Origin: Moorella sp. Hama-1 | GTDB lineage: Bacteria > Bacillota > DSM-521 > Neomoorellales > Neomoorellaceae | Assembly: GCF_023734095.1 (NCBI RefSeq) | Contig: NZ_AP024620.1 | Location: forward strand, 3,158,501 to 3,222,500 | Reading direction: 5' to 3' | DNA length: 64,000 nucleotides | Part shown: piece by piece, positions 1-64,000 of the stretch | Layout of the letters: each line of letters begins with the position of its first letter | Numbering within the stretch: the stretch's first letter is position 1 | The notes under the pieces: generated by a model | The model's input: the letters and a program-made list of their open reading frames with translations, nothing else | Databases searched by the model: none | What the model was told of the DNA's origin: nothing | Translations under genes and position numbers: made by a program

Positions 1-464
1 CCCTTCAGGCGGCCTGTAGCTTCCGCCTCAACGTTGCCTTTATTGACGGTGATGCTGGCTCCCAAGGCGGCCATTCCCTTCAGGTGCAGGTCAATGGGCC
101 GGGCGCCGATGGCGCATCCCCCGGGGAGGGAGACCTTCACCCGGCCGAAGCGGGCCAGGAGGGGACCCATGACCAGGAAGGAGGCCCGCATGCGCCGGAC
201 GTACTCATAGGGTGGCTCCATCTTTTGAATTGAACCGGCGTTGATACGCAGGTTATTAATTCCATCGGGGTAGACTTTGGCGCCCATTTCGCCAATAACG
301 CCGCACATGGTATCGACATCCGCCAGGCGGGGGATATCTTCCAGGTAACACTCGTCGCCCGTCAGTAGACAGGCGGCGATAATAGGCAGGACGGCATTCT
401 TGGAACCGCTGACCGTCACCCGTCCCTGCAGCCGCGTCCGGCCCTCTATAACTATTGCCTCCAA
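1..464 (-). CDS. murA: MurA, N-terminal part (runs off left edge)
   Basis: UDP-N-acetylglucosamine 1-carboxyvinyltransferase transfers enolpyruvate from PEP to UDP-GlcNAc, the first committed cytoplasmic step of peptidoglycan synthesis. About 154 N-terminal residues are present. The substrate-binding Lys-Asn pair is at residues 22-23 (motif SGSKNAVLP), and the catalytic Cys that PEP and fosfomycin attack is near residue 117 in PGGCAIGARP. The start is a TTG at 464 following an AGGG-type ribosome site; I see no in-frame ATG nearby. The gene lies directly downstream of a YwmB-like gene and the ATP synthase operon, as in Bacillus. The C-terminal two thirds lie outside the window, so the paralogue (MurA1 or MurA2) is not decided. 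Confidence 0.93.
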   Translation of the reverse strand, partial: MEAIVIEGRTRLQGRVTVSGSKNAVLPIIAACLLTGDECYLEDIPRLADVDTMCGVIGEMGAKVYPDGINNLRINAGSIQKMEPPYEYVRRMRASFLVMGPLLARFGRVKVSLPGGCAIGARPIDLHLKGMAALGASITVNKGNVEAEATGRLK

Positions 465-508
465 TTTCCCTAGCCCCTTTTGGATTTTTATCTTTACAAT
501 TAAGGTCT

Positions 509-517
509 ATTATAACA
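509..517 (-). promoter_or_regulatory. Extended -10 promoter for murA
   Basis: On the minus strand the 9-mer TGTTATAAT is an extended -10 element (TGnTATAAT) about 45 nt upstream of the murA TTG start, in the gap after the YwmB-like gene. No good -35 is visible, as expected for an extended -10 promoter. It would let murA be transcribed separately from the upstream operon. Confidence 0.5.
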
Positions 518-525
518 TATACTTT

Positions 526-1404
526 TTAGTACTCGCCACCCAAAAGGGGAGAACCGAGATGTAAATAGGTATTCCCGTCGGTGGTATGAAAACGCAGGGC
601 GACATTAACGTTGACCTCCCGCCCGGCCACAGCCAGGGACCGGGGCAGGCGGTTCGAGTAAGCACTGATACTCAAGAGTTCGTCATCCTCCACCCCTTCT
701 ACCTTCCGGGCCTCCAGGGCCGCCAGGACGGCCCTGGCCCTTTGCTGCCTTTCTGCTCCCGTCAGCTTGCCGGGGATAACGCCAATGAGACCATAGGTCA
801 GGTGGGGATCGACCTGCCAGGGCCGGAAGGCCGCCCTGACCTTCCCCTGCCAGGCGACCATCTCCCCTTCCCCGTTGCGGGGTTCGCCCGTCAAATCCAG
901 GAGCAGGTAGGTCTCGCCGTCGACACCGGACCCGGCCAGGCTCTGGACGGAGAGGAAGAGCTTGACCCCGGGCTGCAGTTCCCCTTCCCAGGTGCTGCTG
1001 TGGAACTTCTCCGTATCCTGGCATTTAAGCCCGGAGCCAGCCCCCGGGTCTAGGCCCAGGCCGGTTACGGCCTGCTGCGCCAGGCCGGCGACGGTTTCGG
1101 CGTCAGTGAAGCTGGTGTTCAAGCGGCCCCAGGCCTCCAGGTGCAGGCTCTCCAGGCGGGCGCCGCTGGCATTCAGGGCGGCAAAAAGCAGGCGGGGCGT
1201 CACCTCATCCCCGGCCGCCGGCTGGCCTGACGAGCCTGCCTGGCCGGCAGGGAGGGTTACCCCGGCCAGGGGGCTGCGCACAACCCGCGGCAGGAAGAGA
1301 TAGCTGGCCAGCAGGCCCCCGGCCAGGCTGAGGAACAGGATAACGAGGAGCAGTTTCGGCCAGGTAAATTGAGGATACTTAAGATGAAAGCGCCACCGGA
1401 ACAA
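526..1404 (-). CDS. YwmB-like membrane-anchored protein
   Basis: A 292-residue protein with one hydrophobic segment at about residues 17-38 followed by a soluble extracytoplasmic part, so it is probably anchored in the membrane with the bulk outside. Assignment to the YwmB (TATA-box-binding-like fold, DUF1779) family rests on size, topology and position between atpC and murA, the place ywmB occupies in Bacillus subtilis. No catalytic motif is visible. The start is a TTG at 1404; its ribosome site (AGGGGG) lies inside the 3' arm of the preceding terminator hairpin. The function is unknown. Confidence 0.6.
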   Translation of the reverse strand: MFRWRFHLKYPQFTWPKLLLVILFLSLAGGLLASYLFLPRVVRSPLAGVTLPAGQAGSSGQPAAGDEVTPRLLFAALNASGARLESLHLEAWGRLNTSFTDAETVAGLAQQAVTGLGLDPGAGSGLKCQDTEKFHSSTWEGELQPGVKLFLSVQSLAGSGVDGETYLLLDLTGEPRNGEGEMVAWQGKVRAAFRPWQVDPHLTYGLIGVIPGKLTGAERQQRARAVLAALEARKVEGVEDDELLSISAYSNRLPRSLAVAGREVNVNVALRFHTTDGNTYLHLGSPLLGGEY

Positions 1405-1407
1405 ATG

Positions 1408-1453
1408 AAAAGCCCCCTTGCAAGAGTAGTGATATTCCTATTCTTGCCAGGGG
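1408..1453 (-). terminator. Terminator after the atp operon
   Basis: A 16-nt arm at 1414-1429 pairs with 1438-1453 (one G-T and a few mismatches) around an 8-nt loop, followed on the minus strand by GCTTTTC. It sits between atpC and the YwmB-like gene. The 3' arm also contains the only plausible ribosome site for the next gene. Confidence 0.65.
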
Positions 1454-1471
1454 ACTGGTGAAATAGACTTC

Positions 1472-1876
1472 TTATAGAGCCCCGGCGGCCTGCAGCCGCG
1501 CTGTGGCCCGCCGCAGGGCGGCTTCGGCCCGGGCGACGTCCAGGCCCGGCGGGCGTTCCCGCAGGCGCTGTTCGGCCCGCTCCCGGGCCTGGCGGGCCCG
1601 GTCAACGTCGATCTCTCCCGCCCTTTCCGCCGTGTCGGCCAGGATAATCACCCGGTCCGGGCCGGCTTCCAGGAAACCGCCGGAAACGGCCAGTCGTTCC
1701 TCCCCGCCTGCCTGCTGGCGGCAGGTGACGACCCCGGCCTGCAGGGGCGTAATCAGGGGGGCGTGTTCCGGCAGGACGCCCAGGTAACCCTGGACGCCGG
1801 GGGCCGTAACGCTGGTGGCCTCCGCCTGCAGGACCACCCGCTCGGGGGTTATGATCTCCAGGTTGAGGGCGGCCAT
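1472..1876 (-). CDS. atpC: ATP synthase epsilon subunit
   Basis: Epsilon subunit of the F1 central stalk, linking rotation of the c-ring and gamma to the catalytic head and inhibiting ATP hydrolysis. The 134 residues match the family: an N-terminal beta-sandwich (LNLEIITPERVVLQAEA through the residue 80s) and a C-terminal helical hairpin rich in Arg, Ala and Glu. It starts immediately after the atpD stop and is the last gene of the operon, followed by a terminator. Confidence 0.97.
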   Translation of the reverse strand: MAALNLEIITPERVVLQAEATSVTAPGVQGYLGVLPEHAPLITPLQAGVVTCRQQAGGEERLAVSGGFLEAGPDRVIILADTAERAGEIDVDRARQARERAEQRLRERPPGLDVARAEAALRRATARLQAAGAL

Positions 1877-4128
<2,252 letters not shown>

Positions 4129-4143
4129 GCCGGCTCACCACCT

Positions 4144-5667
4144 TTATGCTTCCCCGGCAGCGGTAAAGCTGCCTTTGAAGTCTTCAATGCTCTTTTTCAG
4201 CTGTTCCTGGAGGTTATCGTCCAGCTGGCGCTTCTCCCGGATGCCCTGCAGGACCTCCGGGCGCTCGTTACGGAGGAAGCGCAGAAAGTCCTTTTCAAAA
4301 ACCCGGACCCGGTCCACCGGCAGGTCGTCCAGGAAACCGTTAATGGCGGCGTAGAGGACGACTATCTGCTCCTCGACGGGCATGGGCTGGTACTGGTCCT
4401 GTTTCAACATCTCCATCATGCGCTCGCCCCGGGCCAGCCGGGCCTGGGTGGCTTTATCCAGGTCGGAACCGAACTGGGCGAAGGCCGCCAGCTCGCGGTA
4501 CTGGGCCAGGTCCAACCGCAGACGGCCGGCCACCTGTTTCATGGCCTTGATCTGGGCGGCACCGCCCACCCGGGATACCGAGAGGCCGACGTTGATGGCC
4601 GGGCGCTGGCCGGCATAGAAAAGGTCGGACTCCAGGAAGATCTGGCCGTCGGTGATGGAGATGACGTTGGTCGGGATGTAGGCGGAGACGTCGCCGGCCT
4701 GGGTCTCAATGACCGGCAGGGCGGTAAGGGAACCGCCACCCAGGGAATCGTTGAGGCGGGCGGCCCGCTCCAAGAGCCGGGAATGGAGATAGAAGACATC
4801 GCCGGGGTAGGCCTCCCGGCCCGGCGGCCGGCGCAGCAGCAGGGAGAGTTCCCGGTAGGCCGCCGCGTGCTTGGAGAGGTCGTCGTAAATACAGAGCACG
4901 TCCCGGTGTTCCTCGTACATGAAGTATTCGCCCATGGCGCAACCGGCGTAAGGGGCGATATACAGTAAGGGCGCCGGTTCGCTGGCCGTTGCCATTACGA
5001 CGATGGTGTAGGCCATGGCCCCGGCCTCTTCCAGGCGCTGGACCACGTTGGCCACGGTGGAGGCCTTCTGGCCGATGGCTACGTAGATGCAGATAACGTT
5101 CTGGCCCTTCTGGTTGATGATGGTATCCACGGCGATGGCTGTCTTCCCCGTCTGGCGGTCGCCGATGATCAGCTCCCGCTGGCCACGGCCGATGGGGACC
5201 ATGGAGTCAATGGCTTTTAAGCCGGTTTGCAAGGGCGTGTTGACCGGCTGGCGGTAAACCACGCCCGGCGCCGGGGATTCTACCGGGCGGTATTTCTGGG
5301 CTTTGATGGGCCCTTTGCCGTCTACGGGCTGGCCCATGGCGTTAACCACCCGGCCGATGAGGGCTTCACCCACCGGCACCTCGACAATGCGCCCGGTTCG
5401 CTTGACCTGATCGCCTTCTTTGATATGGGTATAGGGGCCGAGGATAACCGCCCCCACGTTATCTTCTTCCAGGTTCAGGACCATGCCGGAGACATCCCCC
5501 GGGAACTCCAGCAGCTCGCCGGCCATGGCCCGGTCCAGGCCGTAGATGCGGGCAATGCCGTCACCGACCTGGGTCACGGTGCCCACCTCGGCCATTTCTA
5601 CTTCCAGCTGGTATTGTTCAATCTGGTTCTTTAAAATACTAGTTATCTCATCGGGTCGAATGCTCAA
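4144..5667 (-). CDS. atpA: ATP synthase alpha subunit
   Basis: Non-catalytic nucleotide-binding alpha subunit of F1, 507 residues, normal length. The P-loop GDRQTGKT is near residue 169 and the arginine-finger region follows the family pattern ([10 protein letters not shown] near residue 370). It sits between atpH and atpG in the standard order. Confidence 0.99.
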
Positions 5668-5734
5668 TGCTACTTTTCACCCCTTTGCCCTGCTCGCTAT
5701 CATTTAGCCCGGTTCGACTCCCCCGAAACCAGGT

Positions 5735-6271
5735 TTAAGCCCTTTTCAGGTGTTCACCCAGGAGTTCCAGTTTCTTCTTCAAGCTCGCATCGAGAACACG
5801 ATCCCCCAGGCGGATCACCAGCCCGCCAATCAGGGCCGGGTTGACCCGGCTGGTAAGGCGGATGTTCTGCCTGGTGGCAGCGGCCAGGCGTTCCTTTAGA
5901 CCGGCCAGGATATCCTCACGTAAAGGGATCGCCGAGGTTACCTCCACGGGCAGGATATGCTCGGCCTGGTCCACCAGGCGGCGGAACTGGGCAGCCATCT
6001 CCGGCAGTGCCCGTTCCCGACCCCGGGCCAGGACCAGGTGGAGGAAGTTTTTTAAGGCCGGCGCCAGTTCGGGGAAGATGGTATCCACTAGTTTCTGCTT
6101 TTCCTTGATCGGGATTAACTGGTGGTAGAGGACCCGGCGGAAATCCCGGTCGGCGGCCAGGGCTGTGCTTACTTGTTCCAGGGCGGCGGCCATCGTGCTG
6201 GTAGTACCCTGCTCCCGGGCAATATTAAAAAGGGCGCGGGCATAGCGCCGGGCAACAATTTGCTCGCTCAT
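5735..6271 (-). CDS. atpH: ATP synthase delta subunit
   Basis: Peripheral-stalk delta subunit joining the b dimer to the top of F1, 178 residues. The N-terminal helical domain begins with IVARRYARALFNIA, typical of the family, and the C-terminal part has the conserved LIGGLVIRLGDRVLDASL segment. Its start codon overlaps the atpF stop by 4 nt (ATGA), implying translational coupling. Confidence 0.97.
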   Translation of the reverse strand: MSEQIVARRYARALFNIAREQGTTSTMAAALEQVSTALAADRDFRRVLYHQLIPIKEKQKLVDTIFPELAPALKNFLHLVLARGRERALPEMAAQFRRLVDQAEHILPVEVTSAIPLREDILAGLKERLAAATRQNIRLTSRVNPALIGGLVIRLGDRVLDASLKKKLELLGEHLKRA

Positions 6272-6774
6272 TGCAGTCGCTCCACCTCAGCCAGGGCTTC
6301 CCGGGCCAGCCGTTCCTGATCGTCGGGCGTCAGAGAACGTTCCAGGACCTTGCTGGCCGCCAGCACCGCCAGGCTGGCGGCTTCGCTGCGGATGGCCGCC
6401 AGGGCCTTGCTCTTTTCGCCTTCAATCTCGCCCCGGGCCTGTTCCAGGGTCCGTTCGGCCTCCTCCCGGGCCCGGTTGATGATCTCCGTCCGGGTCTCCT
6501 CAGCCATTTTGGCCGCCCGGTCCAGGATGGTCTGGGCCTCCTGCCGGGCACCCTGGAGCTGCTGCCGGTACTCGGCCAGGATGTTTTCTGCCTTTTCCCT
6601 GGCCGCCGCCGCATCGTTCAGGTTGCCCTCAATCCTGGCCTCGCGGTCGGCCAGGATTTTGCCCAGGGGCTTGTACAGGAATACGTAAAGCAGCCCCATG
6701 ACTACCAGCAAATTTATAGCCTGAAACAAAAAGGTCCAGGGATTAAAGTTCAGGGCCTGGAAAATCGCCTGCAC
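6268..6774 (-). CDS. atpF: ATP synthase b subunit
   Basis: Peripheral-stalk b subunit, 168 residues. One membrane helix at about residues 12-33 is followed by a long charged, Ala-rich helix of the kind that forms the right-handed b2 coiled coil. The ribosome site GGAGGG lies just upstream, right after two competing hairpins in the atpE-atpF gap. The gene overlaps atpH by 4 nt. Confidence 0.97.
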   Translation of the reverse strand: MQAIFQALNFNPWTFLFQAINLLVVMGLLYVFLYKPLGKILADREARIEGNLNDAAAAREKAENILAEYRQQLQGARQEAQTILDRAAKMAEETRTEIINRAREEAERTLEQARGEIEGEKSKALAAIRSEAASLAVLAASKVLERSLTPDDQERLAREALAEVERLQ

Positions 6775-6788
6775 AGGCTTACCCTCCT

Positions 6789-6855
6789 TTCGCTATTCCC
6801 CTATTCCCCATAGGATAGGGGCGAATAGGAGTGCCTGTCGCCGTCCTATTCGCCC
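6789..6855 (-). promoter_or_regulatory. Two overlapping hairpins between atpE and atpF
   Basis: GGGCGAATAGGA at 6819-6830 is perfectly complementary to 6844-6855 (12-bp stem, 13-nt loop). A second possible hairpin pairs CCCCTAT with ATAGGGG across about 6798-6821 and shares bases with the first, so both cannot form fully at once. The second one ends shortly before the atpF ribosome site. Neither has a T-tract, so this looks more like an mRNA processing, stability or translation-control element than a terminator. Confidence 0.5.
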
Positions 6856-6866
6856 GCAGCTGCTCC

Positions 6867-7091
6867 TTAGAGCTTGGTCCACATGAGGATGGCAATAACG
6901 AAGGAAAAGAGGGTCAGGGCTTCCATAAAGGCCAGGGCCAGGAGCAGGGTTGTCCGAATGTCACCGCTGGCTTCGGGCTGGCGGGCCATACCCTCCAGAG
7001 CACCCCGCGAAGCGATACCTTGACCCAGGGCCGAACCCAGGGCGGCCAGGCCGATGGCCAGGCCGACGCCGATGAAACCTAATGCCGTCAT
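6867..7091 (-). CDS. atpE: ATP synthase c subunit (proton type)
   Basis: Membrane rotor-ring subunit, 74 residues, two membrane helices. The ion-binding Glu is residue 57 in [10 protein letters not shown], followed by Ala-Leu instead of the Ser-Thr pair of sodium-binding rings; Gln24 is present. By this motif it is a proton-type ring, unlike the sodium-dependent enzyme of Acetobacterium. The polar loop carries the conserved Arg-Gln-Pro (MARQPEA). It is separated from atpF by a strong intercistronic hairpin. Confidence 0.96.
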
Positions 7092-7132
7092 GTTTATCCT
7101 CCTTATATATTAAGATGAAATATAAATAAGGC

Positions 7133-7816
7133 TTAATGCCCGTGGATAAAGTTAGCAATATAAGTAACCGTCAACAGGGTAAAGACAAAGGCCTGGATGG
7201 TACCCATTAGGACTCCCAGAAGCATGATGGGGGTCGGCAACAGGAAAGGTATCATCAGGAATAAAATAGTAACCACCATCTCTTCGCCAAACAGGTTGCC
7301 GAAGAGACGGAGGGAAAGGGAGACCGGTTTGACCAGTTCTTCGATAACGTTTAAAGGAAAGAGGAAGGGCGCCGGCTGGAAGAAATGCCGGATATAGCCC
7401 CCCAGGCCCAGCTTGCGGATGCCGATGAGCTGAACCAGGATGATGGTGGTAACGGCAAAGGCCGCCGTGGTGGAGAGGTCCATGGTGGGGGGTTTCATGC
7501 CCGGGATAAACCAGGAGAGGTTCAGACTCAAGATAAAGACAAAGAGGGTAGCCACCAGGGGTAAATACCGCCGCCCCTCTTTACCCATGGCCTCTTCCAG
7601 GAGGCCATAGAAAAACTCCAGGAGCATCTCCAGAACATGCTGAACACCCCGGGGAATAAAGCTAATTTTCCTGGTCGCGAGGAAAATGCCGGCCAGTAAT
7701 AGGACCATAATAATCCAGGTGTTAACGACGGTAGAGTAAATGGGAATTGGGCCCAGGTGAAAGATTTCAACCGGGCGGACGTGCGCCATAATCTCGCCCA
7801 GAGCGCGCAGACCCAA
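7133..7816 (-). CDS. atpB: ATP synthase a subunit
   Basis: Membrane stator subunit that forms the ion half-channels, 227 residues with five to six membrane helices. The essential Arg is in SLRLFGNLFGEE, and later helices match the family. I chose the TTG at 7816 because an AGGAGG ribosome site sits 9 nt upstream; the alternative ATG at 7789 has only a weak site. With this start the gene overlaps atpI by about 50 nt. Confidence 0.96.
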   Translation of the reverse strand: MGLRALGEIMAHVRPVEIFHLGPIPIYSTVVNTWIIMVLLLAGIFLATRKISFIPRGVQHVLEMLLEFFYGLLEEAMGKEGRRYLPLVATLFVFILSLNLSWFIPGMKPPTMDLSTTAAFAVTTIILVQLIGIRKLGLGGYIRHFFQPAPFLFPLNVIEELVKPVSLSLRLFGNLFGEEMVVTILFLMIPFLLPTPIMLLGVLMGTIQAFVFTLLTVTYIANFIHGH

Positions 7817-8198
7817 TGTTTTTTCCCTCCTTTCCCAGGATGATCAAGGCCGCCTGCCCCATATGGACCGCGACCTGGAGAACCAGGCCGGTAAGAACTC
7901 CGAAGAGGGTTTCTATACCTTGGATGATTACGGACAGGGTCAGCAAGGTCAGGGAGACTCCCGTTCTGACCAGGGAACGAAACATTAAACTATTTAAAGA
8001 TCGCAGGGGATCCAGGTTGCGGGGATTATGGGCTACCGCCACCTGCCAGCGCAACATCAAGAGTGACGTCAGGGAACCCGCCCCCAGCCCGGCAACATAA
8101 TAGTAATAGCCCCCGGCCAGGGCGGCCATTGCTATCAAGGCGGCCAGGGCCAGCATCATTTTTTCAGTCGCGTTTTGTCCGTTCCTTATCCCTGGCAT
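7767..8198 (-). CDS. atpI: ATP synthase subunit I
   Basis: Small hydrophobic protein of up to 143 residues with four predicted membrane helices, in the usual atpI position before atpB. The AtpI/UncI family assists c-ring assembly and interacts with AtpZ. The start is uncertain: the ATG at 8198 overlaps the preceding gene, while the paired ATGs at 8159 and 8156, four nucleotides after that gene's stop, would give a protein about 13 residues shorter by coupled translation. Confidence 0.8.
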   Translation of the reverse strand: MPGIRNGQNATEKMMLALAALIAMAALAGGYYYYVAGLGAGSLTSLLMLRWQVAVAHNPRNLDPLRSLNSLMFRSLVRTGVSLTLLTLSVIIQGIETLFGVLTGLVLQVAVHMGQAALIILGKEGKNIGSARSGRDYGARPPG

Positions 8199-8442
8199 CG
8201 GCCGCCCTGCCCCTGTGATCTCTCTCCAGGACCCGCAGTTCCTTCAGCATGCTGTAAAAACCAACCCCGATGCCCAGCAGGATACCGGCCAGCATCAGCC
8301 AGGGCGCAGTGCCCCAGCGGCGATCCAGCCAGCTCCCCCCGTAAAACCCCAGGAGGATACCTGCCGTCAGGGTAACGCCGAAGGAAAAGGCTACATTGGC
8401 ATACCTGGCGTAATCCCAGTAGTTATGTTTTTTAGCGACCAT
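8164..8442 (-). CDS. atpZ: AtpZ/AtpI family protein
   Basis: A 92-residue protein with two membrane helices (about residues 17-35 and 46-65) and a charged C-terminal tail. The GSWLDRRWGTAPWLMLAGILLGIGVG-type pattern, with the Gly-rich second helix, is typical of AtpZ. It is the first gene of the ATP synthase operon. AtpZ and AtpI homologues in other Firmicutes have been linked to magnesium or calcium handling and ring assembly, but the exact role is not settled. Confidence 0.85.
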   Translation of the reverse strand: MVAKKHNYWDYARYANVAFSFGVTLTAGILLGFYGGSWLDRRWGTAPWLMLAGILLGIGVGFYSMLKELRVLERDHRGRAADARDKERTKRD

Positions 8443-8542
8443 TGATGTTAAGTTGCTGCCTGGAGGAAATTTTTATTCCTTTTTCCTCTTACCTGCCTTA
8501 ACATATTCTCCTTTGATGGCGATATTCCTGCTTGTGAAAGAT

Positions 8543-9718
8543 TTAATTTTTTGGCCTGTTGACCCCCGGTTGAAACTCCTGGGGCCGGGCGACGGTGAGG
8601 CCGAAGTAATGGCGCAGGCCGCCGTGGATGCGCCGGGAGGCCTGGCCGTCGCCGTAGGGGTTGACGGCGTGGGCCATCTGCAGGTAAGCCTGCCGGTCGG
8701 TCAGGAGTTCCTCCGCCGCCGTCAGGATATCCCGGTAGGCGGTGCCCACCAGGCGTACCGTGCCGGCAGTTACGGCCTCCGGCCGTTCCGTGACCTCCCG
8801 CAGGACCAGGACGGGTTTGCCCAGGGCCGGGGCTTCTTCTTGCAGGCCGCCGGAATCTGTCAGAACCAGGTAAGCCCGGTTCATGAGGTTAACGAAGGGC
8901 TCGTAATCCAGGGGCTCGATTAAATAAACCCGGTCCTGGCCGCCCAGGATCTCTCCGGCCAGTTGCCGTACCCTGGGGTTGTAATGGACGGGAAAAACCA
9001 GGGCCGTGTCCGGGTGCCGGTGGATAAGATCCCGCAGGGCGGTGAAGATCTCCTGCAGGGGTTCGCCCCAGTTCTCCCGCCGGTGGGCCGTCACCAGGAT
9101 AACCCGCTTTTGATGGAAGTCAAGTCCCAACAGGCCGTGATCCTGGAAATGGTATTCCTCCCGGATAGTGGCTTTTAGGGCGTCGATGACCGTGTTGCCG
9201 GTGACATAGATCTGCTCCGGGGCGATGCCCTCCCGGAGGAGGTTATCCCTGGCTGTGGCCGTGGGCGCAAAGTGGATATCCGTCAGGGCGCCGGCCAGGC
9301 GGCGGTTCATTTCTTCAGGGAAGGGGGCGTAACGGTCGCCGGTCCGGAGACCCGCTTCAACATGGCCGACGGGTATCTGCTGGTAAAAGGCTGCCAGGGC
9401 GGCGACAAAGGTGGTGGTGGTGTCGCCGTGGACCAGGACCAGGTCCGGTTGGGCCTCCTGGAGGACCCCGGCCAGGCCGTTTAGTGCTTTGGTAGTAATT
9501 TCCTCCAGGGTCTGGCGCGGCCGCATGATGTCCAGGTCATAATCTGGCTGGATCTGGAAGAGGTGCAGGACCTGGTCCAGCATCTCCCGGTGCTGGGCGG
9601 TAACTGCCACCTGGCAGGTGAATTCCTCCGGATGCAGGTTTAATTCTTTGACCACCGGGGCCATCTTGATGGCCTCGGGCCGGGTGCCGAAAACTGTAAG
9701 GATCTTGTAGGGCGGCAT
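8543..9718 (-). CDS. wecB: UDP-GlcNAc 2-epimerase (non-hydrolysing)
   Basis: Interconverts UDP-GlcNAc and UDP-ManNAc for cell-wall teichoic or surface polysaccharide synthesis. With the start at 9718 the protein has 391 residues. It shows the GT-B-like family signatures [10 protein letters not shown] at the N-terminus, VHGDTTTT near residue 92, [10 protein letters not shown] in the middle and [11 protein letters not shown] with ERPEAV near the C-terminus. A longer reading frame opens at 9811, but GGAGG 11 nt before the ATG at 9718 and the family's N-terminus favour the shorter form. Confidence 0.95.
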
Positions 9719-9833
9719 GGGTGTATAAACCTCCGTTAATGTATCAAGTGACGAGGTGCTGTCTTTGTGAGTGTTTGCAATAGGGGTGACATCAACATCC
9801 ATTTTTGGCAAAAGCCTATTATCGAAGAAACCC

Positions 9834-10142
9834 CTACTTCAAATATCCCTTGGCCCGCAGCTTGGCGATGTGTTCCTCCAGGGCCTGCTGGATGTCAACG
9901 CCGTACTCTTCCTCCAGGACGAACATTAAAGAAACGGCCGTCTGGGCAACATCCAGGAGTTCGCGGGTGATGGCGGCCTGAACCGCTGCGGCATCTACCC
10001 GCACCTGTTCGCCGCTCAGGCCCCGGAACTTACCGATGGCCTGGGCCAGCTCGCCGGCCTCCTCCATGAGCTTCAGGGCCGTCGATTCCATGGTCGGGGC
10101 CAGATTGTCCAATTTCGGCAGGGCGATAATCTTCTGCTGCAA
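9834..10142 (-). CDS. MazG-like nucleotide pyrophosphohydrolase
   Basis: A 102-residue all-helical protein with the MazG-type magnesium motif: EEAGELAQA (about residues 27-35) and ELLDVAQ (about residues 61-67). Members hydrolyse non-canonical or excess NTPs to NMP and pyrophosphate; the substrate here cannot be read from sequence. It is preceded by a TATAAT element. Confidence 0.8.
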
Positions 10143-10169
10143 GCTTCTCTCCCCCTTGGGCTGCCCTCT

Positions 10170-10175
10170 ATTATA
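10170..10175 (-). promoter_or_regulatory. Candidate -10 element before the mazG-like gene
   Basis: TATAAT on the minus strand about 30 nt upstream of the mazG-like start, in a locally AT-rich stretch (CTATGATATAATAGAGG). The matching -35 hexamer is weak (TCTCCA at 17-nt spacing). It could drive the mazG-like gene and wecB. Confidence 0.35.
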
Positions 10176-10341
10176 TCATAGTGAAGCTCCGTTGGAGACA
10201 TGCCCGGCAGGTTCTTTTTTAAAACAACCGGCATCTCGCAGGGTCCTTCACATTGATCAGGATAGACGCCCATGCCGTTGGCGCGGCACCAGCGGTGGAT
10301 GAAAATGGTAAAACGCACTGTTTTCAGGATAAAACATAGAG

Positions 10342-10365
10342 AAGGATGGTCAACCGACCATCCTT
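10342..10365 (-). terminator. Stem-loop after the dCMP deaminase gene
   Basis: A perfect 10-bp stem (AAGGATGGTC with its complement) around a 4-nt loop, in the roughly 290-nt gap between the dCMP deaminase and mazG-like genes. There is no clean T-run (minus strand continues CTCTATGTTTT), so it may be a weak terminator or a stabilising hairpin. Apart from this stem-loop and the -10 element I see nothing convincing in the gap. Confidence 0.45.
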
Positions 10366-10432
10366 AGCCATAAAGCCTGCCCTTCCATGAATGTTGCCCC
10401 TAGCCTGGCCCGGGTATCAGATGAACCATCCC

Positions 10433-10840
10433 TTAGCGCGGCAGGTGGGCGATCTCCAGGCCGGCTTCCCGGAGCCAGTCATGAGCGACGGGGTAGGACC
10501 GGGCATAGACGAGCCTGCTGATACCCGCCTGGACAATGGTTAGGGCGCAGCGCTCACAGGGGTAATCGGTGACGTACATGGTCGCCCCCTGGCGCTCCTC
10601 CGGCGAGCATTCCAGGAGGGCGTTGATCTCGGCGTGGATGGTACGCAGGCAGTGCTCGCCCTCCATGAGGCAGCCGGCGTCCAGGCAGTGGGGCAGGCCG
10701 TGGGGGGCGCCGTTATAGCCGGTGCCCTTGATGCGCTTATCCTTGACCACCACGGCACCTACGGCCCGCCGGTTGCAGGTGCTGCGGCCGGCCACCTGAA
10801 AGGCGATGTCCAGGAAATACTCGTCCCAGTCTTTCCGCAT
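10433..10840 (-). CDS. Deoxycytidylate deaminase (ComEB type)
   Basis: Converts dCMP to dUMP for thymidylate synthesis. The 135-residue protein has the zinc deaminase signature: HAE in TIHAEINALLEC (proton-shuttling Glu) and the PCxxC pair in TDYPCERCALT. An additional Cys-rich loop (CLDAGCLMEGEHC) is characteristic of ComEB/dCMP deaminases rather than cytidine deaminases. It lies 17 nt after glyA. Confidence 0.9.
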   Translation of the reverse strand: MRKDWDEYFLDIAFQVAGRSTCNRRAVGAVVVKDKRIKGTGYNGAPHGLPHCLDAGCLMEGEHCLRTIHAEINALLECSPEERQGATMYVTDYPCERCALTIVQAGISRLVYARSYPVAHDWLREAGLEIAHLPR

Positions 10841-10857
10841 AAATAATTCACCCTGCT

Positions 10858-12108
10858 TTAATCCAGTTCCGGGTACAGGGGGAAGGAACTGGTGAGCTCG
10901 GCGACGATACCCCGAGCTTCCTCCAGCTTCTTTTCATCGGGGCCGTAGGAGAGGGCCAGGTCGATGGCCCGGGCCACCTGGACCATGGCGCCGGCGTCCA
11001 TGCCTCTGGAGGTCAGGGCCGCCGTTCCCAGGCGGATGCCGCTGGTCACGTTGGGTTTCTGGGGGTCAAAGGGGATAGCGTTCTTGTTGACGGTAATCTG
11101 GACTGAAGCCAGGATATCTTCAGCTTCCCGGCCGGTGATATTCTTGTTACGCAGGTCGACGAGGAGCAGGTGGTTGTCGGTACCGCCGGAAACCAGGTTG
11201 AACCCGTAACCCATGAGGGCCTCGGCCAGGGTGCGGGCGTTGGTGACAATCTGCTGCTGGTAACGTTTAAAGGCCGGGAGCATGGCTTCCTTCAAGGCTA
11301 CCGCCTTGGCGGCAATGACGTGCATCAGGGGGCCGCCCTGGATGCCGGGAAAGACGGCTTTGTCAATCTCCCTGGCGTACTCTTTGGTAGTCAGGATAAT
11401 GCCGCCCCGGGGACCGCGCATGGTCTTGTGGGTGGTGGTGGTGACGAACTGGGCGTAGGGTACCGGGCTGGGGTGGATGCCGGCGGCTACCAACCCGGCG
11501 ATGTGGGCCATATCCACCATCAACAGGGCGCCGACTTCGTCGGCGATCTCCCGGAAGCGGGCGAAATCGATAACCCGCGGGTAGGCGCTGGCCCCGGCGA
11601 CAATAAGTTTGGGCCGTTCCTCCCGGGCGATGCGGGCGACGGCGTCATAATCAATGCGGCCGGTGGCGGCGTCGACGCCGTAGAAGGAGAAGTTATAGTA
11701 TTTGCCGGACAGGCTCACCGGGCTGCCGTGGGTCAGGTGGCCACCGTGGGCCAGGTTCATGCCCAGGGCCTTATCCCCCGGCTGTAAAACGGCCAGGTAG
11801 ACGGCGGTATTGGCCTGGCTGCCGGAATGGGGCTGGACGTTGGCGTGGTCGGCGCCGAAGAGGGCCTGGGCGCGTTCCCGGGCCAGGTTCTCGACGACGT
11901 CGGCCCACTCGCAACCGCCGTAGTAGCGTTTACCGGGATAGCCCTCGGCGTATTTATTGGTTAAGACGCAGCTATAGGCCTCCATAACCGCCCGGCTGAC
12001 GAAGTTTTCCGAGGCGATTAGTTCCAGGTGGGTGCGCTGGCGTTTCAGCTCGCCCCTGACGGCGGCGACGATTTCGGGGTCAACTTGGGCCACTGTTTCC
12101 AGGTTCAT
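10858..12108 (-). CDS. glyA: Serine hydroxymethyltransferase
   Basis: PLP enzyme interconverting serine and glycine with transfer of a C1 unit to tetrahydrofolate; in an acetogen it connects amino-acid metabolism with the methyl branch of the Wood-Ljungdahl pathway. 416 residues, normal length. The PLP Lys is in [15 protein letters not shown], and the N-terminal [10 protein letters not shown] and [15 protein letters not shown] segments are family hallmarks. A GGAGG site precedes the ATG. The roughly 375-nt upstream gap is filled by palindromic repeat copy A. Confidence 0.98.
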
Positions 12109-12173
12109 TGGTCAGGCCTCCTTCGAAAATAGACTTCTACCAAAAATGGTTGCAACTTACAGTAACAGCTGCG

Positions 12174-12414
12174 GGGCTGGCGGGCACAGGTCTCCAGGCT
12201 CCGTGGTTCTCGGCGAGCAAACTTAGCGCTCAGCCTTCCTCGGCGGCGGGGGTGGCTCGGCTGTATCCCTTTGAATAAACGCAGCGGGGAGCGGAACTCT
12301 TCGTTCCTCAACTTACGTTACGATCCCCATCCCGTTCACCGCCGCCTCGCTTCGGCTTCGCTGAGTTTGCTGACGCCTCGAACCAAGTCGCCTTCCGCCT
12401 GTACCCGCCTGCCC
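12174..12414. repeat. Nested palindromic repeat, copy A
   Basis: About 241 bp between the DUF436 gene and glyA. Outer arms at 12174-12190 and 12398-12414 are complementary over about 17 nt. The inner arm AGCAAACTTAGCG pairs with CGCTGAGTTTGCT further in, and a GGCGGCGGGGG arm pairs with CACCGCCGCC. Similarity to the other copies extends outward on the left to about 12149 and on the right to about 12475. Two further copies (B, C) and a deleted one (D) lie elsewhere in the window. Reading frames through it are a side effect of its composition. Confidence 0.85.
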
Positions 12415-12483
12415 TTGCCTCAACCTACATTTTCATTGTTCGCTAGCGGAGGCGTCAGCCCCCATGAGGGGCTCCTTAGCAAA

Positions 12484-13029
12484 CTATTTATATACTGCCC
12501 GTTCGCCGCCGATTAAAGGCGGCCGGGTGCGGGCGGCGGTGAGCGGCGCCGCGCCGACGGCCTTGACGGCCAGGCGGACGGGCACGGCTACCGGTCGCAG
12601 GTGCATACCGATGAGGGTGGCACCGATGTCCAGGCCGGCGTGGGCCTGGAGGGAGGCCACCACCACCGGCCGGTGCAGGGCGGCGTAGGTGGCCGTAGCC
12701 AGGGAGCCCCCGGCTTTGGGCGCCGGGACTACGGTGACCACCGGCAGGTTATACAGGCGGGCGGCGCCGGCCTCGATAACCAGGGCCCGGTTCAGGTGCT
12801 CGCAGCACTGGGCCGCCAGGTAGACCTGGGCCCTGTTGGTAGCCGCCAGGAGGCCGGCCACCACGGCCCGGCCGATCTCCAGGGAGGAGGCGGAGCCGAT
12901 CCGCTGCCCCATTATCTCGCTGGTGCTACAGCCGGCCACCAGGATCTGCCCCGGTTGCAGGCCGGCTACGGCAAACAACTCTTCAGCCGCAGCCTGAACA
13001 GTTGCCGTCAGGTCATGATAGTTATCCAT
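12484..13029 (-). CDS. DUF436 (TIGR01440, YwlG-like) protein
   Basis: A 181-residue protein of unknown function belonging by sequence character and position to the YwlG/TIGR01440 family, which lies next to rpiB and glyA in Bacillus. Segments such as LVAGCSTSEIMGQRIG and CCEHLNRALV are typical. I place the start at the ATG at 13029, preceded by a G-rich ribosome site; the open frame extends upstream into rpiB. The stop codon lies 10-15 nt from the start of repeat A's conserved flank. Confidence 0.8.
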   Translation of the reverse strand: MDNYHDLTATVQAAAEELFAVAGLQPGQILVAGCSTSEIMGQRIGSASSLEIGRAVVAGLLAATNRAQVYLAAQCCEHLNRALVIEAGAARLYNLPVVTVVPAPKAGGSLATATYAALHRPVVVASLQAHAGLDIGATLIGMHLRPVAVPVRLAVKAVGAAPLTAARTRPPLIGGERAVYK

Positions 13030-13048
13030 ATGGTGATCCCCCCACCCC

Positions 13049-13543
13049 CTACTCCTGCTCCCGGCAGCAGGCTGGGATCTGGTCTTCCTGACCCCGGTAT
13101 TGTTTTTCAATGGCACTAATCTTCTCCACCCGGCGGGCGTGGCGGCCGCCGCTGAATCCGGCCTGCAGCCAGGTGGCAACTATATCCAGGGCTAAACCGG
13201 GCCCGATAACCCGCTCCCCCAGGGTCAGGATATTGGCGTCATTATGTTCCCGTGCGGCCCGGGCAGAAAAGGTATCGTGGCAGAGGGCGGCCCGGATGCC
13301 GGGCACCTTGTTGGCGGCAATGCACACGCCGATGCCGGTACCGCAGCACAGGATACCCCGGTCGTATTCGCCGCCGGCGACGGCCGCCGCTACCTTATGG
13401 GCATAATCGGGATAATCGACGGATTCGGCGTTAAAGGTGCCGAAATCATGGTTGGTAATCCCCTGCTGGTCCAGGTATTCCTTAATCGCCATCTTCAGGT
13501 GAAAGCCGCCATGATCGCTACCCAGAGCCACACGCAACTTCAC
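13049..13543 (-). CDS. rpiB: Ribose-5-phosphate isomerase B
   Basis: Interconverts ribulose 5-phosphate and ribose 5-phosphate in the pentose phosphate pathway. 164 residues. The RpiB/LacAB signatures are present: GSDHGGFHLK at the N-terminus, the active-site Cys in LCCGTGIGVCIAANK near residue 66, and HNDANILTLG. The C-terminal tail is about 15 residues longer than usual. The Bacillus counterpart is ywlF in the same gene order. Confidence 0.95.
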   Translation of the reverse strand: MKLRVALGSDHGGFHLKMAIKEYLDQQGITNHDFGTFNAESVDYPDYAHKVAAAVAGGEYDRGILCCGTGIGVCIAANKVPGIRAALCHDTFSARAAREHNDANILTLGERVIGPGLALDIVATWLQAGFSGGRHARRVEKISAIEKQYRGQEDQIPACCREQE

Positions 13544-13620
13544 TTCACCTCTCAGCGAAAGATTAAATTCTACTTAAATTATTCGCCGCGTTTAAACTGA
13601 ATCCTGCTCCGCTGTCAAAC

Positions 13621-14307
13621 TTATTTTTTCTCTTGTGAAAATTTGTCTAAGGCCTGTCCGATTAACTGGCCTAGCTCCCGGGCCGTAGCCCGGTAAACCT
13701 CCAGGGAGCGACCGTAGGGGTCGGCTATATCCAGGTCGGCTGCCGCCTGGAGGCGGGCCAGTTCTGCCAGGAGGGGTTTTAGTCCGGCCGCCAGTTCGGC
13801 CTCCAGCTGCCGGCGCCGGGCTTCCTTCTGGCGGCGCTCTTCGATACTGTCTGCTTCCCGGTCCAATTCTTCCAGTTCCCGGCGGTGGGCGGCGGTGAAT
13901 TCCTGCTCCCGGGCGGCTATCTCCCCCGCCAGTTCCAGGCGCCTCCGGACCAGGGCCGGGTCGACCGGCCCCTGGACGTACTCCTTGAGGGTAAAGGTTT
14001 TACCCCTGGCCGCCGGGTAGTCCCGGAGGATGCGTTCCCGGTGGCCGGCCTCCATGGTTAAAATAAGGTCCGCCTCTTTAACCATGGCCGCCGTTAGCTG
14101 CCGGGCGCGGTGGCTGCTGAGATCCAGGCCCATCTCCGCCAGGGCCTGGACGGCTGCCGGTGTAGCCGGTTCCCCTTCCCGGGCCGCCAGGCCGGCCGAA
14201 GTAATATTAGCATCCAGGCTGCGCGTGGCCGCCAGGTGGGCGGCCAGGGCCGCGGCCATGCTGCTGCGGCAGGTATTACCGGTGCAGACAAAGAGGATAC
14301 CAGGCAT
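13621..14307 (-). CDS. Low-molecular-weight protein arginine/tyrosine phosphatase with helical insertion
   Basis: YwlE-type phosphatase. The P-loop CTGNTCRS has the nucleophile Cys8 and Arg14, and the general-acid Asp is residue 196 in DIADPYGRS. Standard family members are about 150 residues, but this one has 228: roughly 80 residues between KEYVQG (about 112) and DIADP (about 194) form a highly charged Arg/Glu-rich helical, probably coiled-coil, insertion. In Bacillus YwlE removes phosphoarginine marks; whether this one does is inferred from synteny (rpiB, DUF436 and glyA follow). It starts 4 nt after the mntP stop. Confidence 0.85.
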   Translation of the reverse strand: MPGILFVCTGNTCRSSMAAALAAHLAATRSLDANITSAGLAAREGEPATPAAVQALAEMGLDLSSHRARQLTAAMVKEADLILTMEAGHRERILRDYPAARGKTFTLKEYVQGPVDPALVRRRLELAGEIAAREQEFTAAHRRELEELDREADSIEERRQKEARRRQLEAELAAGLKPLLAELARLQAAADLDIADPYGRSLEVYRATARELGQLIGQALDKFSQEKK

Positions 14308-14311
14308 CAGG

Positions 14312-14896
14312 CTAAACCCCCATTAACATTTTGAAACCAATGGCCACCAGAATCAGGCCGCCCACGACCTCGGCCCGGTTACCGAAGAAAGAGCCCAGGC
14401 GCCGGCCGGCCAGGAGACCCAGGGCCGTCATGGTGCCGGCGATAAAGCCCATGGTCAGGACCGTCAGGGGCACGTTGACGCTGATGGCCCCCAGGCCGAA
14501 GCCCACGCTCAGGGCGTCCAGGCTGACACTGCCGGCCATGAGGAGGATGGCCATGGCCCCGCCGATGACGCCCCCCCGCCCGGGTACGGACCGGAGGACC
14601 TGCCCGGCCATACTCCCGGCCCCCTGGCGGGTGTTATAGGCCTCCCAGAGCATTAGAGCGCCCATGGCCGCCAGCACCAGGGCGCCGATAATGGCGGCTA
14701 CCTTGCCCAGGAGCCGCCCCAGGAGCAGCCCCAGGTAAAGGCCCGCCAGGGGCATAAAGATATGAAACAGGCCCACGGTGCCGGCAAAAAGCCAGGCCTG
14801 CCGGCCCTTGAATCCTCCCAGGGCCAGGCCGGTAGCCAGGGAAAAGGCGTCCGTCCCCAGGGCGACGGCGACCAGGATCAGACCCAGCGGCTCCAT
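14312..14896 (-). CDS. mntP: MntP-family manganese efflux protein
   Basis: A 194-residue membrane protein with six predicted helices organised as two related halves, each with an Asp-containing motif: GTDAFSLATGLALG near residue 18 and SVSLDALSVGFGLG in the second half, which form the metal path in MntP. The start at 14896 (MEPLGLILVA) is chosen because residues further upstream in the frame look non-coding and overlap sua5. It is likely to export Mn2+; the Bacillus neighbourhood (ywlC-ywlE region) has a related gene. Confidence 0.88.
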   Translation of the reverse strand: MEPLGLILVAVALGTDAFSLATGLALGGFKGRQAWLFAGTVGLFHIFMPLAGLYLGLLLGRLLGKVAAIIGALVLAAMGALMLWEAYNTRQGAGSMAGQVLRSVPGRGGVIGGAMAILLMAGSVSLDALSVGFGLGAISVNVPLTVLTMGFIAGTMTALGLLAGRRLGSFFGNRAEVVGGLILVAIGFKMLMGV

Positions 14897-14910
14897 AAAA
14901 AGACTCCTCC

Positions 14911-15981
14911 TTACGCCCGGATAATACGGTTGGCCGCCGATTTGCGCAGTCGGTTCATAATGGCCAGGCCGATGCCTTCTTCGGTGAAGGTTTCCGCCAG
15001 GATTATGTCGGCGTGGTGGCGGTCGCAATTCCTTAAAGCACTGAAAAGGTTGGCGGCGATGGTGGCCGGCTGGCGGCGGCTCCCCAGGACCTCCAGGTAA
15101 TCCGGCCGGGGCGGGGCCTGGTAGGCCGGCGCCGTCTCCCTGGTGGCCAGGACGGCCACCCGCCGGCCGCGGCCCTGCCAGGCCGCCACCAGGGCGCGGA
15201 CCCTGGCCACCACCCGGTCCAGGTCGCCGGTGACCAGAAAAACCTCCCCTGCCGGGGCATAGTGCTTATACTTCATCCCCGGCGCCCGGGGGTGTTCCAC
15301 CTGCTGGCCTTTGACGGCCGGGTCAATGGCCACTTCTCCCAGCACGGCCTGCAGGTCCTCATAGGTAATACCCCCCGGGCGCAGGATGGTGGGCACCGGC
15401 GTTGTCAAATCGAGGACAGTAGATTCCACCCCGACGGTGGCCGGACCGCCATCCACCACCGCGTCTATTTTGCCCCGCAGGTCCCGCAGGACATGCTGGC
15501 CGGTGGTGGGGCTGGGACGGCCCGAGGTATTGGCGCTGGGGGCGGCAATGGGCAGGCGCGCCACCCGGATGAGGGCCTGGGCCACCGGGTGGGAAGGCAT
15601 ACGGATGCCTACTGTATCCAGGCCGGCGGTAACCTCGTCCGGGATGATGTCGCTGCGGGGCATAATCAGGGTCAGGGGACCGGGCCAGAAACGCTGCATC
15701 AGGAGGGTGGCCCGGGGCGGTAAATAGGCCACCAGCTCCTGGACGTCCTGGAAGCTGGCGATATGGACGATGAGGGGATTATCGGCCGGGCGTCCCTTGG
15801 CCCGGAAGATGCGGCGCACGGCCCGGCCATCCAGGGCATTAGCGCCCAGGCCGTAAACCGTTTCCGTCGGGAAGGCCACCACCCCGCCCCGGGCCAGGAT
15901 CCGGGCCGCCAGGCGGATCTTGTGTAGTTCCGGTACCAGGGGATCGATTTTTAAGTACCTGGTCCGCATACCTACAGACAC
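14911..15981 (-). CDS. L-threonylcarbamoyladenylate synthase (Sua5/YwlC)
   Basis: Makes threonylcarbamoyl-AMP from threonine, bicarbonate and ATP for the t6A37 modification of ANN-decoding tRNAs. 356 residues: a YrdC domain at about 20-205 (KxR-type surface including FPTETVYGLGANA, KGRPADNPLIVH, SANTSGRPSPT) followed by a Sua5 C-terminal domain (GMKYKHYAP linker, then a Rossmann-like fold). A GTG start at 15981 has a good AGAGGTGA site; an ATG at 15969 is the alternative. Confidence 0.95.
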   Translation of the reverse strand: MSVGMRTRYLKIDPLVPELHKIRLAARILARGGVVAFPTETVYGLGANALDGRAVRRIFRAKGRPADNPLIVHIASFQDVQELVAYLPPRATLLMQRFWPGPLTLIMPRSDIIPDEVTAGLDTVGIRMPSHPVAQALIRVARLPIAAPSANTSGRPSPTTGQHVLRDLRGKIDAVVDGGPATVGVESTVLDLTTPVPTILRPGGITYEDLQAVLGEVAIDPAVKGQQVEHPRAPGMKYKHYAPAGEVFLVTGDLDRVVARVRALVAAWQGRGRRVAVLATRETAPAYQAPPRPDYLEVLGSRRQPATIAANLFSALRNCDRHHADIILAETFTEEGIGLAIMNRLRKSAANRIIRA

Positions 15982-16012
15982 CTACTTCACCTCTATGTTT
16001 CCCACTCTGTCT

Positions 16013-16864
16013 TTATTCTTCCCGGCGGTGGGCCAGGAAACAACGCGGCCGGCCGGCGTAATCCGGTAAAATTTGCCGGTCGCGGTAAGCACCCGTCGCC
16101 GCCGCCAGGGACATGACAGCCTGTCCCTGAGCACAGCCGATCTCCAGGGCCAGGAGGCCGCCGGGACGTAAAAGCCGCGCCCCTCCTGGCAGGAGGACGC
16201 GGTAGGCGTCCAGGCCGTCGGGGCCGCCGTCCAGGGCCAGGCGCGGTTCCCAGCGGACGTCCGCGGGCAGACCGGCCAGGTCGGCGGCCGGTATGTAAGG
16301 GGGATTGGCCACCAGGGCATGAAACTTTAACCCCTGGAGGGGCGCTAAGAAATCCCCCTGGTAAAAGGTTACCCGCGCCGCCAGCCCCAGTTCCCGGGCG
16401 TTCTGCCGGGCCACCGCCAGGGCCGCCGGGCTGATGTCGGTGGCGTAAACCCGGGCCCGGGGGAGGTAGTGGGCCAGGCTCAGGGCGATGGCGCCGCTGC
16501 CGGTGCCGCAGTCGGCGATGGTATACTCGCCGTCCGGGTGCAAACGCTCCAGGACGGCCTCGACCACCACCTCAGTATCCTGGCGGGGGATCAAGACCGC
16601 CGGGGTGACCCGGAAATCTAAAGACATAAACTCCTGGTGCCCGGTAAGGTACTGGAGGGGGTAACCGGCCGCCCGGCGGTCGACTGCCGGCCAGAAAAAT
16701 TGAGCAGCTGCCGGAGCCAGTCCCTCCTCCAGGCGGGCCAGGAGGCCGGGCCGGGTCAGGTTACAGGCCCGGCTTAAAAGGACCTCCGCCTCCAGCCGCG
16801 GGCGGGCCACGCCTCCGGCCGCCAGGCGCCGGGTAGCCTCCTGCAGGGCTGCCAGCAGGGTCAT
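16013..16864 (-). CDS. prmC: Peptide chain release factor N5-glutamine methyltransferase
   Basis: SAM-dependent enzyme that methylates the Gln of the GGQ motif of release factors. 283 residues with an N-terminal helical domain, SAM motif I DCGTGSGAIALS and the substrate-amide motif NPPY. It starts 1 nt after the prfA stop, so the enzyme and its substrate are made from the same message. Ribosome site GGAGG lies in the prfA end. Confidence 0.96.
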   Translation of the reverse strand: MTLLAALQEATRRLAAGGVARPRLEAEVLLSRACNLTRPGLLARLEEGLAPAAAQFFWPAVDRRAAGYPLQYLTGHQEFMSLDFRVTPAVLIPRQDTEVVVEAVLERLHPDGEYTIADCGTGSGAIALSLAHYLPRARVYATDISPAALAVARQNARELGLAARVTFYQGDFLAPLQGLKFHALVANPPYIPAADLAGLPADVRWEPRLALDGGPDGLDAYRVLLPGGARLLRPGGLLALEIGCAQGQAVMSLAAATGAYRDRQILPDYAGRPRCFLAHRREE

Positions 16865-16865
16865 C

Positions 16866-17936
16866 TCAGGCCTCCATCTTCTCCAGGCGTTCGGCCTGGT
16901 CGGTAGTCACCAGGGCCTCAATGATCTCATCCAGTTCCCCTTCCAGAACCTGGTCCAGGTGGTGCAGGGTCAGGCCGATGCGGTGGTCGGTGACCCGGTT
17001 CTGGGGGAAGTTATAGGTGCGGATGCGCTCGCTGCGGTCGCCGCTGCCCACCTGGGAGCGCCGTTCCTCGGCCATTTCCCCCTCCTGCTCGGCCCGGGCC
17101 ATGTCCAGGAGACGCGCCCGCAGGACCTTCAGGGCTTTCTCTTTATTCTTCAGCTGGGACTTCTCATCCTGGCAGGAGACCACCAGGCCTGTAGGCAGGT
17201 GGGTAATCCGGACGGCGGAGTAGGTGGTATTGACCGACTGGCCGCCGGGCCCGCTGGAACAAAAGATATCGATCCGTAAATCCTCGGGCTTGATCTCCAC
17301 ATCTACCTCTTCGGCCTCGGGCAACACGGCCACCGTAGCGGTGGAGGTATGGATCCGCCCGCCGGATTCTGTGGTCGGGATACGCTGCACCCGGTGGACG
17401 CCGCTCTCAAACTTCAAGCGGCTGTAAACCCCCTGGCCTTCGATCTGGAAGACGATCTCTTTGAAGCCCCCCAGTTCGGTGGGATGGGAGTCAATAACCT
17501 CCGTCCGCCAGCGTTTTTTCTCGGCGTAGCGCTGGTACATGCGGAAGAGGTCCCCGGCAAAGAGGGCTGCTTCCTCACCCCCGGCCCCGGCCCGGATCTC
17601 CATGATGATATCCTTTTCATCATTGGGGTCCCGGGGCAGGAGGAGAATCTTTAGTTCCTGTTCCAGGCGTTCCTGTTCCCCGGTCAGGCGTTCAATCTCG
17701 GATTTGAGGAATTCCTCGAACTCCGGATCCTTTTCTTCCGCCAGCATGGCCTTATCTTCCTCCAGCTCGTTGTGGACCTGGCGGAACTGGCGGAAGGTAG
17801 TTACTATATCCTCCAGGGCCGCGTGGGCCCGGGCGTGTTTTTGTAACTGGTCCGGATTGCTGATAACCTCCGGATCGCTCATCAGGCGGCCCAGTTCTTC
17901 GTATTTAGCTTCAATCTGCTCCAGTTTTTCCAGCAT
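16866..17936 (-). CDS. prfA: Peptide chain release factor 1
   Basis: Releases nascent peptides at UAA and UAG stop codons. 356 residues, usual length. The catalytic GGQ is in [12 protein letters not shown] near residue 230, and the codon-recognition domain precedes it. The first gene of a prfA-prmC pair; upstream lies palindromic repeat copy B. Confidence 0.98.
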
Positions 17937-17970
17937 GCAACATCACTCCGCTTCTATTACCTGGGCAGGA

Positions 17971-18210
17971 GGGGTGGCGGGTACAGGCTCCAGGCTCCGT
18001 GGTTCTCGGCGAGCAAACTTAGCGCTCAGCCTTGCTCGGCGTCGGGGGTGGCTGGACTTTATCCCTTTGATCAATCGTAACGGGACTTGCTACTTATCGT
18101 TTCTAAAGCCACGTTACGATCCCCATCCCGTTCACCGCCGCCTCGCCGTGGCTTCGCTGAGTTTGCTGATGCCTCGAGCCAAGTCGCCTTCCGCCTGTAC
18201 CCGCCACCCC
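17971..18210. repeat. Nested palindromic repeat, copy B
   Basis: 240 bp between the DUF1385 gene and prfA. The outer arms 17971-17987 and 18194-18210 are perfectly complementary over 17 nt. Inner arms: 18012-18024 with 18155-18167 (one G-T pair), a GC-rich arm around 18038-18051 with 18133-18142, and ATCGTAACG at 18074-18082 with 18112-18120. A conserved flank with its own small hairpin (AGCCCC/GGGGCT) follows at about 18224-18270 and contains the stop codon of the DUF1385 gene. Confidence 0.88.
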
Positions 18211-18256
18211 CCCTTCAGCAAACATTTTCGTGTTCTCGTAGCGGGGGCGACAGCCC

Positions 18257-19225
18257 CTATGAGGGGCTCGAAGGGCTCTCCATAGGGGGCGGTTCTACCG
18301 GTGGGCCGTCGTCCCGGGCGGCGGCCAAGGCCGCCAGGGCTACCTCCAGCATACCGTCGTCAGGCTCCCGAGTAGTCAGCTTCTGCAACCACAGGCCCGG
18401 GGCCGCTATGGCCCGTACCCAGGGCACTTCCAGGTGGCGACCGGTAAATTTAAGGAGCTCGTAGGCGATGCCGGCCACCACCGGCAGGAATACAAGCCTG
18501 GAGGCCAGGCGCCAAACAATCCCACCCCGGCCGACAAAAGAGAAAAAGATGATGGTCAGGATCAGTACCAGTAACAGAAAACTGGTGCCGCAGCGGGGAT
18601 GCAGGGTCGGGTAAGGGCGGACATTCTCCACCCGGAGTTCCTCTCCGGCTTCCAGGGCATTGATCACCTTGTGCTCGGCGCCGTGGTACTGGAAAACCCG
18701 CTGGATATCCTGCACCCGGCCGATGGCTATCACATAACCCAAAAAGAGGAGCATTCGTAATAGCCCCTCAACAACGTTCTGCCAGAAAATGGATAGATGG
18801 TTGCGGAGAACCAGGGCCGCCCCGGCCGGCAGGAGGACAAAGAAGCCAATGGCCACCGCCAGGGCAAAGGCAACTGTTAGAACCAGGTCTCTGGTACTCA
18901 GTTCTTCCTCTTCCTCTTCTTCATCTAAAGCCTGGTTGGCCGAAAAGGTAAGGTAACGAATACCCAGGATTAAGGATTCAAATAAGGCCACCACGCCCCG
19001 CAACAGGGGGAGTTTCAAAAAAGGGTACCTGCTGGTAATGGAGGTATTGGCTTCAGCCTCCACCAGCAACGCGCCGTTTGGTTTACGGATGGCCACGGCC
19101 GTTTTCCGCGGCCCCCGCATCATGACCCCCTCGATGACGGCCTGGCCGCCGTACTGGGGCTCTGACCCCGGGGCCCATAGGAAAAAGCAGAGCCCGCGGC
19201 TCCGCCCTTTGGTCCTAGCGTCCAT
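18257..19225 (-). CDS. DUF1385 membrane protein
   Basis: A membrane protein of about 322 residues with four or five helices. The [12 protein letters not shown] segment near the N-terminus and [17 protein letters not shown] with HPRCGTSF in the middle are signatures of DUF1385, a Firmicute family of unknown role usually next to prfA and rpmE, as here. The start is uncertain; I used the ATG at 19225, which overlaps the rpmE end by a few codons. The last codons and the TAG stop are supplied by the flank of repeat B. Confidence 0.85.
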
Positions 19226-19415
19226 ACTTCTGCCGGAATCGCTCAATCCGGCCGCCACGCTCGACTACCCGCTGCCGGCCGCCGGTGTAAAAGGGATGGC
19301 ACTGGGAACATATTTCCACCCGGATATCTTTCTTCGTCGAACGGGTTTCGATTACGTTGCCACAGGCGCAGATAATCCTGGCCGGGCCATAATTAGGATG
19401 AATATCGGGTTTCAC
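19215..19415 (-). CDS. rpmE: Ribosomal protein L31 (zinc-binding form)
   Basis: A 66-residue large-subunit ribosomal protein. Cys16, Cys18, Cys36 and Cys39 (CAC and CSQC motifs) make it the zinc-containing C+ type. The start is GTG at 19415 with a GGAGGTGA site. It has its own strong promoter and runs into the DUF1385 gene. Confidence 0.97.
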
Positions 19416-19451
19416 GGCCCTTCACCTCCGCAAGAGAATCAAACTCATATT

Positions 19452-19480
19452 AGTATAACACGAAAGCCAGGCCGGTGCAA
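19452..19480 (-). promoter_or_regulatory. Sigma-A promoter of rpmE
   Basis: On the minus strand TTGCAC (19475-19480), a 17-nt spacer and TATACT (19452-19457) with an extended TG before the -10. The predicted start is about 30 nt before the rpmE GTG. Confidence 0.65.
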
Positions 19481-19492
19481 AGGGAAAAAGGC

Positions 19493-19954
19493 TTACTCCG
19501 CCAGCAAAAATTTTGCCTTTAGTTCGGGATGGCTGTAGATATAGCACTCACCGGCCAGGGCCCGGCGCAGGAAGGGCAGCCGTTCCGCCTCGGGCAGGCG
19601 CTCCCATTCATACCGGTAGAAACCCTGCATGGTGACGCGCAGGGCCTCCATGGTTAGTTCGTAAAGGTGGGTGCAACCTTCTTTACCGCCTACAGCCCGG
19701 GCGACAGTCCGCCAGACCCCGGGGGCGATCATCACGCCAATCAGGTTATCCAGGCGGTCCCCGGTATCGCGGCAGCGGTCGTAGGGAAAGCGGATAAACT
19801 CGGCCCTGGCCCCGGTAATGGCGCGATCGGCCGGTCGCGCTTCCAGGGTCAAAGCGATTTCGTGAAAGGTGTCGTTTAGTTTTACCCTGGCCTCAATGGT
19901 CTCCGGACCCGCCTCAACAACCCGGGCCCGGATTTCCCGGTGAAACAAATCCAT
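19493..19954 (-). CDS. DUF2889 family protein
   Basis: A 153-residue soluble protein without signal peptide or membrane segments. The pattern of an N-terminal beta-rich part, RFPYDRCRDTGDRLDNLIG and a Cys-His pair in GGKEGCTHLYELTMEAL resembles DUF2889, a family of unknown function. The assignment is from memory of the family's look and not certain. It lies between the M23 peptidase gene and rpmE. Confidence 0.55.
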   Translation of the reverse strand: MDLFHREIRARVVEAGPETIEARVKLNDTFHEIALTLEARPADRAITGARAEFIRFPYDRCRDTGDRLDNLIGVMIAPGVWRTVARAVGGKEGCTHLYELTMEALRVTMQGFYRYEWERLPEAERLPFLRRALAGECYIYSHPELKAKFLLAE

Positions 19955-20023
19955 GAAGCTTCCTCCGTCCTTAAATAGATGGGTAGTATTTCGCTGCCGG
20001 GACGGCCGGTTCCTGCAACCACT

Positions 20024-20050
20024 AAAAAAGGCCGGCAGTCCGGCCTTTTA
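20024..20050 (-). terminator. Terminator after the M23 peptidase gene
   Basis: An 8-bp stem AAGGCCGG/CCGGCCTT with a 4-nt loop followed on the minus strand by TTTTTTAG. It begins at the stop codon of the peptidase gene. Confidence 0.9.
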
Positions 20051-20950
20051 TCTGCTTAAGAAACCCTCGGGGTTGATGGCTTTGCCTTTTTCCCGGACCT
20101 CGAAGTGGAGGTGGGGCCCGCTGGCGTTACCCGTCGCCCCGACTTCGGCGATAGCTTCCCCGGCCTGGACGTACTCTCCCGTCTTTACTAGATTCCGGGA
20201 GGTATGGGCGTAGACCGTCTCCAGGCCATTACCGTGGTCGATCTTCACCATCTGGCCATAGATGCTGTTACCCCATCCGGATAAAACCACTGTGCCGGCC
20301 AGGGCGGCCCGGATTTTATCGCCCAGGTTACCGGCGATATCCAGGCCGTGGTGGAACTCCCCACCCCGCCAGCCAAAGCCGGAGGTAATAGCCCCGATGA
20401 GGGGCCAGACCAGGGAAGCAGCCGGCTTTAAGTCTATACTCCGCGAGGCCAGGCTTACAGCCGGTCTGACCGCCGCCACAGCCGGGGAGCCGGGGATGGT
20501 CAGGATGGTACCCACACGGAGGTTGCGGGAATCGGCAATGCCGTTGGCGGCCGCCAGCTGGCCGGCATCGACGCTGTAACGCCGGGCAATACTCCACAGG
20601 GTGTCGCCCGCGGTAACCGTATAGGTCTGGTCCGCCATATGGGGCAGGACCAGGAACTGCCCCGCTGTAAGGGTGACCCCGGGCTCCAGGCCATTCATGG
20701 CCGCGATGAGTTCCGGATCGGCCTGGAAACGGCGCCCCAGGCGTTCCAGGGTATCGCCTTCCTCCACCCGGTAGATACGGGTATAGCTGTTGACCCGGCT
20801 CGCCAGTTGCTGGTATTCCGCCGGGGCCATGGTCGTTGCCACCTGCTGTAGATCATCGATGACGGCCGCCCGGGCCGGCAGGATACCCGGACTGGTAGCC
20901 AGCATGGCTAACGTCAAGGTCAGGGTTACCGCCATCTTTTTTGGCAGCAT
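20048..20950 (-). CDS. LysM and M23 peptidoglycan endopeptidase
   Basis: Secreted or wall-bound zinc metallopeptidase. A signal peptide covers about residues 1-28 (hydrophobic core then ARA-A). Two LysM wall-binding domains follow: about 57-103 (YRVEEGDTLERLGRRF) and about 109-152 (YTVTAGDTLWSIARRYSV). The C-terminal M23 domain (about 185-300) has HHGLDIAG and GPHLHFEVR, carrying the zinc ligands and catalytic His. Likely role is peptidoglycan remodelling in growth or sporulation; the exact bond cleaved cannot be read. Confidence 0.93.
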   Translation of the reverse strand: MLPKKMAVTLTLTLAMLATSPGILPARAAVIDDLQQVATTMAPAEYQQLASRVNSYTRIYRVEEGDTLERLGRRFQADPELIAAMNGLEPGVTLTAGQFLVLPHMADQTYTVTAGDTLWSIARRYSVDAGQLAAANGIADSRNLRVGTILTIPGSPAVAAVRPAVSLASRSIDLKPAASLVWPLIGAITSGFGWRGGEFHHGLDIAGNLGDKIRAALAGTVVLSGWGNSIYGQMVKIDHGNGLETVYAHTSRNLVKTGEYVQAGEAIAEVGATGNASGPHLHFEVREKGKAINPEGFLSR

Positions 20951-21030
20951 GCTAATTCACTCCTGTTCACAAATCCTTTGTCAGATAATGGTTTGGTTGC
21001 CATTTAGCCATTATTTTAGCCATGCTCTAA

Positions 21031-21068
21031 CAAAAATATACCCGGAACCCTGGTCTGGGGCTCCGGGT
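21031..21068 (-). terminator. Terminator after rho
   Basis: Arms CCCGGA (21041-21046) and TCCGGG (21062-21067) around a loop that can pair further (CCCTGG with CCAGACC-like bases), followed on the minus strand by TATATTTTTG. An intrinsic terminator for the rho gene itself. Confidence 0.6.
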
Positions 21069-21117
21069 GCAATCTTGAGTTTATGCAGGCGCCTGCCGCA
21101 GAAGGCGACCTGGGCTA

Positions 21118-22407
21118 TCAATGTTCCCGGGGGAAAAGGGCCGGCAGGGCACGCAGGAGGTCCTGGTTACTCCTGGTTTTCTTCATGGCGTCGAGCATGG
21201 CTTCGGCGACCTCCACCGGCCCCATGCCGCTGCTCACCCGCCGGAAGTTCCAGACCAGGTCCAGTTCCTCCCGGCTGAGGAGCAGTTCCTCCCGCCGGGT
21301 GCCGGAGCGTTTAACGTCAATGGCCGGGAAGATCCGCCGTTCGGCCAGCCGCCGGTCCAGGATGAGCTCCATATTGCCGGTGCCTTTGAATTCCTCGAAA
21401 ATAACCTCGTCCATGCGGCTACCCGTTTCGATGAGGGCTGTAGCCACGATGGTCAGGCTGCCCCCTTCCTCGATATTCCGGGCCGCACCGAAGAAGCGCT
21501 TGGGTTTATAAAGGGCGGTAGGGTCGACGCCGCCAGACAGGGTACGACCGCTGGGGGGAACGACCAGGTTGTGGGCCCGGGCCAGGCGGGTAATACTGTC
21601 CAGGAGGACGACGACGTCTTTTTTATGCTCCACCAGGCGTTTGGCCCGCTCCAGGACCATATCGGCCACCTTGACGTGGTTTTCGGGCAGCTCATCAAAG
21701 GTGGAGCTGATGACCTCACCCCGGACGGAACGCTCGATGTCGGTGACCTCTTCCGGGCGCTCGTCGATTAAGAGGATCATGAGTTCGACTGCGGGGTAAT
21801 TGGTCTTGATGGCGTTGGCTATCTTTTTGAGCAGGACAGTCTTGCCGGCTTTAGGGGGGGAAACTATGAGGGCCCGCTGGCCCTTGCCGATAGGGGCAAT
21901 CAGATCGATAATCCGGGCCGAAGGGTCGCCGTTGGCTGTTTCCAGGGTGTAGCGTTCGGAAGGATAGATGGGGGTCAGGGCGTCAAAGTGCAGGCGTTCC
22001 GCCGCCGTTTCCGGGTTTTCGCCGTTGACCTTTTCAACCCGCAGGAGGGCAAAAAAACGTTCGTTGTCCCTGGGTGGCCGGACCAGCCCGGCCACCTTGT
22101 CCCCTGTGCGCAGGTCGAAACGACGAATCTGGGAAGGGGAGATATAGATATCGTCACCGCTGGCCAGGTAGCCAAAGGGCCTTAAAAACCCGTAACCATC
22201 CGGGAGTATCTCCAGGATACCCTGGGCCTGGAGCTGTTCTTCCCTGGCCTCCTCCTGGTGTTCTTTCTGTTCCTGCTGGGCCAGGGCCTTGGCAATCTCA
22301 AAGACGAGCTCTTTCTTGCGCATCCGGGAATAGCCGCTTAAATTTAACTCGCGGGCCATCCGGTAGAGCTCCACCATGGTCTTGCTTTCTAGTTCAGCCG
22401 TATTCAA
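21118..22407 (-). CDS. rho: Transcription termination factor Rho
   Basis: Hexameric RNA helicase that ends transcription. 429 residues: an N-terminal helical subdomain ([17 protein letters not shown]), a cold-shock-like RNA-binding fold ([27 protein letters not shown]) and the ATPase core with the Walker A PPKAGKT near residue 190. It has a TTG start at 22407 after GGAGG. It lies downstream of fsa in Bacillus-like order. Confidence 0.97.
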
Positions 22408-22455
22408 AAAATATAAACCTCCGTATTAACGGCCGGCGGCAGGGCGGGATACGGC

Positions 22456-23103
22456 TTATTTATCCTTGACCTTCTCCCAGTCTGCCAAAAATTTGGCCAG
22501 GCCGGCGTCTGTAAGGGGATGCTTCAGCATCTGCATGATGACTTTATAGGGAACGGTGGCGATATCGGCGCCCAGGCGGGCTGCCTCCAGGACGTGGAGG
22601 GGGTGGCGGATGCTGGCGGCGATGACCTGGGTCTTAAAACCATACTGGGCATAAATGGGTACGATATCGGCGATAACCTGCATGCCGTCATGGCTGATGT
22701 CGTCCAGGCGGCCGACAAAGGGACTGACGTAGGTCGCCCCCGCCAGGGCTGCCAGCAGGGCCTGGTTGGCGGAAAACACCAGGGTCACGTTGGTTTTGAT
22801 GCCGCGGGCGGATAACTCCTTGACCGCTTTAAGGCCCTCGGCGATCATGGGGATCTTGATGACAATGTTGGGGTGGATAGCCGCCAGTTCGACCCCTTCG
22901 TTAACCATGGCCGGCGCCTGGGTGCTGACTACTTCGGCGCTGATAGGTCCGTCCACGATGGCCGCAATCTCGGCGACTACCTCCCGGAAATTACGCCCTT
23001 CCCGGGCAATGAGGGACGGATTGGTGGTTACACCTGCAATTATACCCAGATCGTTGGCTGCTTTAATCTCGGCGACATTGGCAGTATCAATAAAAATTCG
23101 CAC
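22456..23103 (-). CDS. fsa: Transaldolase / fructose-6-phosphate aldolase-like
   Basis: A 215-residue TIM-barrel enzyme of the small transaldolase (TalC/FSA) family. The Schiff-base Lys83 is in [20 protein letters not shown] and [11 protein letters not shown] are further signatures. Members act either as transaldolase or as fructose-6-phosphate aldolase, and the sequence alone does not decide. The GTG start at 23103 has a GGAGGTG site. Adjacent to fba and rho, like ywjH in Bacillus. Confidence 0.92.
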
Positions 23104-23370
23104 AACAGGGCACCTCCAGCAAGAGTTGTTAAAAGATGCGCCACCCCTGGTCGCCAGGGTGTAGGCGGCGCTCTACACCAGCAAGGAGTTATTAAAGGAT
23201 TCACCACCAGCCGGGGAAAATCCTGCCGGAATGGAAAAAGTATCTGCCCGATGTCATTAATTTCCGGGCGGTGAGTGCTAGGAGGGCTTCAAGGCGCCTG
23301 CCTGGCCTTTTTGGAGCGTATGTAAAGGGGTCCTGCCAGGAGTACAGGCGGTAGTGCCGCCAGGTGGCAG
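23104..23370. other. Gap between DUF1540 gene and fsa
   Basis: No convincing gene. Two imperfect direct copies of a 30-nt stretch (CAGCAAGAGTTGTTAAAAGA and CAGCAAGGAGTTATTAAAGG) start about 60 nt apart at about 23119 and 23179, and a hairpin (CACCCCTGG/CCAGGGTG) lies at about 23141-23160. A long open frame through here has no ribosome site and no recognisable protein features. Confidence 0.4.
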
Positions 23371-23406
23371 GAAAAGAGCCCGGCGGCAGGTGGGCCGCAG
23401 GGCTCT
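23371..23406 (-). terminator. Terminator after the DUF1540 gene
   Basis: A 13-bp GC-rich stem (AGAGCCCGGCGGC pairing with GCCGCAGGGCTCT, one mismatch) with a short loop, followed on the minus strand by TTTTCC. Confidence 0.7.
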
Positions 23407-23423
23407 CTTCAGCCCAAAAGGGT

Positions 23424-23576
23424 TTACTTATTCTTCGGGCGGAAGGTATGGCACGCTGTACCGTCGGAAGTAGAAACTTTGCGGTCCCCGCTGGACCTGA
23501 CTTCGATAGAATCGGCGGTACAGGCCATGTTATCCCAGTAGTGGCACTCTTCAACGCCGCATTTAATCCCTGCCAT
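23424..23576 (-). CDS. DUF1540 small cysteine protein
   Basis: A 50-residue protein with four Cys (KCGVEECHYWDNMACTAD...ACHTF), matching the DUF1540 pattern of small, probably metal-binding Clostridial proteins of unknown function. The ATG at 23576 is preceded by AGGTGGAGGAAT, a near-perfect ribosome site, which decides the start despite a longer open frame upstream. It stands alone between fba and fsa with its own terminator. Confidence 0.82.
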   Translation of the reverse strand: MAGIKCGVEECHYWDNMACTADSIEVRSSGDRKVSTSDGTACHTFRPKNK

Positions 23577-23661
23577 ATTCCTCCACCTCCTTCTGGTGCA
23601 CACCATTAGGTTTTCACTCAAGCGGAGAAATATACAGGCTATGGCCGGTCCCTTCTCGAGG

Positions 23662-24525
23662 TTACCGCCCGGGCGCCTTGCCGGCGCAGCCAAAGACCCG
23701 CATCTTATGGCTGATGATTTTCGTGGCGGCATCCCGGGCCGGGCCCAGGACCTTGCGCGGGTCGATCTCGTCGGGGTTGGCCGCCAGGGCGTCCCGGGTG
23801 GCCTCGACAAAGGCGACGCGGATATCGGTGTCAATATTGATCTTGCGGACGCCCAAGCTTACGGCGCGGCGGATGTCGTCGTCCGGCACCCCGGAAGAAC
23901 CGTGAAGGACAATGGGCGTCGGCACCAGGCGGTCGATGGTCGCCAGGCGGTCAAAATCCAGTTTGGGGGTACCATGGTAGCGCCCGTGGGCCGTGCCGAT
24001 GGCAATGGCCAGGGCATCGACGCCGGTTTCCCGGGCGAAGCGCTGCGCCTCTTCCGGGTCGGTCATGGTGGCCTCCCGTTCGGAAACTTTGATCTGCTCC
24101 TCAGTACCGCCAATGCGCCCCAGCTCCCCTTCCACTGAGGCGCCCATGGCGTGGGCGATCTCGACGACCTTCCTGGTCAGGGCGATATTCTCTTCCAGGG
24201 GATATTTAGAACCGTCAATCATCACCGAGGTAAAACCGGCCCGCAGGCAACGCAGGACCTGGTTAAAGTCGGTGCCGTGGTCCAGGTGCAGGACCACCGG
24301 AACCGGCACCTGGCTGGCGGCCGTACGCACCAGGGAGGTTATGTACTCCAGCCCGGCGTATTTGATGGCTCCCTGGCTGGCCTGGATGATTACCGGCGCT
24401 CCTTCGGCAGCGGCGGCATTGATAATGGCCTGGACGATCTCCATGTTGTTGCAGTTGAAGGCCCCGACGGCATAGCCGCCGGCATCGGCCGCCTGAAGGA
24501 CGTCGACCAAAGTAACTAACGGCAT
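23662..24525 (-). CDS. fba: Fructose-bisphosphate aldolase, class II
   Basis: Zinc-dependent aldolase splitting fructose 1,6-bisphosphate in glycolysis and gluconeogenesis. 287 residues; metal and catalytic residues lie in LHLDHGTD near residue 83, SVEGELGRIGG, GTAHGRY and LHGSSGVPD. Of the short class II (FbaA/GatY-like) type. Tagatose-bisphosphate activity cannot be excluded, but synteny with spo0F and fsa supports the glycolytic role. Confidence 0.95.
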   Translation of the reverse strand: MPLVTLVDVLQAADAGGYAVGAFNCNNMEIVQAIINAAAAEGAPVIIQASQGAIKYAGLEYITSLVRTAASQVPVPVVLHLDHGTDFNQVLRCLRAGFTSVMIDGSKYPLEENIALTRKVVEIAHAMGASVEGELGRIGGTEEQIKVSEREATMTDPEEAQRFARETGVDALAIAIGTAHGRYHGTPKLDFDRLATIDRLVPTPIVLHGSSGVPDDDIRRAVSLGVRKINIDTDIRVAFVEATRDALAANPDEIDPRKVLGPARDAATKIISHKMRVFGCAGKAPGR

Positions 24526-24586
24526 GGATTAAACTCCCTCCGAAATGAGATATGAGATGTGGGAGGTGAGAGGTGGGATTCTTGTA

Positions 24587-24607
24587 GAAACTGGCTACGC
24601 CAGTTTC
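24587..24607 (-). other. Perfect 9-bp hairpin between CpXC-like gene and fba
   Basis: GAAACTGGC and its exact complement flank a 3-nt loop in the 200-nt gap. It has no T-run and its role is unclear. I see no other clear signal in this gap. Confidence 0.4.
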
Positions 24608-24724
24608 AGATTAAAGCTTGCTCGCCTCTCATTTCTTCCCTTCGTTGGTGGCGGCCCGCCATCATGGGTGGCTCCTCCGAAAATAGGGGTCTGCCTGGTT
24701 TATTTTTTCTTGGTTAACAATGGA

Positions 24725-25402
24725 TCATACCGGGGATTTCCGGCTCTGCCGGGGCCGGCGCCTGGTCTGGCCCGGCAGGGCGTCTCTTGCCATATGACCG
24801 GGGAGGAGAATCTCCTCCAACCCCTCCAATTGATTCAGATCGGCCATATCTCCAGCCGGCAGGATTTTCTCCGCCCCGCAAGAGTCGCAGCGCAGCTGTA
24901 AGTGGCCGGGGAAAATCTCAACCTCGATATTATCGTTACCACAGCCGCAGTGAACGTGACCGCTTTCGGCCAGCTGGAAAACTAAGGCCAGGAGCTGGTA
25001 CATGGCATCGGGTTCTTCAAAATAGCCACTGAGGCCCAGGTCTTCGGCCATTTCCGCCAGGGAGCGATCGTGTTGCTGGACCGCCCGCTGCACCCGGTCC
25101 CGCGGCCCGATAAACCCCACCTCCAGGTCGGTTTCACTGCAGATCAAGGTTAAAAGCTCCGGGGACCAGATTTCCCGGCGGTGATAATGGGCCAGGTGCA
25201 TATTATCGCACATACCGCAGTGGTACTGCAGCCAAAAATTTCTCCCCCGCCTGGTGCCGATAGTTAAAAGGATCATGCCGCAGCTACACTCCAGCTGCCA
25301 GGTGCGAGCCCCGGAAAGGCTAAAGAGGGAGAGGCCGCGGAATTCTAACCGTCCGCAGGATGGACAACGCAAAGCCACAACGGTGGTGGTGGGGATAAGC
25401 AT
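24725..25402 (-). CDS. Zinc-ribbon-rich hypothetical protein
   Basis: A 225-residue soluble protein with five Cys pairs: CPSC near residue 13, CSC near 39, HCGMC near 61, CGC near 152 and CDSC near 174. These look like zinc ribbons resembling the CpXC family. The C-terminal tail is Arg-rich. No enzyme motif is visible and the function is unknown. It lies between spo0F and fba, and the first codons follow a ribosome site (GGAGGTACGG). Confidence 0.55.
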   Translation of the reverse strand: MLIPTTTVVALRCPSCGRLEFRGLSLFSLSGARTWQLECSCGMILLTIGTRRGRNFWLQYHCGMCDNMHLAHYHRREIWSPELLTLICSETDLEVGFIGPRDRVQRAVQQHDRSLAEMAEDLGLSGYFEEPDAMYQLLALVFQLAESGHVHCGCGNDNIEVEIFPGHLQLRCDSCGAEKILPAGDMADLNQLEGLEEILLPGHMARDALPGQTRRRPRQSRKSPV

Positions 25403-25461
25403 TCCCGTACCTCCTTACCCCCTCCATATTCGCCGTCAGGGTCCGGATTCCTGCTCCCATT

Positions 25462-25495
25462 TAATTTTAAAGGGCTGCTTTTCACAGCCCTTTTA
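25462..25495 (-). terminator. Terminator after spo0F
   Basis: An 8-bp stem AAGGGCTG/CAGCCCTT with a 7-nt loop immediately after the spo0F stop; the minus-strand tail is TTAAAATTAAAT, so the T-run is interrupted. Confidence 0.6.
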
Positions 25496-25500
25496 TACTA

Positions 25501-25908
25501 CTACAATCCCCGCTTTTCAACCCGCGGCCTGACGACAGGCATATTCTGTCCCCAAAACTGTTGAACCAGACGGTAAAGCTCCTGGATGTCAAAGGGTTTC
25601 TGTAAGTAAAAGCTCACCCCGTACCTGCTGGCCTGTTCAGTCAGCTCTAGCTCATTGTAGGCTGTAATAACAATCACGGGCAGGGTCACAAACCGTCGTC
25701 GGAGCTCCTGGAGAAAATCCAGGCCATTCATACCCGGCATCTTCATATCCAGGATGACCAGAGAGGGTTCTTCCAAGGTGATCTTTTCCAGGGCCTCCTG
25801 GCCATCGGTCGCTGCTGTGACAGTAAAACCTGCTATTTTTAGCGCCTCAGCGATTAAACGACGTACACCGGGCTGGTCATCAATAACCATTACCTTTTTA
25901 CCCGCCAG
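25501..25908 (-). CDS. spo0F: Sporulation phosphorelay response regulator Spo0F
   Basis: Single-domain receiver that passes phosphate from sporulation kinases towards Spo0A. The acidic pocket is in MVIDDQPGVRRL, the phospho-Asp is in LVILDMKMPGMNG, and the Thr and Lys switch residues are in VIVITAYNE and YLQKPFD. No output domain. An ATG at 25890 has a poor ribosome site, whereas a CTG six codons upstream at 25908 follows GGAGGTGA at ideal spacing and adds the residues (AGKKV) usual in Spo0F, so I use it. It has a sigma-H promoter and lies between alr and the CpXC-like gene. Confidence 0.88.
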   Translation of the reverse strand: MAGKKVMVIDDQPGVRRLIAEALKIAGFTVTAATDGQEALEKITLEEPSLVILDMKMPGMNGLDFLQELRRRFVTLPVIVITAYNELELTEQASRYGVSFYLQKPFDIQELYRLVQQFWGQNMPVVRPRVEKRGL

Positions 25909-25990
25909 ACCAGCTCACCTCCGGTTCCAGTGGCCTTAATACCCCCTTTTTTACCGCTCCGCTTTTTCGCTTGCTCTTCGCTGTATAAAA

Positions 25991-26019
25991 ATATTCGGTA
26001 ACTGTTGTTCGATTCCTGC
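25991..26019 (-). promoter_or_regulatory. Sigma-H promoter of spo0F
   Basis: On the minus strand GCAGGAATC, an 11-nt spacer, then ACCGAATAT. This closely fits the Bacillus sigma-H consensus RNAGGAWWW-N11-12-RNNGAATWW. It lies about 80 nt upstream of the spo0F start. In Bacillus spo0F is transcribed by sigma-H at sporulation onset. Confidence 0.72.
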
Positions 26020-26035
26020 CTAATCAATTTAATTT

Positions 26036-27271
26036 TTAGATTCCATTATTTGTACCCGGAAATAAACGTCCTTCAGTCGCCTGTATAAGCTCCCCGGCCA
26101 TGGTCCGGACCAGGTAGGGTTGTCCCTCCCGGCAGTACACCCGCGGCAGGCGGGTACTAGCCGTAGGCCGGCGCAGGTCGACGGTAATGGGCTGGCCGAC
26201 GGTCACCTCCGGCAGGTGGCCGATATCGATCATTGATAGCTGCATACCGACACGGCCCACCACCGGCGCCGGCCGGCCGGCTATGGTCACGGTGGTGCCT
26301 TCACCCCCACCCCGGCCCAAATAGGCCAGGATAGTCTTCACCAGGTAGCGGGCCAGGTCATTCAGGTTCTTCGGCCGGGCTACAGCCGTCAGGCTGAAAC
26401 CGTCGGCATAACCCAGGGGGATGACGGCCAGGCGGGTAGCCTTTTTGACTACGTATTCGCCGCCGTAACCTACCGGGGTGCCGGCGGCTACGTCGTGGAT
26501 AAAGAGAATCCGGGCGGTGAACTGCCAGGTATCCCGCAATTCCAGGCCCCGGTGGGGCGCCCGGTAGGGAAACTGGCCGTAAAGGAGGGTGCCGGCACGT
26601 ACCATATCCAGGTGCATCTCCGGGTGGTTCAAAATACCGGAGCTATTGCAAATATGTTTTAAAGGGATGGTAATCCCGCTTTCTTCCAGAGCCGCCAGGA
26701 CGGAACGGAAACAATCCAGCTGCCGGCCGGCGGAGCCAGGGCTGGTGGCCTCCGCCAGGTGGCTGTAGATACCCTCCAGCTGGATAGCGGGCCAGCTGGC
26801 CATCTCCCTTGCCAGGGGGGTTACTGCGGCCGGCTCCAGGCCGGTACGCTGCAGGCCGGTCTCGACCTTCAAGTGGACCCGGGCCCGCCGCCCGGCCGCT
26901 GCGGCGGCTGCGGCCGCTGCTTCGGCCCCCGCCCGGCTGCTGATACTCAAGGTCAGTCCAGCTCCAATGGCTGCCGGTAACTCCTCCGGCAGGAGGGGGC
27001 TCATGAGGAGGATGGGCAGGTTCAGCCCGGCCTGGCGTAATTCCAGGCCCTCGGCCAGGGTAGTTACCCCCAGGTAATCGGCCCCGGCTGCCTCCAGGAC
27101 CCGGGCCACAGCCACGGCTCCGGCGCCGTAGGCGTCGGCTTTAACTACCGCCAGCAGGCGGGTACCGGGTTGGAGCAGGCCCCGCACGGCCTGCAGGTTG
27201 TGTTCCAGGGCGGTGGCCTCGATGGTAATCCAGCGCGGCCCTACCAGCCGGGTGAGGTTGTCCAGGTCCAT
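26036..27271 (-). CDS. alr: Alanine racemase
   Basis: PLP enzyme making D-alanine for peptidoglycan. About 411 residues from the ATG at 27271 (site GGGAGGAG). The PLP Lys is in VVKADAYGAG near residue 46 and the Tyr-containing GYGGEY with PLGYADGF follows in the second domain. The usual C-terminal CMD segment is replaced by GRVGMQLSMIDIG, somewhat divergent, and an Ala-rich stretch (about nine Ala) lies near residue 140. It follows femAB by about 16 nt and precedes spo0F. Confidence 0.92.
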   Translation of the reverse strand: MDLDNLTRLVGPRWITIEATALEHNLQAVRGLLQPGTRLLAVVKADAYGAGAVAVARVLEAAGADYLGVTTLAEGLELRQAGLNLPILLMSPLLPEELPAAIGAGLTLSISSRAGAEAAAAAAAAAGRRARVHLKVETGLQRTGLEPAAVTPLAREMASWPAIQLEGIYSHLAEATSPGSAGRQLDCFRSVLAALEESGITIPLKHICNSSGILNHPEMHLDMVRAGTLLYGQFPYRAPHRGLELRDTWQFTARILFIHDVAAGTPVGYGGEYVVKKATRLAVIPLGYADGFSLTAVARPKNLNDLARYLVKTILAYLGRGGGEGTTVTIAGRPAPVVGRVGMQLSMIDIGHLPEVTVGQPITVDLRRPTASTRLPRVYCREGQPYLVRTMAGELIQATEGRLFPGTNNGI

Positions 27272-27287
27272 GGGCTTCTCCTCCCTT

Positions 27288-28397
27288 TTATTCGCTATCC
27301 GCCTGCCGGGCTTGTTCCCCCCGGGCCTTGCGCCAGAACAGCAGGCGGCGGAAAACCCGGGAGTAGAGGGGCAGGCCGGTCTGCCAGAGCCAGTAGAAGA
27401 AGGGCGCGTAAACCAGGTCGTACTCGCCGACAAACTCGGTAAATGCACCGTTAAAGCCCTTTTTGAAGCGATAAAGGCCGTAAAGGGGGTTGCTCGCATC
27501 GAGAATGCCGGGCACGCCCCGGAAGTCGTACATGGTACAGCCCTGCTCTTTGGCCCAGCGGATCATGGTCCACTGCAGGAGGTAGTTGGGCATGACGTTA
27601 CGGTGACGGTTGCTGGAGGCTCCGTAGAGGTACCAGGCCTTATCCCCCATGATAAAGGCCAGGGTGCCGGCGATGGGTTCCCCCTGGTAGATGGCCAGGA
27701 AGAGTTTGGCGTAGCCCCGCTCCACCATCTCCCGCCACATGGTTTCAAAGTAGCTGTAGGAACGAACCAGGAAGCGGTCCCGCAGGGTGGTTTCTTTCAG
27801 TATCTCATAGAAAACCGGCAAGTCCTCCAGGGCGCAGTCTTCTTTGATGACTACCCCTTTTTTCTCGGCCAGGCGAATGTTGTACCTGGTCTTGCCGTGC
27901 ATGTTGGCCAGGAGCTCCTCCAGGGAAGGGGTGATATCCAGGCGGAAGACGTGGCGGGGCTGGACGCCGTCAAAGCCGGCGCCCCCGGTAGCCAGGCGAA
28001 AGCCCTTCTCCTGGAGGAGGGCCTTGACCTGGCTATCCCTCTCCGGGATGTCGGGATCGATTTTTAGCAGGATGGCCCCTTCCTGGCGCGCCACCCGGCC
28101 GATAGCCGCCAAAAGTTCATTAAAAAGGTCGGTATCATGAAAGTCAACTACCGGCCCCCGGGGAGAGTAAAGGATTGATTTCTGAATATAGGGGAGTTGC
28201 CGCTTCAATAGGCTGGCGGCGGCGATGATCCGGCCTTCCTCCTCCAGGACCAGGCGCAGGGGCTGCCAGCCGGTGGTCGCCTTAACCTCGCCCCAGCCGT
28301 AAGACTGGAGGAAGTGGCCTTTGGGATGGCCGGCCACGAAGGCATCAAAGGTCTTTTCTTCTTCAGGCCCGATTAACCGGGCCTGCCTGGTGGCCAT
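27288..28397 (-). CDS. FemAB-family aminoacyltransferase
   Basis: A 369-residue member of the FemABX fold (two GNAT-like domains). Typical segments are GHFLQSYGWGEVK, LYSPRGPVVDF, TRYNIRLAEKKGV and YDFRGVPG near the end. Such enzymes add amino acids from aminoacyl-tRNA to lipid II or UDP-muramyl-pentapeptide cross-bridges. The amino acid added is not predictable. Being next to alr suggests a cell-wall role. Confidence 0.88.
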   Translation of the reverse strand: MATRQARLIGPEEEKTFDAFVAGHPKGHFLQSYGWGEVKATTGWQPLRLVLEEEGRIIAAASLLKRQLPYIQKSILYSPRGPVVDFHDTDLFNELLAAIGRVARQEGAILLKIDPDIPERDSQVKALLQEKGFRLATGGAGFDGVQPRHVFRLDITPSLEELLANMHGKTRYNIRLAEKKGVVIKEDCALEDLPVFYEILKETTLRDRFLVRSYSYFETMWREMVERGYAKLFLAIYQGEPIAGTLAFIMGDKAWYLYGASSNRHRNVMPNYLLQWTMIRWAKEQGCTMYDFRGVPGILDASNPLYGLYRFKKGFNGAFTEFVGEYDLVYAPFFYWLWQTGLPLYSRVFRRLLFWRKARGEQARQADSE

Positions 28398-28508
28398 TAT
28401 TCTCCACCTCCCCCGTTTGTCTTGCCTGGCCCGTATGAACCAGGCGCTGATAGAATAGCCGGTCCGCCATAGCTGAATCCGGCTGTGCCGGGAGCACCCG
28501 GAGAAGCA

Positions 28509-30236
<1,728 letters not shown>

Positions 30237-30238
<2 letters not shown>

Positions 30239-31919
30239 ACATCCTCTCCGGGGCGGTGACTCCCAGGAGGTTCAGGACATTGCGCAGGGTGATGCGGGTC
30301 GCCTCCACCAGCACCAGCCGTGCCTTGCGGATTTCGGGGTCGTCGGCCAGGACCCGGCAGTTGGTATAAAAGCTGTGGAAAAGGCCGGCCAGGTCATGGG
30401 CGAAACGCGTCAAGCGGTGGGGCTCCAGGGCCAGGGCCGCTCCAGCCAGGGTGTCCGGCCAGGCGGCGATTTGCTTGATTAATTCAATTTCCGCCGGGTC
30501 CTGAAGGAGCTCTAACCGGGCTTCCCGGGCCGGCGGAACTTCTATACCCCGCTCCCCGGCCAGGCGCAGGATGCTGCAGATGCGGGCGTGGGCATACTGG
30601 ACGTAATAGACCGGGTTGTCCGCCGACTGGGAGCGGGCCAGATCCAGATCGAACTCCAGGTGGCTGTCGCTCTTCAGCATAACGAAGAAATAGCGGGCCG
30701 CATCCCGGCCCACCTCTTCGGTGAGCTCCTCCAGGGTGACGTACTGGCCGGTGCGTTTGGACATGCGCAGGATCTCGCCGCCCTGGTAGAGGCGCACCAG
30801 CTGCATGAGGACGACCTCCAGGCGGCGGGGGTCGTAACCCAGGGCCTGGAGGGCCCCTTTAAGGCGGGCGACATGGCCGTGGTGGTCGGCCCCCCAGACG
30901 TTGATCACCCGTTCAAAGCCGCGTTCAAATTTGTTACGGTGGTAGGCAATATCGGCGGCGAAATAAGTCGGGATACCGTTCTGGCGAACCACTACTTCGT
31001 CTTTAGTGTCGCCGAAGTCGGTGGCCCGGAACCATAACGCCCCGTCCTTTTCATAAATATACCCGGCCTTTTCCAGGTCGGCCATGGCCCGGGCCACGGC
31101 ACCGGAGTCGTGGAGGGACTGCTCGCTGAACCAGACGTCGTAGGTAACGCCGAAGTCCTCCAGGACCCGGCGGATAGCGGTTAGTTTTTCTTCCAGGGCG
31201 AACCGGACCAGCATCTCCCGCCTTAAAGCCGGGTCGGTATCCAGGTATTTATCCCCGTATTTGTCAATAAAGCGCCTGACAGTGGCAATGAGGTCTTCCC
31301 CGTGGTAGCCGTCTTCGGGAATGGCAGCCTCCTGGCCCAGGGCCTGGAGGTAGCGGGCCTCCAGGGAAAGGCCGAAATTCTCGATCTGGTTGCCCGCGTC
31401 GTTGATGTAGAATTCGCGGGTAACGTCGTAACCCACGGCCGTCAGGAGGTTGGCGATGCTGTCCCCCAGGGCGGCGCCGCGGGCGTTACCCATATGCAGG
31501 AGCCCGGTGGGGTTAGCGCTGACAAACTCGACCTGAACCCTGGCCCCCTGGCCGATATTGGACCAACCATACTGGTCATCCTCGGCCAGGACGGCGGGAA
31601 GCACCGGCAGCAGCCACTGGTTATTCAGGGTAAAATTAATAAAGCCCGGTCCGGCCACTTCCACCTTGGCCACGCCGGGTTGCGGCCTTTCCAGGTGCCG
31701 CACAAGGGCTGCCGCTACATTCCGGGGTGACAGCCGCGCCTGCCTGGCCAGCAATAAAGCCAGGTTAGCAGCAAAGTCGCCGTGAGTTTTATCCCGCGGC
31801 GTCTCCATTACAAAATCAGGCAGCTCATCGTAAGTAAGTTCGCCGGCTGCCCGGGCTGCGGCGGCAGCATCTGCCAATGCCGCCGCCAGCCGCCTTTTTG
31901 TTTCCTGTACTAAATTCAC
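30237..31919 (-). CDS. argS: Arginyl-tRNA synthetase
   Basis: Class I synthetase charging tRNA-Arg. About 560 residues from the GTG at 31919. HIGH motif is HMGN (in GLLHMGNARGAALGDS) and KMSKS motif is RMSKRTG; the C-terminal DALR anticodon-binding domain ends LLGVTAPERM. Family and length are clear, but the exact start is less so: the frame stays open 16 codons further, and the GTG has GGAG 12 nt upstream. The TAG stop is embedded in the conserved flank of repeat copy D. Confidence 0.96.
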
Positions 31920-31973
31920 GACCTGCCCGTACTCCTTTTTCCCTTCTAAAAACAACCGGGTCGGCAAGTTTCT

Positions 31974-32417
31974 CTAAGCGTAGTTCTCAAGATGCTGGAC
32001 GGTGATCTGCAGCTGGTTGTCGCTGACTTTCTCCTGACCGAGCTGTAATTCATACTCTAGATTAATACTTCCGCCCTGCTCTGTCAAGTCGACTTCTACC
32101 TTAGACGGCAAAACGCTGATTCTCATGGTCCCGTAGGGAGTGACATAAAAACCAGCGTTTAAAATACCCGTCTCGAAGGTAGTTTTCTGTTCCGCCGTAC
32201 CCATGCGGTTCAGGGTCACCCGCCGGGGTTCCACCTTTAAGGTTGTTGTGGTGCCCTCCATTCCCGATAGCTGAGTTTCATTATAAAGGATGTAGTAGTG
32301 TTGGTCCCGGATGAAGAAGCGACCCTCGGTAATCAGCTCGATGGAGTCCTGCTCGCCCAGATCGTTGGTCTGGGTTCCCCTAACCTTTACCAGTACGTCC
32401 TTCTTCAAGCCATGCAC
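31974..32417 (-). CDS. DUF1934 (YwiB-like) beta-barrel protein
   Basis: A 147-residue predominantly beta-strand protein with LITEGRFFIRDQHYYILYNET and GFYVTPYGTMRISV, typical of DUF1934. The family has a lipocalin-like barrel and no established role. It lies directly upstream of argS exactly as ywiB does in Bacillus. The ribosome site is AAAGGATG. Confidence 0.82.
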   Translation of the reverse strand: MHGLKKDVLVKVRGTQTNDLGEQDSIELITEGRFFIRDQHYYILYNETQLSGMEGTTTTLKVEPRRVTLNRMGTAEQKTTFETGILNAGFYVTPYGTMRISVLPSKVEVDLTEQGGSINLEYELQLGQEKVSDNQLQITVQHLENYA

Positions 32418-32545
32418 ATCCTTTCGGGATTTTATGGGGTCCTTAGGGCTTATAATTCTCCAGAAAAGACTGATCTCCTTTTTATTTTTAACGATAATTT
32501 AACAATTCTCGTTGCTATTTATACCTGTCGTGGAAGTCATTCCCT

Positions 32546-32576
32546 ATAAAAAGCAGCCTCCGGCAGGGGGGCTGCA
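32546..32576 (-). terminator. Terminator after hicA
   Basis: GCAGCC (32553-32558) and GGCTGC (32570-32575) pair around a loop; the minus-strand tail is TTTTTAT. It begins right at the hicA stop and separates the toxin-antitoxin pair from the DUF1934-argS unit. Confidence 0.85.
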
Positions 32577-32577
32577 G

Positions 32578-32811
32578 TTACAATTTCCTAATCTCTTCGA
32601 GAAATTCACCCGGCGCCAGTTCGATCTCCCGCAGGATTTCGCGTACAAGGGGGATGGCAAGGCTACGTCCCGGATGATTGGGTACCGTCGTAGTCCTGCC
32701 ATCAGGATGCCGGTAAAATATATGGCTACCTTTCTGCCTGACAGGCTGAAAACCTAGATTTTGTAACACTTTATCCATTAACTTGAAATTAACAACCGGG
32801 ACCCGGCTCAT
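32578..32811 (-). CDS. hicA: HicA-family mRNA interferase toxin
   Basis: A 77-residue protein with a double-stranded-RNA-binding-like fold. The active His is in [13 protein letters not shown]. HicA toxins cleave mRNA and tmRNA when free of HicB. It overlaps the hicB stop by 4 nt, as in most hicBA pairs, and is followed by a terminator. Confidence 0.9.
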
Positions 32812-33026
32812 ATGGCGACCTCGATCTGTTGCAGACCAACAAATTTAGGTAAATTTTCAAGCTTCCCCTTGTATTCCTCAAGACAAAGCTCCAAAACTTC
32901 CTTTAAATTTCTCTGTAACTCATCCAGGGTTTCTCCCTGGGTGTGAGCGCCCGACACCCCTGGCACACTACCAACATACAATTTCGTCTCCGGGTCCCAC
33001 TCCACGTAGGCCGTAAAAGTTTTCAT
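32808..33026 (-). CDS. hicB: HicB-family antitoxin
   Basis: A 72-residue partial-RNase-H-fold protein ([27 protein letters not shown], then a helix [19 protein letters not shown]), the HicB core without an added DNA-binding domain, so autoregulation may be limited. It precedes and overlaps hicA. Confidence 0.88.
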
Positions 33027-33061
33027 CCTATACCCCTCGCTCCAAATTGCTTACCAGTTTT

Positions 33062-33090
33062 ATTTTACCATAACCGCTATGATTTCTAAA
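33062..33090 (-). promoter_or_regulatory. Candidate promoter of hicBA
   Basis: TTTAGA (33085-33090), a 17-nt spacer and TAAAAT (33062-33067) on the minus strand, about 35 nt before the hicB start, in the short AT-rich gap after the aroF fragment. Confidence 0.4.
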
Positions 33091-33287
33091 CTCTCTCCTT
33101 GTTTTTATAACTACTTACCTGCCACCAGGGTTGCCGCCTGTTCCAGGAAGAGGCCGGTAGGAGCCAGGCCGCGGCCGACGGCCAGGGCCACCTGTGCCAG
33201 CTCGCCCATGAGACGGTCGAAGGTCTCCGGGTGCAGGGATTGGGGGCCGTCGCAGAGGGCCCGGGCCGGGTCGGGGTGGACTTCGAT

Positions 33288-35228
33288 CCCGAGTTCGACA
33301 GTCCGAGGGCACATAAAAGTGCCTCAAATGTAGGCGCCAGAAGGCTTTTCGGTTCGTTCTGTGAAACATACCGTGTAACTACATCGCCTGGCGTGGGTCC
33401 AGCTTGAAGAAGCGCGGGGGCTCTTCCACGCCCAGGGCGGAAAGGATCTGCCGCTGGAAGGTGGTGGTTTCGGTACGCTGCCAGACGGTGCCGGCAGGGC
33501 CAGCGAAGATGCCAAGGTGCATTCTATTCAGCTCATCCCTCAGCCGGGGCCAGGTGTAACGCTGGCCCAGCCTTCCTTCCACCCGCGTCTCGGCTACGCG
33601 GATGAGCAGGAGGGCCAGCCAGCATAAGAGGACGTGCGCCTCGATGCGCCGCGAGAGGCGGTGGTAGATAGGCCGCAATTCCAAGGCTTGCTTGAGGGTA
33701 CGGAAGGCGGCTTCCACTTCCAGGAGTTGCTTGTAGCCCAGGGCGACGTCCGCGGGACTCAAGGTGTCATCGGAAGTGCGCAGCAGGTACTTGCCATCCA
33801 GGCGCTCATCCGCCTTGACCTTGGCCCGGTCGATCTGTGGCCAGCCTCTCTTGTCGAGCTTTAAGTAGCGGCCGTAGGTGGGGTGGGAGACCAGGCGGCA
33901 GACGGCCTTGCCGTGTTCTTTTTTATCCAGGCGGGCGAGCCCTTGCAGTTCCTGTTCCAGTTCTTTGAGCATCCGTTCCCGCTGTTCCCGGTCCCTGGCT
34001 TCTTCGTAAGGGTTGCGGACCAGGATATAACGCTTTCTGGCTTCCCCGTCGCCGACGATGATCTCTTTAACTTCCACGTTATCCTTGACCTTCTGGTAGC
34101 GGCCGGGACGGGAAAGAGCTTCTTCCACAGACGGTTTGCCAGATTGCATGCGTTCCCCGGCGATGTAATGGCCACCTGCCCGCTGCAGGGTGCGCAGGTT
34201 GTCCTCGGAGACGAAGCCCCGGTCCAGGACAGTGATTACCCGTCCCAGTTTCCAGCCCACCAGGTCCTTTTTCACCTGGTCGATGCGGGTGACGTCCGCC
34301 GTGTTGCCGGGCCAGACCCAGCAGCGGATGGGGATGCCTTCCCGGGTGACGGCCAGGCCAATCACTATCTGGGCAAGATCCGGCCGGTGGTCCTTGGAGT
34401 GCCCCCGCCGGCGGAGGAAGTACGCGGCGTCTCCTTCCTCCGGGTCCTCCCCCTCGACTTCGAAATAGGTACTGGTGGTGTCAAAGAACAACAGGTCAAC
34501 CTCCAGGTTCAAGAGATGGGCCACGGAGAAGAAGACCTCTTCTTGCAAGGCGTCGCCGGCTTCCATGAGGACGTCCATGGCCCGGTAGAGCTGCTGCACT
34601 GCGATGCTTTCCAGACCAGGGATGGCGACGTCTCGTTCCACCCATGTCTCCACCGCCAGCTTGCTCTGCGGGTCCAGCGCCCGGTTGGCCGCCATGGCGA
34701 AGATGGCCCGCTCTACGGGGGTACGGAAGGCGCGGTCCTTGATCACCTTCCCGATGGCCCGGTCAATCCCAAGTTCGCACCAGAGAGCATCCAAAACCCA
34801 GGCGCCGCCCAGGGGACGACTCTCCTTGAAAAGGAGTGGAGCATCACCCACCTTGGCCTGCTGCTGCAGCACGTCCTCCGGCCCCAGGAAGCGGTTGATG
34901 CTGTCCACCAGCCGGCGCAAGGAATCCTTGTCTATCTCCTCTTCCCGGCCGAAGGACCAGAGGACCTGCGCCTGGGGCTTACGGGTTTCGGGGTCGCGGA
35001 AGTTGTGGGCCAACTGCACATAGCGGACGACAGACCCGTCCTTGTTCTTGCGTTGCACGATTCGGATGTACATGCTTACGTTATTCGACGTATATTAGTT
35101 AATTCCTGCTATAACATCCAAAATCGTGTGCCTACGGATTTTTGCATTTTCTCTACTTTTAAGCCCGGAAAGCCTTGATATTGCTAGATCGGGGTCCTGG
35201 CATGTGCCTCAAAACTGTCGAACTCCGG
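33288..35228 (-). mobile_element. IS1634-like insertion sequence in aroF
   Basis: A 1941-bp element. Its ends are imperfect inverted repeats: CCCGAGTTCGACAGT at the left and the complement of CCGGAGTTCGACAGT at the right, with similarity continuing to GAGGCACAT. It is flanked by the perfect 5-bp duplication TCGAT at 33283-33287 and 35229-35233, which indicates a recent, probably still intact insertion. It carries one transposase gene on the minus strand, the same direction as aroF. Confidence 0.92.
33379..35073 (-). CDS. IS1634/IS4-superfamily transposase
   Basis: A 564-residue DDE transposase of the RNase-H fold. The first Asp is in DLLFFDTTSTYFE, the second in VITVLDRGFVSEDN and the Glu in LLEVEAAFRTLKQALELRPIYH (written in two halves here as YKQLLEVEAAF and LKQALELRPIYH). 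The N-terminus MYIRIVQRKNKDGSVVRYVQ is typical of IS1634 members. Full length, no frameshift seen. A long open frame on the opposite strand is a shadow. Confidence 0.92.
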   Translation of the reverse strand: MYIRIVQRKNKDGSVVRYVQLAHNFRDPETRKPQAQVLWSFGREEEIDKDSLRRLVDSINRFLGPEDVLQQQAKVGDAPLLFKESRPLGGAWVLDALWCELGIDRAIGKVIKDRAFRTPVERAIFAMAANRALDPQSKLAVETWVERDVAIPGLESIAVQQLYRAMDVLMEAGDALQEEVFFSVAHLLNLEVDLLFFDTTSTYFEVEGEDPEEGDAAYFLRRRGHSKDHRPDLAQIVIGLAVTREGIPIRCWVWPGNTADVTRIDQVKKDLVGWKLGRVITVLDRGFVSEDNLRTLQRAGGHYIAGERMQSGKPSVEEALSRPGRYQKVKDNVEVKEIIVGDGEARKRYILVRNPYEEARDREQRERMLKELEQELQGLARLDKKEHGKAVCRLVSHPTYGRYLKLDKRGWPQIDRAKVKADERLDGKYLLRTSDDTLSPADVALGYKQLLEVEAAFRTLKQALELRPIYHRLSRRIEAHVLLCWLALLLIRVAETRVEGRLGQRYTWPRLRDELNRMHLGIFAGPAGTVWQRTETTTFQRQILSALGVEEPPRFFKLDPRQAM

Positions 35229-36139
35229 TCGATGATGAGGCCGTCAGCGCCGGCGGCCACGGCAGCCCGGGCCATGGGCAGGACCAGGCGCCAGCTGCCC
35301 GTGCTGTGGCTGGGGTCGACGATCACCGGCAGGTGGGAATTTTCTTTGACCACAGCCACGGCCGCCAGGTCCAGGGTGAAGCGGGTGGCCGTTTCAAAGG
35401 TGCGGATGCCCCGTTCGCACAGGATGACATTGGGGTTGCCGCTGTCCAGGATGTACTCGGCCGCCATGAGCCACTCCTCAATGGTCGCCGCCAGGCCCCG
35501 TTTCAGGAGGATGGGTTTGCCGGTGGCCCCGGCTTCCTGGAGGAGGCGGAAGTTTTGCATGTTACGGGCGCCGATCTGGATGGCGTCGGCGTACTCGGCC
35601 ACCAGGGGGACATCCCGGGTGTCCACGGCCTCGGTAACAAAGGGCATCCCCGTCTCCTCCCGGACCCGGGCTAACATCTTCAGGCCTTCCTCTTCCAGGC
35701 CCTGAAAGGCATAGGGGGAGGTCCGGGGTTTGAAGGCGCCGCCACGTAGAACCTGGGCCCCGGCGGCCTTGACGGCCCGGGCCGCTGCCATAAGCTGTTC
35801 CTCGCTCTCCACGGCGCAGGGGCCGGCCATAACCACCAGGCCGCGTCCCCCCACCGGGACCCCGCCCAGGCGGACGATGGTCGGGGTATCCTTGAGTTCA
35901 CGGCTGACCAGTTTGTAGGGCTTCATAATGGGGACGATCTTCTCGACGCCGGGCAGGTTGATAAGGGCCTCGGAACTCAGGGCCTTTTTGTCGCCGATGG
36001 CGCCGATGACAGTCTTTTCCTGACCGTAGATGGGGTGGGTCTTAAAACCCATCTCTACCAGACGCTCGCTTACCGTTTCGATTTGTTCTCGGGTCGCCCC
36101 CGGCTTCATGACGATAATCATGGGTATACCCCCTCCGCG

Positions 36140-36521
36140 AAAATTAAAAACTCCCCGTCCCGCTAGGGACGAGGAGTTATACCCGTGGTACCACCCTGAT
36201 TGGCTGCGACAAAACAGCCCGCTCGTTATAAGGTACGGGAAAAGGGCCTGCGGGAAGGTACTCTCTCACCCACCGGGTCCCTGCCGGCGGCATGGTGGTA
36301 CAGGGGTAGAAAACCTTCCGGTGGTATCTTTTCCGATACCCCCTCCCTGGTAACGGCGGGAGTTCCGGCATGACCTACCCAGCCGGCTCTTAACCGGCCT
36401 TCAGCCTGCTCCTCCGGGGGGAACTTCAACCCTGGCCTCCTGGCCGGCCTCCCACTACCACCGGCTCGCTGGGCAGTCCACCAAAGCCTACTTTTCCCCG
36501 TCACTGGATTTAACCTGTCAA
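36140..36521 (-). promoter_or_regulatory. T-box leader of aroF
   Basis: The minus-strand leader contains the T-box sequence AGGGTGGTACCACGGGT (36181-36197), which forms the antiterminator bulge that binds the tRNA acceptor end. Upstream is a long structured stem I region with AGCGAGCCGG and GGTGGTAGTGG-type loop motifs. It ends in a strong terminator. Uncharged tRNA would allow read-through into aroF. By function an aromatic amino-acid tRNA is expected, but I could not read the specifier codon with confidence. A TTGACA hexamer lies at about 36515-36520. Confidence 0.85.
36146..36178 (-). terminator. T-box terminator hairpin before aroF
   Basis: On the minus strand AACTCCTCGTCCC pairs with GGGACGGGGAGTT around a short loop, followed by TTTTTAATT. 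It competes with the antiterminator containing the T-box sequence. Confidence 0.85.
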
Positions 36522-36588
36522 GTTTTGTGCTTTTAAGTTTAGCATGCCAGGAAACAGGCGTCAAGGGGTGGAAAAGCTGCACAGCTTT

Positions 36589-37035
36589 TTACCCAAGTTT
36601 TTTTACAACTGGCCAGAGGTTGCGCTTGATAATGTAAAAGTGAGAATCGAAACCGAATACATCCGCGATGTTCATGGTTTCCAGGATTACAAAGCTGGTT
36701 GCATCAGTATAGGACAGGTCCTGATCCCGGTAATTCTTTAATACTGCATGGGCTTTGTTTTTCATGTCGTCATCCAGAAGTATTATTTTTAAGGCTCCGA
36801 CCTTTTCTGACCGATCAATTACATCGATAAACCTGGCGGCCAGGTCATAAGGAGCGTGATAACATAGCCAGGTATAGGTTTCCGAGATAATCATCAAAGA
36901 GGTGATCAGGTTTGTGTGTTTGTCGAGTGATGTATAGAAATTTTGGGCCGGCTCGTGGAGAGGGTCCCGTTCATCAATAAGAGCGATAAAAGCACCAGTG
37001 TCAACAAATACTCTATAAAGGTCTCGGGCCCCCAT
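36589..37035 (-). CDS. PIN-domain ribonuclease toxin
   Basis: A 148-residue VapC-like PIN nuclease. Acidic metal-site residues are in VFVDTGAFIALID near residue 11, ISETYTW in the middle and LSYTDATSFVI near residue 110. Such toxins cleave RNA. It overlaps the preceding small gene by 23 nt, the arrangement of a type II toxin-antitoxin pair. Base composition is visibly more AT-rich than the surrounding genes, suggesting acquisition. Confidence 0.85.
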   Translation of the reverse strand: MGARDLYRVFVDTGAFIALIDERDPLHEPAQNFYTSLDKHTNLITSLMIISETYTWLCYHAPYDLAARFIDVIDRSEKVGALKIILLDDDMKNKAHAVLKNYRDQDLSYTDATSFVILETMNIADVFGFDSHFYIIKRNLWPVVKKLG

Positions 37036-37234
37036 ATAGATCCTCCTTGTACTTACTAGAGCCAGTACCGGGGCCCTTGAACATACCGATCAGTTCTGCC
37101 AGGGGATCATTAGGACTACCGCGCAACTCTTCTTTTTCCGGTTTAGGAGGGATTATCTCCAGCTTACGGAATAACTCCTCTTTTTGCCTGGGGGTCAGTT
37201 TCTTTATTTCCTCAACTAAACGTTCGATTGCCAT
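37013..37234 (-). CDS. Putative antitoxin of the PIN toxin
   Basis: A 73-residue charged protein: an N-terminal helix (ERLVEEIKKLTPRQKEELFRKLE) then a flexible Pro/Gly-rich tail, typical of small antitoxins whose disordered C-terminus wraps the toxin. No recognisable DNA-binding motif. The role is inferred from the overlap with the PIN gene. Confidence 0.7.
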   Translation of the reverse strand: MAIERLVEEIKKLTPRQKEELFRKLEIIPPKPEKEELRGSPNDPLAELIGMFKGPGTGSSKYKEDLYGGPRPL

Positions 37235-37253
37235 TAGCTTTCACCTCGCCTTC

Positions 37254-37282
37254 AGTGTACCATATCCTGTCAGCAGAAACAA
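37254..37282 (-). promoter_or_regulatory. Candidate promoter of the PIN toxin-antitoxin pair
   Basis: TTGTTT (37277-37282), a 17-nt spacer and TACACT (37254-37259) on the minus strand, about 20 nt before the antitoxin start. It is located just after the chemoreceptor stop. Confidence 0.45.
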
Positions 37283-37313
37283 TATTCCGCTGCTCACAAG
37301 GGGTGGTAAAAAT

Positions 37314-38927
37314 TCACTCGAGCATCAGGCCGCCGCAGAGGGTCCCGGCAACCTCGCCAGTTGAGTTTTTAATCGGTACGGCTATGGTGACGATTAGTTT
37401 ACTCGTTAGAGCGGATATGTACACTTTGGAAACAAAGGGCTTCCCGGCAACGGCTTCCCGGAACCAGGTGCGATAGGAAAAGTCTTTTACACTGGAGGCA
37501 GTATTGGTGTTAAATATAACCTTTCCTTCTTTATCGGCGCTTATTAGCGCTTCAAAAACAGGGTTACGGTTATAGTACTCCGGTAATGCCTTCTGGTGTT
37601 GCCGGGCATCCATGGCCATTACCCGTTTATCGGCAGCGACCATCTCCAAATAGGCCATAGCCTCCCGGACTCGCTCCTGGATATTGGCGTCCAATTCACC
37701 AACGCCACCGTACCTGGCAACAATCTGCTGTAACTGCCCGGCCATTTCTTGCAATTGCCAGCCGGTGCCGGCCAGTTCGTCCAGGGAGGCTGATTGCTCT
37801 TCCATCCCGGCGGCGCACTCCTCAGCGGCCGCCGCCGTATTCTGGGAAACCATGGCCACATCGCCGGCCAGGGCCTTGATTCTATTTTCCTGTTCCTGTT
37901 GGGAAGCCGCTACGGTAAGAATTGTCTCCATGGCTTTTTCGGCCGCGACCATAGCCCGGTTGGTGGTAGCCAGGGATTCCCGGGCCGCCCGGCCGGTAGC
38001 CAGGTTCTGGGCCGCGGCGCTGTTGGCGGCTTCAATCTGGGTACTGATAGTTTCTATTTCCCGGGCAATAATCGTTATGACACTATTAATCTCTTCTGCT
38101 GCTTGAGCGGAACTCTCAGCCAGTTTACGCACCTCTTCAGCGACAACGGTGAAGCCCCGCCCCTGTTCCCCGGCCCGGGCCGCTTCAATGGCTGCGTTTA
38201 AAGCCAGAAGATTGGTTTGGGCTGCTATATTACTCACTAGCTCAATAATCGCCGTTATCTGTTGGGCCTGTTGCTGCAATTCCCTGATCCTGCTGCTGGC
38301 CTGCTGGTTAGTGGTAGCTGTATTCTCGATATGCTCCAGAAGGGTATGTAAAACGCCACCTAAAGACTCCAGGTTAGCCCTGGTATCCCGGACCAAGCCG
38401 GCGGCCTCCCTGGCCCCGGCGCTAGTTTTTTGCCCCTGCTCCACCCCCTCCTCGGCGGCTTTGAGAACGACCCCCGCCGATTGGGCCTGTTGATCGGCGC
38501 CACCGGCCATGCTCTCTATAGCCTGGGAGACCTCGTGGGCCGCCAGTTTAATATTCTCAATGCCTTCGGCCAACTGGGTGGCGCAAAGGTTTAATTGCTC
38601 GCCGGTGGCATAAAACCGGCCCAATATCTGCCTGTATTGCCAGAAGAATCCTTTGAAGGCTGCCACCAGGGACTGGATTTCCCGGCCCCCCCGGGGTGGC
38701 TCCTCCCAGATAAGCTGCCCGTCGGAAATTTTCTTGATACTCTCTCCCAGGGTAATAAGGGATCGCTTCCACCTGTACTGGTAAACAAAATAAAGATAAC
38801 CAAAGAACAATAAATTAAGGCCTATAATCACGGAAAAGTAGCCCCACCCAAGGGAGGCTTTACCAATCAAGATAATTAACCACAACAAACTACTTAATAG
38901 GGCTACAGCAATTATATTTCCATCCAT
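37314..38927 (-). CDS. Chemoreceptor with C-terminal Cache-like domain, last gene of the nicotinate operon
   Basis: A 537-residue methyl-accepting chemotaxis protein. Two membrane helices at about residues 5-23 and 28-48 leave almost no outside loop. A long helical signalling domain follows, with the hairpin tip around [10 protein letters not shown] and [13 protein letters not shown]. About 110 C-terminal residues ([19 protein letters not shown]...[14 protein letters not shown]...AVPI) look like a Cache/PDC ligand-binding domain, here after the signalling domain. Its ATG directly follows the TAA of dmdB (TAAATG), so it is translated from the nicotinate operon message. Confidence 0.88.
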
Positions 38928-39428
38928 TTAAGAACACCCTTTCACCTTCCCGGCCACGTAGGGCATCAGCCCCCCGGCGGCAATGAGTTCCTGCATGAAG
39001 GGCGGGAAGGGGGCCACCGGGTAGGTCGCACCCCGGGTGAGGTTGACGATCTCGCCCTTTTCAGCGTCGATCTTAACCTCGTCTCCGGCCTGGATCCCCG
39101 CTGCCGCCGCCGGGGACTCGAAGATGGGCAGGCCGATGTTAATGGCGTTGCGGTAAAAAATACGGGCAAAGGAGGCGGCGATGACGGCCGCTACCCCGGC
39201 GGCTTTGATGGCTACCGGGGCGTGCTCCCGGGAGCTGCCGCAGCCGAAGTTCTTTCCGGCGACGATTATCTCCCCGGCTCTCACCCGGCCGGCAAAGGTG
39301 GGGTCGGCGTCTTCCATGCAGTGCCGGGCCAGTTCTCCGGGGTCGGTGGTATTTAAATACCGCGCCGGGATGATCGCGTCGGTGTCGATGTCGTTGCCGA
39401 AGGTGTGACACTTGCCTGCTATGAGCAT
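38928..39428 (-). CDS. dmdB: 2,3-Dimethylmalate dehydratase small subunit (LeuD-like)
   Basis: A 166-residue aconitase swivel-domain protein (FGNDIDTDAIIPARYL, FGCGSSREHAPVAIKAAG) that would pair with the large subunit to hydrate dimethylmaleate to (2R,3S)-2,3-dimethylmalate. Sequence alone also fits isopropylmalate isomerase. The context between dmdA and a chemoreceptor in the nicotinate operon argues for DmdB. Palindromic repeat C separates it from dmdA, about 340 nt away. Confidence 0.85.
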   Translation of the reverse strand: MLIAGKCHTFGNDIDTDAIIPARYLNTTDPGELARHCMEDADPTFAGRVRAGEIIVAGKNFGCGSSREHAPVAIKAAGVAAVIAASFARIFYRNAINIGLPIFESPAAAAGIQAGDEVKIDAEKGEIVNLTRGATYPVAPFPPFMQELIAAGGLMPYVAGKVKGCS

Positions 39429-39486
39429 TTAGATCATCCTCTCAATTACTTCTCTTGCCGGTATTTCCAGACAGGCAGGTCCCCCC

Positions 39487-39726
39487 GGGCTGTAGGTACA
39501 GGCTCCAGGCTCCAGTGGTTCTCGGCGAGCAAACTTGGCGCTCCGCCTTGCTCGGCGGCGGGGGTGGCTCTGCTTTATCCCTTTAAATTAACATGACGGG
39601 GAGTGTAACTTTTCGTTCCTTAATCTACGTTACGATCCCCATCCCGTTCACCGCCGCCTCACTACGGCTACGCTGAGTTTGCTTGCGCCTCGCACCAAGT
39701 CGCCCTTCGCCTGTATCCTCCAGCCC
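39487..39726. repeat. Nested palindromic repeat, copy C
   Basis: 240 bp between dmdA and dmdB. The outer arms 39487-39502 (GGGCTGTAGGTACAGG) and 39710-39726 pair with one mismatch and one bulge, although their sequence differs from copies A and B. The inner AGCAAACTTGGCG/CGCTGAGTTTGCT stem pairs fully if G-T is allowed. The right-hand flank seen in A and B is absent here. No gene lies in this 338-nt gap. Confidence 0.85.
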
Positions 39727-39766
39727 GCTGGTGTTACCATTAACCCTGACGTAATGCATGGCTCAC

Positions 39767-41029
39767 TTAAATCGCTTCTTCCGGGGCGGCGATGCGGCCT
39801 TTGATGGCGCTGGCGGCGGCTACCGCCGGCCCGGCCAGGTAGACCTCGCTCTCGGGATGGCCCATGCGGCCGACGAAGTTGCGATTGGTGGTGGACAGGG
39901 CGCGCTCCCCTTTGGCCAGTATCCCCATGTGGCCGCCCAGGCAGGGGCCGCAGGTGGGGGTGGAGACGACCGCCCCGGCGGCGATAAATACTTCGATGAG
40001 TCCTTCGGCCAGGGCGGTACTGTAGATCTGCTGGGTGCCGGGGATGACGATGAGCCGGACCTCCGGGTGGACTTTGTGACCCCGCAGGATGGCCGCCGCG
40101 ACCCGCAGGTCTTCTAAACGGCCGTTGGTGCAGCTGCCGATGACTACCTGGTCGATTTTGATCTCCCCTACCTCCCGGACGCTGCGGGCGTTTTCGGGCA
40201 GGTGGGGCAGGGCTACCTGGGGGTCGATTTTACTGGCGTCAATGTCCAGTTCCCGGGCATATACTGCGTCGGGGTCGCTCTGGTAGAAGTGGTAATCCCT
40301 TTTTAAGCGGCCCTGGATGTAGGCCAGGGTCTTTTCGTCGGGAGGGAAGATGCCGTTCTTACCCCCGGCTTCGATGGCCATGTTGGCCATGGTGAAGCGG
40401 CCGTCCATGCTGAGCTCAGTGATGGCTTCGCCGGTGAATTCCATGGCCATGTAGCGGGCGCCGTCGACGCCGATTTGCCCGATGGTGTACAGGATCAGGT
40501 CTTTACCGCCGACATAGGGTTGGAGTTGGCCGTGGAAACGAAAGAGGATGGTCTCCGGTACTTTAAACCAGCACTCCCCCGTGGCCATGGCGGCGGCGAG
40601 ATCCGTGGAGCCGACGCCGGTGGCGAAGGCCCCTAGCGCCCCGTAGGTGCAGGTGTGGGAGTCGGCGCCGATGACCAGGTCCCCGGGGCCCACCAGGCCG
40701 GCCTCAGGCAGCAGGCAGTGCTCGATGCCCATGCGGCCGATCTCGAAGTAGTTGGTGAGGCCCTGTTCCCGGGCGAACTCCCGTAAGACTTTGGCCTGCT
40801 CGGCGGATTTGATGTCCTTGGCCGGGGTGAAGTGGTCCGGCACCAGGACCACCCGCTCCGGGTCGAAGACCTTCTGGACGCCGAGTTTTTTAAACTCCTG
40901 GATGGCCAGGGGGGCGGTGATGTCGTTCCCCAGGGACAGGTCCACCCGGGCGTTGATGAGCTGGCCGGGCTCCACCGCCTCTAATCCGGCGTGGGCGGCC
41001 AGGATCTTTTCCGTTATGGTCATGCCCAT
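39767..41029 (-). CDS. dmdA: 2,3-Dimethylmalate dehydratase large subunit (LeuC-like)
   Basis: A 420-residue aconitase-superfamily protein. The [4Fe-4S] ligands are in VIGSCTNGR (about residue 300) and [11 protein letters not shown] (about residue 360), with the active-site [21 protein letters not shown] split here as [10 protein letters not shown] and [10 protein letters not shown]. In E. barkeri the equivalent enzyme converts dimethylmaleate to (2R,3S)-2,3-dimethylmalate. The leucine-pathway enzyme is very similar; the assignment relies on neighbours dml and mii. Confidence 0.88.
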
Positions 41030-41051
41030 ATGGCGTTATCCCCTCTTCCTG

Positions 41052-41936
41052 CTATTTGGCGCAGCAACCGTTAGTGGCATAGAGCTTTTCGAGCTCCTTG
41101 ATCTTCGGCAAACCAATCAATTGGTTAAAGTCACTGAAGGGGAGCATCTGGTTCATGAAGTCTCGGGTTGTGCCGCTGGCCTTCAAAGTCGCCATTAGTT
41201 CTATCAACGCCCTGGCCGCCGTATAGACCGAGGCCGTGGGGAAAATAACCAGGCTGTAACCCAACTGCTCCAGCTCTTTAACCGTGAGTAAAGGCGTACG
41301 GCCACCCTCAACCATATTGGCCAGGACCGGCACTTTAAAAGAAGAACAGATCTGCTTCATTTCCTCCACGGTTTCCGGCGATTCGATGAAGAGGACGTCA
41401 GCGCCGGCAGCTTCGTAAGCCTTACCCCGGGCGATGGCCTCTGCCAGGCCCCTGCTGGTCCGGGCGTCCGTACGGGCGATGATTACCAGGTCGGGGTCAC
41501 GCCGGGCCGCCACGGCGGCCTTAATTTTATTTACCATTTCTTCTACAGGCACCACCTGGCGGTCGAGCATATGGCCGCACTTTTTCGGTGAGACCTGATC
41601 CTCCAGCTGGACAGCCGCCGCCCCGGCTTTCTCATATTCCTGGACCGTCCGGATGGTATTAACGGCATTGCCAAAGCCGGTATCAGCGTCGGCGATGACT
41701 GGGATGGTGACGGCCGCCGCTGTGTTGTTGAGCCTGGTGGCCATTTCCGTCATGGTGAGCAGTCCCACATCGGGCTGGCCCAGGTGGCTGGCTGCCTGGC
41801 CATAGCCGGTAAAGTAGACGGCCTCAAAACCAGCCTGTTCAATGATTTTAGCCGTCAGGACATCATGGGCCCCCGGAGCCACTAGAATTTGTTTCTGGTT
41901 TAACAGCTGTCGTAGCCTGGTTGTAAGTCGCATCAT
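41052..41936 (-). CDS. dml: 2,3-Dimethylmalate lyase
   Basis: A 294-residue member of the isocitrate lyase/PEP mutase superfamily. Motifs: metal-binding ADADTGFGN, the catalytic Cys loop in KKCGHM, and ARTDA. The family enzyme from E. barkeri cleaves (2R,3S)-2,3-dimethylmalate to propionate and pyruvate, the last step of the pathway. Start at 41936, after GGGAGAGGAAGCA; the open frame runs further upstream inside the preceding gene. Confidence 0.9.
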   Translation of the reverse strand: MMRLTTRLRQLLNQKQILVAPGAHDVLTAKIIEQAGFEAVYFTGYGQAASHLGQPDVGLLTMTEMATRLNNTAAAVTIPVIADADTGFGNAVNTIRTVQEYEKAGAAAVQLEDQVSPKKCGHMLDRQVVPVEEMVNKIKAAVAARRDPDLVIIARTDARTSRGLAEAIARGKAYEAAGADVLFIESPETVEEMKQICSSFKVPVLANMVEGGRTPLLTVKELEQLGYSLVIFPTASVYTAARALIELMATLKASGTTRDFMNQMLPFSDFNQLIGLPKIKELEKLYATNGCCAK

Positions 41937-41949
41937 TGCTTCCTCTCCC

Positions 41950-43383
41950 TCAATTTCCATGTTGTGATGTAAAATACTGCCTGGCAAAATGCAGGGTTTC
42001 ATACGGGTAATGGAGAGCCAGCAGCCCCAGGGAATACAGAAGATAATGGCGGTCAATGATGATCTCCGGATTCTCGGGTAAAAGGGAGATCCCCCGGTTG
42101 GCCAGGGCCTCCCGGACAATCGCCCTGGCTTCCTCCTCGGGCAAGGCCGTAAAAATACCGCCAACCGCAATGATATGTTGAATCCCGCGCAGGTCCCGGC
42201 CCGTAGGCGTTCCCGGGGCAATCCCCAGAACCGGGTCATACTCCTGGCTCAAGGACCCGGCATGGCGCTTCAGGGCCGTTTCCATGGCCGCTATGGCCAG
42301 GCCCCGATCAAAGTGGCGCTCCTCATCGTTACCGGCCAGGGTTTCCGTTTGCTCTTCGGCCCGGCTGCAGTAGGCTAACAGTCTCTTTTCCTGCTCGTCA
42401 TTAATCGCCACCCCGGCCCGGAGTAAAACCTGACGCGGTCCCACTGTCTCCACAACCCCCCGGCAGCTGACCCGCAGGCCCAGGTTACCCTCCACGGTGC
42501 GATAGGCCACCTGTTTTTCATTAGTTAAAATGAGGCCCCTCTCTTCCAGGGGGAGCTCTGCCAGTTCCGGGATCACCGAATGGACATCGGTAGTCGCCCC
42601 GCCCAGATCAATAACAATCAAGCTCCCTAAACCTTTTTCTTCATAATGGCCCCGGGCCAGCAGTTCGGCGCCCATGAGGACGGCTCCGGGTGTGGGTATC
42701 ACCTTCCCCCCGGCAACTAATTCTTCCAGGTAGCGCAGGCCCGGTGCCCGGGTAATCTGGCGGATAAACTCCCCGTGGATGGCCTCTCGAGCTGGCTGAA
42801 CCCGCAATTCGTGAATGGTGGGCATGACATTGGCCACCCGCCGGCACCGGATGCCGGCGGCCGCCAAAATCGCGGCTACCTCAGCCTGGCTCTGGCTGTT
42901 ACCGGCGATAATCACCACCGCCGGCAGCTTTAAAGCGGCCAGCAGGCGCGCATTTTGGATAATAGCTGCGGTGTCGCCGCCGTCGGTGCCGCCGGTAAGG
43001 AGCACAATATCCGGCTTGATCTCCAGCAGGACCTCCCGGCGGTAGGCCGGGGTGTCTTCTTCGGACAGGACCTCCAGGACCCTGGCCCCGGCGTTCATAG
43101 CTACTTCCAGGGCTGCTTTGGCCGTCACCCGCGGCATATAGCCAATGGCTACCATCCGCAGGCCCCCGGCGGCGCTACTGGAGGCCAGGACCTGTTGGCC
43201 GGCCAGGTCATCCAGCCGGAGGGAGCCAGGCAAATTCCTCAATGCCGCCTCCAGGCCGACGCGAATATCCTCGACCGTCGTCGGCGCCTGGGCCCGGGCC
43301 AGCCATTCTAAACGGCCATTCTCTAACCGGTAAGAATTAACCTTGGTAAAGGTGCTGCCGACATCAAAGGCTTTTATCTCCAT
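41950..43383 (-). CDS. GlmL/MutL-type ATPase accompanying the B12 mutase
   Basis: A 477-residue ASKHA-fold protein: phosphate-1 loop FDVGSTFTKVNSY, VLLTGGTDGGD and VIDLGGATTDVHSV. This is the GlmL/MutL family, encoded with glutamate mutase and similar enzymes and thought to act as chaperone or reactivating factor that replaces damaged cobalamin. Here it lies between mii and dml in the operon of the B12-dependent 2-methyleneglutarate mutase. It is not the DNA-repair MutL. Confidence 0.85.
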   Translation of the reverse strand: MEIKAFDVGSTFTKVNSYRLENGRLEWLARAQAPTTVEDIRVGLEAALRNLPGSLRLDDLAGQQVLASSSAAGGLRMVAIGYMPRVTAKAALEVAMNAGARVLEVLSEEDTPAYRREVLLEIKPDIVLLTGGTDGGDTAAIIQNARLLAALKLPAVVIIAGNSQSQAEVAAILAAAGIRCRRVANVMPTIHELRVQPAREAIHGEFIRQITRAPGLRYLEELVAGGKVIPTPGAVLMGAELLARGHYEEKGLGSLIVIDLGGATTDVHSVIPELAELPLEERGLILTNEKQVAYRTVEGNLGLRVSCRGVVETVGPRQVLLRAGVAINDEQEKRLLAYCSRAEEQTETLAGNDEERHFDRGLAIAAMETALKRHAGSLSQEYDPVLGIAPGTPTGRDLRGIQHIIAVGGIFTALPEEEARAIVREALANRGISLLPENPEIIIDRHYLLYSLGLLALHYPYETLHFARQYFTSQHGN

Positions 43384-43395
43384 CGCTTATAGTCC

Positions 43396-44550
43396 TCATG
43401 GGCGCAGTTTTTCCGCTACCACATAGACATAACCGTCCATAAGCCGCCGGGCTGTGCGGCCTACGGCGGCCCGTTCCAGGGTAACCTTCCCATCCTTGGT
43501 ACTGGCCGCCACCTCAATGGTAATGATCCCTGCCGGATGGCCGATGCGGATTAAACCCTCATGGCGCCGGGAGACCTCATTGACGATGGTCCCGGGAATG
43601 GCAGCCGCCGCCCCGGTACAAGTGGTGCCCGTACCGGCGTAGGTCTTATGCATCACCTGCATGAACATCAACCGGGAAACAAAGTCGACCTCTCCCGCTT
43701 TGATCAATTTCTGATTGGTAAAGCTATGATAATCCCGGGGCGGGGCGACAAAGGCCAGCATGGGGAAGGCGGGGATGCGCCGGCTGGCGTCCTCCGGAGT
43801 GGCCGCCAGGCCCATGGCACAGGCCCCCAGGGCGCGGATTTTCTCCAGCAACTCTAACATTTCCGGGTTGCCGTCCACCTCGGCTGGGGTTTCGATCCCT
43901 TTAAGGTCCAGGTCGGCCGCCCGGACAAAAACCATGGGATTGGCCGCGTCGACCAGGGAAACCTCCAGGGGGCCGTGACCGGGAACATCCAGGACATCAA
44001 CGGGCCGTCCCGTAGGTAACAGCTTACCCGTGGCCGCCCCCGCCGTGCCAGCAAAATCGAGCATAATCTTGGCCCCCGTACCCGGCACCCCGTCAATCAG
44101 GTAATCCCCCGTCACTGCGGCTTTACCATCTTTGACCGGTACCTCGGCGACAATAATCTTGCCGGTATTGGTATTGTAGATACGGACCCTGGTCACAGGT
44201 TCTTTCGCCCGTACCAGGCCCTCGTCAATGGCGAAGGGGCCTACGGCCGACGAGATATTGCCGCAGTTGCCGGAGTAGTCGATTAGTGGTTCTTTGATAC
44301 TGACCTGGCCGAAGGTATAATCGACATCGGCGTCAGGCCGGGAGGAAGGGCCAATAATAGCCAATTTGCTGGTCAGGGGATCGGCCCCACCCAGGCCATC
44401 AATCTGGCGTACATCCGGGCTGCCGAAAATGGCCAATACGACTCTATCCCTGAGGGCCGGATCCCGGGGCAAATCGTTCTCGTGCAGGAATATACCCTTG
44501 CTGGTCCCACCCCTGAGGATGGCACATTTGATCCGCAACATCTCACTCAT
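43396..44550 (-). CDS. mii: 3-Methylitaconate isomerase (PrpF family)
   Basis: A 384-residue protein of the PrpF/diaminopimelate-epimerase fold ([46 protein letters not shown]). Isomerises (R)-3-methylitaconate to dimethylmaleate by proton shift. PrpF relatives act on methylaconitate, but position after mgm supports Mii. The ATG at 44550 has GGAGG 9 nt upstream and overlaps the mgm stop by 8 nt. Confidence 0.9.
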
Positions 44551-46405
44551 TGCTATCAACCTCCTTAAGCTCCTGCAGGTGCTCCCGGACCCAGGCTACC
44601 GGTTCCTGGGGGTCGGTCCCCGGGCCAAAAAAGGCGTCGACGCCGATAAAGCCCGGACCCTCAGTTTTGATTTTCGCTTCCAGTTCGGCGTGATCTTCCT
44701 CTTTTTCCGCAATGCGCCCGCCGGCTATAACCAGGACTTTATCCCGTAAGCCGAGCTCCTTTAAGCGCTGATCCAGGCGGGGGAAGAGGGTGACCCCCAG
44801 GCCGAGGAGATTACTCACCCCGACTACCTGGGCTTTGCTCTCGGCGACGACTTCCGCCACCGTCTCCGGCAGGTTCATTCCCCGCATGTAGATTACCTCA
44901 AAGCCGGCCTGCTGGAAGGCCTCGCGGATCTGGTTGATGCCCACGACATGGGCATCGGCCCCTACCGTGGCCAGGACAACTTTGGCCTTTTCCGTAACCG
45001 GGGGTACTGGTGGAACTGAAACTTCCTCCCGGCTGAAATCCAGATATCCAGGGTCAATTAGGGCCGGGCCGTAACCCGGTACATAACGGCGAATGCCGTC
45101 CCGGTCGCGGTGGGTTTTAACAGCCCGCTTTAGATCCCAGCCCCCGGCCCGGGGGGCGTCCAGGATTCCCTGCTTACCGGCAGCTACAATCTTCGCGATT
45201 AACTCCTCCGGCTCAAAACGCCGCCAGAAATCAGCCGTTATATCTTCAGGTGCCGGCAAGGATTTTAAGCCCAGGGTAGCCGCCAGGACGGCCATGGCTT
45301 CGCTCAGGATGATTTCTTCCCGCCGGTCGATGGCCGGGTCATTAATGGTAATGGGGGCCATATTCTCAAAAATGTTCTGGGTGGCCCAGATGGCGTGGCC
45401 CATGGATTCGCCTGTGGGAATGCCGACGGATTCGGCCGCCTTGGGCCGGTAGAAATTGGCCCCGCCGAGCCTGGCCGCCATGGCCATGCGGGCGAAGTGC
45501 CCCTGCTCGGCGATTAAATCCGGCGGCGGGCTTTGGAAGGTTTCCGGCACCACGATGAGGGCTTCGCTCCCCATCACCCGGCGGAAGGCGCGGATAGCGG
45601 CCAGGTCGGCCAGGAGGTTGATACCGGCGACATTCATCTGCAGGGCGCCCAGTTCCGGTGGCAGGCCCGCCAGGACGGCCAGGCCTTCGGCCAGGAGGCA
45701 ACCGGCTAACCCGGAGCCGTCAGTACCGCCGATATTGTTCAAGTGCTTGTGGGACTCGATTTGGACGTAGATATTGTTCTCGGCGCAGATCTCCAGGGCC
45801 TTGAAGCCATTCTTGACCTTGGTTTTATAATCGTGAATGCCCCGACCGCCAAAGTGGACATGGATCACCGGGCCGATATCCGTCCCATCAAAGCCGGCGA
45901 TAAAGGCATTGAGGATGGAAAGGTGGGGCGTATCGCCGGTGGCGTTGATGCGCAGGGGATGGACGGCACCCCCGCCCAGCTGCACAAATTCCCGCTCGCC
46001 CTGGGGAGTAATGCCGCCTTTACCCCGGGACTGTTCAATCAGCTCCGCCCCGTCCAGGGGGTCGATATGGCGGGTGGCCTCGGAATGGACAAAGTGAAAC
46101 AGCTTGATACCCAGTTGTTCGGCAATGGCGTACATATCCCGGGACTGCTTCATGGTCTCGGCTGCTGAATTGCGCCCCAGGATGGGGTTCTGGACCGGTA
46201 TCCCGGTCTCGGCGGCTAGGCGGGCCAGTTCGGTCAAGCGGTGCCCGTCGCGAACTACGCCGGCCACCTCCCGCGGGTAAGGCGCCGGCAACCCCTTAAC
46301 CGAGCCGTCGGGTCCCACTTCCGGCATGGTAACGTCAAAGAGCCGGGCGTAGGCCCGCACCCGGTCGATATCGTCCCTGATAATAGCTTGCGTCTTTTCC
46401 TGCAT
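44543..46405 (-). CDS. mgm: 2-Methyleneglutarate mutase (adenosylcobalamin)
   Basis: A 620-residue radical mutase that rearranges 2-methyleneglutarate to (R)-3-methylitaconate. Barrel-type catalytic domain at about 1-470, and a C-terminal cobalamin-binding Rossmann domain with the base-off motif DAHVVG (in [18 protein letters not shown]) near residue 500 and VIAGGRIAE near the end. The start at 46405 follows GGAGCGAAGACC. Catalytic radical carriers of this family need reactivation, consistent with the GlmL-like gene downstream. Confidence 0.93.
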
Positions 46406-46443
46406 GGTCTTCGCTCCTATACTTTCGCTCCTAAACTTCCACT

Positions 46444-47877
46444 TCAAGGCACGACTACAATGCCCAGCTTTTGCGCCGCTTCCCGGGCTGCCTCCAGGGA
46501 AGGCACGGCCTCTACCAAGGCCAGGCGCCCGCCGCCGCGATTCCGGGCGTCAACCACGACCCGGCCCGCGCTGGTCTCTATCGTCACCCGCTGTAGCTGC
46601 GGTTCTTTGGCTTCTTTAATCTCTACCGTGATACCCAGCCGGGGCAGTTCGTCCATTACCCGGCGGTAACTCTGACTGTCGGCCGTACTGGCGCCATAGA
46701 TGGCTCCCATCAGGATGCCGGGTACATTGATGGCCCGTCGGGCAAAAAGCTCCGGGTAGAGTTCGATAATCACCTTTTTAATCTCGCCCCTGGCCAAGGC
46801 GTGGGCTATCCGGCCGGTATTGGTGGGAGAACCCACGGCCTGGCTGCTACCACCTACCACTACCTCGCCGAAGGGCGCCGTCAGGGGATTGGTCAACCCG
46901 GCCAGCCGGCTGACTTCCTCCCGGGCCCGATCGACTATAGCCGCCCGCCTTTGCTCTTCATCCTCTTTAACCCGTTCCTCGATATAGCGATCAACCCGGG
47001 GGTCACTCTTAAAATAGGCCTCCATATAACTTATAACTTCCGGTACTATATACCGCGCTGAAACCTGGTGGGCCCTGGCAGCCAGGGCCAGCATTACATC
47101 CACGGGAACATTGACCGGGATAGAGGTTTTGAGGGCGAGCCTGGCAGCCAGCTGGCCCAGCATTAAGGCCCCACCAATATGGGTGGCGCAGAGGCCCGGG
47201 ACCATGACCCTGGGGGTGCAGGGCACGCCGATGGTGGGCGAGAGGGCGAGGACAATGGCCCTTTCCATTTCCCGGGGGCTGCCGCCGGCCAATTCCACCA
47301 GGGCGGCCGCCGTGCCGCTGGCGCCGGCGCCCAGGCCCTCCATGTTACAACCGGTGGTCGTCTTGCCGGCGCGGAAAAAGGTACCCACCCTGAGCATCAC
47401 GGCCACAGCCGGCCAGACCTCCTCCTGCGGGTATGCCTCCAACATGGCCGCCGTCAGGCCGCTGAAGACACAGGCGTCACCGGTACCGGCGCAGGGGGCC
47501 AGGCCCACCAGGTGGTTACCCACCTGAGCCGCCAGGGTAAGGCTGATGGCTCGATCGAGGAAAGAATCGCTGGTAATCTGACCCGGTTGCCGGGTTAATT
47601 CATGGCCGACCCGGCCCAGGAGAAAGCTCTGGCTATCCCGGTCCATCCCCAGCCGTACGGCTTCCAGGTTGTGGTCAAAGGCGGTCTCTACCCTGGCCAG
47701 CACTTCTTCCGGTGCGAGGTGTTCGTTAAAGCAGGCTTCGGCCACCACTACCTCGCTCACCCTGGTAACATATTGATCCGCCAGCTGTAGGAGGCCCCCC
47801 AGGGTTAAGGGGTTAAATGGCTGGGGCCGACCCGCCAGGTAATCTACCAGGGCCTGAATTTTATCCCTGCGGATCAT
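46444..47877 (-). CDS. hmd: 2-(Hydroxymethyl)glutarate dehydratase
   Basis: A 477-residue protein of the iron-sulfur L-serine dehydratase type. [15 protein letters not shown] is the serine-dehydratase signature, and Cys residues in [13 protein letters not shown] and GLCATH are candidate [4Fe-4S] ligands. It would dehydrate (S)-2-(hydroxymethyl)glutarate to 2-methyleneglutarate. The C-terminal 120 residues ([19 protein letters not shown]) resemble the beta-chain-like domain. Overlaps the hgd stop by 17 nt. Confidence 0.88.
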
Positions 47878-48760
47878 AACGTACCTCCGCTCCCGTTGCT
47901 TCTTCCCAGACCTTGATAACGGCAGCTATATCCTGGCCCCCCAGGCCCCGGGCCCGGGCTAGGGCATATACCTGGCGCGCCAGGCCGCCGAGCATCAGGG
48001 GGACATCATTCTCCCGGGCGGTCTGCAAGGCCAGGTCCAGGTCTTTGGCCTGGAGGTCGATGGCAAAACCCGGCTCGAAGCGTCCCGGCAGGACAAAATT
48101 GGGAACCTTGGCCTTAAAGGCGTAACTCTGGCCGGAGCTGTTACCGATGATCTCTAACATAACTTCCGGCTTCAGGCCGGCTTTTGCTCCCAGTACCAGG
48201 GCCTCGGCCACGGCGGCCATATTAATTCCCAGCAACAGGTTGTTGACAACTTTGACCGCATCCCCGGCGCCGACATCACCGACGTGGTAAATCTTTTCGC
48301 CCAGGCACTCCAGAACCGGTTTGACCTGCCAAAAAACCTCTTCCGGGCCGCCGACCATAATGGTCAGCTTGCCGGCCTTGGCCCCGGCTACTCCCCCGGA
48401 AACCGGGGCATCCAGGTAGGCCACTTGCTTTTTGGCTGCTGCTGCAGCCATTTTGCGGCTGTCACCGGGGCCGACGCTGCTCATGTCGATAACTACCAGG
48501 CCGGGCCGGGCCCCGGCTAGAACACCCTTTTCACCCGTCATGACCCCAGCGACAATGGCGGCGTTGGGTAGCATGGTGATTAAAACCTCGACCTGACCGG
48601 CTACCGCCGCCGGTGTCTCCCCGGCCCGGGCCCCTGCTGAGACTAATTCCCCGACGGCTGCCGGGACTATGTCGCTAACTACCAATTCGTGCCCCTTTTT
48701 AATAAGGTTCAGGGCCATGGGCCGGCCCATGTTGCCCAGGCCGATAAAACCGATAAGCAT
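47861..48760 (-). CDS. hgd: 2-(Hydroxymethyl)glutarate dehydrogenase
   Basis: A 299-residue 3-hydroxyisobutyrate/6-phosphogluconate-type dehydrogenase. NADH-binding GFIGLGNMGRPMA at the start, substrate motif DAPVSGGVAGA and the catalytic Lys in GAGDAVKVVNNLLLG near residue 170. It reduces (S)-2-formylglutarate, the product of enamidase, to (S)-2-(hydroxymethyl)glutarate. Strong ribosome site GAGGAGGAACGGTGG. Confidence 0.92.
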   Translation of the reverse strand: MLIGFIGLGNMGRPMALNLIKKGHELVVSDIVPAAVGELVSAGARAGETPAAVAGQVEVLITMLPNAAIVAGVMTGEKGVLAGARPGLVVIDMSSVGPGDSRKMAAAAAKKQVAYLDAPVSGGVAGAKAGKLTIMVGGPEEVFWQVKPVLECLGEKIYHVGDVGAGDAVKVVNNLLLGINMAAVAEALVLGAKAGLKPEVMLEIIGNSSGQSYAFKAKVPNFVLPGRFEPGFAIDLQAKDLDLALQTARENDVPLMLGGLARQVYALARARGLGGQDIAAVIKVWEEATGAEVRYDPQG

Positions 48761-48841
48761 CCACCGTTCCTCCTCACAACCCGCCTTTTAACAGGGGGCC
48801 ACATGAGTGGCAGGCCACCACTTCTCCTGTCAGTGTAGAGG

Positions 48842-48863
48842 GGCGGCAGGTTGCCCTGCCGCC
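48842..48863 (-). other. Perfect hairpin between the DUF1185 gene and hgd
   Basis: GGCGGCAGG and its exact complement around a 4-nt loop, in the 166-nt gap within the operon. Without a T-run it is more likely an mRNA stability or processing element than a terminator. Confidence 0.45.
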
Positions 48864-48926
48864 TGCTCCCAACTACCTCCAACAAAGGCTGTTCATAGGG
48901 CAATTGATACTGCCATTAGCCCCCAA

Positions 48927-49505
48927 CTACCGCAAACCGTCTTCACACTTGGCCTCTTCTTTCTTTAATCCACCAATCCGCGGCAGGGGCCGGCCCCCAT
49001 CGGTGACGACGGCGCAGACGACAATTTCGTCGGCTTTGGGTGCATCGGGGACCCGCACTTCCATAGCATCATAGTGACTGCGCACAAAACAGGCATTTTT
49101 ATAATGCAGGGGTACATCAATGGCCGTCCCCATTCCGCCCCGCTTCTTGGCTGAAGGAATAATGGCCTTGCCTTCATACACGGCCGCACGGAAGGGCTTA
49201 CCCATTTTGGGGTGCAGGATAGCCGCCCCGTGCTCCAGTTCACCGTTTTCACCGATAATAGCGGCTTTGCCGTAGCTGTCTACCTCTTTAGGATCAATAC
49301 CCAGGGCGTCGACTGCCTTTTTACCTAACAATCCGCCCAGTTCTTCACCGGCATCCATCAGTTCGGAAAGATCTTCGACATATTTGCCGGCAAAGGGGTT
49401 CTTGATGACTGCCAGGGCCGCTGCCTTACGTACCGGTTTTTCCAGGCTTTTTTCCCCTTCGATCAGCGTCTCTTCAACGATGGTGACGATTTTCCTAATT
49501 TCCAT
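48927..49505 (-). CDS. DUF1185 ('amino acid synthesis') protein in the nicotinate operon
   Basis: A 192-residue soluble protein. The family (PF06684) is named for amino acid synthesis but has no established reaction. Features: VEETLIEGEKSLEKPVRKAA, a Gly-rich GEELGGLLGKKAVDAL and HPKMGKPFRAAVYEGKAIIPSAKKRG. Start at 49505 after AGGAGG. It sits between hgd and the UPF0280 gene, all co-directional, which suggests a role in nicotinate breakdown that the nine known enzymes do not cover. No catalytic motif is recognisable to me. Confidence 0.75.
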   Translation of the reverse strand: MEIRKIVTIVEETLIEGEKSLEKPVRKAAALAVIKNPFAGKYVEDLSELMDAGEELGGLLGKKAVDALGIDPKEVDSYGKAAIIGENGELEHGAAILHPKMGKPFRAAVYEGKAIIPSAKKRGGMGTAIDVPLHYKNACFVRSHYDAMEVRVPDAPKADEIVVCAVVTDGGRPLPRIGGLKKEEAKCEDGLR

Positions 49506-49631
49506 GATTACTACCTCCTGATGAAAATAATTTTTAACAGCCAGCATCTGTTTTTGTCCCTAGTTACAGATTGTCCGCCCCTTTAGGACACTGCTTTGCA
49601 TAATCCGCTCAAAACGTCCAGGTAGCACTGC

Positions 49632-50468
49632 TCAGTTAATTGGATGGACCAGGCCATCCGGATACTGGCGCATCTTGCCGTTTAGAAATACTACTGCTCC
49701 CATTAGCGCACCAGTTTCTACCAATTGGCGGCCTTTTGCTATCCCCTGTTCCAGGGCTGCGGCCTGTAGTTCTACCGTTAGAGGACCAACGGCGGTGGTT
49801 ACCAGGAGGTCCGGGATATCGGTGGCCGGGTCCAGCTCCCGCGCCGGCCGGCGCTGGATCAAAGGGGAATCTACATTCACCGCATTTCCCAGGACGGTGG
49901 CACAGGCGTCGGCGACCGCCGCTGAAGAAGCAACAGCTACGGCAGCGTCGGCAATCCCCAGGGTAAAGCTGCGCCCGCCCCGGCCGCTGGTGGCCACGCC
50001 ACCAATATAATCCCCTGCCCTGATGTCCAGGTAATGGGATGGAGGCGCCCCCAGGCGCGGGGCGATGCCGACCCGGGTCTTCTCGCCCCGGCCGAGGCGG
50101 ATAGCAATATCACCGCCGTTATTGACCAGAACTTTGGTGGCTCCTTGTTCTACCAGATAGTCGCCGACCAGTTCCGCCATGGTACCGGCGACGGCTGCCA
50201 TGGGCGTAAGTTCCGTCTCCCCCGTAGTTTTAACAGCAAAATACATCAGTTTCAGAACCCGCGGCCAACCTTCAGGACTGGTAAGCAGGGGCCAGGGCTT
50301 CCGGGCGAGGGGTAGGTAGCGTTGTAAATCCCCCAGCCACCCCCTTACCAATCCTTCCAGCCGGCGCCATTCCCGCCCCAGGGGCTGTCCCCGGCGTTCG
50401 GCCGTAACGCTCATCTGCACCGGACCGATGTCCAGCAGAGCGCGAAAGGGATCAAGCAGCTTGAACAT
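49632..50468 (-). CDS. UPF0280 (ApbE-like fold) protein
   Basis: A 278-residue protein. VLVNNGGDIAIRLG followed by TRVGIAP resembles the GGdi...VGI core of ApbE flavin transferases, and ADAAVAVASSAAVADACATV resembles the ApbE Ala/Thr metal and flavin-binding segment. Its ATG overlaps the stop of the 6-hydroxynicotinate reductase gene (TAATG), so the two are made together. The E. barkeri reductase carries covalently bound flavin, which makes a maturation role for this protein attractive but unproven. The family is otherwise uncharacterised. Confidence 0.8.
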   Translation of the reverse strand: MFKLLDPFRALLDIGPVQMSVTAERRGQPLGREWRRLEGLVRGWLGDLQRYLPLARKPWPLLTSPEGWPRVLKLMYFAVKTTGETELTPMAAVAGTMAELVGDYLVEQGATKVLVNNGGDIAIRLGRGEKTRVGIAPRLGAPPSHYLDIRAGDYIGGVATSGRGGRSFTLGIADAAVAVASSAAVADACATVLGNAVNVDSPLIQRRPARELDPATDIPDLLVTTAVGPLTVELQAAALEQGIAKGRQLVETGALMGAVVFLNGKMRQYPDGLVHPIN

Positions 50469-51976
50469 TAATTCTTGACCCCGGCCACAACTTCTTCTAC
50501 CGGGCGCAGGTGGTGGAGGTGGCCGCCGATGCGCTCATAGGTGCTCTTCAACATGGTATACTCCACCGGGGCTACTGTGGCCGGTGTCGGTACCCAGTAA
50601 AAGGCCCCCGGGGCTGCCACCTTTTCGACATCAACCATGAAGTTGATGCCGCCACCGGGCAGGAGCATGGTTGGCGCACCGCCAATGCTCAATCTTATTT
50701 CTCCCCGGTGGACGGCCCGGGTGAGCTCAACAGGCAGGTTCGTTACCCCGGCCCGAGCCGAGCCCCCGGTGCCGCCGACGTAGAGGGCCGAGACCCTGGC
50801 TTCCTCGCAGTTGGCGGCGATCAGTTCCACCACCCTCCTGACTTCCGGCGTCAGGGGTATCTCCCGGACGTCGCCACCAGCAAGGACCTCAAAGAGGGCC
50901 GCCCTGCGGGCCGTGGTTTCGGTGACCAGGATGCGCATCCCCGGCCTGGCGATATTCATATCAACGGCTTTGATGGCCTGGCGGGGATCGGTAATGGCCG
51001 TACCTCCCCAGCCGTTGCCGGGATCGCCGAAATAACGACCGCGGGTACTCTTGCGCCCGGCCGGGATGACGCCGCTGTAGGTCATGCCCACCTCCTGGCC
51101 GGCCAGGTGCTCGGAAAAGAGGCCGATAATATGGTGGTCGAGGATAATGGCTTCATCCACCACCCCTTTCAGGTCACGGGCAAAGAGACCGATGGTGGCG
51201 CTGCCACACCCCACCCGCATGGTGGTATCTTCCTGGCCGTCGATTACCGGGCGGTGCCCCACCTGGAGCTCCAGCTTACTGCCGTTTTCCACCTTTAAGG
51301 TCACCCGCCGGCAGTTGGCCAGGTCGACAATCGTCCGGGCGGCCATAAAGCCCGACTTGCCGGTTAAGAGGTTAGCGCCGCCGATATAGAGCATCTTTGA
51401 GCCGTATTCCTCGGTATCGACCATCCCCACCACCTGGCCGTCGCGACGCACCCTGGCGCCTTCTTCGCCGATATGCAAGTTGGTATCGATCTTGACTTTA
51501 ATACCGCTATAGCTTAAAGGAGCTTCCGTAACTACGGTTACAACCTCTATACCGCCCCGCTGACCCTGGACGATATAGGGGGCCGGCCGCGGGCAGGGAT
51601 ACTCTGTCCCGGCACCGATGGCAGTGATTAAGGGCCATTCTATTTCCGGTGGTGGCAGGGTGGGTTTAGGTACACCGGTTACCAGCGGCCGGTTACGGAC
51701 CAGTTTACCTTTGATATTGGTATAACGGCGGCAGGCGCCGGTAAAACCCTCCTGGACCTGGCACTGGACCGGGCAGTGGCTGCAGGTGACACTCCCAGCA
51801 TAGGCTTCTTCTACCTTTTGCGCCGCACCCCGGTTACAGACCCGGGTACAGATACCGCAGGAAGAACACCCGGCCCCGATACTGGCCTTTTTTTCGGCTA
51901 TGGTTATGCATTCCAGGGGGCAATTCCGGGCGCAAAGGCCACAGCCGTTACATAGTTCCAGGTCAATCTTGACCAT
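50468..51976 (-). CDS. hnr: 6-Hydroxynicotinate reductase
   Basis: Reduces 6-hydroxynicotinate to 1,4,5,6-tetrahydro-6-oxonicotinate with low-potential electrons (ferredoxin in E. barkeri). 502 residues. Two [4Fe-4S] motifs at the N-terminus, CNGCGLCARNC and CSSCGICTRVC (the last Cys in each joined by the CP pattern), then CSHCPVQC near residue 66 for another cluster. The rest is a unique flavin-binding fold. A GSAT sequence near residue 260 is reminiscent of ApbE flavinylation sites. Start ATG 51976, with AGGAGG 8 nt upstream; a TTG just before it is possible. Confidence 0.93.
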   Translation of the reverse strand: MVKIDLELCNGCGLCARNCPLECITIAEKKASIGAGCSSCGICTRVCNRGAAQKVEEAYAGSVTCSHCPVQCQVQEGFTGACRRYTNIKGKLVRNRPLVTGVPKPTLPPPEIEWPLITAIGAGTEYPCPRPAPYIVQGQRGGIEVVTVVTEAPLSYSGIKVKIDTNLHIGEEGARVRRDGQVVGMVDTEEYGSKMLYIGGANLLTGKSGFMAARTIVDLANCRRVTLKVENGSKLELQVGHRPVIDGQEDTTMRVGCGSATIGLFARDLKGVVDEAIILDHHIIGLFSEHLAGQEVGMTYSGVIPAGRKSTRGRYFGDPGNGWGGTAITDPRQAIKAVDMNIARPGMRILVTETTARRAALFEVLAGGDVREIPLTPEVRRVVELIAANCEEARVSALYVGGTGGSARAGVTNLPVELTRAVHRGEIRLSIGGAPTMLLPGGGINFMVDVEKVAAPGAFYWVPTPATVAPVEYTMLKSTYERIGGHLHHLRPVEEVVAGVKN

Positions 51977-52055
51977 CAAACAGTCCTCCTGGTTACACTA
52001 ATGAATAGCTTCTAGGTTTTCACCGGTATTAATGTTGCCTAGCGGCGTAGAAATC

Positions 52056-53219
52056 CTATTTTTTTATGCTTACTTTTCTGGTAGCCGGCGGCGTGTTCCG
52101 GCTCTTTTCAGCCTTGATTTCCCCATCGACCAGAACCAGGGCTACGCCGGGCAGGTCGCCGGCGGCCAGGGCACCCAGGGCATCCTGGCCTACTGAGCCC
52201 ATAGGGGCGTCCATAAGGACCAGGTCGGCTTCTTTGCCCGGGGCAATAACACCGGTGTTGAGGCCATAGACGCGGGCTGTATTACCCGTAGCCGCCGCTA
52301 CTGCCTCGGCAGCGGGAATCCCGGATACCGCCGCCAGGAAGGCGATATTCCTCAAGATGCCCAGGGGAATGATGCCGGTGCCGGAAGGGGAATCGTTGCC
52401 CATGATCAGGCGGTGCAACTCGGTGCGTTCCTTTAACCTTTTCGCCATCAGGTCGGCAATGCGGAAGTTGCCGCACTGGACCATTTCCACGGCAAAATCC
52501 GTCTCATCGATGATTTTGATGACCTCTTCCTCCGGGATGGCTGTGGGGCCGCCGTTTAAGTGGGAAACGACATCCGGTTTGGTGGCCATGACCTGGGCCG
52601 CGGTGACCGTCGAACTCCCGGGTATGGAAGTGCCTCCGGTATGCATGGCTACTTTAAAGCCGTATTTATGAGCCCACTCTACCATGGGCGCGGCCTGCTC
52701 CGCCGTCTTGACGCCGCCCAGGCCGATCTCGCCTACCAGCCAGACCCCTGCTGCTGCCAGTTCGGCAAAATCGGCTTCCGTCAGTCCCGGTTCCAGGATG
52801 AGGGCGCCGCCGTGGAGTTTTACTCCCCCGGGCCGGGCGTTGGCAAAGGATTTATGGGCGACAATGGCTAGAGCCTTGGTACCAGCCGGGTCCTTGGGGC
52901 GCCCCGGGGTATGGCATTCTCCGGCGGAGATCATGGTAGTCACCCCGCCGTGTAAAGATCCGGAGATATAATCGGTAGTCTTTTGCCGGGGCGTGTAATC
53001 CCCCAGGACCGGGTGAACGTGGGAGTCAATCAGGCCCGGAGTGACGGTCATCCCGCCGGCGTCGATTTCGACCTCCGGGTTTACCCCTTGGAGGATGTCC
53101 CCGTTGCCTACGGCGGCTATCTTACCGTCCTTTATGAGGATGGTGTCACCCTCCAGCAGAGGTCGCTGGAGGTCACCACTAACAATGGTACCGATGTTTT
53201 TAACAACTACGGTGCTCAT
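52056..53219 (-). CDS. ena: Enamidase
   Basis: Amidohydrolase-superfamily enzyme, 387 residues, that hydrolyses 1,4,5,6-tetrahydro-6-oxonicotinate to (S)-2-formylglutarate and ammonia using a binuclear Fe-Zn centre. Metal ligands: HVHP (HxH) near residue 66, HTGG and VSHLNGG in the middle and the catalytic Asp in MGNDSPSGTG. Overlaps the ndhM stop by 4 nt. Confidence 0.93.
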   Translation of the reverse strand: MSTVVVKNIGTIVSGDLQRPLLEGDTILIKDGKIAAVGNGDILQGVNPEVEIDAGGMTVTPGLIDSHVHPVLGDYTPRQKTTDYISGSLHGGVTTMISAGECHTPGRPKDPAGTKALAIVAHKSFANARPGGVKLHGGALILEPGLTEADFAELAAAGVWLVGEIGLGGVKTAEQAAPMVEWAHKYGFKVAMHTGGTSIPGSSTVTAAQVMATKPDVVSHLNGGPTAIPEEEVIKIIDETDFAVEMVQCGNFRIADLMAKRLKERTELHRLIMGNDSPSGTGIIPLGILRNIAFLAAVSGIPAAEAVAAATGNTARVYGLNTGVIAPGKEADLVLMDAPMGSVGQDALGALAAGDLPGVALVLVDGEIKAEKSRNTPPATRKVSIKK

Positions 53220-54217
53220 TTGGTATCCTTCCTCTCCTCTCTGACTTTTTTTATCCCGGCTACAACCCTTTCGGGCGTTAGCGGCAAATCATAAAAGCGG
53301 ATTCCCAGGGCATCGGCTACGGCATTGGCGATGGCCGCCGCCGTGGGCACCAGGGCCGGTTCCCCCACCCCTTTGGCGCCGTAAGGCCCGGTAGGTTCCA
53401 GTTCTTCAACAATAATCGGGAAAACTTCAGGTACATCCATGGCCGTCGGCATCAGGTAGGTGGAAAAGGCCGGGTTTTGAATCTTGCCCTCCTTAACTAC
53501 AACTTCTTCCATCAGGGCGTAGCCAATTCCCATACAGCAACCGCCCTCAATTTGTCCTTCAACATTCTGCGGGTTGACGGCCTTCCCTACATCATGGGCG
53601 GCTACTATTTTTTTGACTTCAACAATGCCTGTTTCCGTATCCACTTCGACCTCGGCCACCTGGGTGGCAAAGGCATAGGTGGCATAGGGTATCCCCTGGC
53701 CGGTAGCCGGGTCCAGTCTGGTAGTAGCCGGGTTGAACCAGCCGTGGCCCAGGGTTAAAATCCCTTCACCCCGGCATTTAGCGATAACTTCTTTAATGTT
53801 AAGATCAGTCTGTTCTTCGCCGTGCCACACCTGGCCGTTTTTCAAACCGATCTCTTCGGACGGCACCCCCAACATAGCCGCCGCCCTAGCAATTACCTCC
53901 TCCCTGGCTGCTCGGGCCGCCTCAAGAACGGCATTGCCCGAAATATACGTCTGCCGGGAAGCCGAAGTCGCTCCGGCGTCGGGGGTTACACCGGTGTCGG
54001 CGGCAACGACAACCACGTCTTCAAAGGGAACCCCCAGGGTCTCAGCAGCGATTTGAGCCAGGGTGGTACTGGACCCCTGGCCGATATCGGCACAGCCGGT
54101 CAGGACGATAACGGTGCCGTCATCGAGGAAATCGACGAAAGCACCGGCCGGGTTGGGGGCTCCGGTATTGCCGATGCCGTACCACATGCAGCCAATGCCA
54201 AAACCGCGCTTCTTCAT
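53216..54217 (-). CDS. ndhM: Nicotinate dehydrogenase medium molybdopterin subunit
   Basis: A 333-residue protein equal to the C-terminal half of a xanthine-dehydrogenase large subunit: GQGSSTTLAQIAAE near residue 48 and the catalytic Glu in GAKGVGEPAL near residue 290. With NdhL it forms a two-polypeptide Mo subunit, an arrangement known from E. barkeri nicotinate dehydrogenase, where labile selenium is also part of the site. It overlaps ndhL by 4 nt. Confidence 0.93.
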   Translation of the reverse strand: MKKRGFGIGCMWYGIGNTGAPNPAGAFVDFLDDGTVIVLTGCADIGQGSSTTLAQIAAETLGVPFEDVVVVAADTGVTPDAGATSASRQTYISGNAVLEAARAAREEVIARAAAMLGVPSEEIGLKNGQVWHGEEQTDLNIKEVIAKCRGEGILTLGHGWFNPATTRLDPATGQGIPYATYAFATQVAEVEVDTETGIVEVKKIVAAHDVGKAVNPQNVEGQIEGGCCMGIGYALMEEVVVKEGKIQNPAFSTYLMPTAMDVPEVFPIIVEELEPTGPYGAKGVGEPALVPTAAAIANAVADALGIRFYDLPLTPERVVAGIKKVREERKDTK

Positions 54218-55497
54218 CTGTCCTCACCCCCCAGGCCGGGCATGACTTCAAGAGCCCTGGCCCAGGCTGCCTCCAGGGTTTTCCCGATGCCAACGCTATT
54301 AACTAATTGCTGGCCGGTGGCGGTAACCGAACCGGCGCGCAAAACATTCCGCCGGCGGATCTCCAGGGGGCTCATTTGCAGCTCCCGGGCAAGTAAATCC
54401 ATCTGGCTCTCATAGACAAAGGCTATCTGAGGGGTACCGAAACCGCGCATGGCGCCACTAAAGGGGTTATTGGTATATACACAGAAGGCCTCTATATCAA
54501 CATTGGCCACCTCGTAAGGGCCGGTAGCGTGTACCGCCGCCCGGGTCAAGGTCGCCGGGCCATAGGAGGCGTAGGCCCCTGTATCGCCGACAATCCTGGC
54601 TTTAACCGCCAGCAGTTTACCGTCTCCTGCCGCGGCGCTGGTATAATCGACGATAAAAGGATGCCTTTTGGCGGTGGCCACGAAGGATTCCTGGCGGTCA
54701 TAAACCATCTTCACCGGCCGACCCAGCTTCAGGGCGGCCAGGCCCAGGAAACACTGGACGGAGATATCCAGTTTACCGCCAAAACCGCCCCCAGTCGCTG
54801 TCTGCATGATCCGGACTTTATTTATTGGCAGCCCCAGGACGCGGGCTACATCCCTGCGGTCATAGTGAGGATTCTGCGTAGATGCTTTGATAATCACCAT
54901 ATCATTTTCCAGATAGGCAATACCGGCTTCAGTTTCGATATAGCCGTGCTCCACCCTCTGGGTGCTGTACCGCTTGCTGACTACCGCTGCCGCCTGCTCC
55001 AGGGCCGCTTCGACGTTACCCCTTTTGATTTTCGTTACCGTGAGGATATTACCACCATCATGAATGGCCGGGGCTCCTGCGGCCATGGCGGCCTGGACGT
55101 CATACAGGGGCTGCAGTTCCTCGACTTCTACTTCAATAGCATCAAGGGCTGCCAGAGCGCTGGCTTCGTCCTCTGCGGCCACCAGGGCTATGGCGTCACC
55201 TTTGAAACGGATCTTGTCGGTAAGGACCGGTTGATCTTTGACGATAATACCGTAACTATTGGTACCAGGAATATCGGCATAGGTAAATACGGCAATCACT
55301 CCGGGTATCTTTAAGGCCCGAGAGGCGTCTATCTTCTTTAACAGGCCGTGGGCCACTTTGCTCCGCAGGACCTTCAAGTGTAGGGCACCCGGTATATCCA
55401 GATCACCTGCATACCGGGTCTCGCCCATTACCTTCCCGAAACCATCCACCCTTGATACTGACCGGCCAACGATATTTTTTTCAAGCACTGGCAGCAC
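54214..55497 (-). CDS. ndhL: Nicotinate dehydrogenase large molybdopterin subunit
   Basis: A 427-residue protein equal to the N-terminal half of xanthine-dehydrogenase-type Mo subunits: the domain ends with MRGFGTPQ and contains the TATGGGFGGK loop that contacts the molybdopterin. The separate NdhM supplies the other half. The split is clean, with overlapping start and stop (ATGA), so it is not a frameshift artefact. Hydroxylates nicotinate at C6. Confidence 0.93.
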   Translation of the reverse strand: MLPVLEKNIVGRSVSRVDGFGKVMGETRYAGDLDIPGALHLKVLRSKVAHGLLKKIDASRALKIPGVIAVFTYADIPGTNSYGIIVKDQPVLTDKIRFKGDAIALVAAEDEASALAALDAIEVEVEELQPLYDVQAAMAAGAPAIHDGGNILTVTKIKRGNVEAALEQAAAVVSKRYSTQRVEHGYIETEAGIAYLENDMVIIKASTQNPHYDRRDVARVLGLPINKVRIMQTATGGGFGGKLDISVQCFLGLAALKLGRPVKMVYDRQESFVATAKRHPFIVDYTSAAAGDGKLLAVKARIVGDTGAYASYGPATLTRAAVHATGPYEVANVDIEAFCVYTNNPFSGAMRGFGTPQIAFVYESQMDLLARELQMSPLEIRRRNVLRAGSVTATGQQLVNSVGIGKTLEAAWARALEVMPGLGGEDR

Positions 55498-55975
55498 CTG
55501 CTTCCGTTTTTAATTTAGATGCTGCAATCTCCACAGCTTTTATGATCTTGGCGTAGCCGGTACAACGGCAAAGGTTGCCGGAAATCGCCCGGGCTATTTC
55601 CTGGCGGCTAGGGCTGGGGTTGCGATCCAGGAGCGCTTTTGCCGCCAGAATCATCCCGGGGGTACAAAAACCGCACTGGACGGCACCGGCCTCTATAAAG
55701 GCTTCCTGCAATGGATGAAGCTTCCCTTCGGCGGCAATACCTTCTATAGTAACTACTTCTTTACCCTGGGCCTGAGGCGCCAGCACCAGGCAGGAATCCA
55801 CCAGTTCGCCATCGAGGATCACGGAACAGGCGCCGCACTCGCCCTCGCCACAACCTTCTTTGGTACCTGTCAGATGTAAAACATCTCGTAATACATCCAG
55901 CAGCCGCAATCTGGGGTCAATATCTACTGCCACCTGTTCACCATTGACCTTCATTTTCAGATGAAATACTGCCAT
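55481..55975 (-). CDS. ndhS: Nicotinate dehydrogenase [2Fe-2S] subunit
   Basis: A 164-residue protein with two [2Fe-2S] clusters: plant-ferredoxin type (CGEGECGACSV, with the fourth Cys in DSCLV) and the four-helix type (CGFCTPGM and LCRCTGY). It passes electrons from the Mo site to the FAD subunit. Overlaps ndhL by 17 nt and abuts ndhF. Confidence 0.97.
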   Translation of the reverse strand: MAVFHLKMKVNGEQVAVDIDPRLRLLDVLRDVLHLTGTKEGCGEGECGACSVILDGELVDSCLVLAPQAQGKEVVTIEGIAAEGKLHPLQEAFIEAGAVQCGFCTPGMILAAKALLDRNPSPSRQEIARAISGNLCRCTGYAKIIKAVEIAASKLKTEAGAASA

Positions 55976-56856
55976 TATGTCACCACCTGACCGTTGCCAA
56001 AAAACAACCTGGTTAATAAATCTCGGGCTATCCCTTTGACCGCTTCCCGTTTATACGGTGCTGAGGGACGCGAACCCAGCATCCTCGCCACCTCTCGCTC
56101 CGCTTCGCTGACAAAATTCTCGAGTAGCGAGGATGAAGGTCTTTGCCCTTCCAGGACTCCTTCCAGGGTTAGATTGCGGGAAGGATTGGGTCCTACCGCC
56201 CCCAGGGCCACCCTGGCCCTGGTTATAATGCCGTCCTCCAGGGTAATAATTACGGCCATATTCATTCGGGCTATAGCCAGGGCCTTGCGCCGGCCCAGCT
56301 TAATAAACCCGCTTTTGCTGCCCGGCGGCGGGGCCGTAAACACTACCTCCTGGATAAGCTCAACAGGTTGAATTGTTGTCTTCCCTACATCACAGAGCAA
56401 ATCGCTGATAGGGGCGGTGCGTGCAACGCGACTGGCAACCAACCTGGCCTGGGCTTCCAGGGCTACCAGGGCCGTTACTGTATCGGCTGCCGGCGAGGCA
56501 TTGGCGATATTACCACCGACGGTTCCCTGGTTTCTTATCTGCGGTGAACCAACCGAGGCGGCGGCTTCGGCCAGCAGGGGCACCTGTTTCTGTATTAGAG
56601 GAGAAAATTCCAGCTGGCTAAAGGTTGTCAGGCTACCCAGATGGATCTCCCGGCCGTCATCTTTAATCCCCTTTAATTCCTCCAACTGGGAGAGATCCAG
56701 GAAACCCTTTATTCTTAATTCGCCCTGGCGAACAGCAGGTACAAGATCTGTGCCTCCGGCCAGGGGACGTAATTGGCCCCCGGAATCCGCTAATATAGTG
56801 AGAGCTGCCTGCAGATTGTCCGGTTGAAAAAAATCATTAAGCTTGAGCAATGCCAT
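55975..56856 (-). CDS. ndhF: Nicotinate dehydrogenase FAD subunit
   Basis: A 293-residue CO-dehydrogenase flavoprotein-type subunit: RPLAGGTDLVPAVRQGE near residue 32 and VGSPQIRNQGTVGGNIANASPAAD near residue 105 (FAD-binding; here quoted in two parts, SPQIRNQGTVGG and NIANASPAAD). It passes electrons to NADP+ in the E. barkeri enzyme. ATG at 56856; the open frame extends upstream into a GC-rich hairpin and is not coding there. Confidence 0.93.
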   Translation of the reverse strand: MALLKLNDFFQPDNLQAALTILADSGGQLRPLAGGTDLVPAVRQGELRIKGFLDLSQLEELKGIKDDGREIHLGSLTTFSQLEFSPLIQKQVPLLAEAAASVGSPQIRNQGTVGGNIANASPAADTVTALVALEAQARLVASRVARTAPISDLLCDVGKTTIQPVELIQEVVFTAPPPGSKSGFIKLGRRKALAIARMNMAVIITLEDGIITRARVALGAVGPNPSRNLTLEGVLEGQRPSSSLLENFVSEAEREVARMLGSRPSAPYKREAVKGIARDLLTRLFFGNGQVVT

Positions 56857-56879
56857 CTCTTCCCTTATCCTTTTTGTAC

Positions 56880-56912
56880 GGGCGCGGGCGGCCTTCCGGC
56901 CTCCCCGCACCC
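56880..56912 (-). other. GC-rich hairpin between the transporter gene and ndhF
   Basis: A 14-15-bp stem with one bulge and G-T pairs (GGGCGCGGGCGGCC against 56898-56912) around TTCC. No strong T-run, but AAAAAGG follows. It may set the ratio of transporter to enzyme message. Confidence 0.45.
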
Positions 56913-56938
56913 GGCCTTAAACACATACCCGGCAGCAA

Positions 56939-58279
56939 TCACATCCTGGCCAGTTCCTCCAGGGTCTTGCCTTTGGTCTCAATCCCCAGCAGCAGCATGC
57001 CCAGGGCCGTGGCCACAAAAACAGCCGTGAAGAGGATGAAAATCAGGGGGTAGGCCGCTGCCTGGCCCATGACGACAATCATCTGGCCGACAATCACCGG
57101 CGCCAGGATGGCCCCAATACGGCCGCAGAAGGAGGCCCAGCCGGATCCCGTCGCCCGGATGGCCGTCGGGTACATCTCCGGGGTGTAGGCGTAGAGTACG
57201 CCCCAGGCCCCCAGGTTGAAGAAGTAAACGGCCAGGCCCCACCAGATGATCTGGCTGGTGGTAACGCTTAAGGAGAACATATAGGCCGCTACCCCGCTTA
57301 AAACAAGGTAGGACACCAGGGTGGCTTTGCGGCCGATCTTCTCCACCAGGTAGGCGGCGCTGAAGTAGCCCGGTACCTGGCCCAGGGTCATGATGAGTAC
57401 GTATTCAAAACTCTTGATAATGGCAAAGCCTTTACCTACCATCAGGGAGGGCAGCCAGGTCACAATGCCGTAATAGGAAAAATTAATCCCAAACCATAGG
57501 ATCCACAGGCAGAGGGTGCGTCGGAAGTAGCGGGAGGACCAGAGGTCGGCAAAGGTGGCTTTGACGGCTGTTTCGGCCGTGGCCGCCGCCGGGCTGGCCG
57601 TTACCTTGCTCGGGTCGACGCCGCAGCTCCTCTCAATCCTTTCAACTATTTCCCGGGCTTCTTCTTCCTGCCCGGTCTTCTCCAGATAGCGAGGGGACTC
57701 GGGTAAAGCCCGCCGCAGGACGGCGGCGTACAGGGCCGGCAGGGCACCGATAAAGAAGGCCAGGCGCCAGCCCCAGTGAGGTACGGCCAGGTAACCGATG
57801 AGGGCGGCGGCGATCCAGCCGAAGGCCCAGAAGCTCTCCAGCAATACCGACATTCTACCCCGGTACTGGGCGGGGGAAAACTCGCTGGCCAGGGTGAAGG
57901 CTACCGGCACCTCGGCTCCCAGGCCCAGGCCTACTAGGAAACGCAGGATCATGAGCATGGTGTAATTGACGGATAAACCGGCCAGGAAGGTGGCGATGCC
58001 ATAGAAGATCAGGGTGTAGTTAAAGACCCGCTTCCGGCCCCAGAGATCGCTCAAACTACCGCCGAAGACGGCCCCCAGGCCCATCCCCAGAAGACCGATG
58101 CTCCCCAGAGCCCCCATCTGGGTGGCCGTCAGGCTCCACTCCTTACCCACCGCCGGCAGGACAAAGGCTACCAGCCCCACGTCCATGGCGTCGAAGAGCC
58201 AGCCAATCCCGCAGATTAAGAGCATTTTGTAGTGGAAGCTACTCAGTGGCAGGCGTTCCAACCGCTCGGCAATACTCAA
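56939..58279 (-). CDS. MFS transporter, probable nicotinate uptake
   Basis: A 446-residue major facilitator with 12 predicted membrane helices. The cytoplasmic loop motif GSLSDLWGRKRVF after helix 2 and its weaker copy (VEKIGRKATL) after helix 8 fit the sugar-porter/aromatic-acid-symporter group. The first gene after the sigma-54 promoter and directly before ndhFSLM, so nicotinate is the likely substrate. That is an inference; the family transports many organic acids. Confidence 0.85.
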   Translation of the reverse strand: MSIAERLERLPLSSFHYKMLLICGIGWLFDAMDVGLVAFVLPAVGKEWSLTATQMGALGSIGLLGMGLGAVFGGSLSDLWGRKRVFNYTLIFYGIATFLAGLSVNYTMLMILRFLVGLGLGAEVPVAFTLASEFSPAQYRGRMSVLLESFWAFGWIAAALIGYLAVPHWGWRLAFFIGALPALYAAVLRRALPESPRYLEKTGQEEEAREIVERIERSCGVDPSKVTASPAAATAETAVKATFADLWSSRYFRRTLCLWILWFGINFSYYGIVTWLPSLMVGKGFAIIKSFEYVLIMTLGQVPGYFSAAYLVEKIGRKATLVSYLVLSGVAAYMFSLSVTTSQIIWWGLAVYFFNLGAWGVLYAYTPEMYPTAIRATGSGWASFCGRIGAILAPVIVGQMIVVMGQAAAYPLIFILFTAVFVATALGMLLLGIETKGKTLEELARM

Positions 58280-58400
58280 ATACTTTACCTCCTCCTGTTG
58301 TGAAAATAATTTTCGCCCGCGTCAAAAACACTCTTTTTAAGGCCTTTTTGGTAACCACCTCCCGCAGGTCCTACTAAAGAACCATCTGAAGAACCATTAT

Positions 58401-58416
58401 TGCAAAAAGCATGCCA
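58401..58416 (-). promoter_or_regulatory. Sigma-54 promoter of the nicotinate operon
   Basis: The minus-strand 16-mer TGGCATGCTTTTTGCA matches the -24/-12 consensus TGGCACGNNNNTTGCW at every fixed position except one (T for C at position 6), with exact GG-to-GC spacing. It lies about 120 nt before the transporter start and directly downstream of the sigma-54 activator gene. Confidence 0.82.
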
Positions 58417-58467
58417 GGCGCCGAGGGTGCATTTGCTGATATTGGATAATTATAAACGTTTAAGCTT

Positions 58468-58503
58468 TGTCTCATAAATAAAACAGTTTCTGTTGCTGAA
58501 ACA
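58468..58503 (-). promoter_or_regulatory. Candidate activator-binding sites upstream of the sigma-54 promoter
   Basis: Two dyads: TGTCTCATAAATAAAACA at 58468-58485 (imperfect) and GTTTCTGTTGCTGAAAC at 58486-58502 (perfect 5-bp arms). They lie about 50-90 nt upstream of the -24 element, the usual place for enhancer-binding protein sites, and just outside the activator's own stop codon. Confidence 0.5.
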
Positions 58504-58515
58504 AAATGCGACACC

Positions 58516-60459
58516 TCAGGAAATATCCTCCCTCAACTTCCGCCATAGGGTCGAGCGACTCACCCCCAGCAATTCCGCCGCGCGGGTTTTATTCCCCCGG
58601 GTCTGCCGCAGGGCTTCCAGGATAACCTCCTTCTCCAGGTTGCCAATCTCCTTTTTCAGATCGTCTTTACGTTCGCCCGCCCGGAGACTTTCCCGGGCTT
58701 TACTCTTGGCCGGCTCACTATAAAATCCCTGCTGAAGGACCATATCTATCAGTTCTTTCACCTGATGTTCGCTCAGATTAGACGCCAGGGCCAGGGCCAT
58801 AATCCTTTCGGCAATGTTTTGTAGCTCCCGCACGTTACCGGGCCAGGGGTAGGCAGGAAGGTGCAATAATATCTCCCGGGCAATTACCGGCGCGTAACGG
58901 GCCAGGGCCCGGTTGGCTTTAAAAAGCATGTCCCTTAAGAGAACCGGGATATCCTCCTTGCGTTCCCGTAGGGGTGGCAAATGGAGGGGCAAGACATTCA
59001 AACGGTAATAAAGATCCGCACGGAAGGTTCCCTCCCGGACTGCCGCCAGTAAATCGCGGTTGGTGGCGGCGACTACCCGGACATCAACAGGGATGGTGTA
59101 CTGGCCGCCCACCCGCATAATCTCCTTTTGCTGGAGAACACGCAATAGTTTAATCTGGATAGCCTGAGAGATGTCGCCGATTTCATCCAGGAACATGGTC
59201 CCTCCGTGGGCCAGTTCAAAGAGCCCCGGCTTGCCGCTCTTCCTGGCCCCGGTGAAAGCCCCCTCTTCATAACCAAAAAGCTCGCTTTCCAGAAGGTTCT
59301 CCGGCACAGCGGCGCAGTTGATGGCGACAAAGGGCTGGCCCTGTCTCTGGCTGGCATTATGGATGGCCTGGGCAAAGAGCTCTTTGCCAGTGCCGGTTTC
59401 ACCCATAATGAGGATCGTGGCTTCGGAACGAGCGTATTGCCTGGCCTGGGCGATTGTCTGCTGGATGGCCTGGGATTCACCGACGATCTCCGCAAAGGTC
59501 GTCTTGGCTTCCAATCCCTCCCGGCGGGCCTTGAGGCGAATCTGGTGCTCGGCTTTCTGAATAGTTACGATATCATGCAAAGTAGCCACCGCACCCCGGG
59601 GCTCTCCCCGCACGATAACCGGTACTTTATTAACCATGACATCTTTGTCCTTGATTCTTTCTAGCTGGTTAAATAGACCCCGGTCGCTGGTAATCATCTC
59701 TTCCAGCTTTAACTGTGGGACAATCTCCCGTACCGGGCGGCCGGTAGCTCCCTGGGAACTGATGCCGGTAATCATCTCGGCGGCCGGGTTGAAGGCGGTA
59801 ATAATCCCCTGCTGGTCGCAGGCGATAATCCCATCGCAGGCAAAATCGAGGATGGCCTGGACGCGCTGGGTTTTCTCCATCTCCTGGCGTCGCACCCGGG
59901 CCAGTTCCACTGCCCGCTCCAGGGCCTCTAGGACGGCTTTGGGCGTATATACATAAACCGCCTGCAGACCGTGGCGCCGGGCCAGGTCCCAGGCCAGGCT
60001 GGCGCCCACAATCACCACTGGTTGTTCCTGGCGACTGAGTTCATTAAAAAAAGCCTCTCCTTCAGCCGGGGTCTTCAGGGCCACTTGATTGACCGGGAAG
60101 GGGAGAACCTCCTTCAAGTCATTGAGTTCATGAATTATTTCACTAAAATGGACAAAATACACCGTTTCATCACCGGTACGGCTTTGCAGGATTGTTTTCA
60201 GCATATCATAACCCGAGACTGTAACCGCTACTACCGGGGTTTGTAAATTATCCCGGAGCATGCGAGCATTGCCGCCACCGCTGACAAAAACGTCCACCTG
60301 GCCGCTGTCTTCAATCTGCCGAGCCATCTCCAGGGTCGTCTGCTGGTCAAATAGTCCTTCTACCAGCTCGATTTGTGCCTCCCCGCTAATCTGGGACTGC
60401 ACTTCCCGAACAACGTTCGTCAGCTGGCCCCAGCTCACTACCACGACTTTTAGCGCCAT
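58516..60459 (-). CDS. Sigma-54-dependent activator with PrpR-type sensor
   Basis: A 647-residue enhancer-binding protein: PrpR N-terminal sensor fold at about 1-185, PAS domain at about 200-310 ([16 protein letters not shown]), AAA+ domain at about 325-560 with [14 protein letters not shown] (sigma-54 contact) and [11 protein letters not shown], and a Fis-type helix-turn-helix at the end ([18 protein letters not shown]). The start at 60459 follows GGGAGGGAGACGGAC. It most likely activates the adjacent nicotinate operon in response to nicotinate or an intermediate; which ligand is unknown. Confidence 0.92.
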
Positions 60460-60573
60460 GTCCGTCTCCCTCCCGGATGTCATGCCCTTCGGGGGGCATA
60501 GCTAAGTATTCAGCTTTACCATTGATTTATTCGCCGGGGAAACGTTTTTTCCCTGTATATGCTGAAAACAACT

Positions 60574-60612
60574 TAAAAAGCCCCCGCGTACCGCTACGGA
60601 TCCGGGGGCTAT
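60574..60612 (-). terminator. Terminator after the four-gene oxidoreductase unit
   Basis: AGCCCCCG (60579-60586) pairs with CGGGGGCT (60603-60610), with further inner pairs, followed on the minus strand by TTTTTAAG. It separates the oxidoreductase genes from the activator gene. Confidence 0.88.
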
Positions 60613-60701
60613 TTTACCCTCAAACGCTGAATCGGTGTAAAGTAAGCCTTAAAAAAGTAGGTATCAGTTAACAGTCTCCTCGATTAATGGAAGAATCTAT
60701 C

Positions 60702-60995
60702 TCACTCAAGTGGCTTCAGGCTCTCCATACTCAACGCTCTAATGGGAGGTCGAGGGCGCGGGGGCTCAATTTCCCCGGCATCGTCCTTCTCTTCACTCAA
60801 AACCTGGCGGAGGAGTAAGGTGCAAGTCCGGCCCTGGCATAGACCCATACCCGCCCGGGTGTACCGCCGGATGGCCGCCAGAGAGTTGCATCCGGCCCGA
60901 ACGGCTTCCCTTACCTCGCCGGCAGTAACCTCCTCACAACGGCAAATAATAATGTCATCAGGAATCGGCAACTCGAAAACCTCCCCAGCGTTCAA
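60702..60995 (-). CDS. BFD-type [2Fe-2S] subunit
   Basis: A 97-residue protein with IICRCEEVTAGEVREAV and GLCQGRTC, the CxC...CxxxxC pattern of bacterioferritin-associated-ferredoxin-like domains. In Hcn, opine and hydroxyproline oxidase families this domain is fused to the large subunit; here it is a separate gene that overlaps the flavoprotein gene by 38 nt. It probably carries electrons within a complex. Confidence 0.88.
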   Translation of the reverse strand: MNAGEVFELPIPDDIIICRCEEVTAGEVREAVRAGCNSLAAIRRYTRAGMGLCQGRTCTLLLRQVLSEEKDDAGEIEPPRPRPPIRALSMESLKPLE

Positions 60996-62163
60996 GATAA
61001 TAAGGTACTAACGACGGTGACGTAGCTCCATCCACAATCAATTCGGCCAGGAGGCGGGTGATAATAGGAGTTACTACCAGCGTACTTTTAAAGCCGGAAG
61101 CTAGATAGAGATTGTCGATGCCCGGCACAGGCCCTACAAAGGGTTCATGATCGTAGGTGAAGGGCACCGGGGCAATCCAAGAACGCAGGCACGTCAAGCG
61201 GTTTAAAGCGGGCAGGTAGCCTTGGACGCCTTTAATTATGAGCTGGATGCTGCCGGCATTCACTGTTTGGCGAAAGGCCGGATCAACGGTGCTGACCTGC
61301 CCCAAAATCAAATTACCCCGGGCCGTAGGATTCACGGCCGTCTCGACGGCCTTTAAGCCGTCTATTTTGTCCCATCCCCCGCCACCCAGGGCCCTCCGGG
61401 TGGCTTCCTCTTCCAAAGCCGCCCTCTCTGAATGGACGGTTATAATGGTGTGGCGCAAAAAGCCGGGCACCGGAGCTGTAACTAGGGCTTCGCCGTGGAT
61501 GTAAAACTGGGGTATGTCTAAGGAAAGCATCAGGCCCAAGGAGCGCGTCCATGCCCCTGCCGCCAAAACCACCATTCCGGGCTGCAACACACCGTGATCC
61601 GTTTCCACCTCTGTAACTCGCCCCGCGGTAACTTTAAAACCTAGCACCTCATAGTCCATGCCAAGATAGGCCCCTTGTTCAACCGCCCGGCGGCAGTAAC
61701 CGGCAACCAATTGCAGCGGGTTTACCCGCCCCTGCTCCATATACAGGGCGCCATGTATATTCGCGACATCTAAAGAGGGCTCCTGTTCCTTTACTTCCGC
61801 CGGCGTCAGGAGCGCTACGGGAAAATTGACCCTCTGCAGGTTACCGAGGATTTCCCCGGCTCCTTGGCATTCAGCCTGGTTGCGAATCAGGGCTAATACC
61901 GGACAATTTTCGTATTCTAAATCCCATCCCAATTCTTCGTCTAAATGCCCAAATTCACGAAAACCGGCCAACGCCAACTCGAAACTAAAGCCCGGCTTGC
62001 AATCCGCCAGCAGCACCATTCCCAAGTTGGCACCCGAAGCGCCCCCCGCCAGCCCGTGTTTGCTCAACATCACCACCCTCAGGCCCCGCCGCGCGAGTTG
62101 CCAGGTCAGGGCCGCCCCTATCATCCCCCCGCCGATGACCAGGACATCCGGTTTTTTAACCAA
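60958..62163 (-). CDS. DAO-family FAD oxidoreductase subunit
   Basis: A 401-residue flavoprotein of the D-amino-acid oxidase/glycine oxidase fold: dinucleotide-binding VLVIGGGMIGAALTWQLARR at the start and LYLASGFKSTLVVTP near the end where the flavin tail binds. It resembles the beta subunits of hydrogen-cyanide synthase, opine oxidase and D-hydroxyproline dehydrogenase. The substrate, probably an amino or imino acid, cannot be told. Confidence 0.88.
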   Translation of the reverse strand: MVKKPDVLVIGGGMIGAALTWQLARRGLRVVMLSKHGLAGGASGANLGMVLLADCKPGFSFELALAGFREFGHLDEELGWDLEYENCPVLALIRNQAECQGAGEILGNLQRVNFPVALLTPAEVKEQEPSLDVANIHGALYMEQGRVNPLQLVAGYCRRAVEQGAYLGMDYEVLGFKVTAGRVTEVETDHGVLQPGMVVLAAGAWTRSLGLMLSLDIPQFYIHGEALVTAPVPGFLRHTIITVHSERAALEEEATRRALGGGGWDKIDGLKAVETAVNPTARGNLILGQVSTVDPAFRQTVNAGSIQLIIKGVQGYLPALNRLTCLRSWIAPVPFTYDHEPFVGPVPGIDNLYLASGFKSTLVVTPIITRLLAELIVDGATSPSLVPYYLERWGGFRVADS

Positions 62164-63676
62164 CCTCCACCACCTGTCTCTGCCGCGCTAACCTGCGGGC
62201 TGACGGTGCCATTTCCTTGGGCACTGCCACCGTAACCACGGCCGTACGGTCGTTGGCCGAAGGATTGGTTACCCGCAACACGCGCCCGGTACAAACTTCG
62301 CGCCCTTCTCTATCAACCATCTTAACTATTTGGCCTTGCTCCGGCCAAGGTAACATTTCCCACGGCAATGATATCGCCGCCGTATCTTCGGCGTAGTCCA
62401 GGTTCACAACAAAACAGGCCTGGCCGGGACATGCTGCCACGCAACGCCCGCAGCCGTTACATTTGTCCAAATCGACCGCCGGGATATTGGTAATCGGCCG
62501 GCCAACTTTAATGGCTCCCCGCGGGCAGGCCGTTTCACAAGGGTTGCAGGGTATGCCTTCCAGGCACTCAACAATGACTTTAGGGCCCCTCCCTCCTATT
62601 TTTTGCCAAACCCGATCATTTTTCTTATGATTTATGCTAAAATTCCGCCCCCGCAATTCTGCCAGCCCGGCGGTAATAGCCTCAATTCTGCCGGTAGCAG
62701 CTGCCGGCGCTATAAGACCCAGATACTTTGCCGCCGCCACAGCAGCTAGTTTGCCCTCTTCCATGGCGGTGGAGGCTTCCTCGACGCCGGAAGCATCCCC
62801 GGCCACAAAAACGCCCGGCACCCCGGTTTCCAGGGTGGCGTCATACTCGGGGACCCACCCGCCGGCTTCCCGGCTGAAATGCAGCCGGCATCCGGCCATA
62901 GCAGCCAGCTCGTAAGCCGGCGTCAACCCTACCGCCAGGCAAATGGTATCCACCTCAAGCATCTTTTCGCTGCCGGGCACCGGCAGGCCGGAGGATAAGG
63001 CCGCTATTACCGCCCCTTCGACGCTTTCACGCCCGACAGCCTTTAAAATTGTATGGCTGGTCAGTACCGGCACGCCTAAACTCTTAATTTTAGCCGCATG
63101 GACCTCATAGCCCCCGATGTGGGGCTGGGCTTCCACTACGGCAACAACCTCGGCCCCCCCCTGGAGGAGTTGATAGCTGACAATTAAGCCGACATTGCCG
63201 GCTCCTACCATTAAAATCCTTTTGCCCGGCAAAACCCGGTAAATGTTGGCCAAGGTCTGGGCGGCGCCGGCCGTCATCACGCCGGGCAGCGTCCAACCGG
63301 GAAAGGCCAGGGCTTTTTCGTTGGCCCCGGTAGCCAAAATAATAGCCTTCGCCGCCACTGAAACTGAACCCTTGGGGGTAGCAATCCCCAAGACCTTGTC
63401 GGGAAAAATTCCATATGCCACCGCGTCGGTCATTACTTGTATCCCGGCGGCCTGAACGGCCTCAACAAGGCGGGCGGCTATTTTATATCCGCGCACCCCC
63501 GCCCAATGCCCCCGCGAACCAAAAAATTTATGAATCTGTTTGGTCAACTGGCCGCCGAGGGCTTGGTTTTCATCAATCAGCAGGACCCCGGCGCCGAAGC
63601 CAGCCGCCGTAGCGGCGGCAACTAAACCGGCGGGGCCTCCCCCGACTACGGCAATGTCAACGATGCCTGGAAACAA
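62156..63676 (-). CDS. FAD/NAD oxidoreductase subunit with two [4Fe-4S] motifs
   Basis: A 506-residue protein: FAD motif VAVVGGGPAGLVAAATAAGFG, second nucleotide-binding motif RILMVGAGNVGLIVSYQLL, and a GVFVAGDASGVEEAS C-terminal flavin motif, as in HcnB/OoxA alpha subunits. Unlike those, it has a ferredoxin insert at about 375-430 (CNPCETACP and CNGCGRCVAACP) and a short beta domain after it. Overlaps the DAO gene by 8 nt. Confidence 0.88.
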   Translation of the reverse strand: MFPGIVDIAVVGGGPAGLVAAATAAGFGAGVLLIDENQALGGQLTKQIHKFFGSRGHWAGVRGYKIAARLVEAVQAAGIQVMTDAVAYGIFPDKVLGIATPKGSVSVAAKAIILATGANEKALAFPGWTLPGVMTAGAAQTLANIYRVLPGKRILMVGAGNVGLIVSYQLLQGGAEVVAVVEAQPHIGGYEVHAAKIKSLGVPVLTSHTILKAVGRESVEGAVIAALSSGLPVPGSEKMLEVDTICLAVGLTPAYELAAMAGCRLHFSREAGGWVPEYDATLETGVPGVFVAGDASGVEEASTAMEEGKLAAVAAAKYLGLIAPAAATGRIEAITAGLAELRGRNFSINHKKNDRVWQKIGGRGPKVIVECLEGIPCNPCETACPRGAIKVGRPITNIPAVDLDKCNGCGRCVAACPGQACFVVNLDYAEDTAAISLPWEMLPWPEQGQIVKMVDREGREVCTGRVLRVTNPSANDRTAVVTVAVPKEMAPSARRLARQRQVVEVG

Positions 63677-63688
63677 CGCCCAGACCCC

Positions 63689-63982
63689 CTACCCTTGACT
63701 CTTGATCTCCATGCCTTCCCGGACCAAAGTAATACACGAGCGCACATTCTGCTCCCCGTCAACTGTGACGAGACAGTCGGAGCAGCGGCCGATACAGCAA
63801 AAAATTCCCCGCGGCTCTCCCTTTTTATCGGTAAGACGCAGGGCCTTGACGCCGTTCGCCAGCAGGGCGACGGCGATGGGCTCCCCTTCGTGCGCTTCAA
63901 CAGGCCGGCCGTTATAATAGATAGTAACCGTGCGTGGCTGGGGAGCGGGTCCCAGGACGGGATGCTCGTTAATACGCAGCAC
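63689..63982 (-). CDS. [2Fe-2S] subunit (Fer2_4 type)
   Basis: A 97-residue protein with CCIGRCSDCLV and a further Cys in VRSCIT, the pattern of the N-terminal [2Fe-2S] domain of sarcosine-oxidase/HcnA-like enzymes. The GTG start at 63982 follows GGGAGG. The first visible gene of the four-gene unit; others may lie beyond the right edge. Confidence 0.88.
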   Translation of the reverse strand: MLRINEHPVLGPAPQPRTVTIYYNGRPVEAHEGEPIAVALLANGVKALRLTDKKGEPRGIFCCIGRCSDCLVTVDGEQNVRSCITLVREGMEIKSQG

Positions 63983-64000
63983 CGCAATCGCCTCCCATCA

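Follow-up and report, generated by a model that had tools for sequence, protein, structure and literature searches.

The 6-hydroxynicotinate reductase (Hnr) of E. barkeri reportedly holds covalently bound flavin, in work attributed to Alhapel et al. in 2006, and to our knowledge covalent flavin on Hnr is known from this organism only. Which protein attaches it is the question raised by a locus of Moorella sp. Hama-1 within the window, i.e., the whole stretch of 64,000 nucleotides analyzed here (contig NZ_AP024620.1). A gene for a UPF0280 (COG2122) protein lies there directly downstream of an hnr gene whose product belongs to the same enzyme family and the same pathway as the E. barkeri reductase. 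A sequence-only reading of the locus had proposed that the UPF0280 protein attaches the flavin at a GSAT sequence in Hnr, which would give a role to an uncharacterized family.

The hnr Locus of Moorella

Both open reading frames and their coordinates are borne out. The hnr gene (50468-51979, minus strand), assigned from its open reading frame, sequence, annotated relatives and structure model, encodes 503 aa from the TTG at 51979 or 502 aa from the ATG at 51976. Its stop shares one base (TAATG) with the start of the UPF0280 gene (49632-50468, minus strand; 278 aa). According to family matches and the known pathway, the genes are part of a minus-strand nicotinate fermentation cluster ordered NdhF-NdhS-NdhL-NdhM-Ena-Hnr-UPF0280-AA_synth-Hgd-Hmd-Mgm-Mii-MutL-Dml-DmdA-DmdB. 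Genomes reached with the E. barkeri enamidase (2vun) encode enamidases that are 58-63% identical.

The gene following UPF0280 (48927-49547, minus strand) encodes an ‘amino acid synthesis’ (AA_synth) protein, identified by Pfam (PF06684, 256 bits) and by its neighborhoods. AA_synth often joins hnr and UPF0280 as a third gene, being a less constant neighbor than UPF0280, and two copies stand side by side on several aerobe plasmids (L087-L094).

Fold and Active Site of the UPF0280 Protein

A profile match (NF003322, 216.5 bits, E 4e-64, below the equivalog cut-off of 290) corroborates the UPF0280/PRK04334 identity of the downstream neighbor, and the closest solved structure is that of DVU1097 (2o34; phmmer E 1e-13, Z 22.0). 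The Pfam ApbE profile aligns to residues 80-169 with 24.8 bits, just under the gathering cut-off of 25.6, which is exceeded by the relatives in two other genomes (G317 and G047). A structure model was built from 24 Hnr-linked orthologs (pLDDT 94.6), for which Foldseek returned 2o34 and then exclusively ApbE/Ftp/FmnB chains (E 8e-6 to 6e-4). VIA-align superposed this model on the Mg-AMP-bound Treponema Ftp (4ig1) with Z 16.5 (rmsd 3.2 over 214 residues) and on FAD-bound FmnB (7esa) with Z 15.8, against Z 8.0 for the best unrelated fold. Given these Foldseek hits and VIA-align scores far above that of the best unrelated fold, kinship with the ApbE superfamily is firm, and the model firmly predicts the ApbE tunnel fold for the greater part of the chain. 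The UPF0280 sequence shows no export or lipoprotein signal at its N-terminus.

FmnB uses D301 and T305 for Mg and also the carbonyl of A187; S257 is located at the diphosphate, H273 acts as the base, and D184, R262, and K190 hold FAD (PMC8906456). In Ftp_Tp, the Mg-ligating residues alone proved critical for FMN transfer (PMC4767422). The NNGGD, ATSG, and ADACAT segments that had suggested ApbE in the first place are real and match ApbE blocks in Pfam and profile alignments. N116-N-G-G-D120 (50109-50123, minus strand) corresponds to the N-x-GG-[DNE] block, as seen in a profile alignment and a comparison of 80 sequences. T160-S161-G162 (49983-49991, minus strand) falls on the ApbE TSG and A186-D187-A-C-A-T191 (49896-49913, minus strand) on the ADALST block, a placement also obtained by alignment against V. 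cholerae ApbE. The counterparts of the UPF0280 TSG lie at the FAD diphosphate (T256/S257 in FmnB, S241 in V. cholerae; roles from PMC8906456), and D187 and T191 are equivalent to the Mg ligands D301/T305 of FmnB (PMC8906456) and D280/T284 of E. coli ApbE (PMC4767422). D187, T191, and the TSG are kept in nearly all of the 80 UPF0280 sequences, which cover both branches described below, and the NGGD together with an extra N195 is essentially invariant among them.

According to the profile alignment, the segment containing the catalytic His of ApbE (H257 in V. cholerae, H273 in FmnB) and the HHIxDPxTG loop is deleted in UPF0280, and no His stands at positions equivalent to this base. The adenine/flavin-contact residues of ApbE (K190, D184) have no recognizable equivalents in the profile alignment or the 80 sequences. 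With Mg ligands and TSG kept and the base and most FAD contacts not recognizable, UPF0280 thus retains the metal/phosphate end of the ApbE site. The proposed resemblance to ApbE, Ftp, and FmnB holds for the fold, the Mg-ligand Asp/Thr, the TSG at the diphosphate, and the N-x-GG block, but fails for the export signal, the His base, the DPxTG loop, and recognizable K190/D184-type FAD contacts.

Hnr and Its Candidate Flavin Site

UPF0280 also differs from these transferases in its client. The motif targeted by ApbE is DxxS/TGAS/T (PMC12052999), which Hnr lacks: not one of 67 Hnr sequences contains [ST]GA[ST]. The GSAT sequence (residues 259-262; 51194-51205, minus strand), previously put forward as an ApbE-like target, is conserved in most Hnr proteins, but T262 is Ala in two of them (L012, L089) and Ser in a third (L087), all encoded next to UPF0280. 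GSAT was therefore rejected as the flavin target. C258, directly before GSAT, is invariant in the 67 sequences, and S260 is invariant apart from one paralog (L016).

Hnr starts with a 2[4Fe-4S] ferredoxin domain (residues 1-58; 51806-51979, minus strand), recognized by Pfam Fer4 and by a fold match (Z 8.4, 56 residues, rmsd 1.0). A fold search with the Hnr model (pLDDT 90.2) matched this domain alone and gave no match for the catalytic part. The domain is followed by a motif that is invariant in the 67 sequences, C66-x2-C69-x3-C73-x9-C83 (51731-51784, minus strand), which probably binds a third Fe-S center. Hnr proteins of aerobic Pseudomonadota (L087-L094) miss the N-terminal 2[4Fe-4S] domain and keep C66-C83; a ferredoxin-NADP reductase gene near hnr in three of these loci (L088, L089, L091) might provide a replacement electron feed.

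Two UPF0280 Branches With One Partner Each

We surveyed 398 genomes of the phylum, 14 of which encode Hnr. UPF0280 profile scores fall into two groups, one of 190 to 325 bits and one under 93 bits. The high-score (Hnr-type) UPF0280 is present in all 14 Hnr genomes and absent from 383 of the 384 without Hnr (counts 14/0/1/383, Fisher p 7e-25, a value that overstates independence since the genomes are related by ancestry). The low-score (DUF39-type) UPF0280 occurs in all 132 genomes with DUF39 plus five others, and each of the five genomes with both Hnr and DUF39 has both UPF0280 types. One genome (G111) encodes two Hnr and two Hnr-type UPF0280 copies. In a tree, Hnr-type UPF0280 groups apart from the DUF39-type (support 0.89), and the pairwise distances of Hnr and UPF0280 correlate (r 0.82). 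These data strongly support the existence of two UPF0280 branches, one tied to Hnr and the other to DUF39.

The Moorella genome contains a single UPF0280, and no DUF39, canonical ApbE, or FMN_bind protein was found in it. Of the 14 genomes encoding Hnr, five, with Moorella among them, yielded neither canonical ApbE nor an FMN_bind protein, so that canonical ApbE is ruled out by absence as the agent attaching flavin to Hnr in this genome and four others.

At the level of loci, UPF0280 lies within 728 bp of hnr in 34 of 34 genome-contig loci having at least 1.1 kb downstream, and this adjacency spans Moorella-like, Sporomusa-type, Desulfosporosinus, and Desulfomonile-type bacteria. Several hnr-UPF0280 loci have ena, AA_synth, or ndh (NdhL) shifted or missing. 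At two further loci (L034, L040), hnr lies close to a contig end, and the genome has an Hnr-type UPF0280 on a different contig; in L034, AA_synth directly follows hnr. One hnr stands without UPF0280 (L029), but its contig, from a metagenome bin, is 3.7 kb long and ends there. All 26 aerobe plasmid records with hnr (Pseudomonadota) also contain UPF0280, directly downstream in the regions read. The co-occurrence is strongly confirmed in Firmicutes-type bacteria, Deltaproteobacteria, and aerobic Pseudomonadota, and the linkage by far exceeds what chance would give. One exception carries weight, a 42% Hnr paralog (L017/L127, G368:C22) with no UPF0280 nearby; enamidase-like genes and a transporter of its own accompany this paralog, and its GSAT reads GSMV. 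In another locus (L047), hnr and UPF0280 form a lone pair, with ena, ndh, and AA_synth absent within the flanks examined, which suggests another ring-reducing use of Hnr.

The Homocysteine Branch

In Desulfovibrio, a mutant phenotype shows that homocysteine synthesis depends on COG2122 (PMC5764234). The view of UPF0280 as an uncharacterized family is thus partly right: a genetic phenotype already exists. New here, and strongly supported, is the split into two branches with one partner each; the role of COG2122 in homocysteine synthesis was already known. The homocysteine branch (DVU1097/2o34, DvMF_0044, MA1715) belongs to the same family as the window protein (profile match 99.9%) and is likewise paired with an Fe-S/ferredoxin system and one large partner. 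This partner is DUF39 with NIL/ferredoxin instead of Hnr, and N116, R166, and an insertion at residues 200-230 with D217 are specific to the Hnr branch. As no match to DUF39 (HcyBio, PF01837) was found in the Moorella genome, the window UPF0280 cannot serve the DUF39 homocysteine pathway there.

Homology between Hnr and DUF39, which would have explained a common helper, was not found (profile comparison probability 0.1%). A Cys-x-Ser-Gly/Ala stretch is common to both proteins, seen as CSSG[AV] in eight of ten DUF39 sequences, and is a lead only. The formation of homocysteine from aspartate semialdehyde and sulfide requires two electrons; we know of no flavin on DUF39. Because the family also serves DUF39-dependent homocysteine synthesis, a flavin role must account for that function too.

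Possible Roles of UPF0280

The comparisons of sequences and gene distribution make it very probable that UPF0280 is dedicated to Hnr as its partner or maturation factor. For its action on Hnr, covalent flavin attachment is plausible, with a likelihood slightly short of even. The strongest argument for it is a joint one: Hnr is reported to be a covalent flavoenzyme in E. barkeri, its constant partner has an ApbE fold, and no further ApbE is encoded in this genome. What speaks most against flavin transfer is the missing His loop together with the absent target motif in Hnr. Of the original proposal, the partnership and the ApbE kinship thus emerge strengthened and the attachment itself stays plausible, while its GSAT site does not survive. 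The favored reading, at about even odds, is that UPF0280 is a cytosolic Hnr maturation partner working as a divergent, Mg-dependent flavin attacher of the ApbE type. UPF0280 would then bind FAD and Mg2+ in an ApbE-type pocket and hand over a flavin (probably FMN) to a residue of Hnr outside any ApbE motif. Electrons from ferredoxin would pass through the Fe-S centers of Hnr to the flavin and reduce the substrate, an order suggested by the domain layout and the reported biochemistry of the E. barkeri enzyme. The sister branch may do the same job for DUF39; this link makes sense if both Hnr and DUF39 are ferredoxin-fed two-electron reductases.

A different chemistry is suggested by the homocysteine branch itself. 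Rauch and colleagues suggested persulfide chemistry for COG2122, as reported in PMC5764234, and COG2122 is needed for homocysteine formation (PMC5764234) and more abundant in Methanococcus voltae grown on Fe(II)/HS-. UPF0280 might accordingly handle sulfur, by persulfide formation or delivery or by Fe-S assembly at a conserved cysteine in the partner protein, and the invariance of C258 and the recurrence of CSSG[AV] fit such a role; the candidates are a Cys near 54 in DUF39 and C258 or the C66-C83 motif in Hnr. We hold this reading to be unlikely. Against this stand a fold that is that of FAD/Mg enzymes, the kept Mg ligands, and the lack of any invariant Cys in UPF0280 itself; moreover, Hnr is a flavoenzyme, and its chemistry has no need of sulfur transfer. 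The retained ApbE fold without the catalytic base would suit a flavin- or nucleotide-binding chaperone (for non-covalent FMN/FAD) or a structural subunit of Hnr, the covalent bond then forming autocatalytically, and both the near-constant, subunit-like pairing of the genes and the correlated distances of the two proteins agree with this. We nevertheless hold it to be unlikely, as the Mg ligands retained in all branches suggest metal chemistry and the pair does not always form one operon (in G111, the UPF0280 of the second hnr is 3.2 kb off).

UPF0280 is located inside the nicotinate cluster at most loci, and it could be an enzyme of nicotinate breakdown that is linked to hnr merely via the common route. 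This is very improbable: the known route is enzymatically complete without UPF0280, the pathway served by the sister branch is unrelated, and UPF0280 stays with hnr at loci from which ena, ndh, and AA_synth are displaced or absent (L028, L039, L047).

Flavin attachment, if true, would explain covalent flavin on a cytosolic enzyme and would give UPF0280 a unifying role that includes methionine synthesis of anaerobes and methanogens. More doubtful is a broader version, in which UPF0280 would be a second, cytosolic ApbE-type branch with its own recognition rule, whose sub-branches flavinylate Hnr and DUF39, making DUF39 an unrecognized covalent flavoenzyme. A family with a genetic phenotype only becomes a testable one-partner system of two genes and a colored, fluorescent product, and the Moorella genome is a host with no other recognizable flavin transferase of the ApbE kind.

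UPF0280 in Other Contexts

The sole exception among the 384 genomes without Hnr carries an Hnr-type UPF0280 (G390:C152, L124, 2581-3435) adjoining a gene that resembles a pyruvate-kinase C-terminal domain (recognized by eye), possibly a third partner. A DUF39-type UPF0280 (G346, L126, 7671-8405) lies beside a molybdopterin oxidoreductase, and its genome gave no match to DUF39. The plasmid of Hydrogenophaga sp. BPS33 (L115) encodes UPF0280 at four places and no hnr; these copies belong to a repeated unit that also contains IS1071 and a Rieske oxygenase, probably a remnant of a nicotinate cluster.
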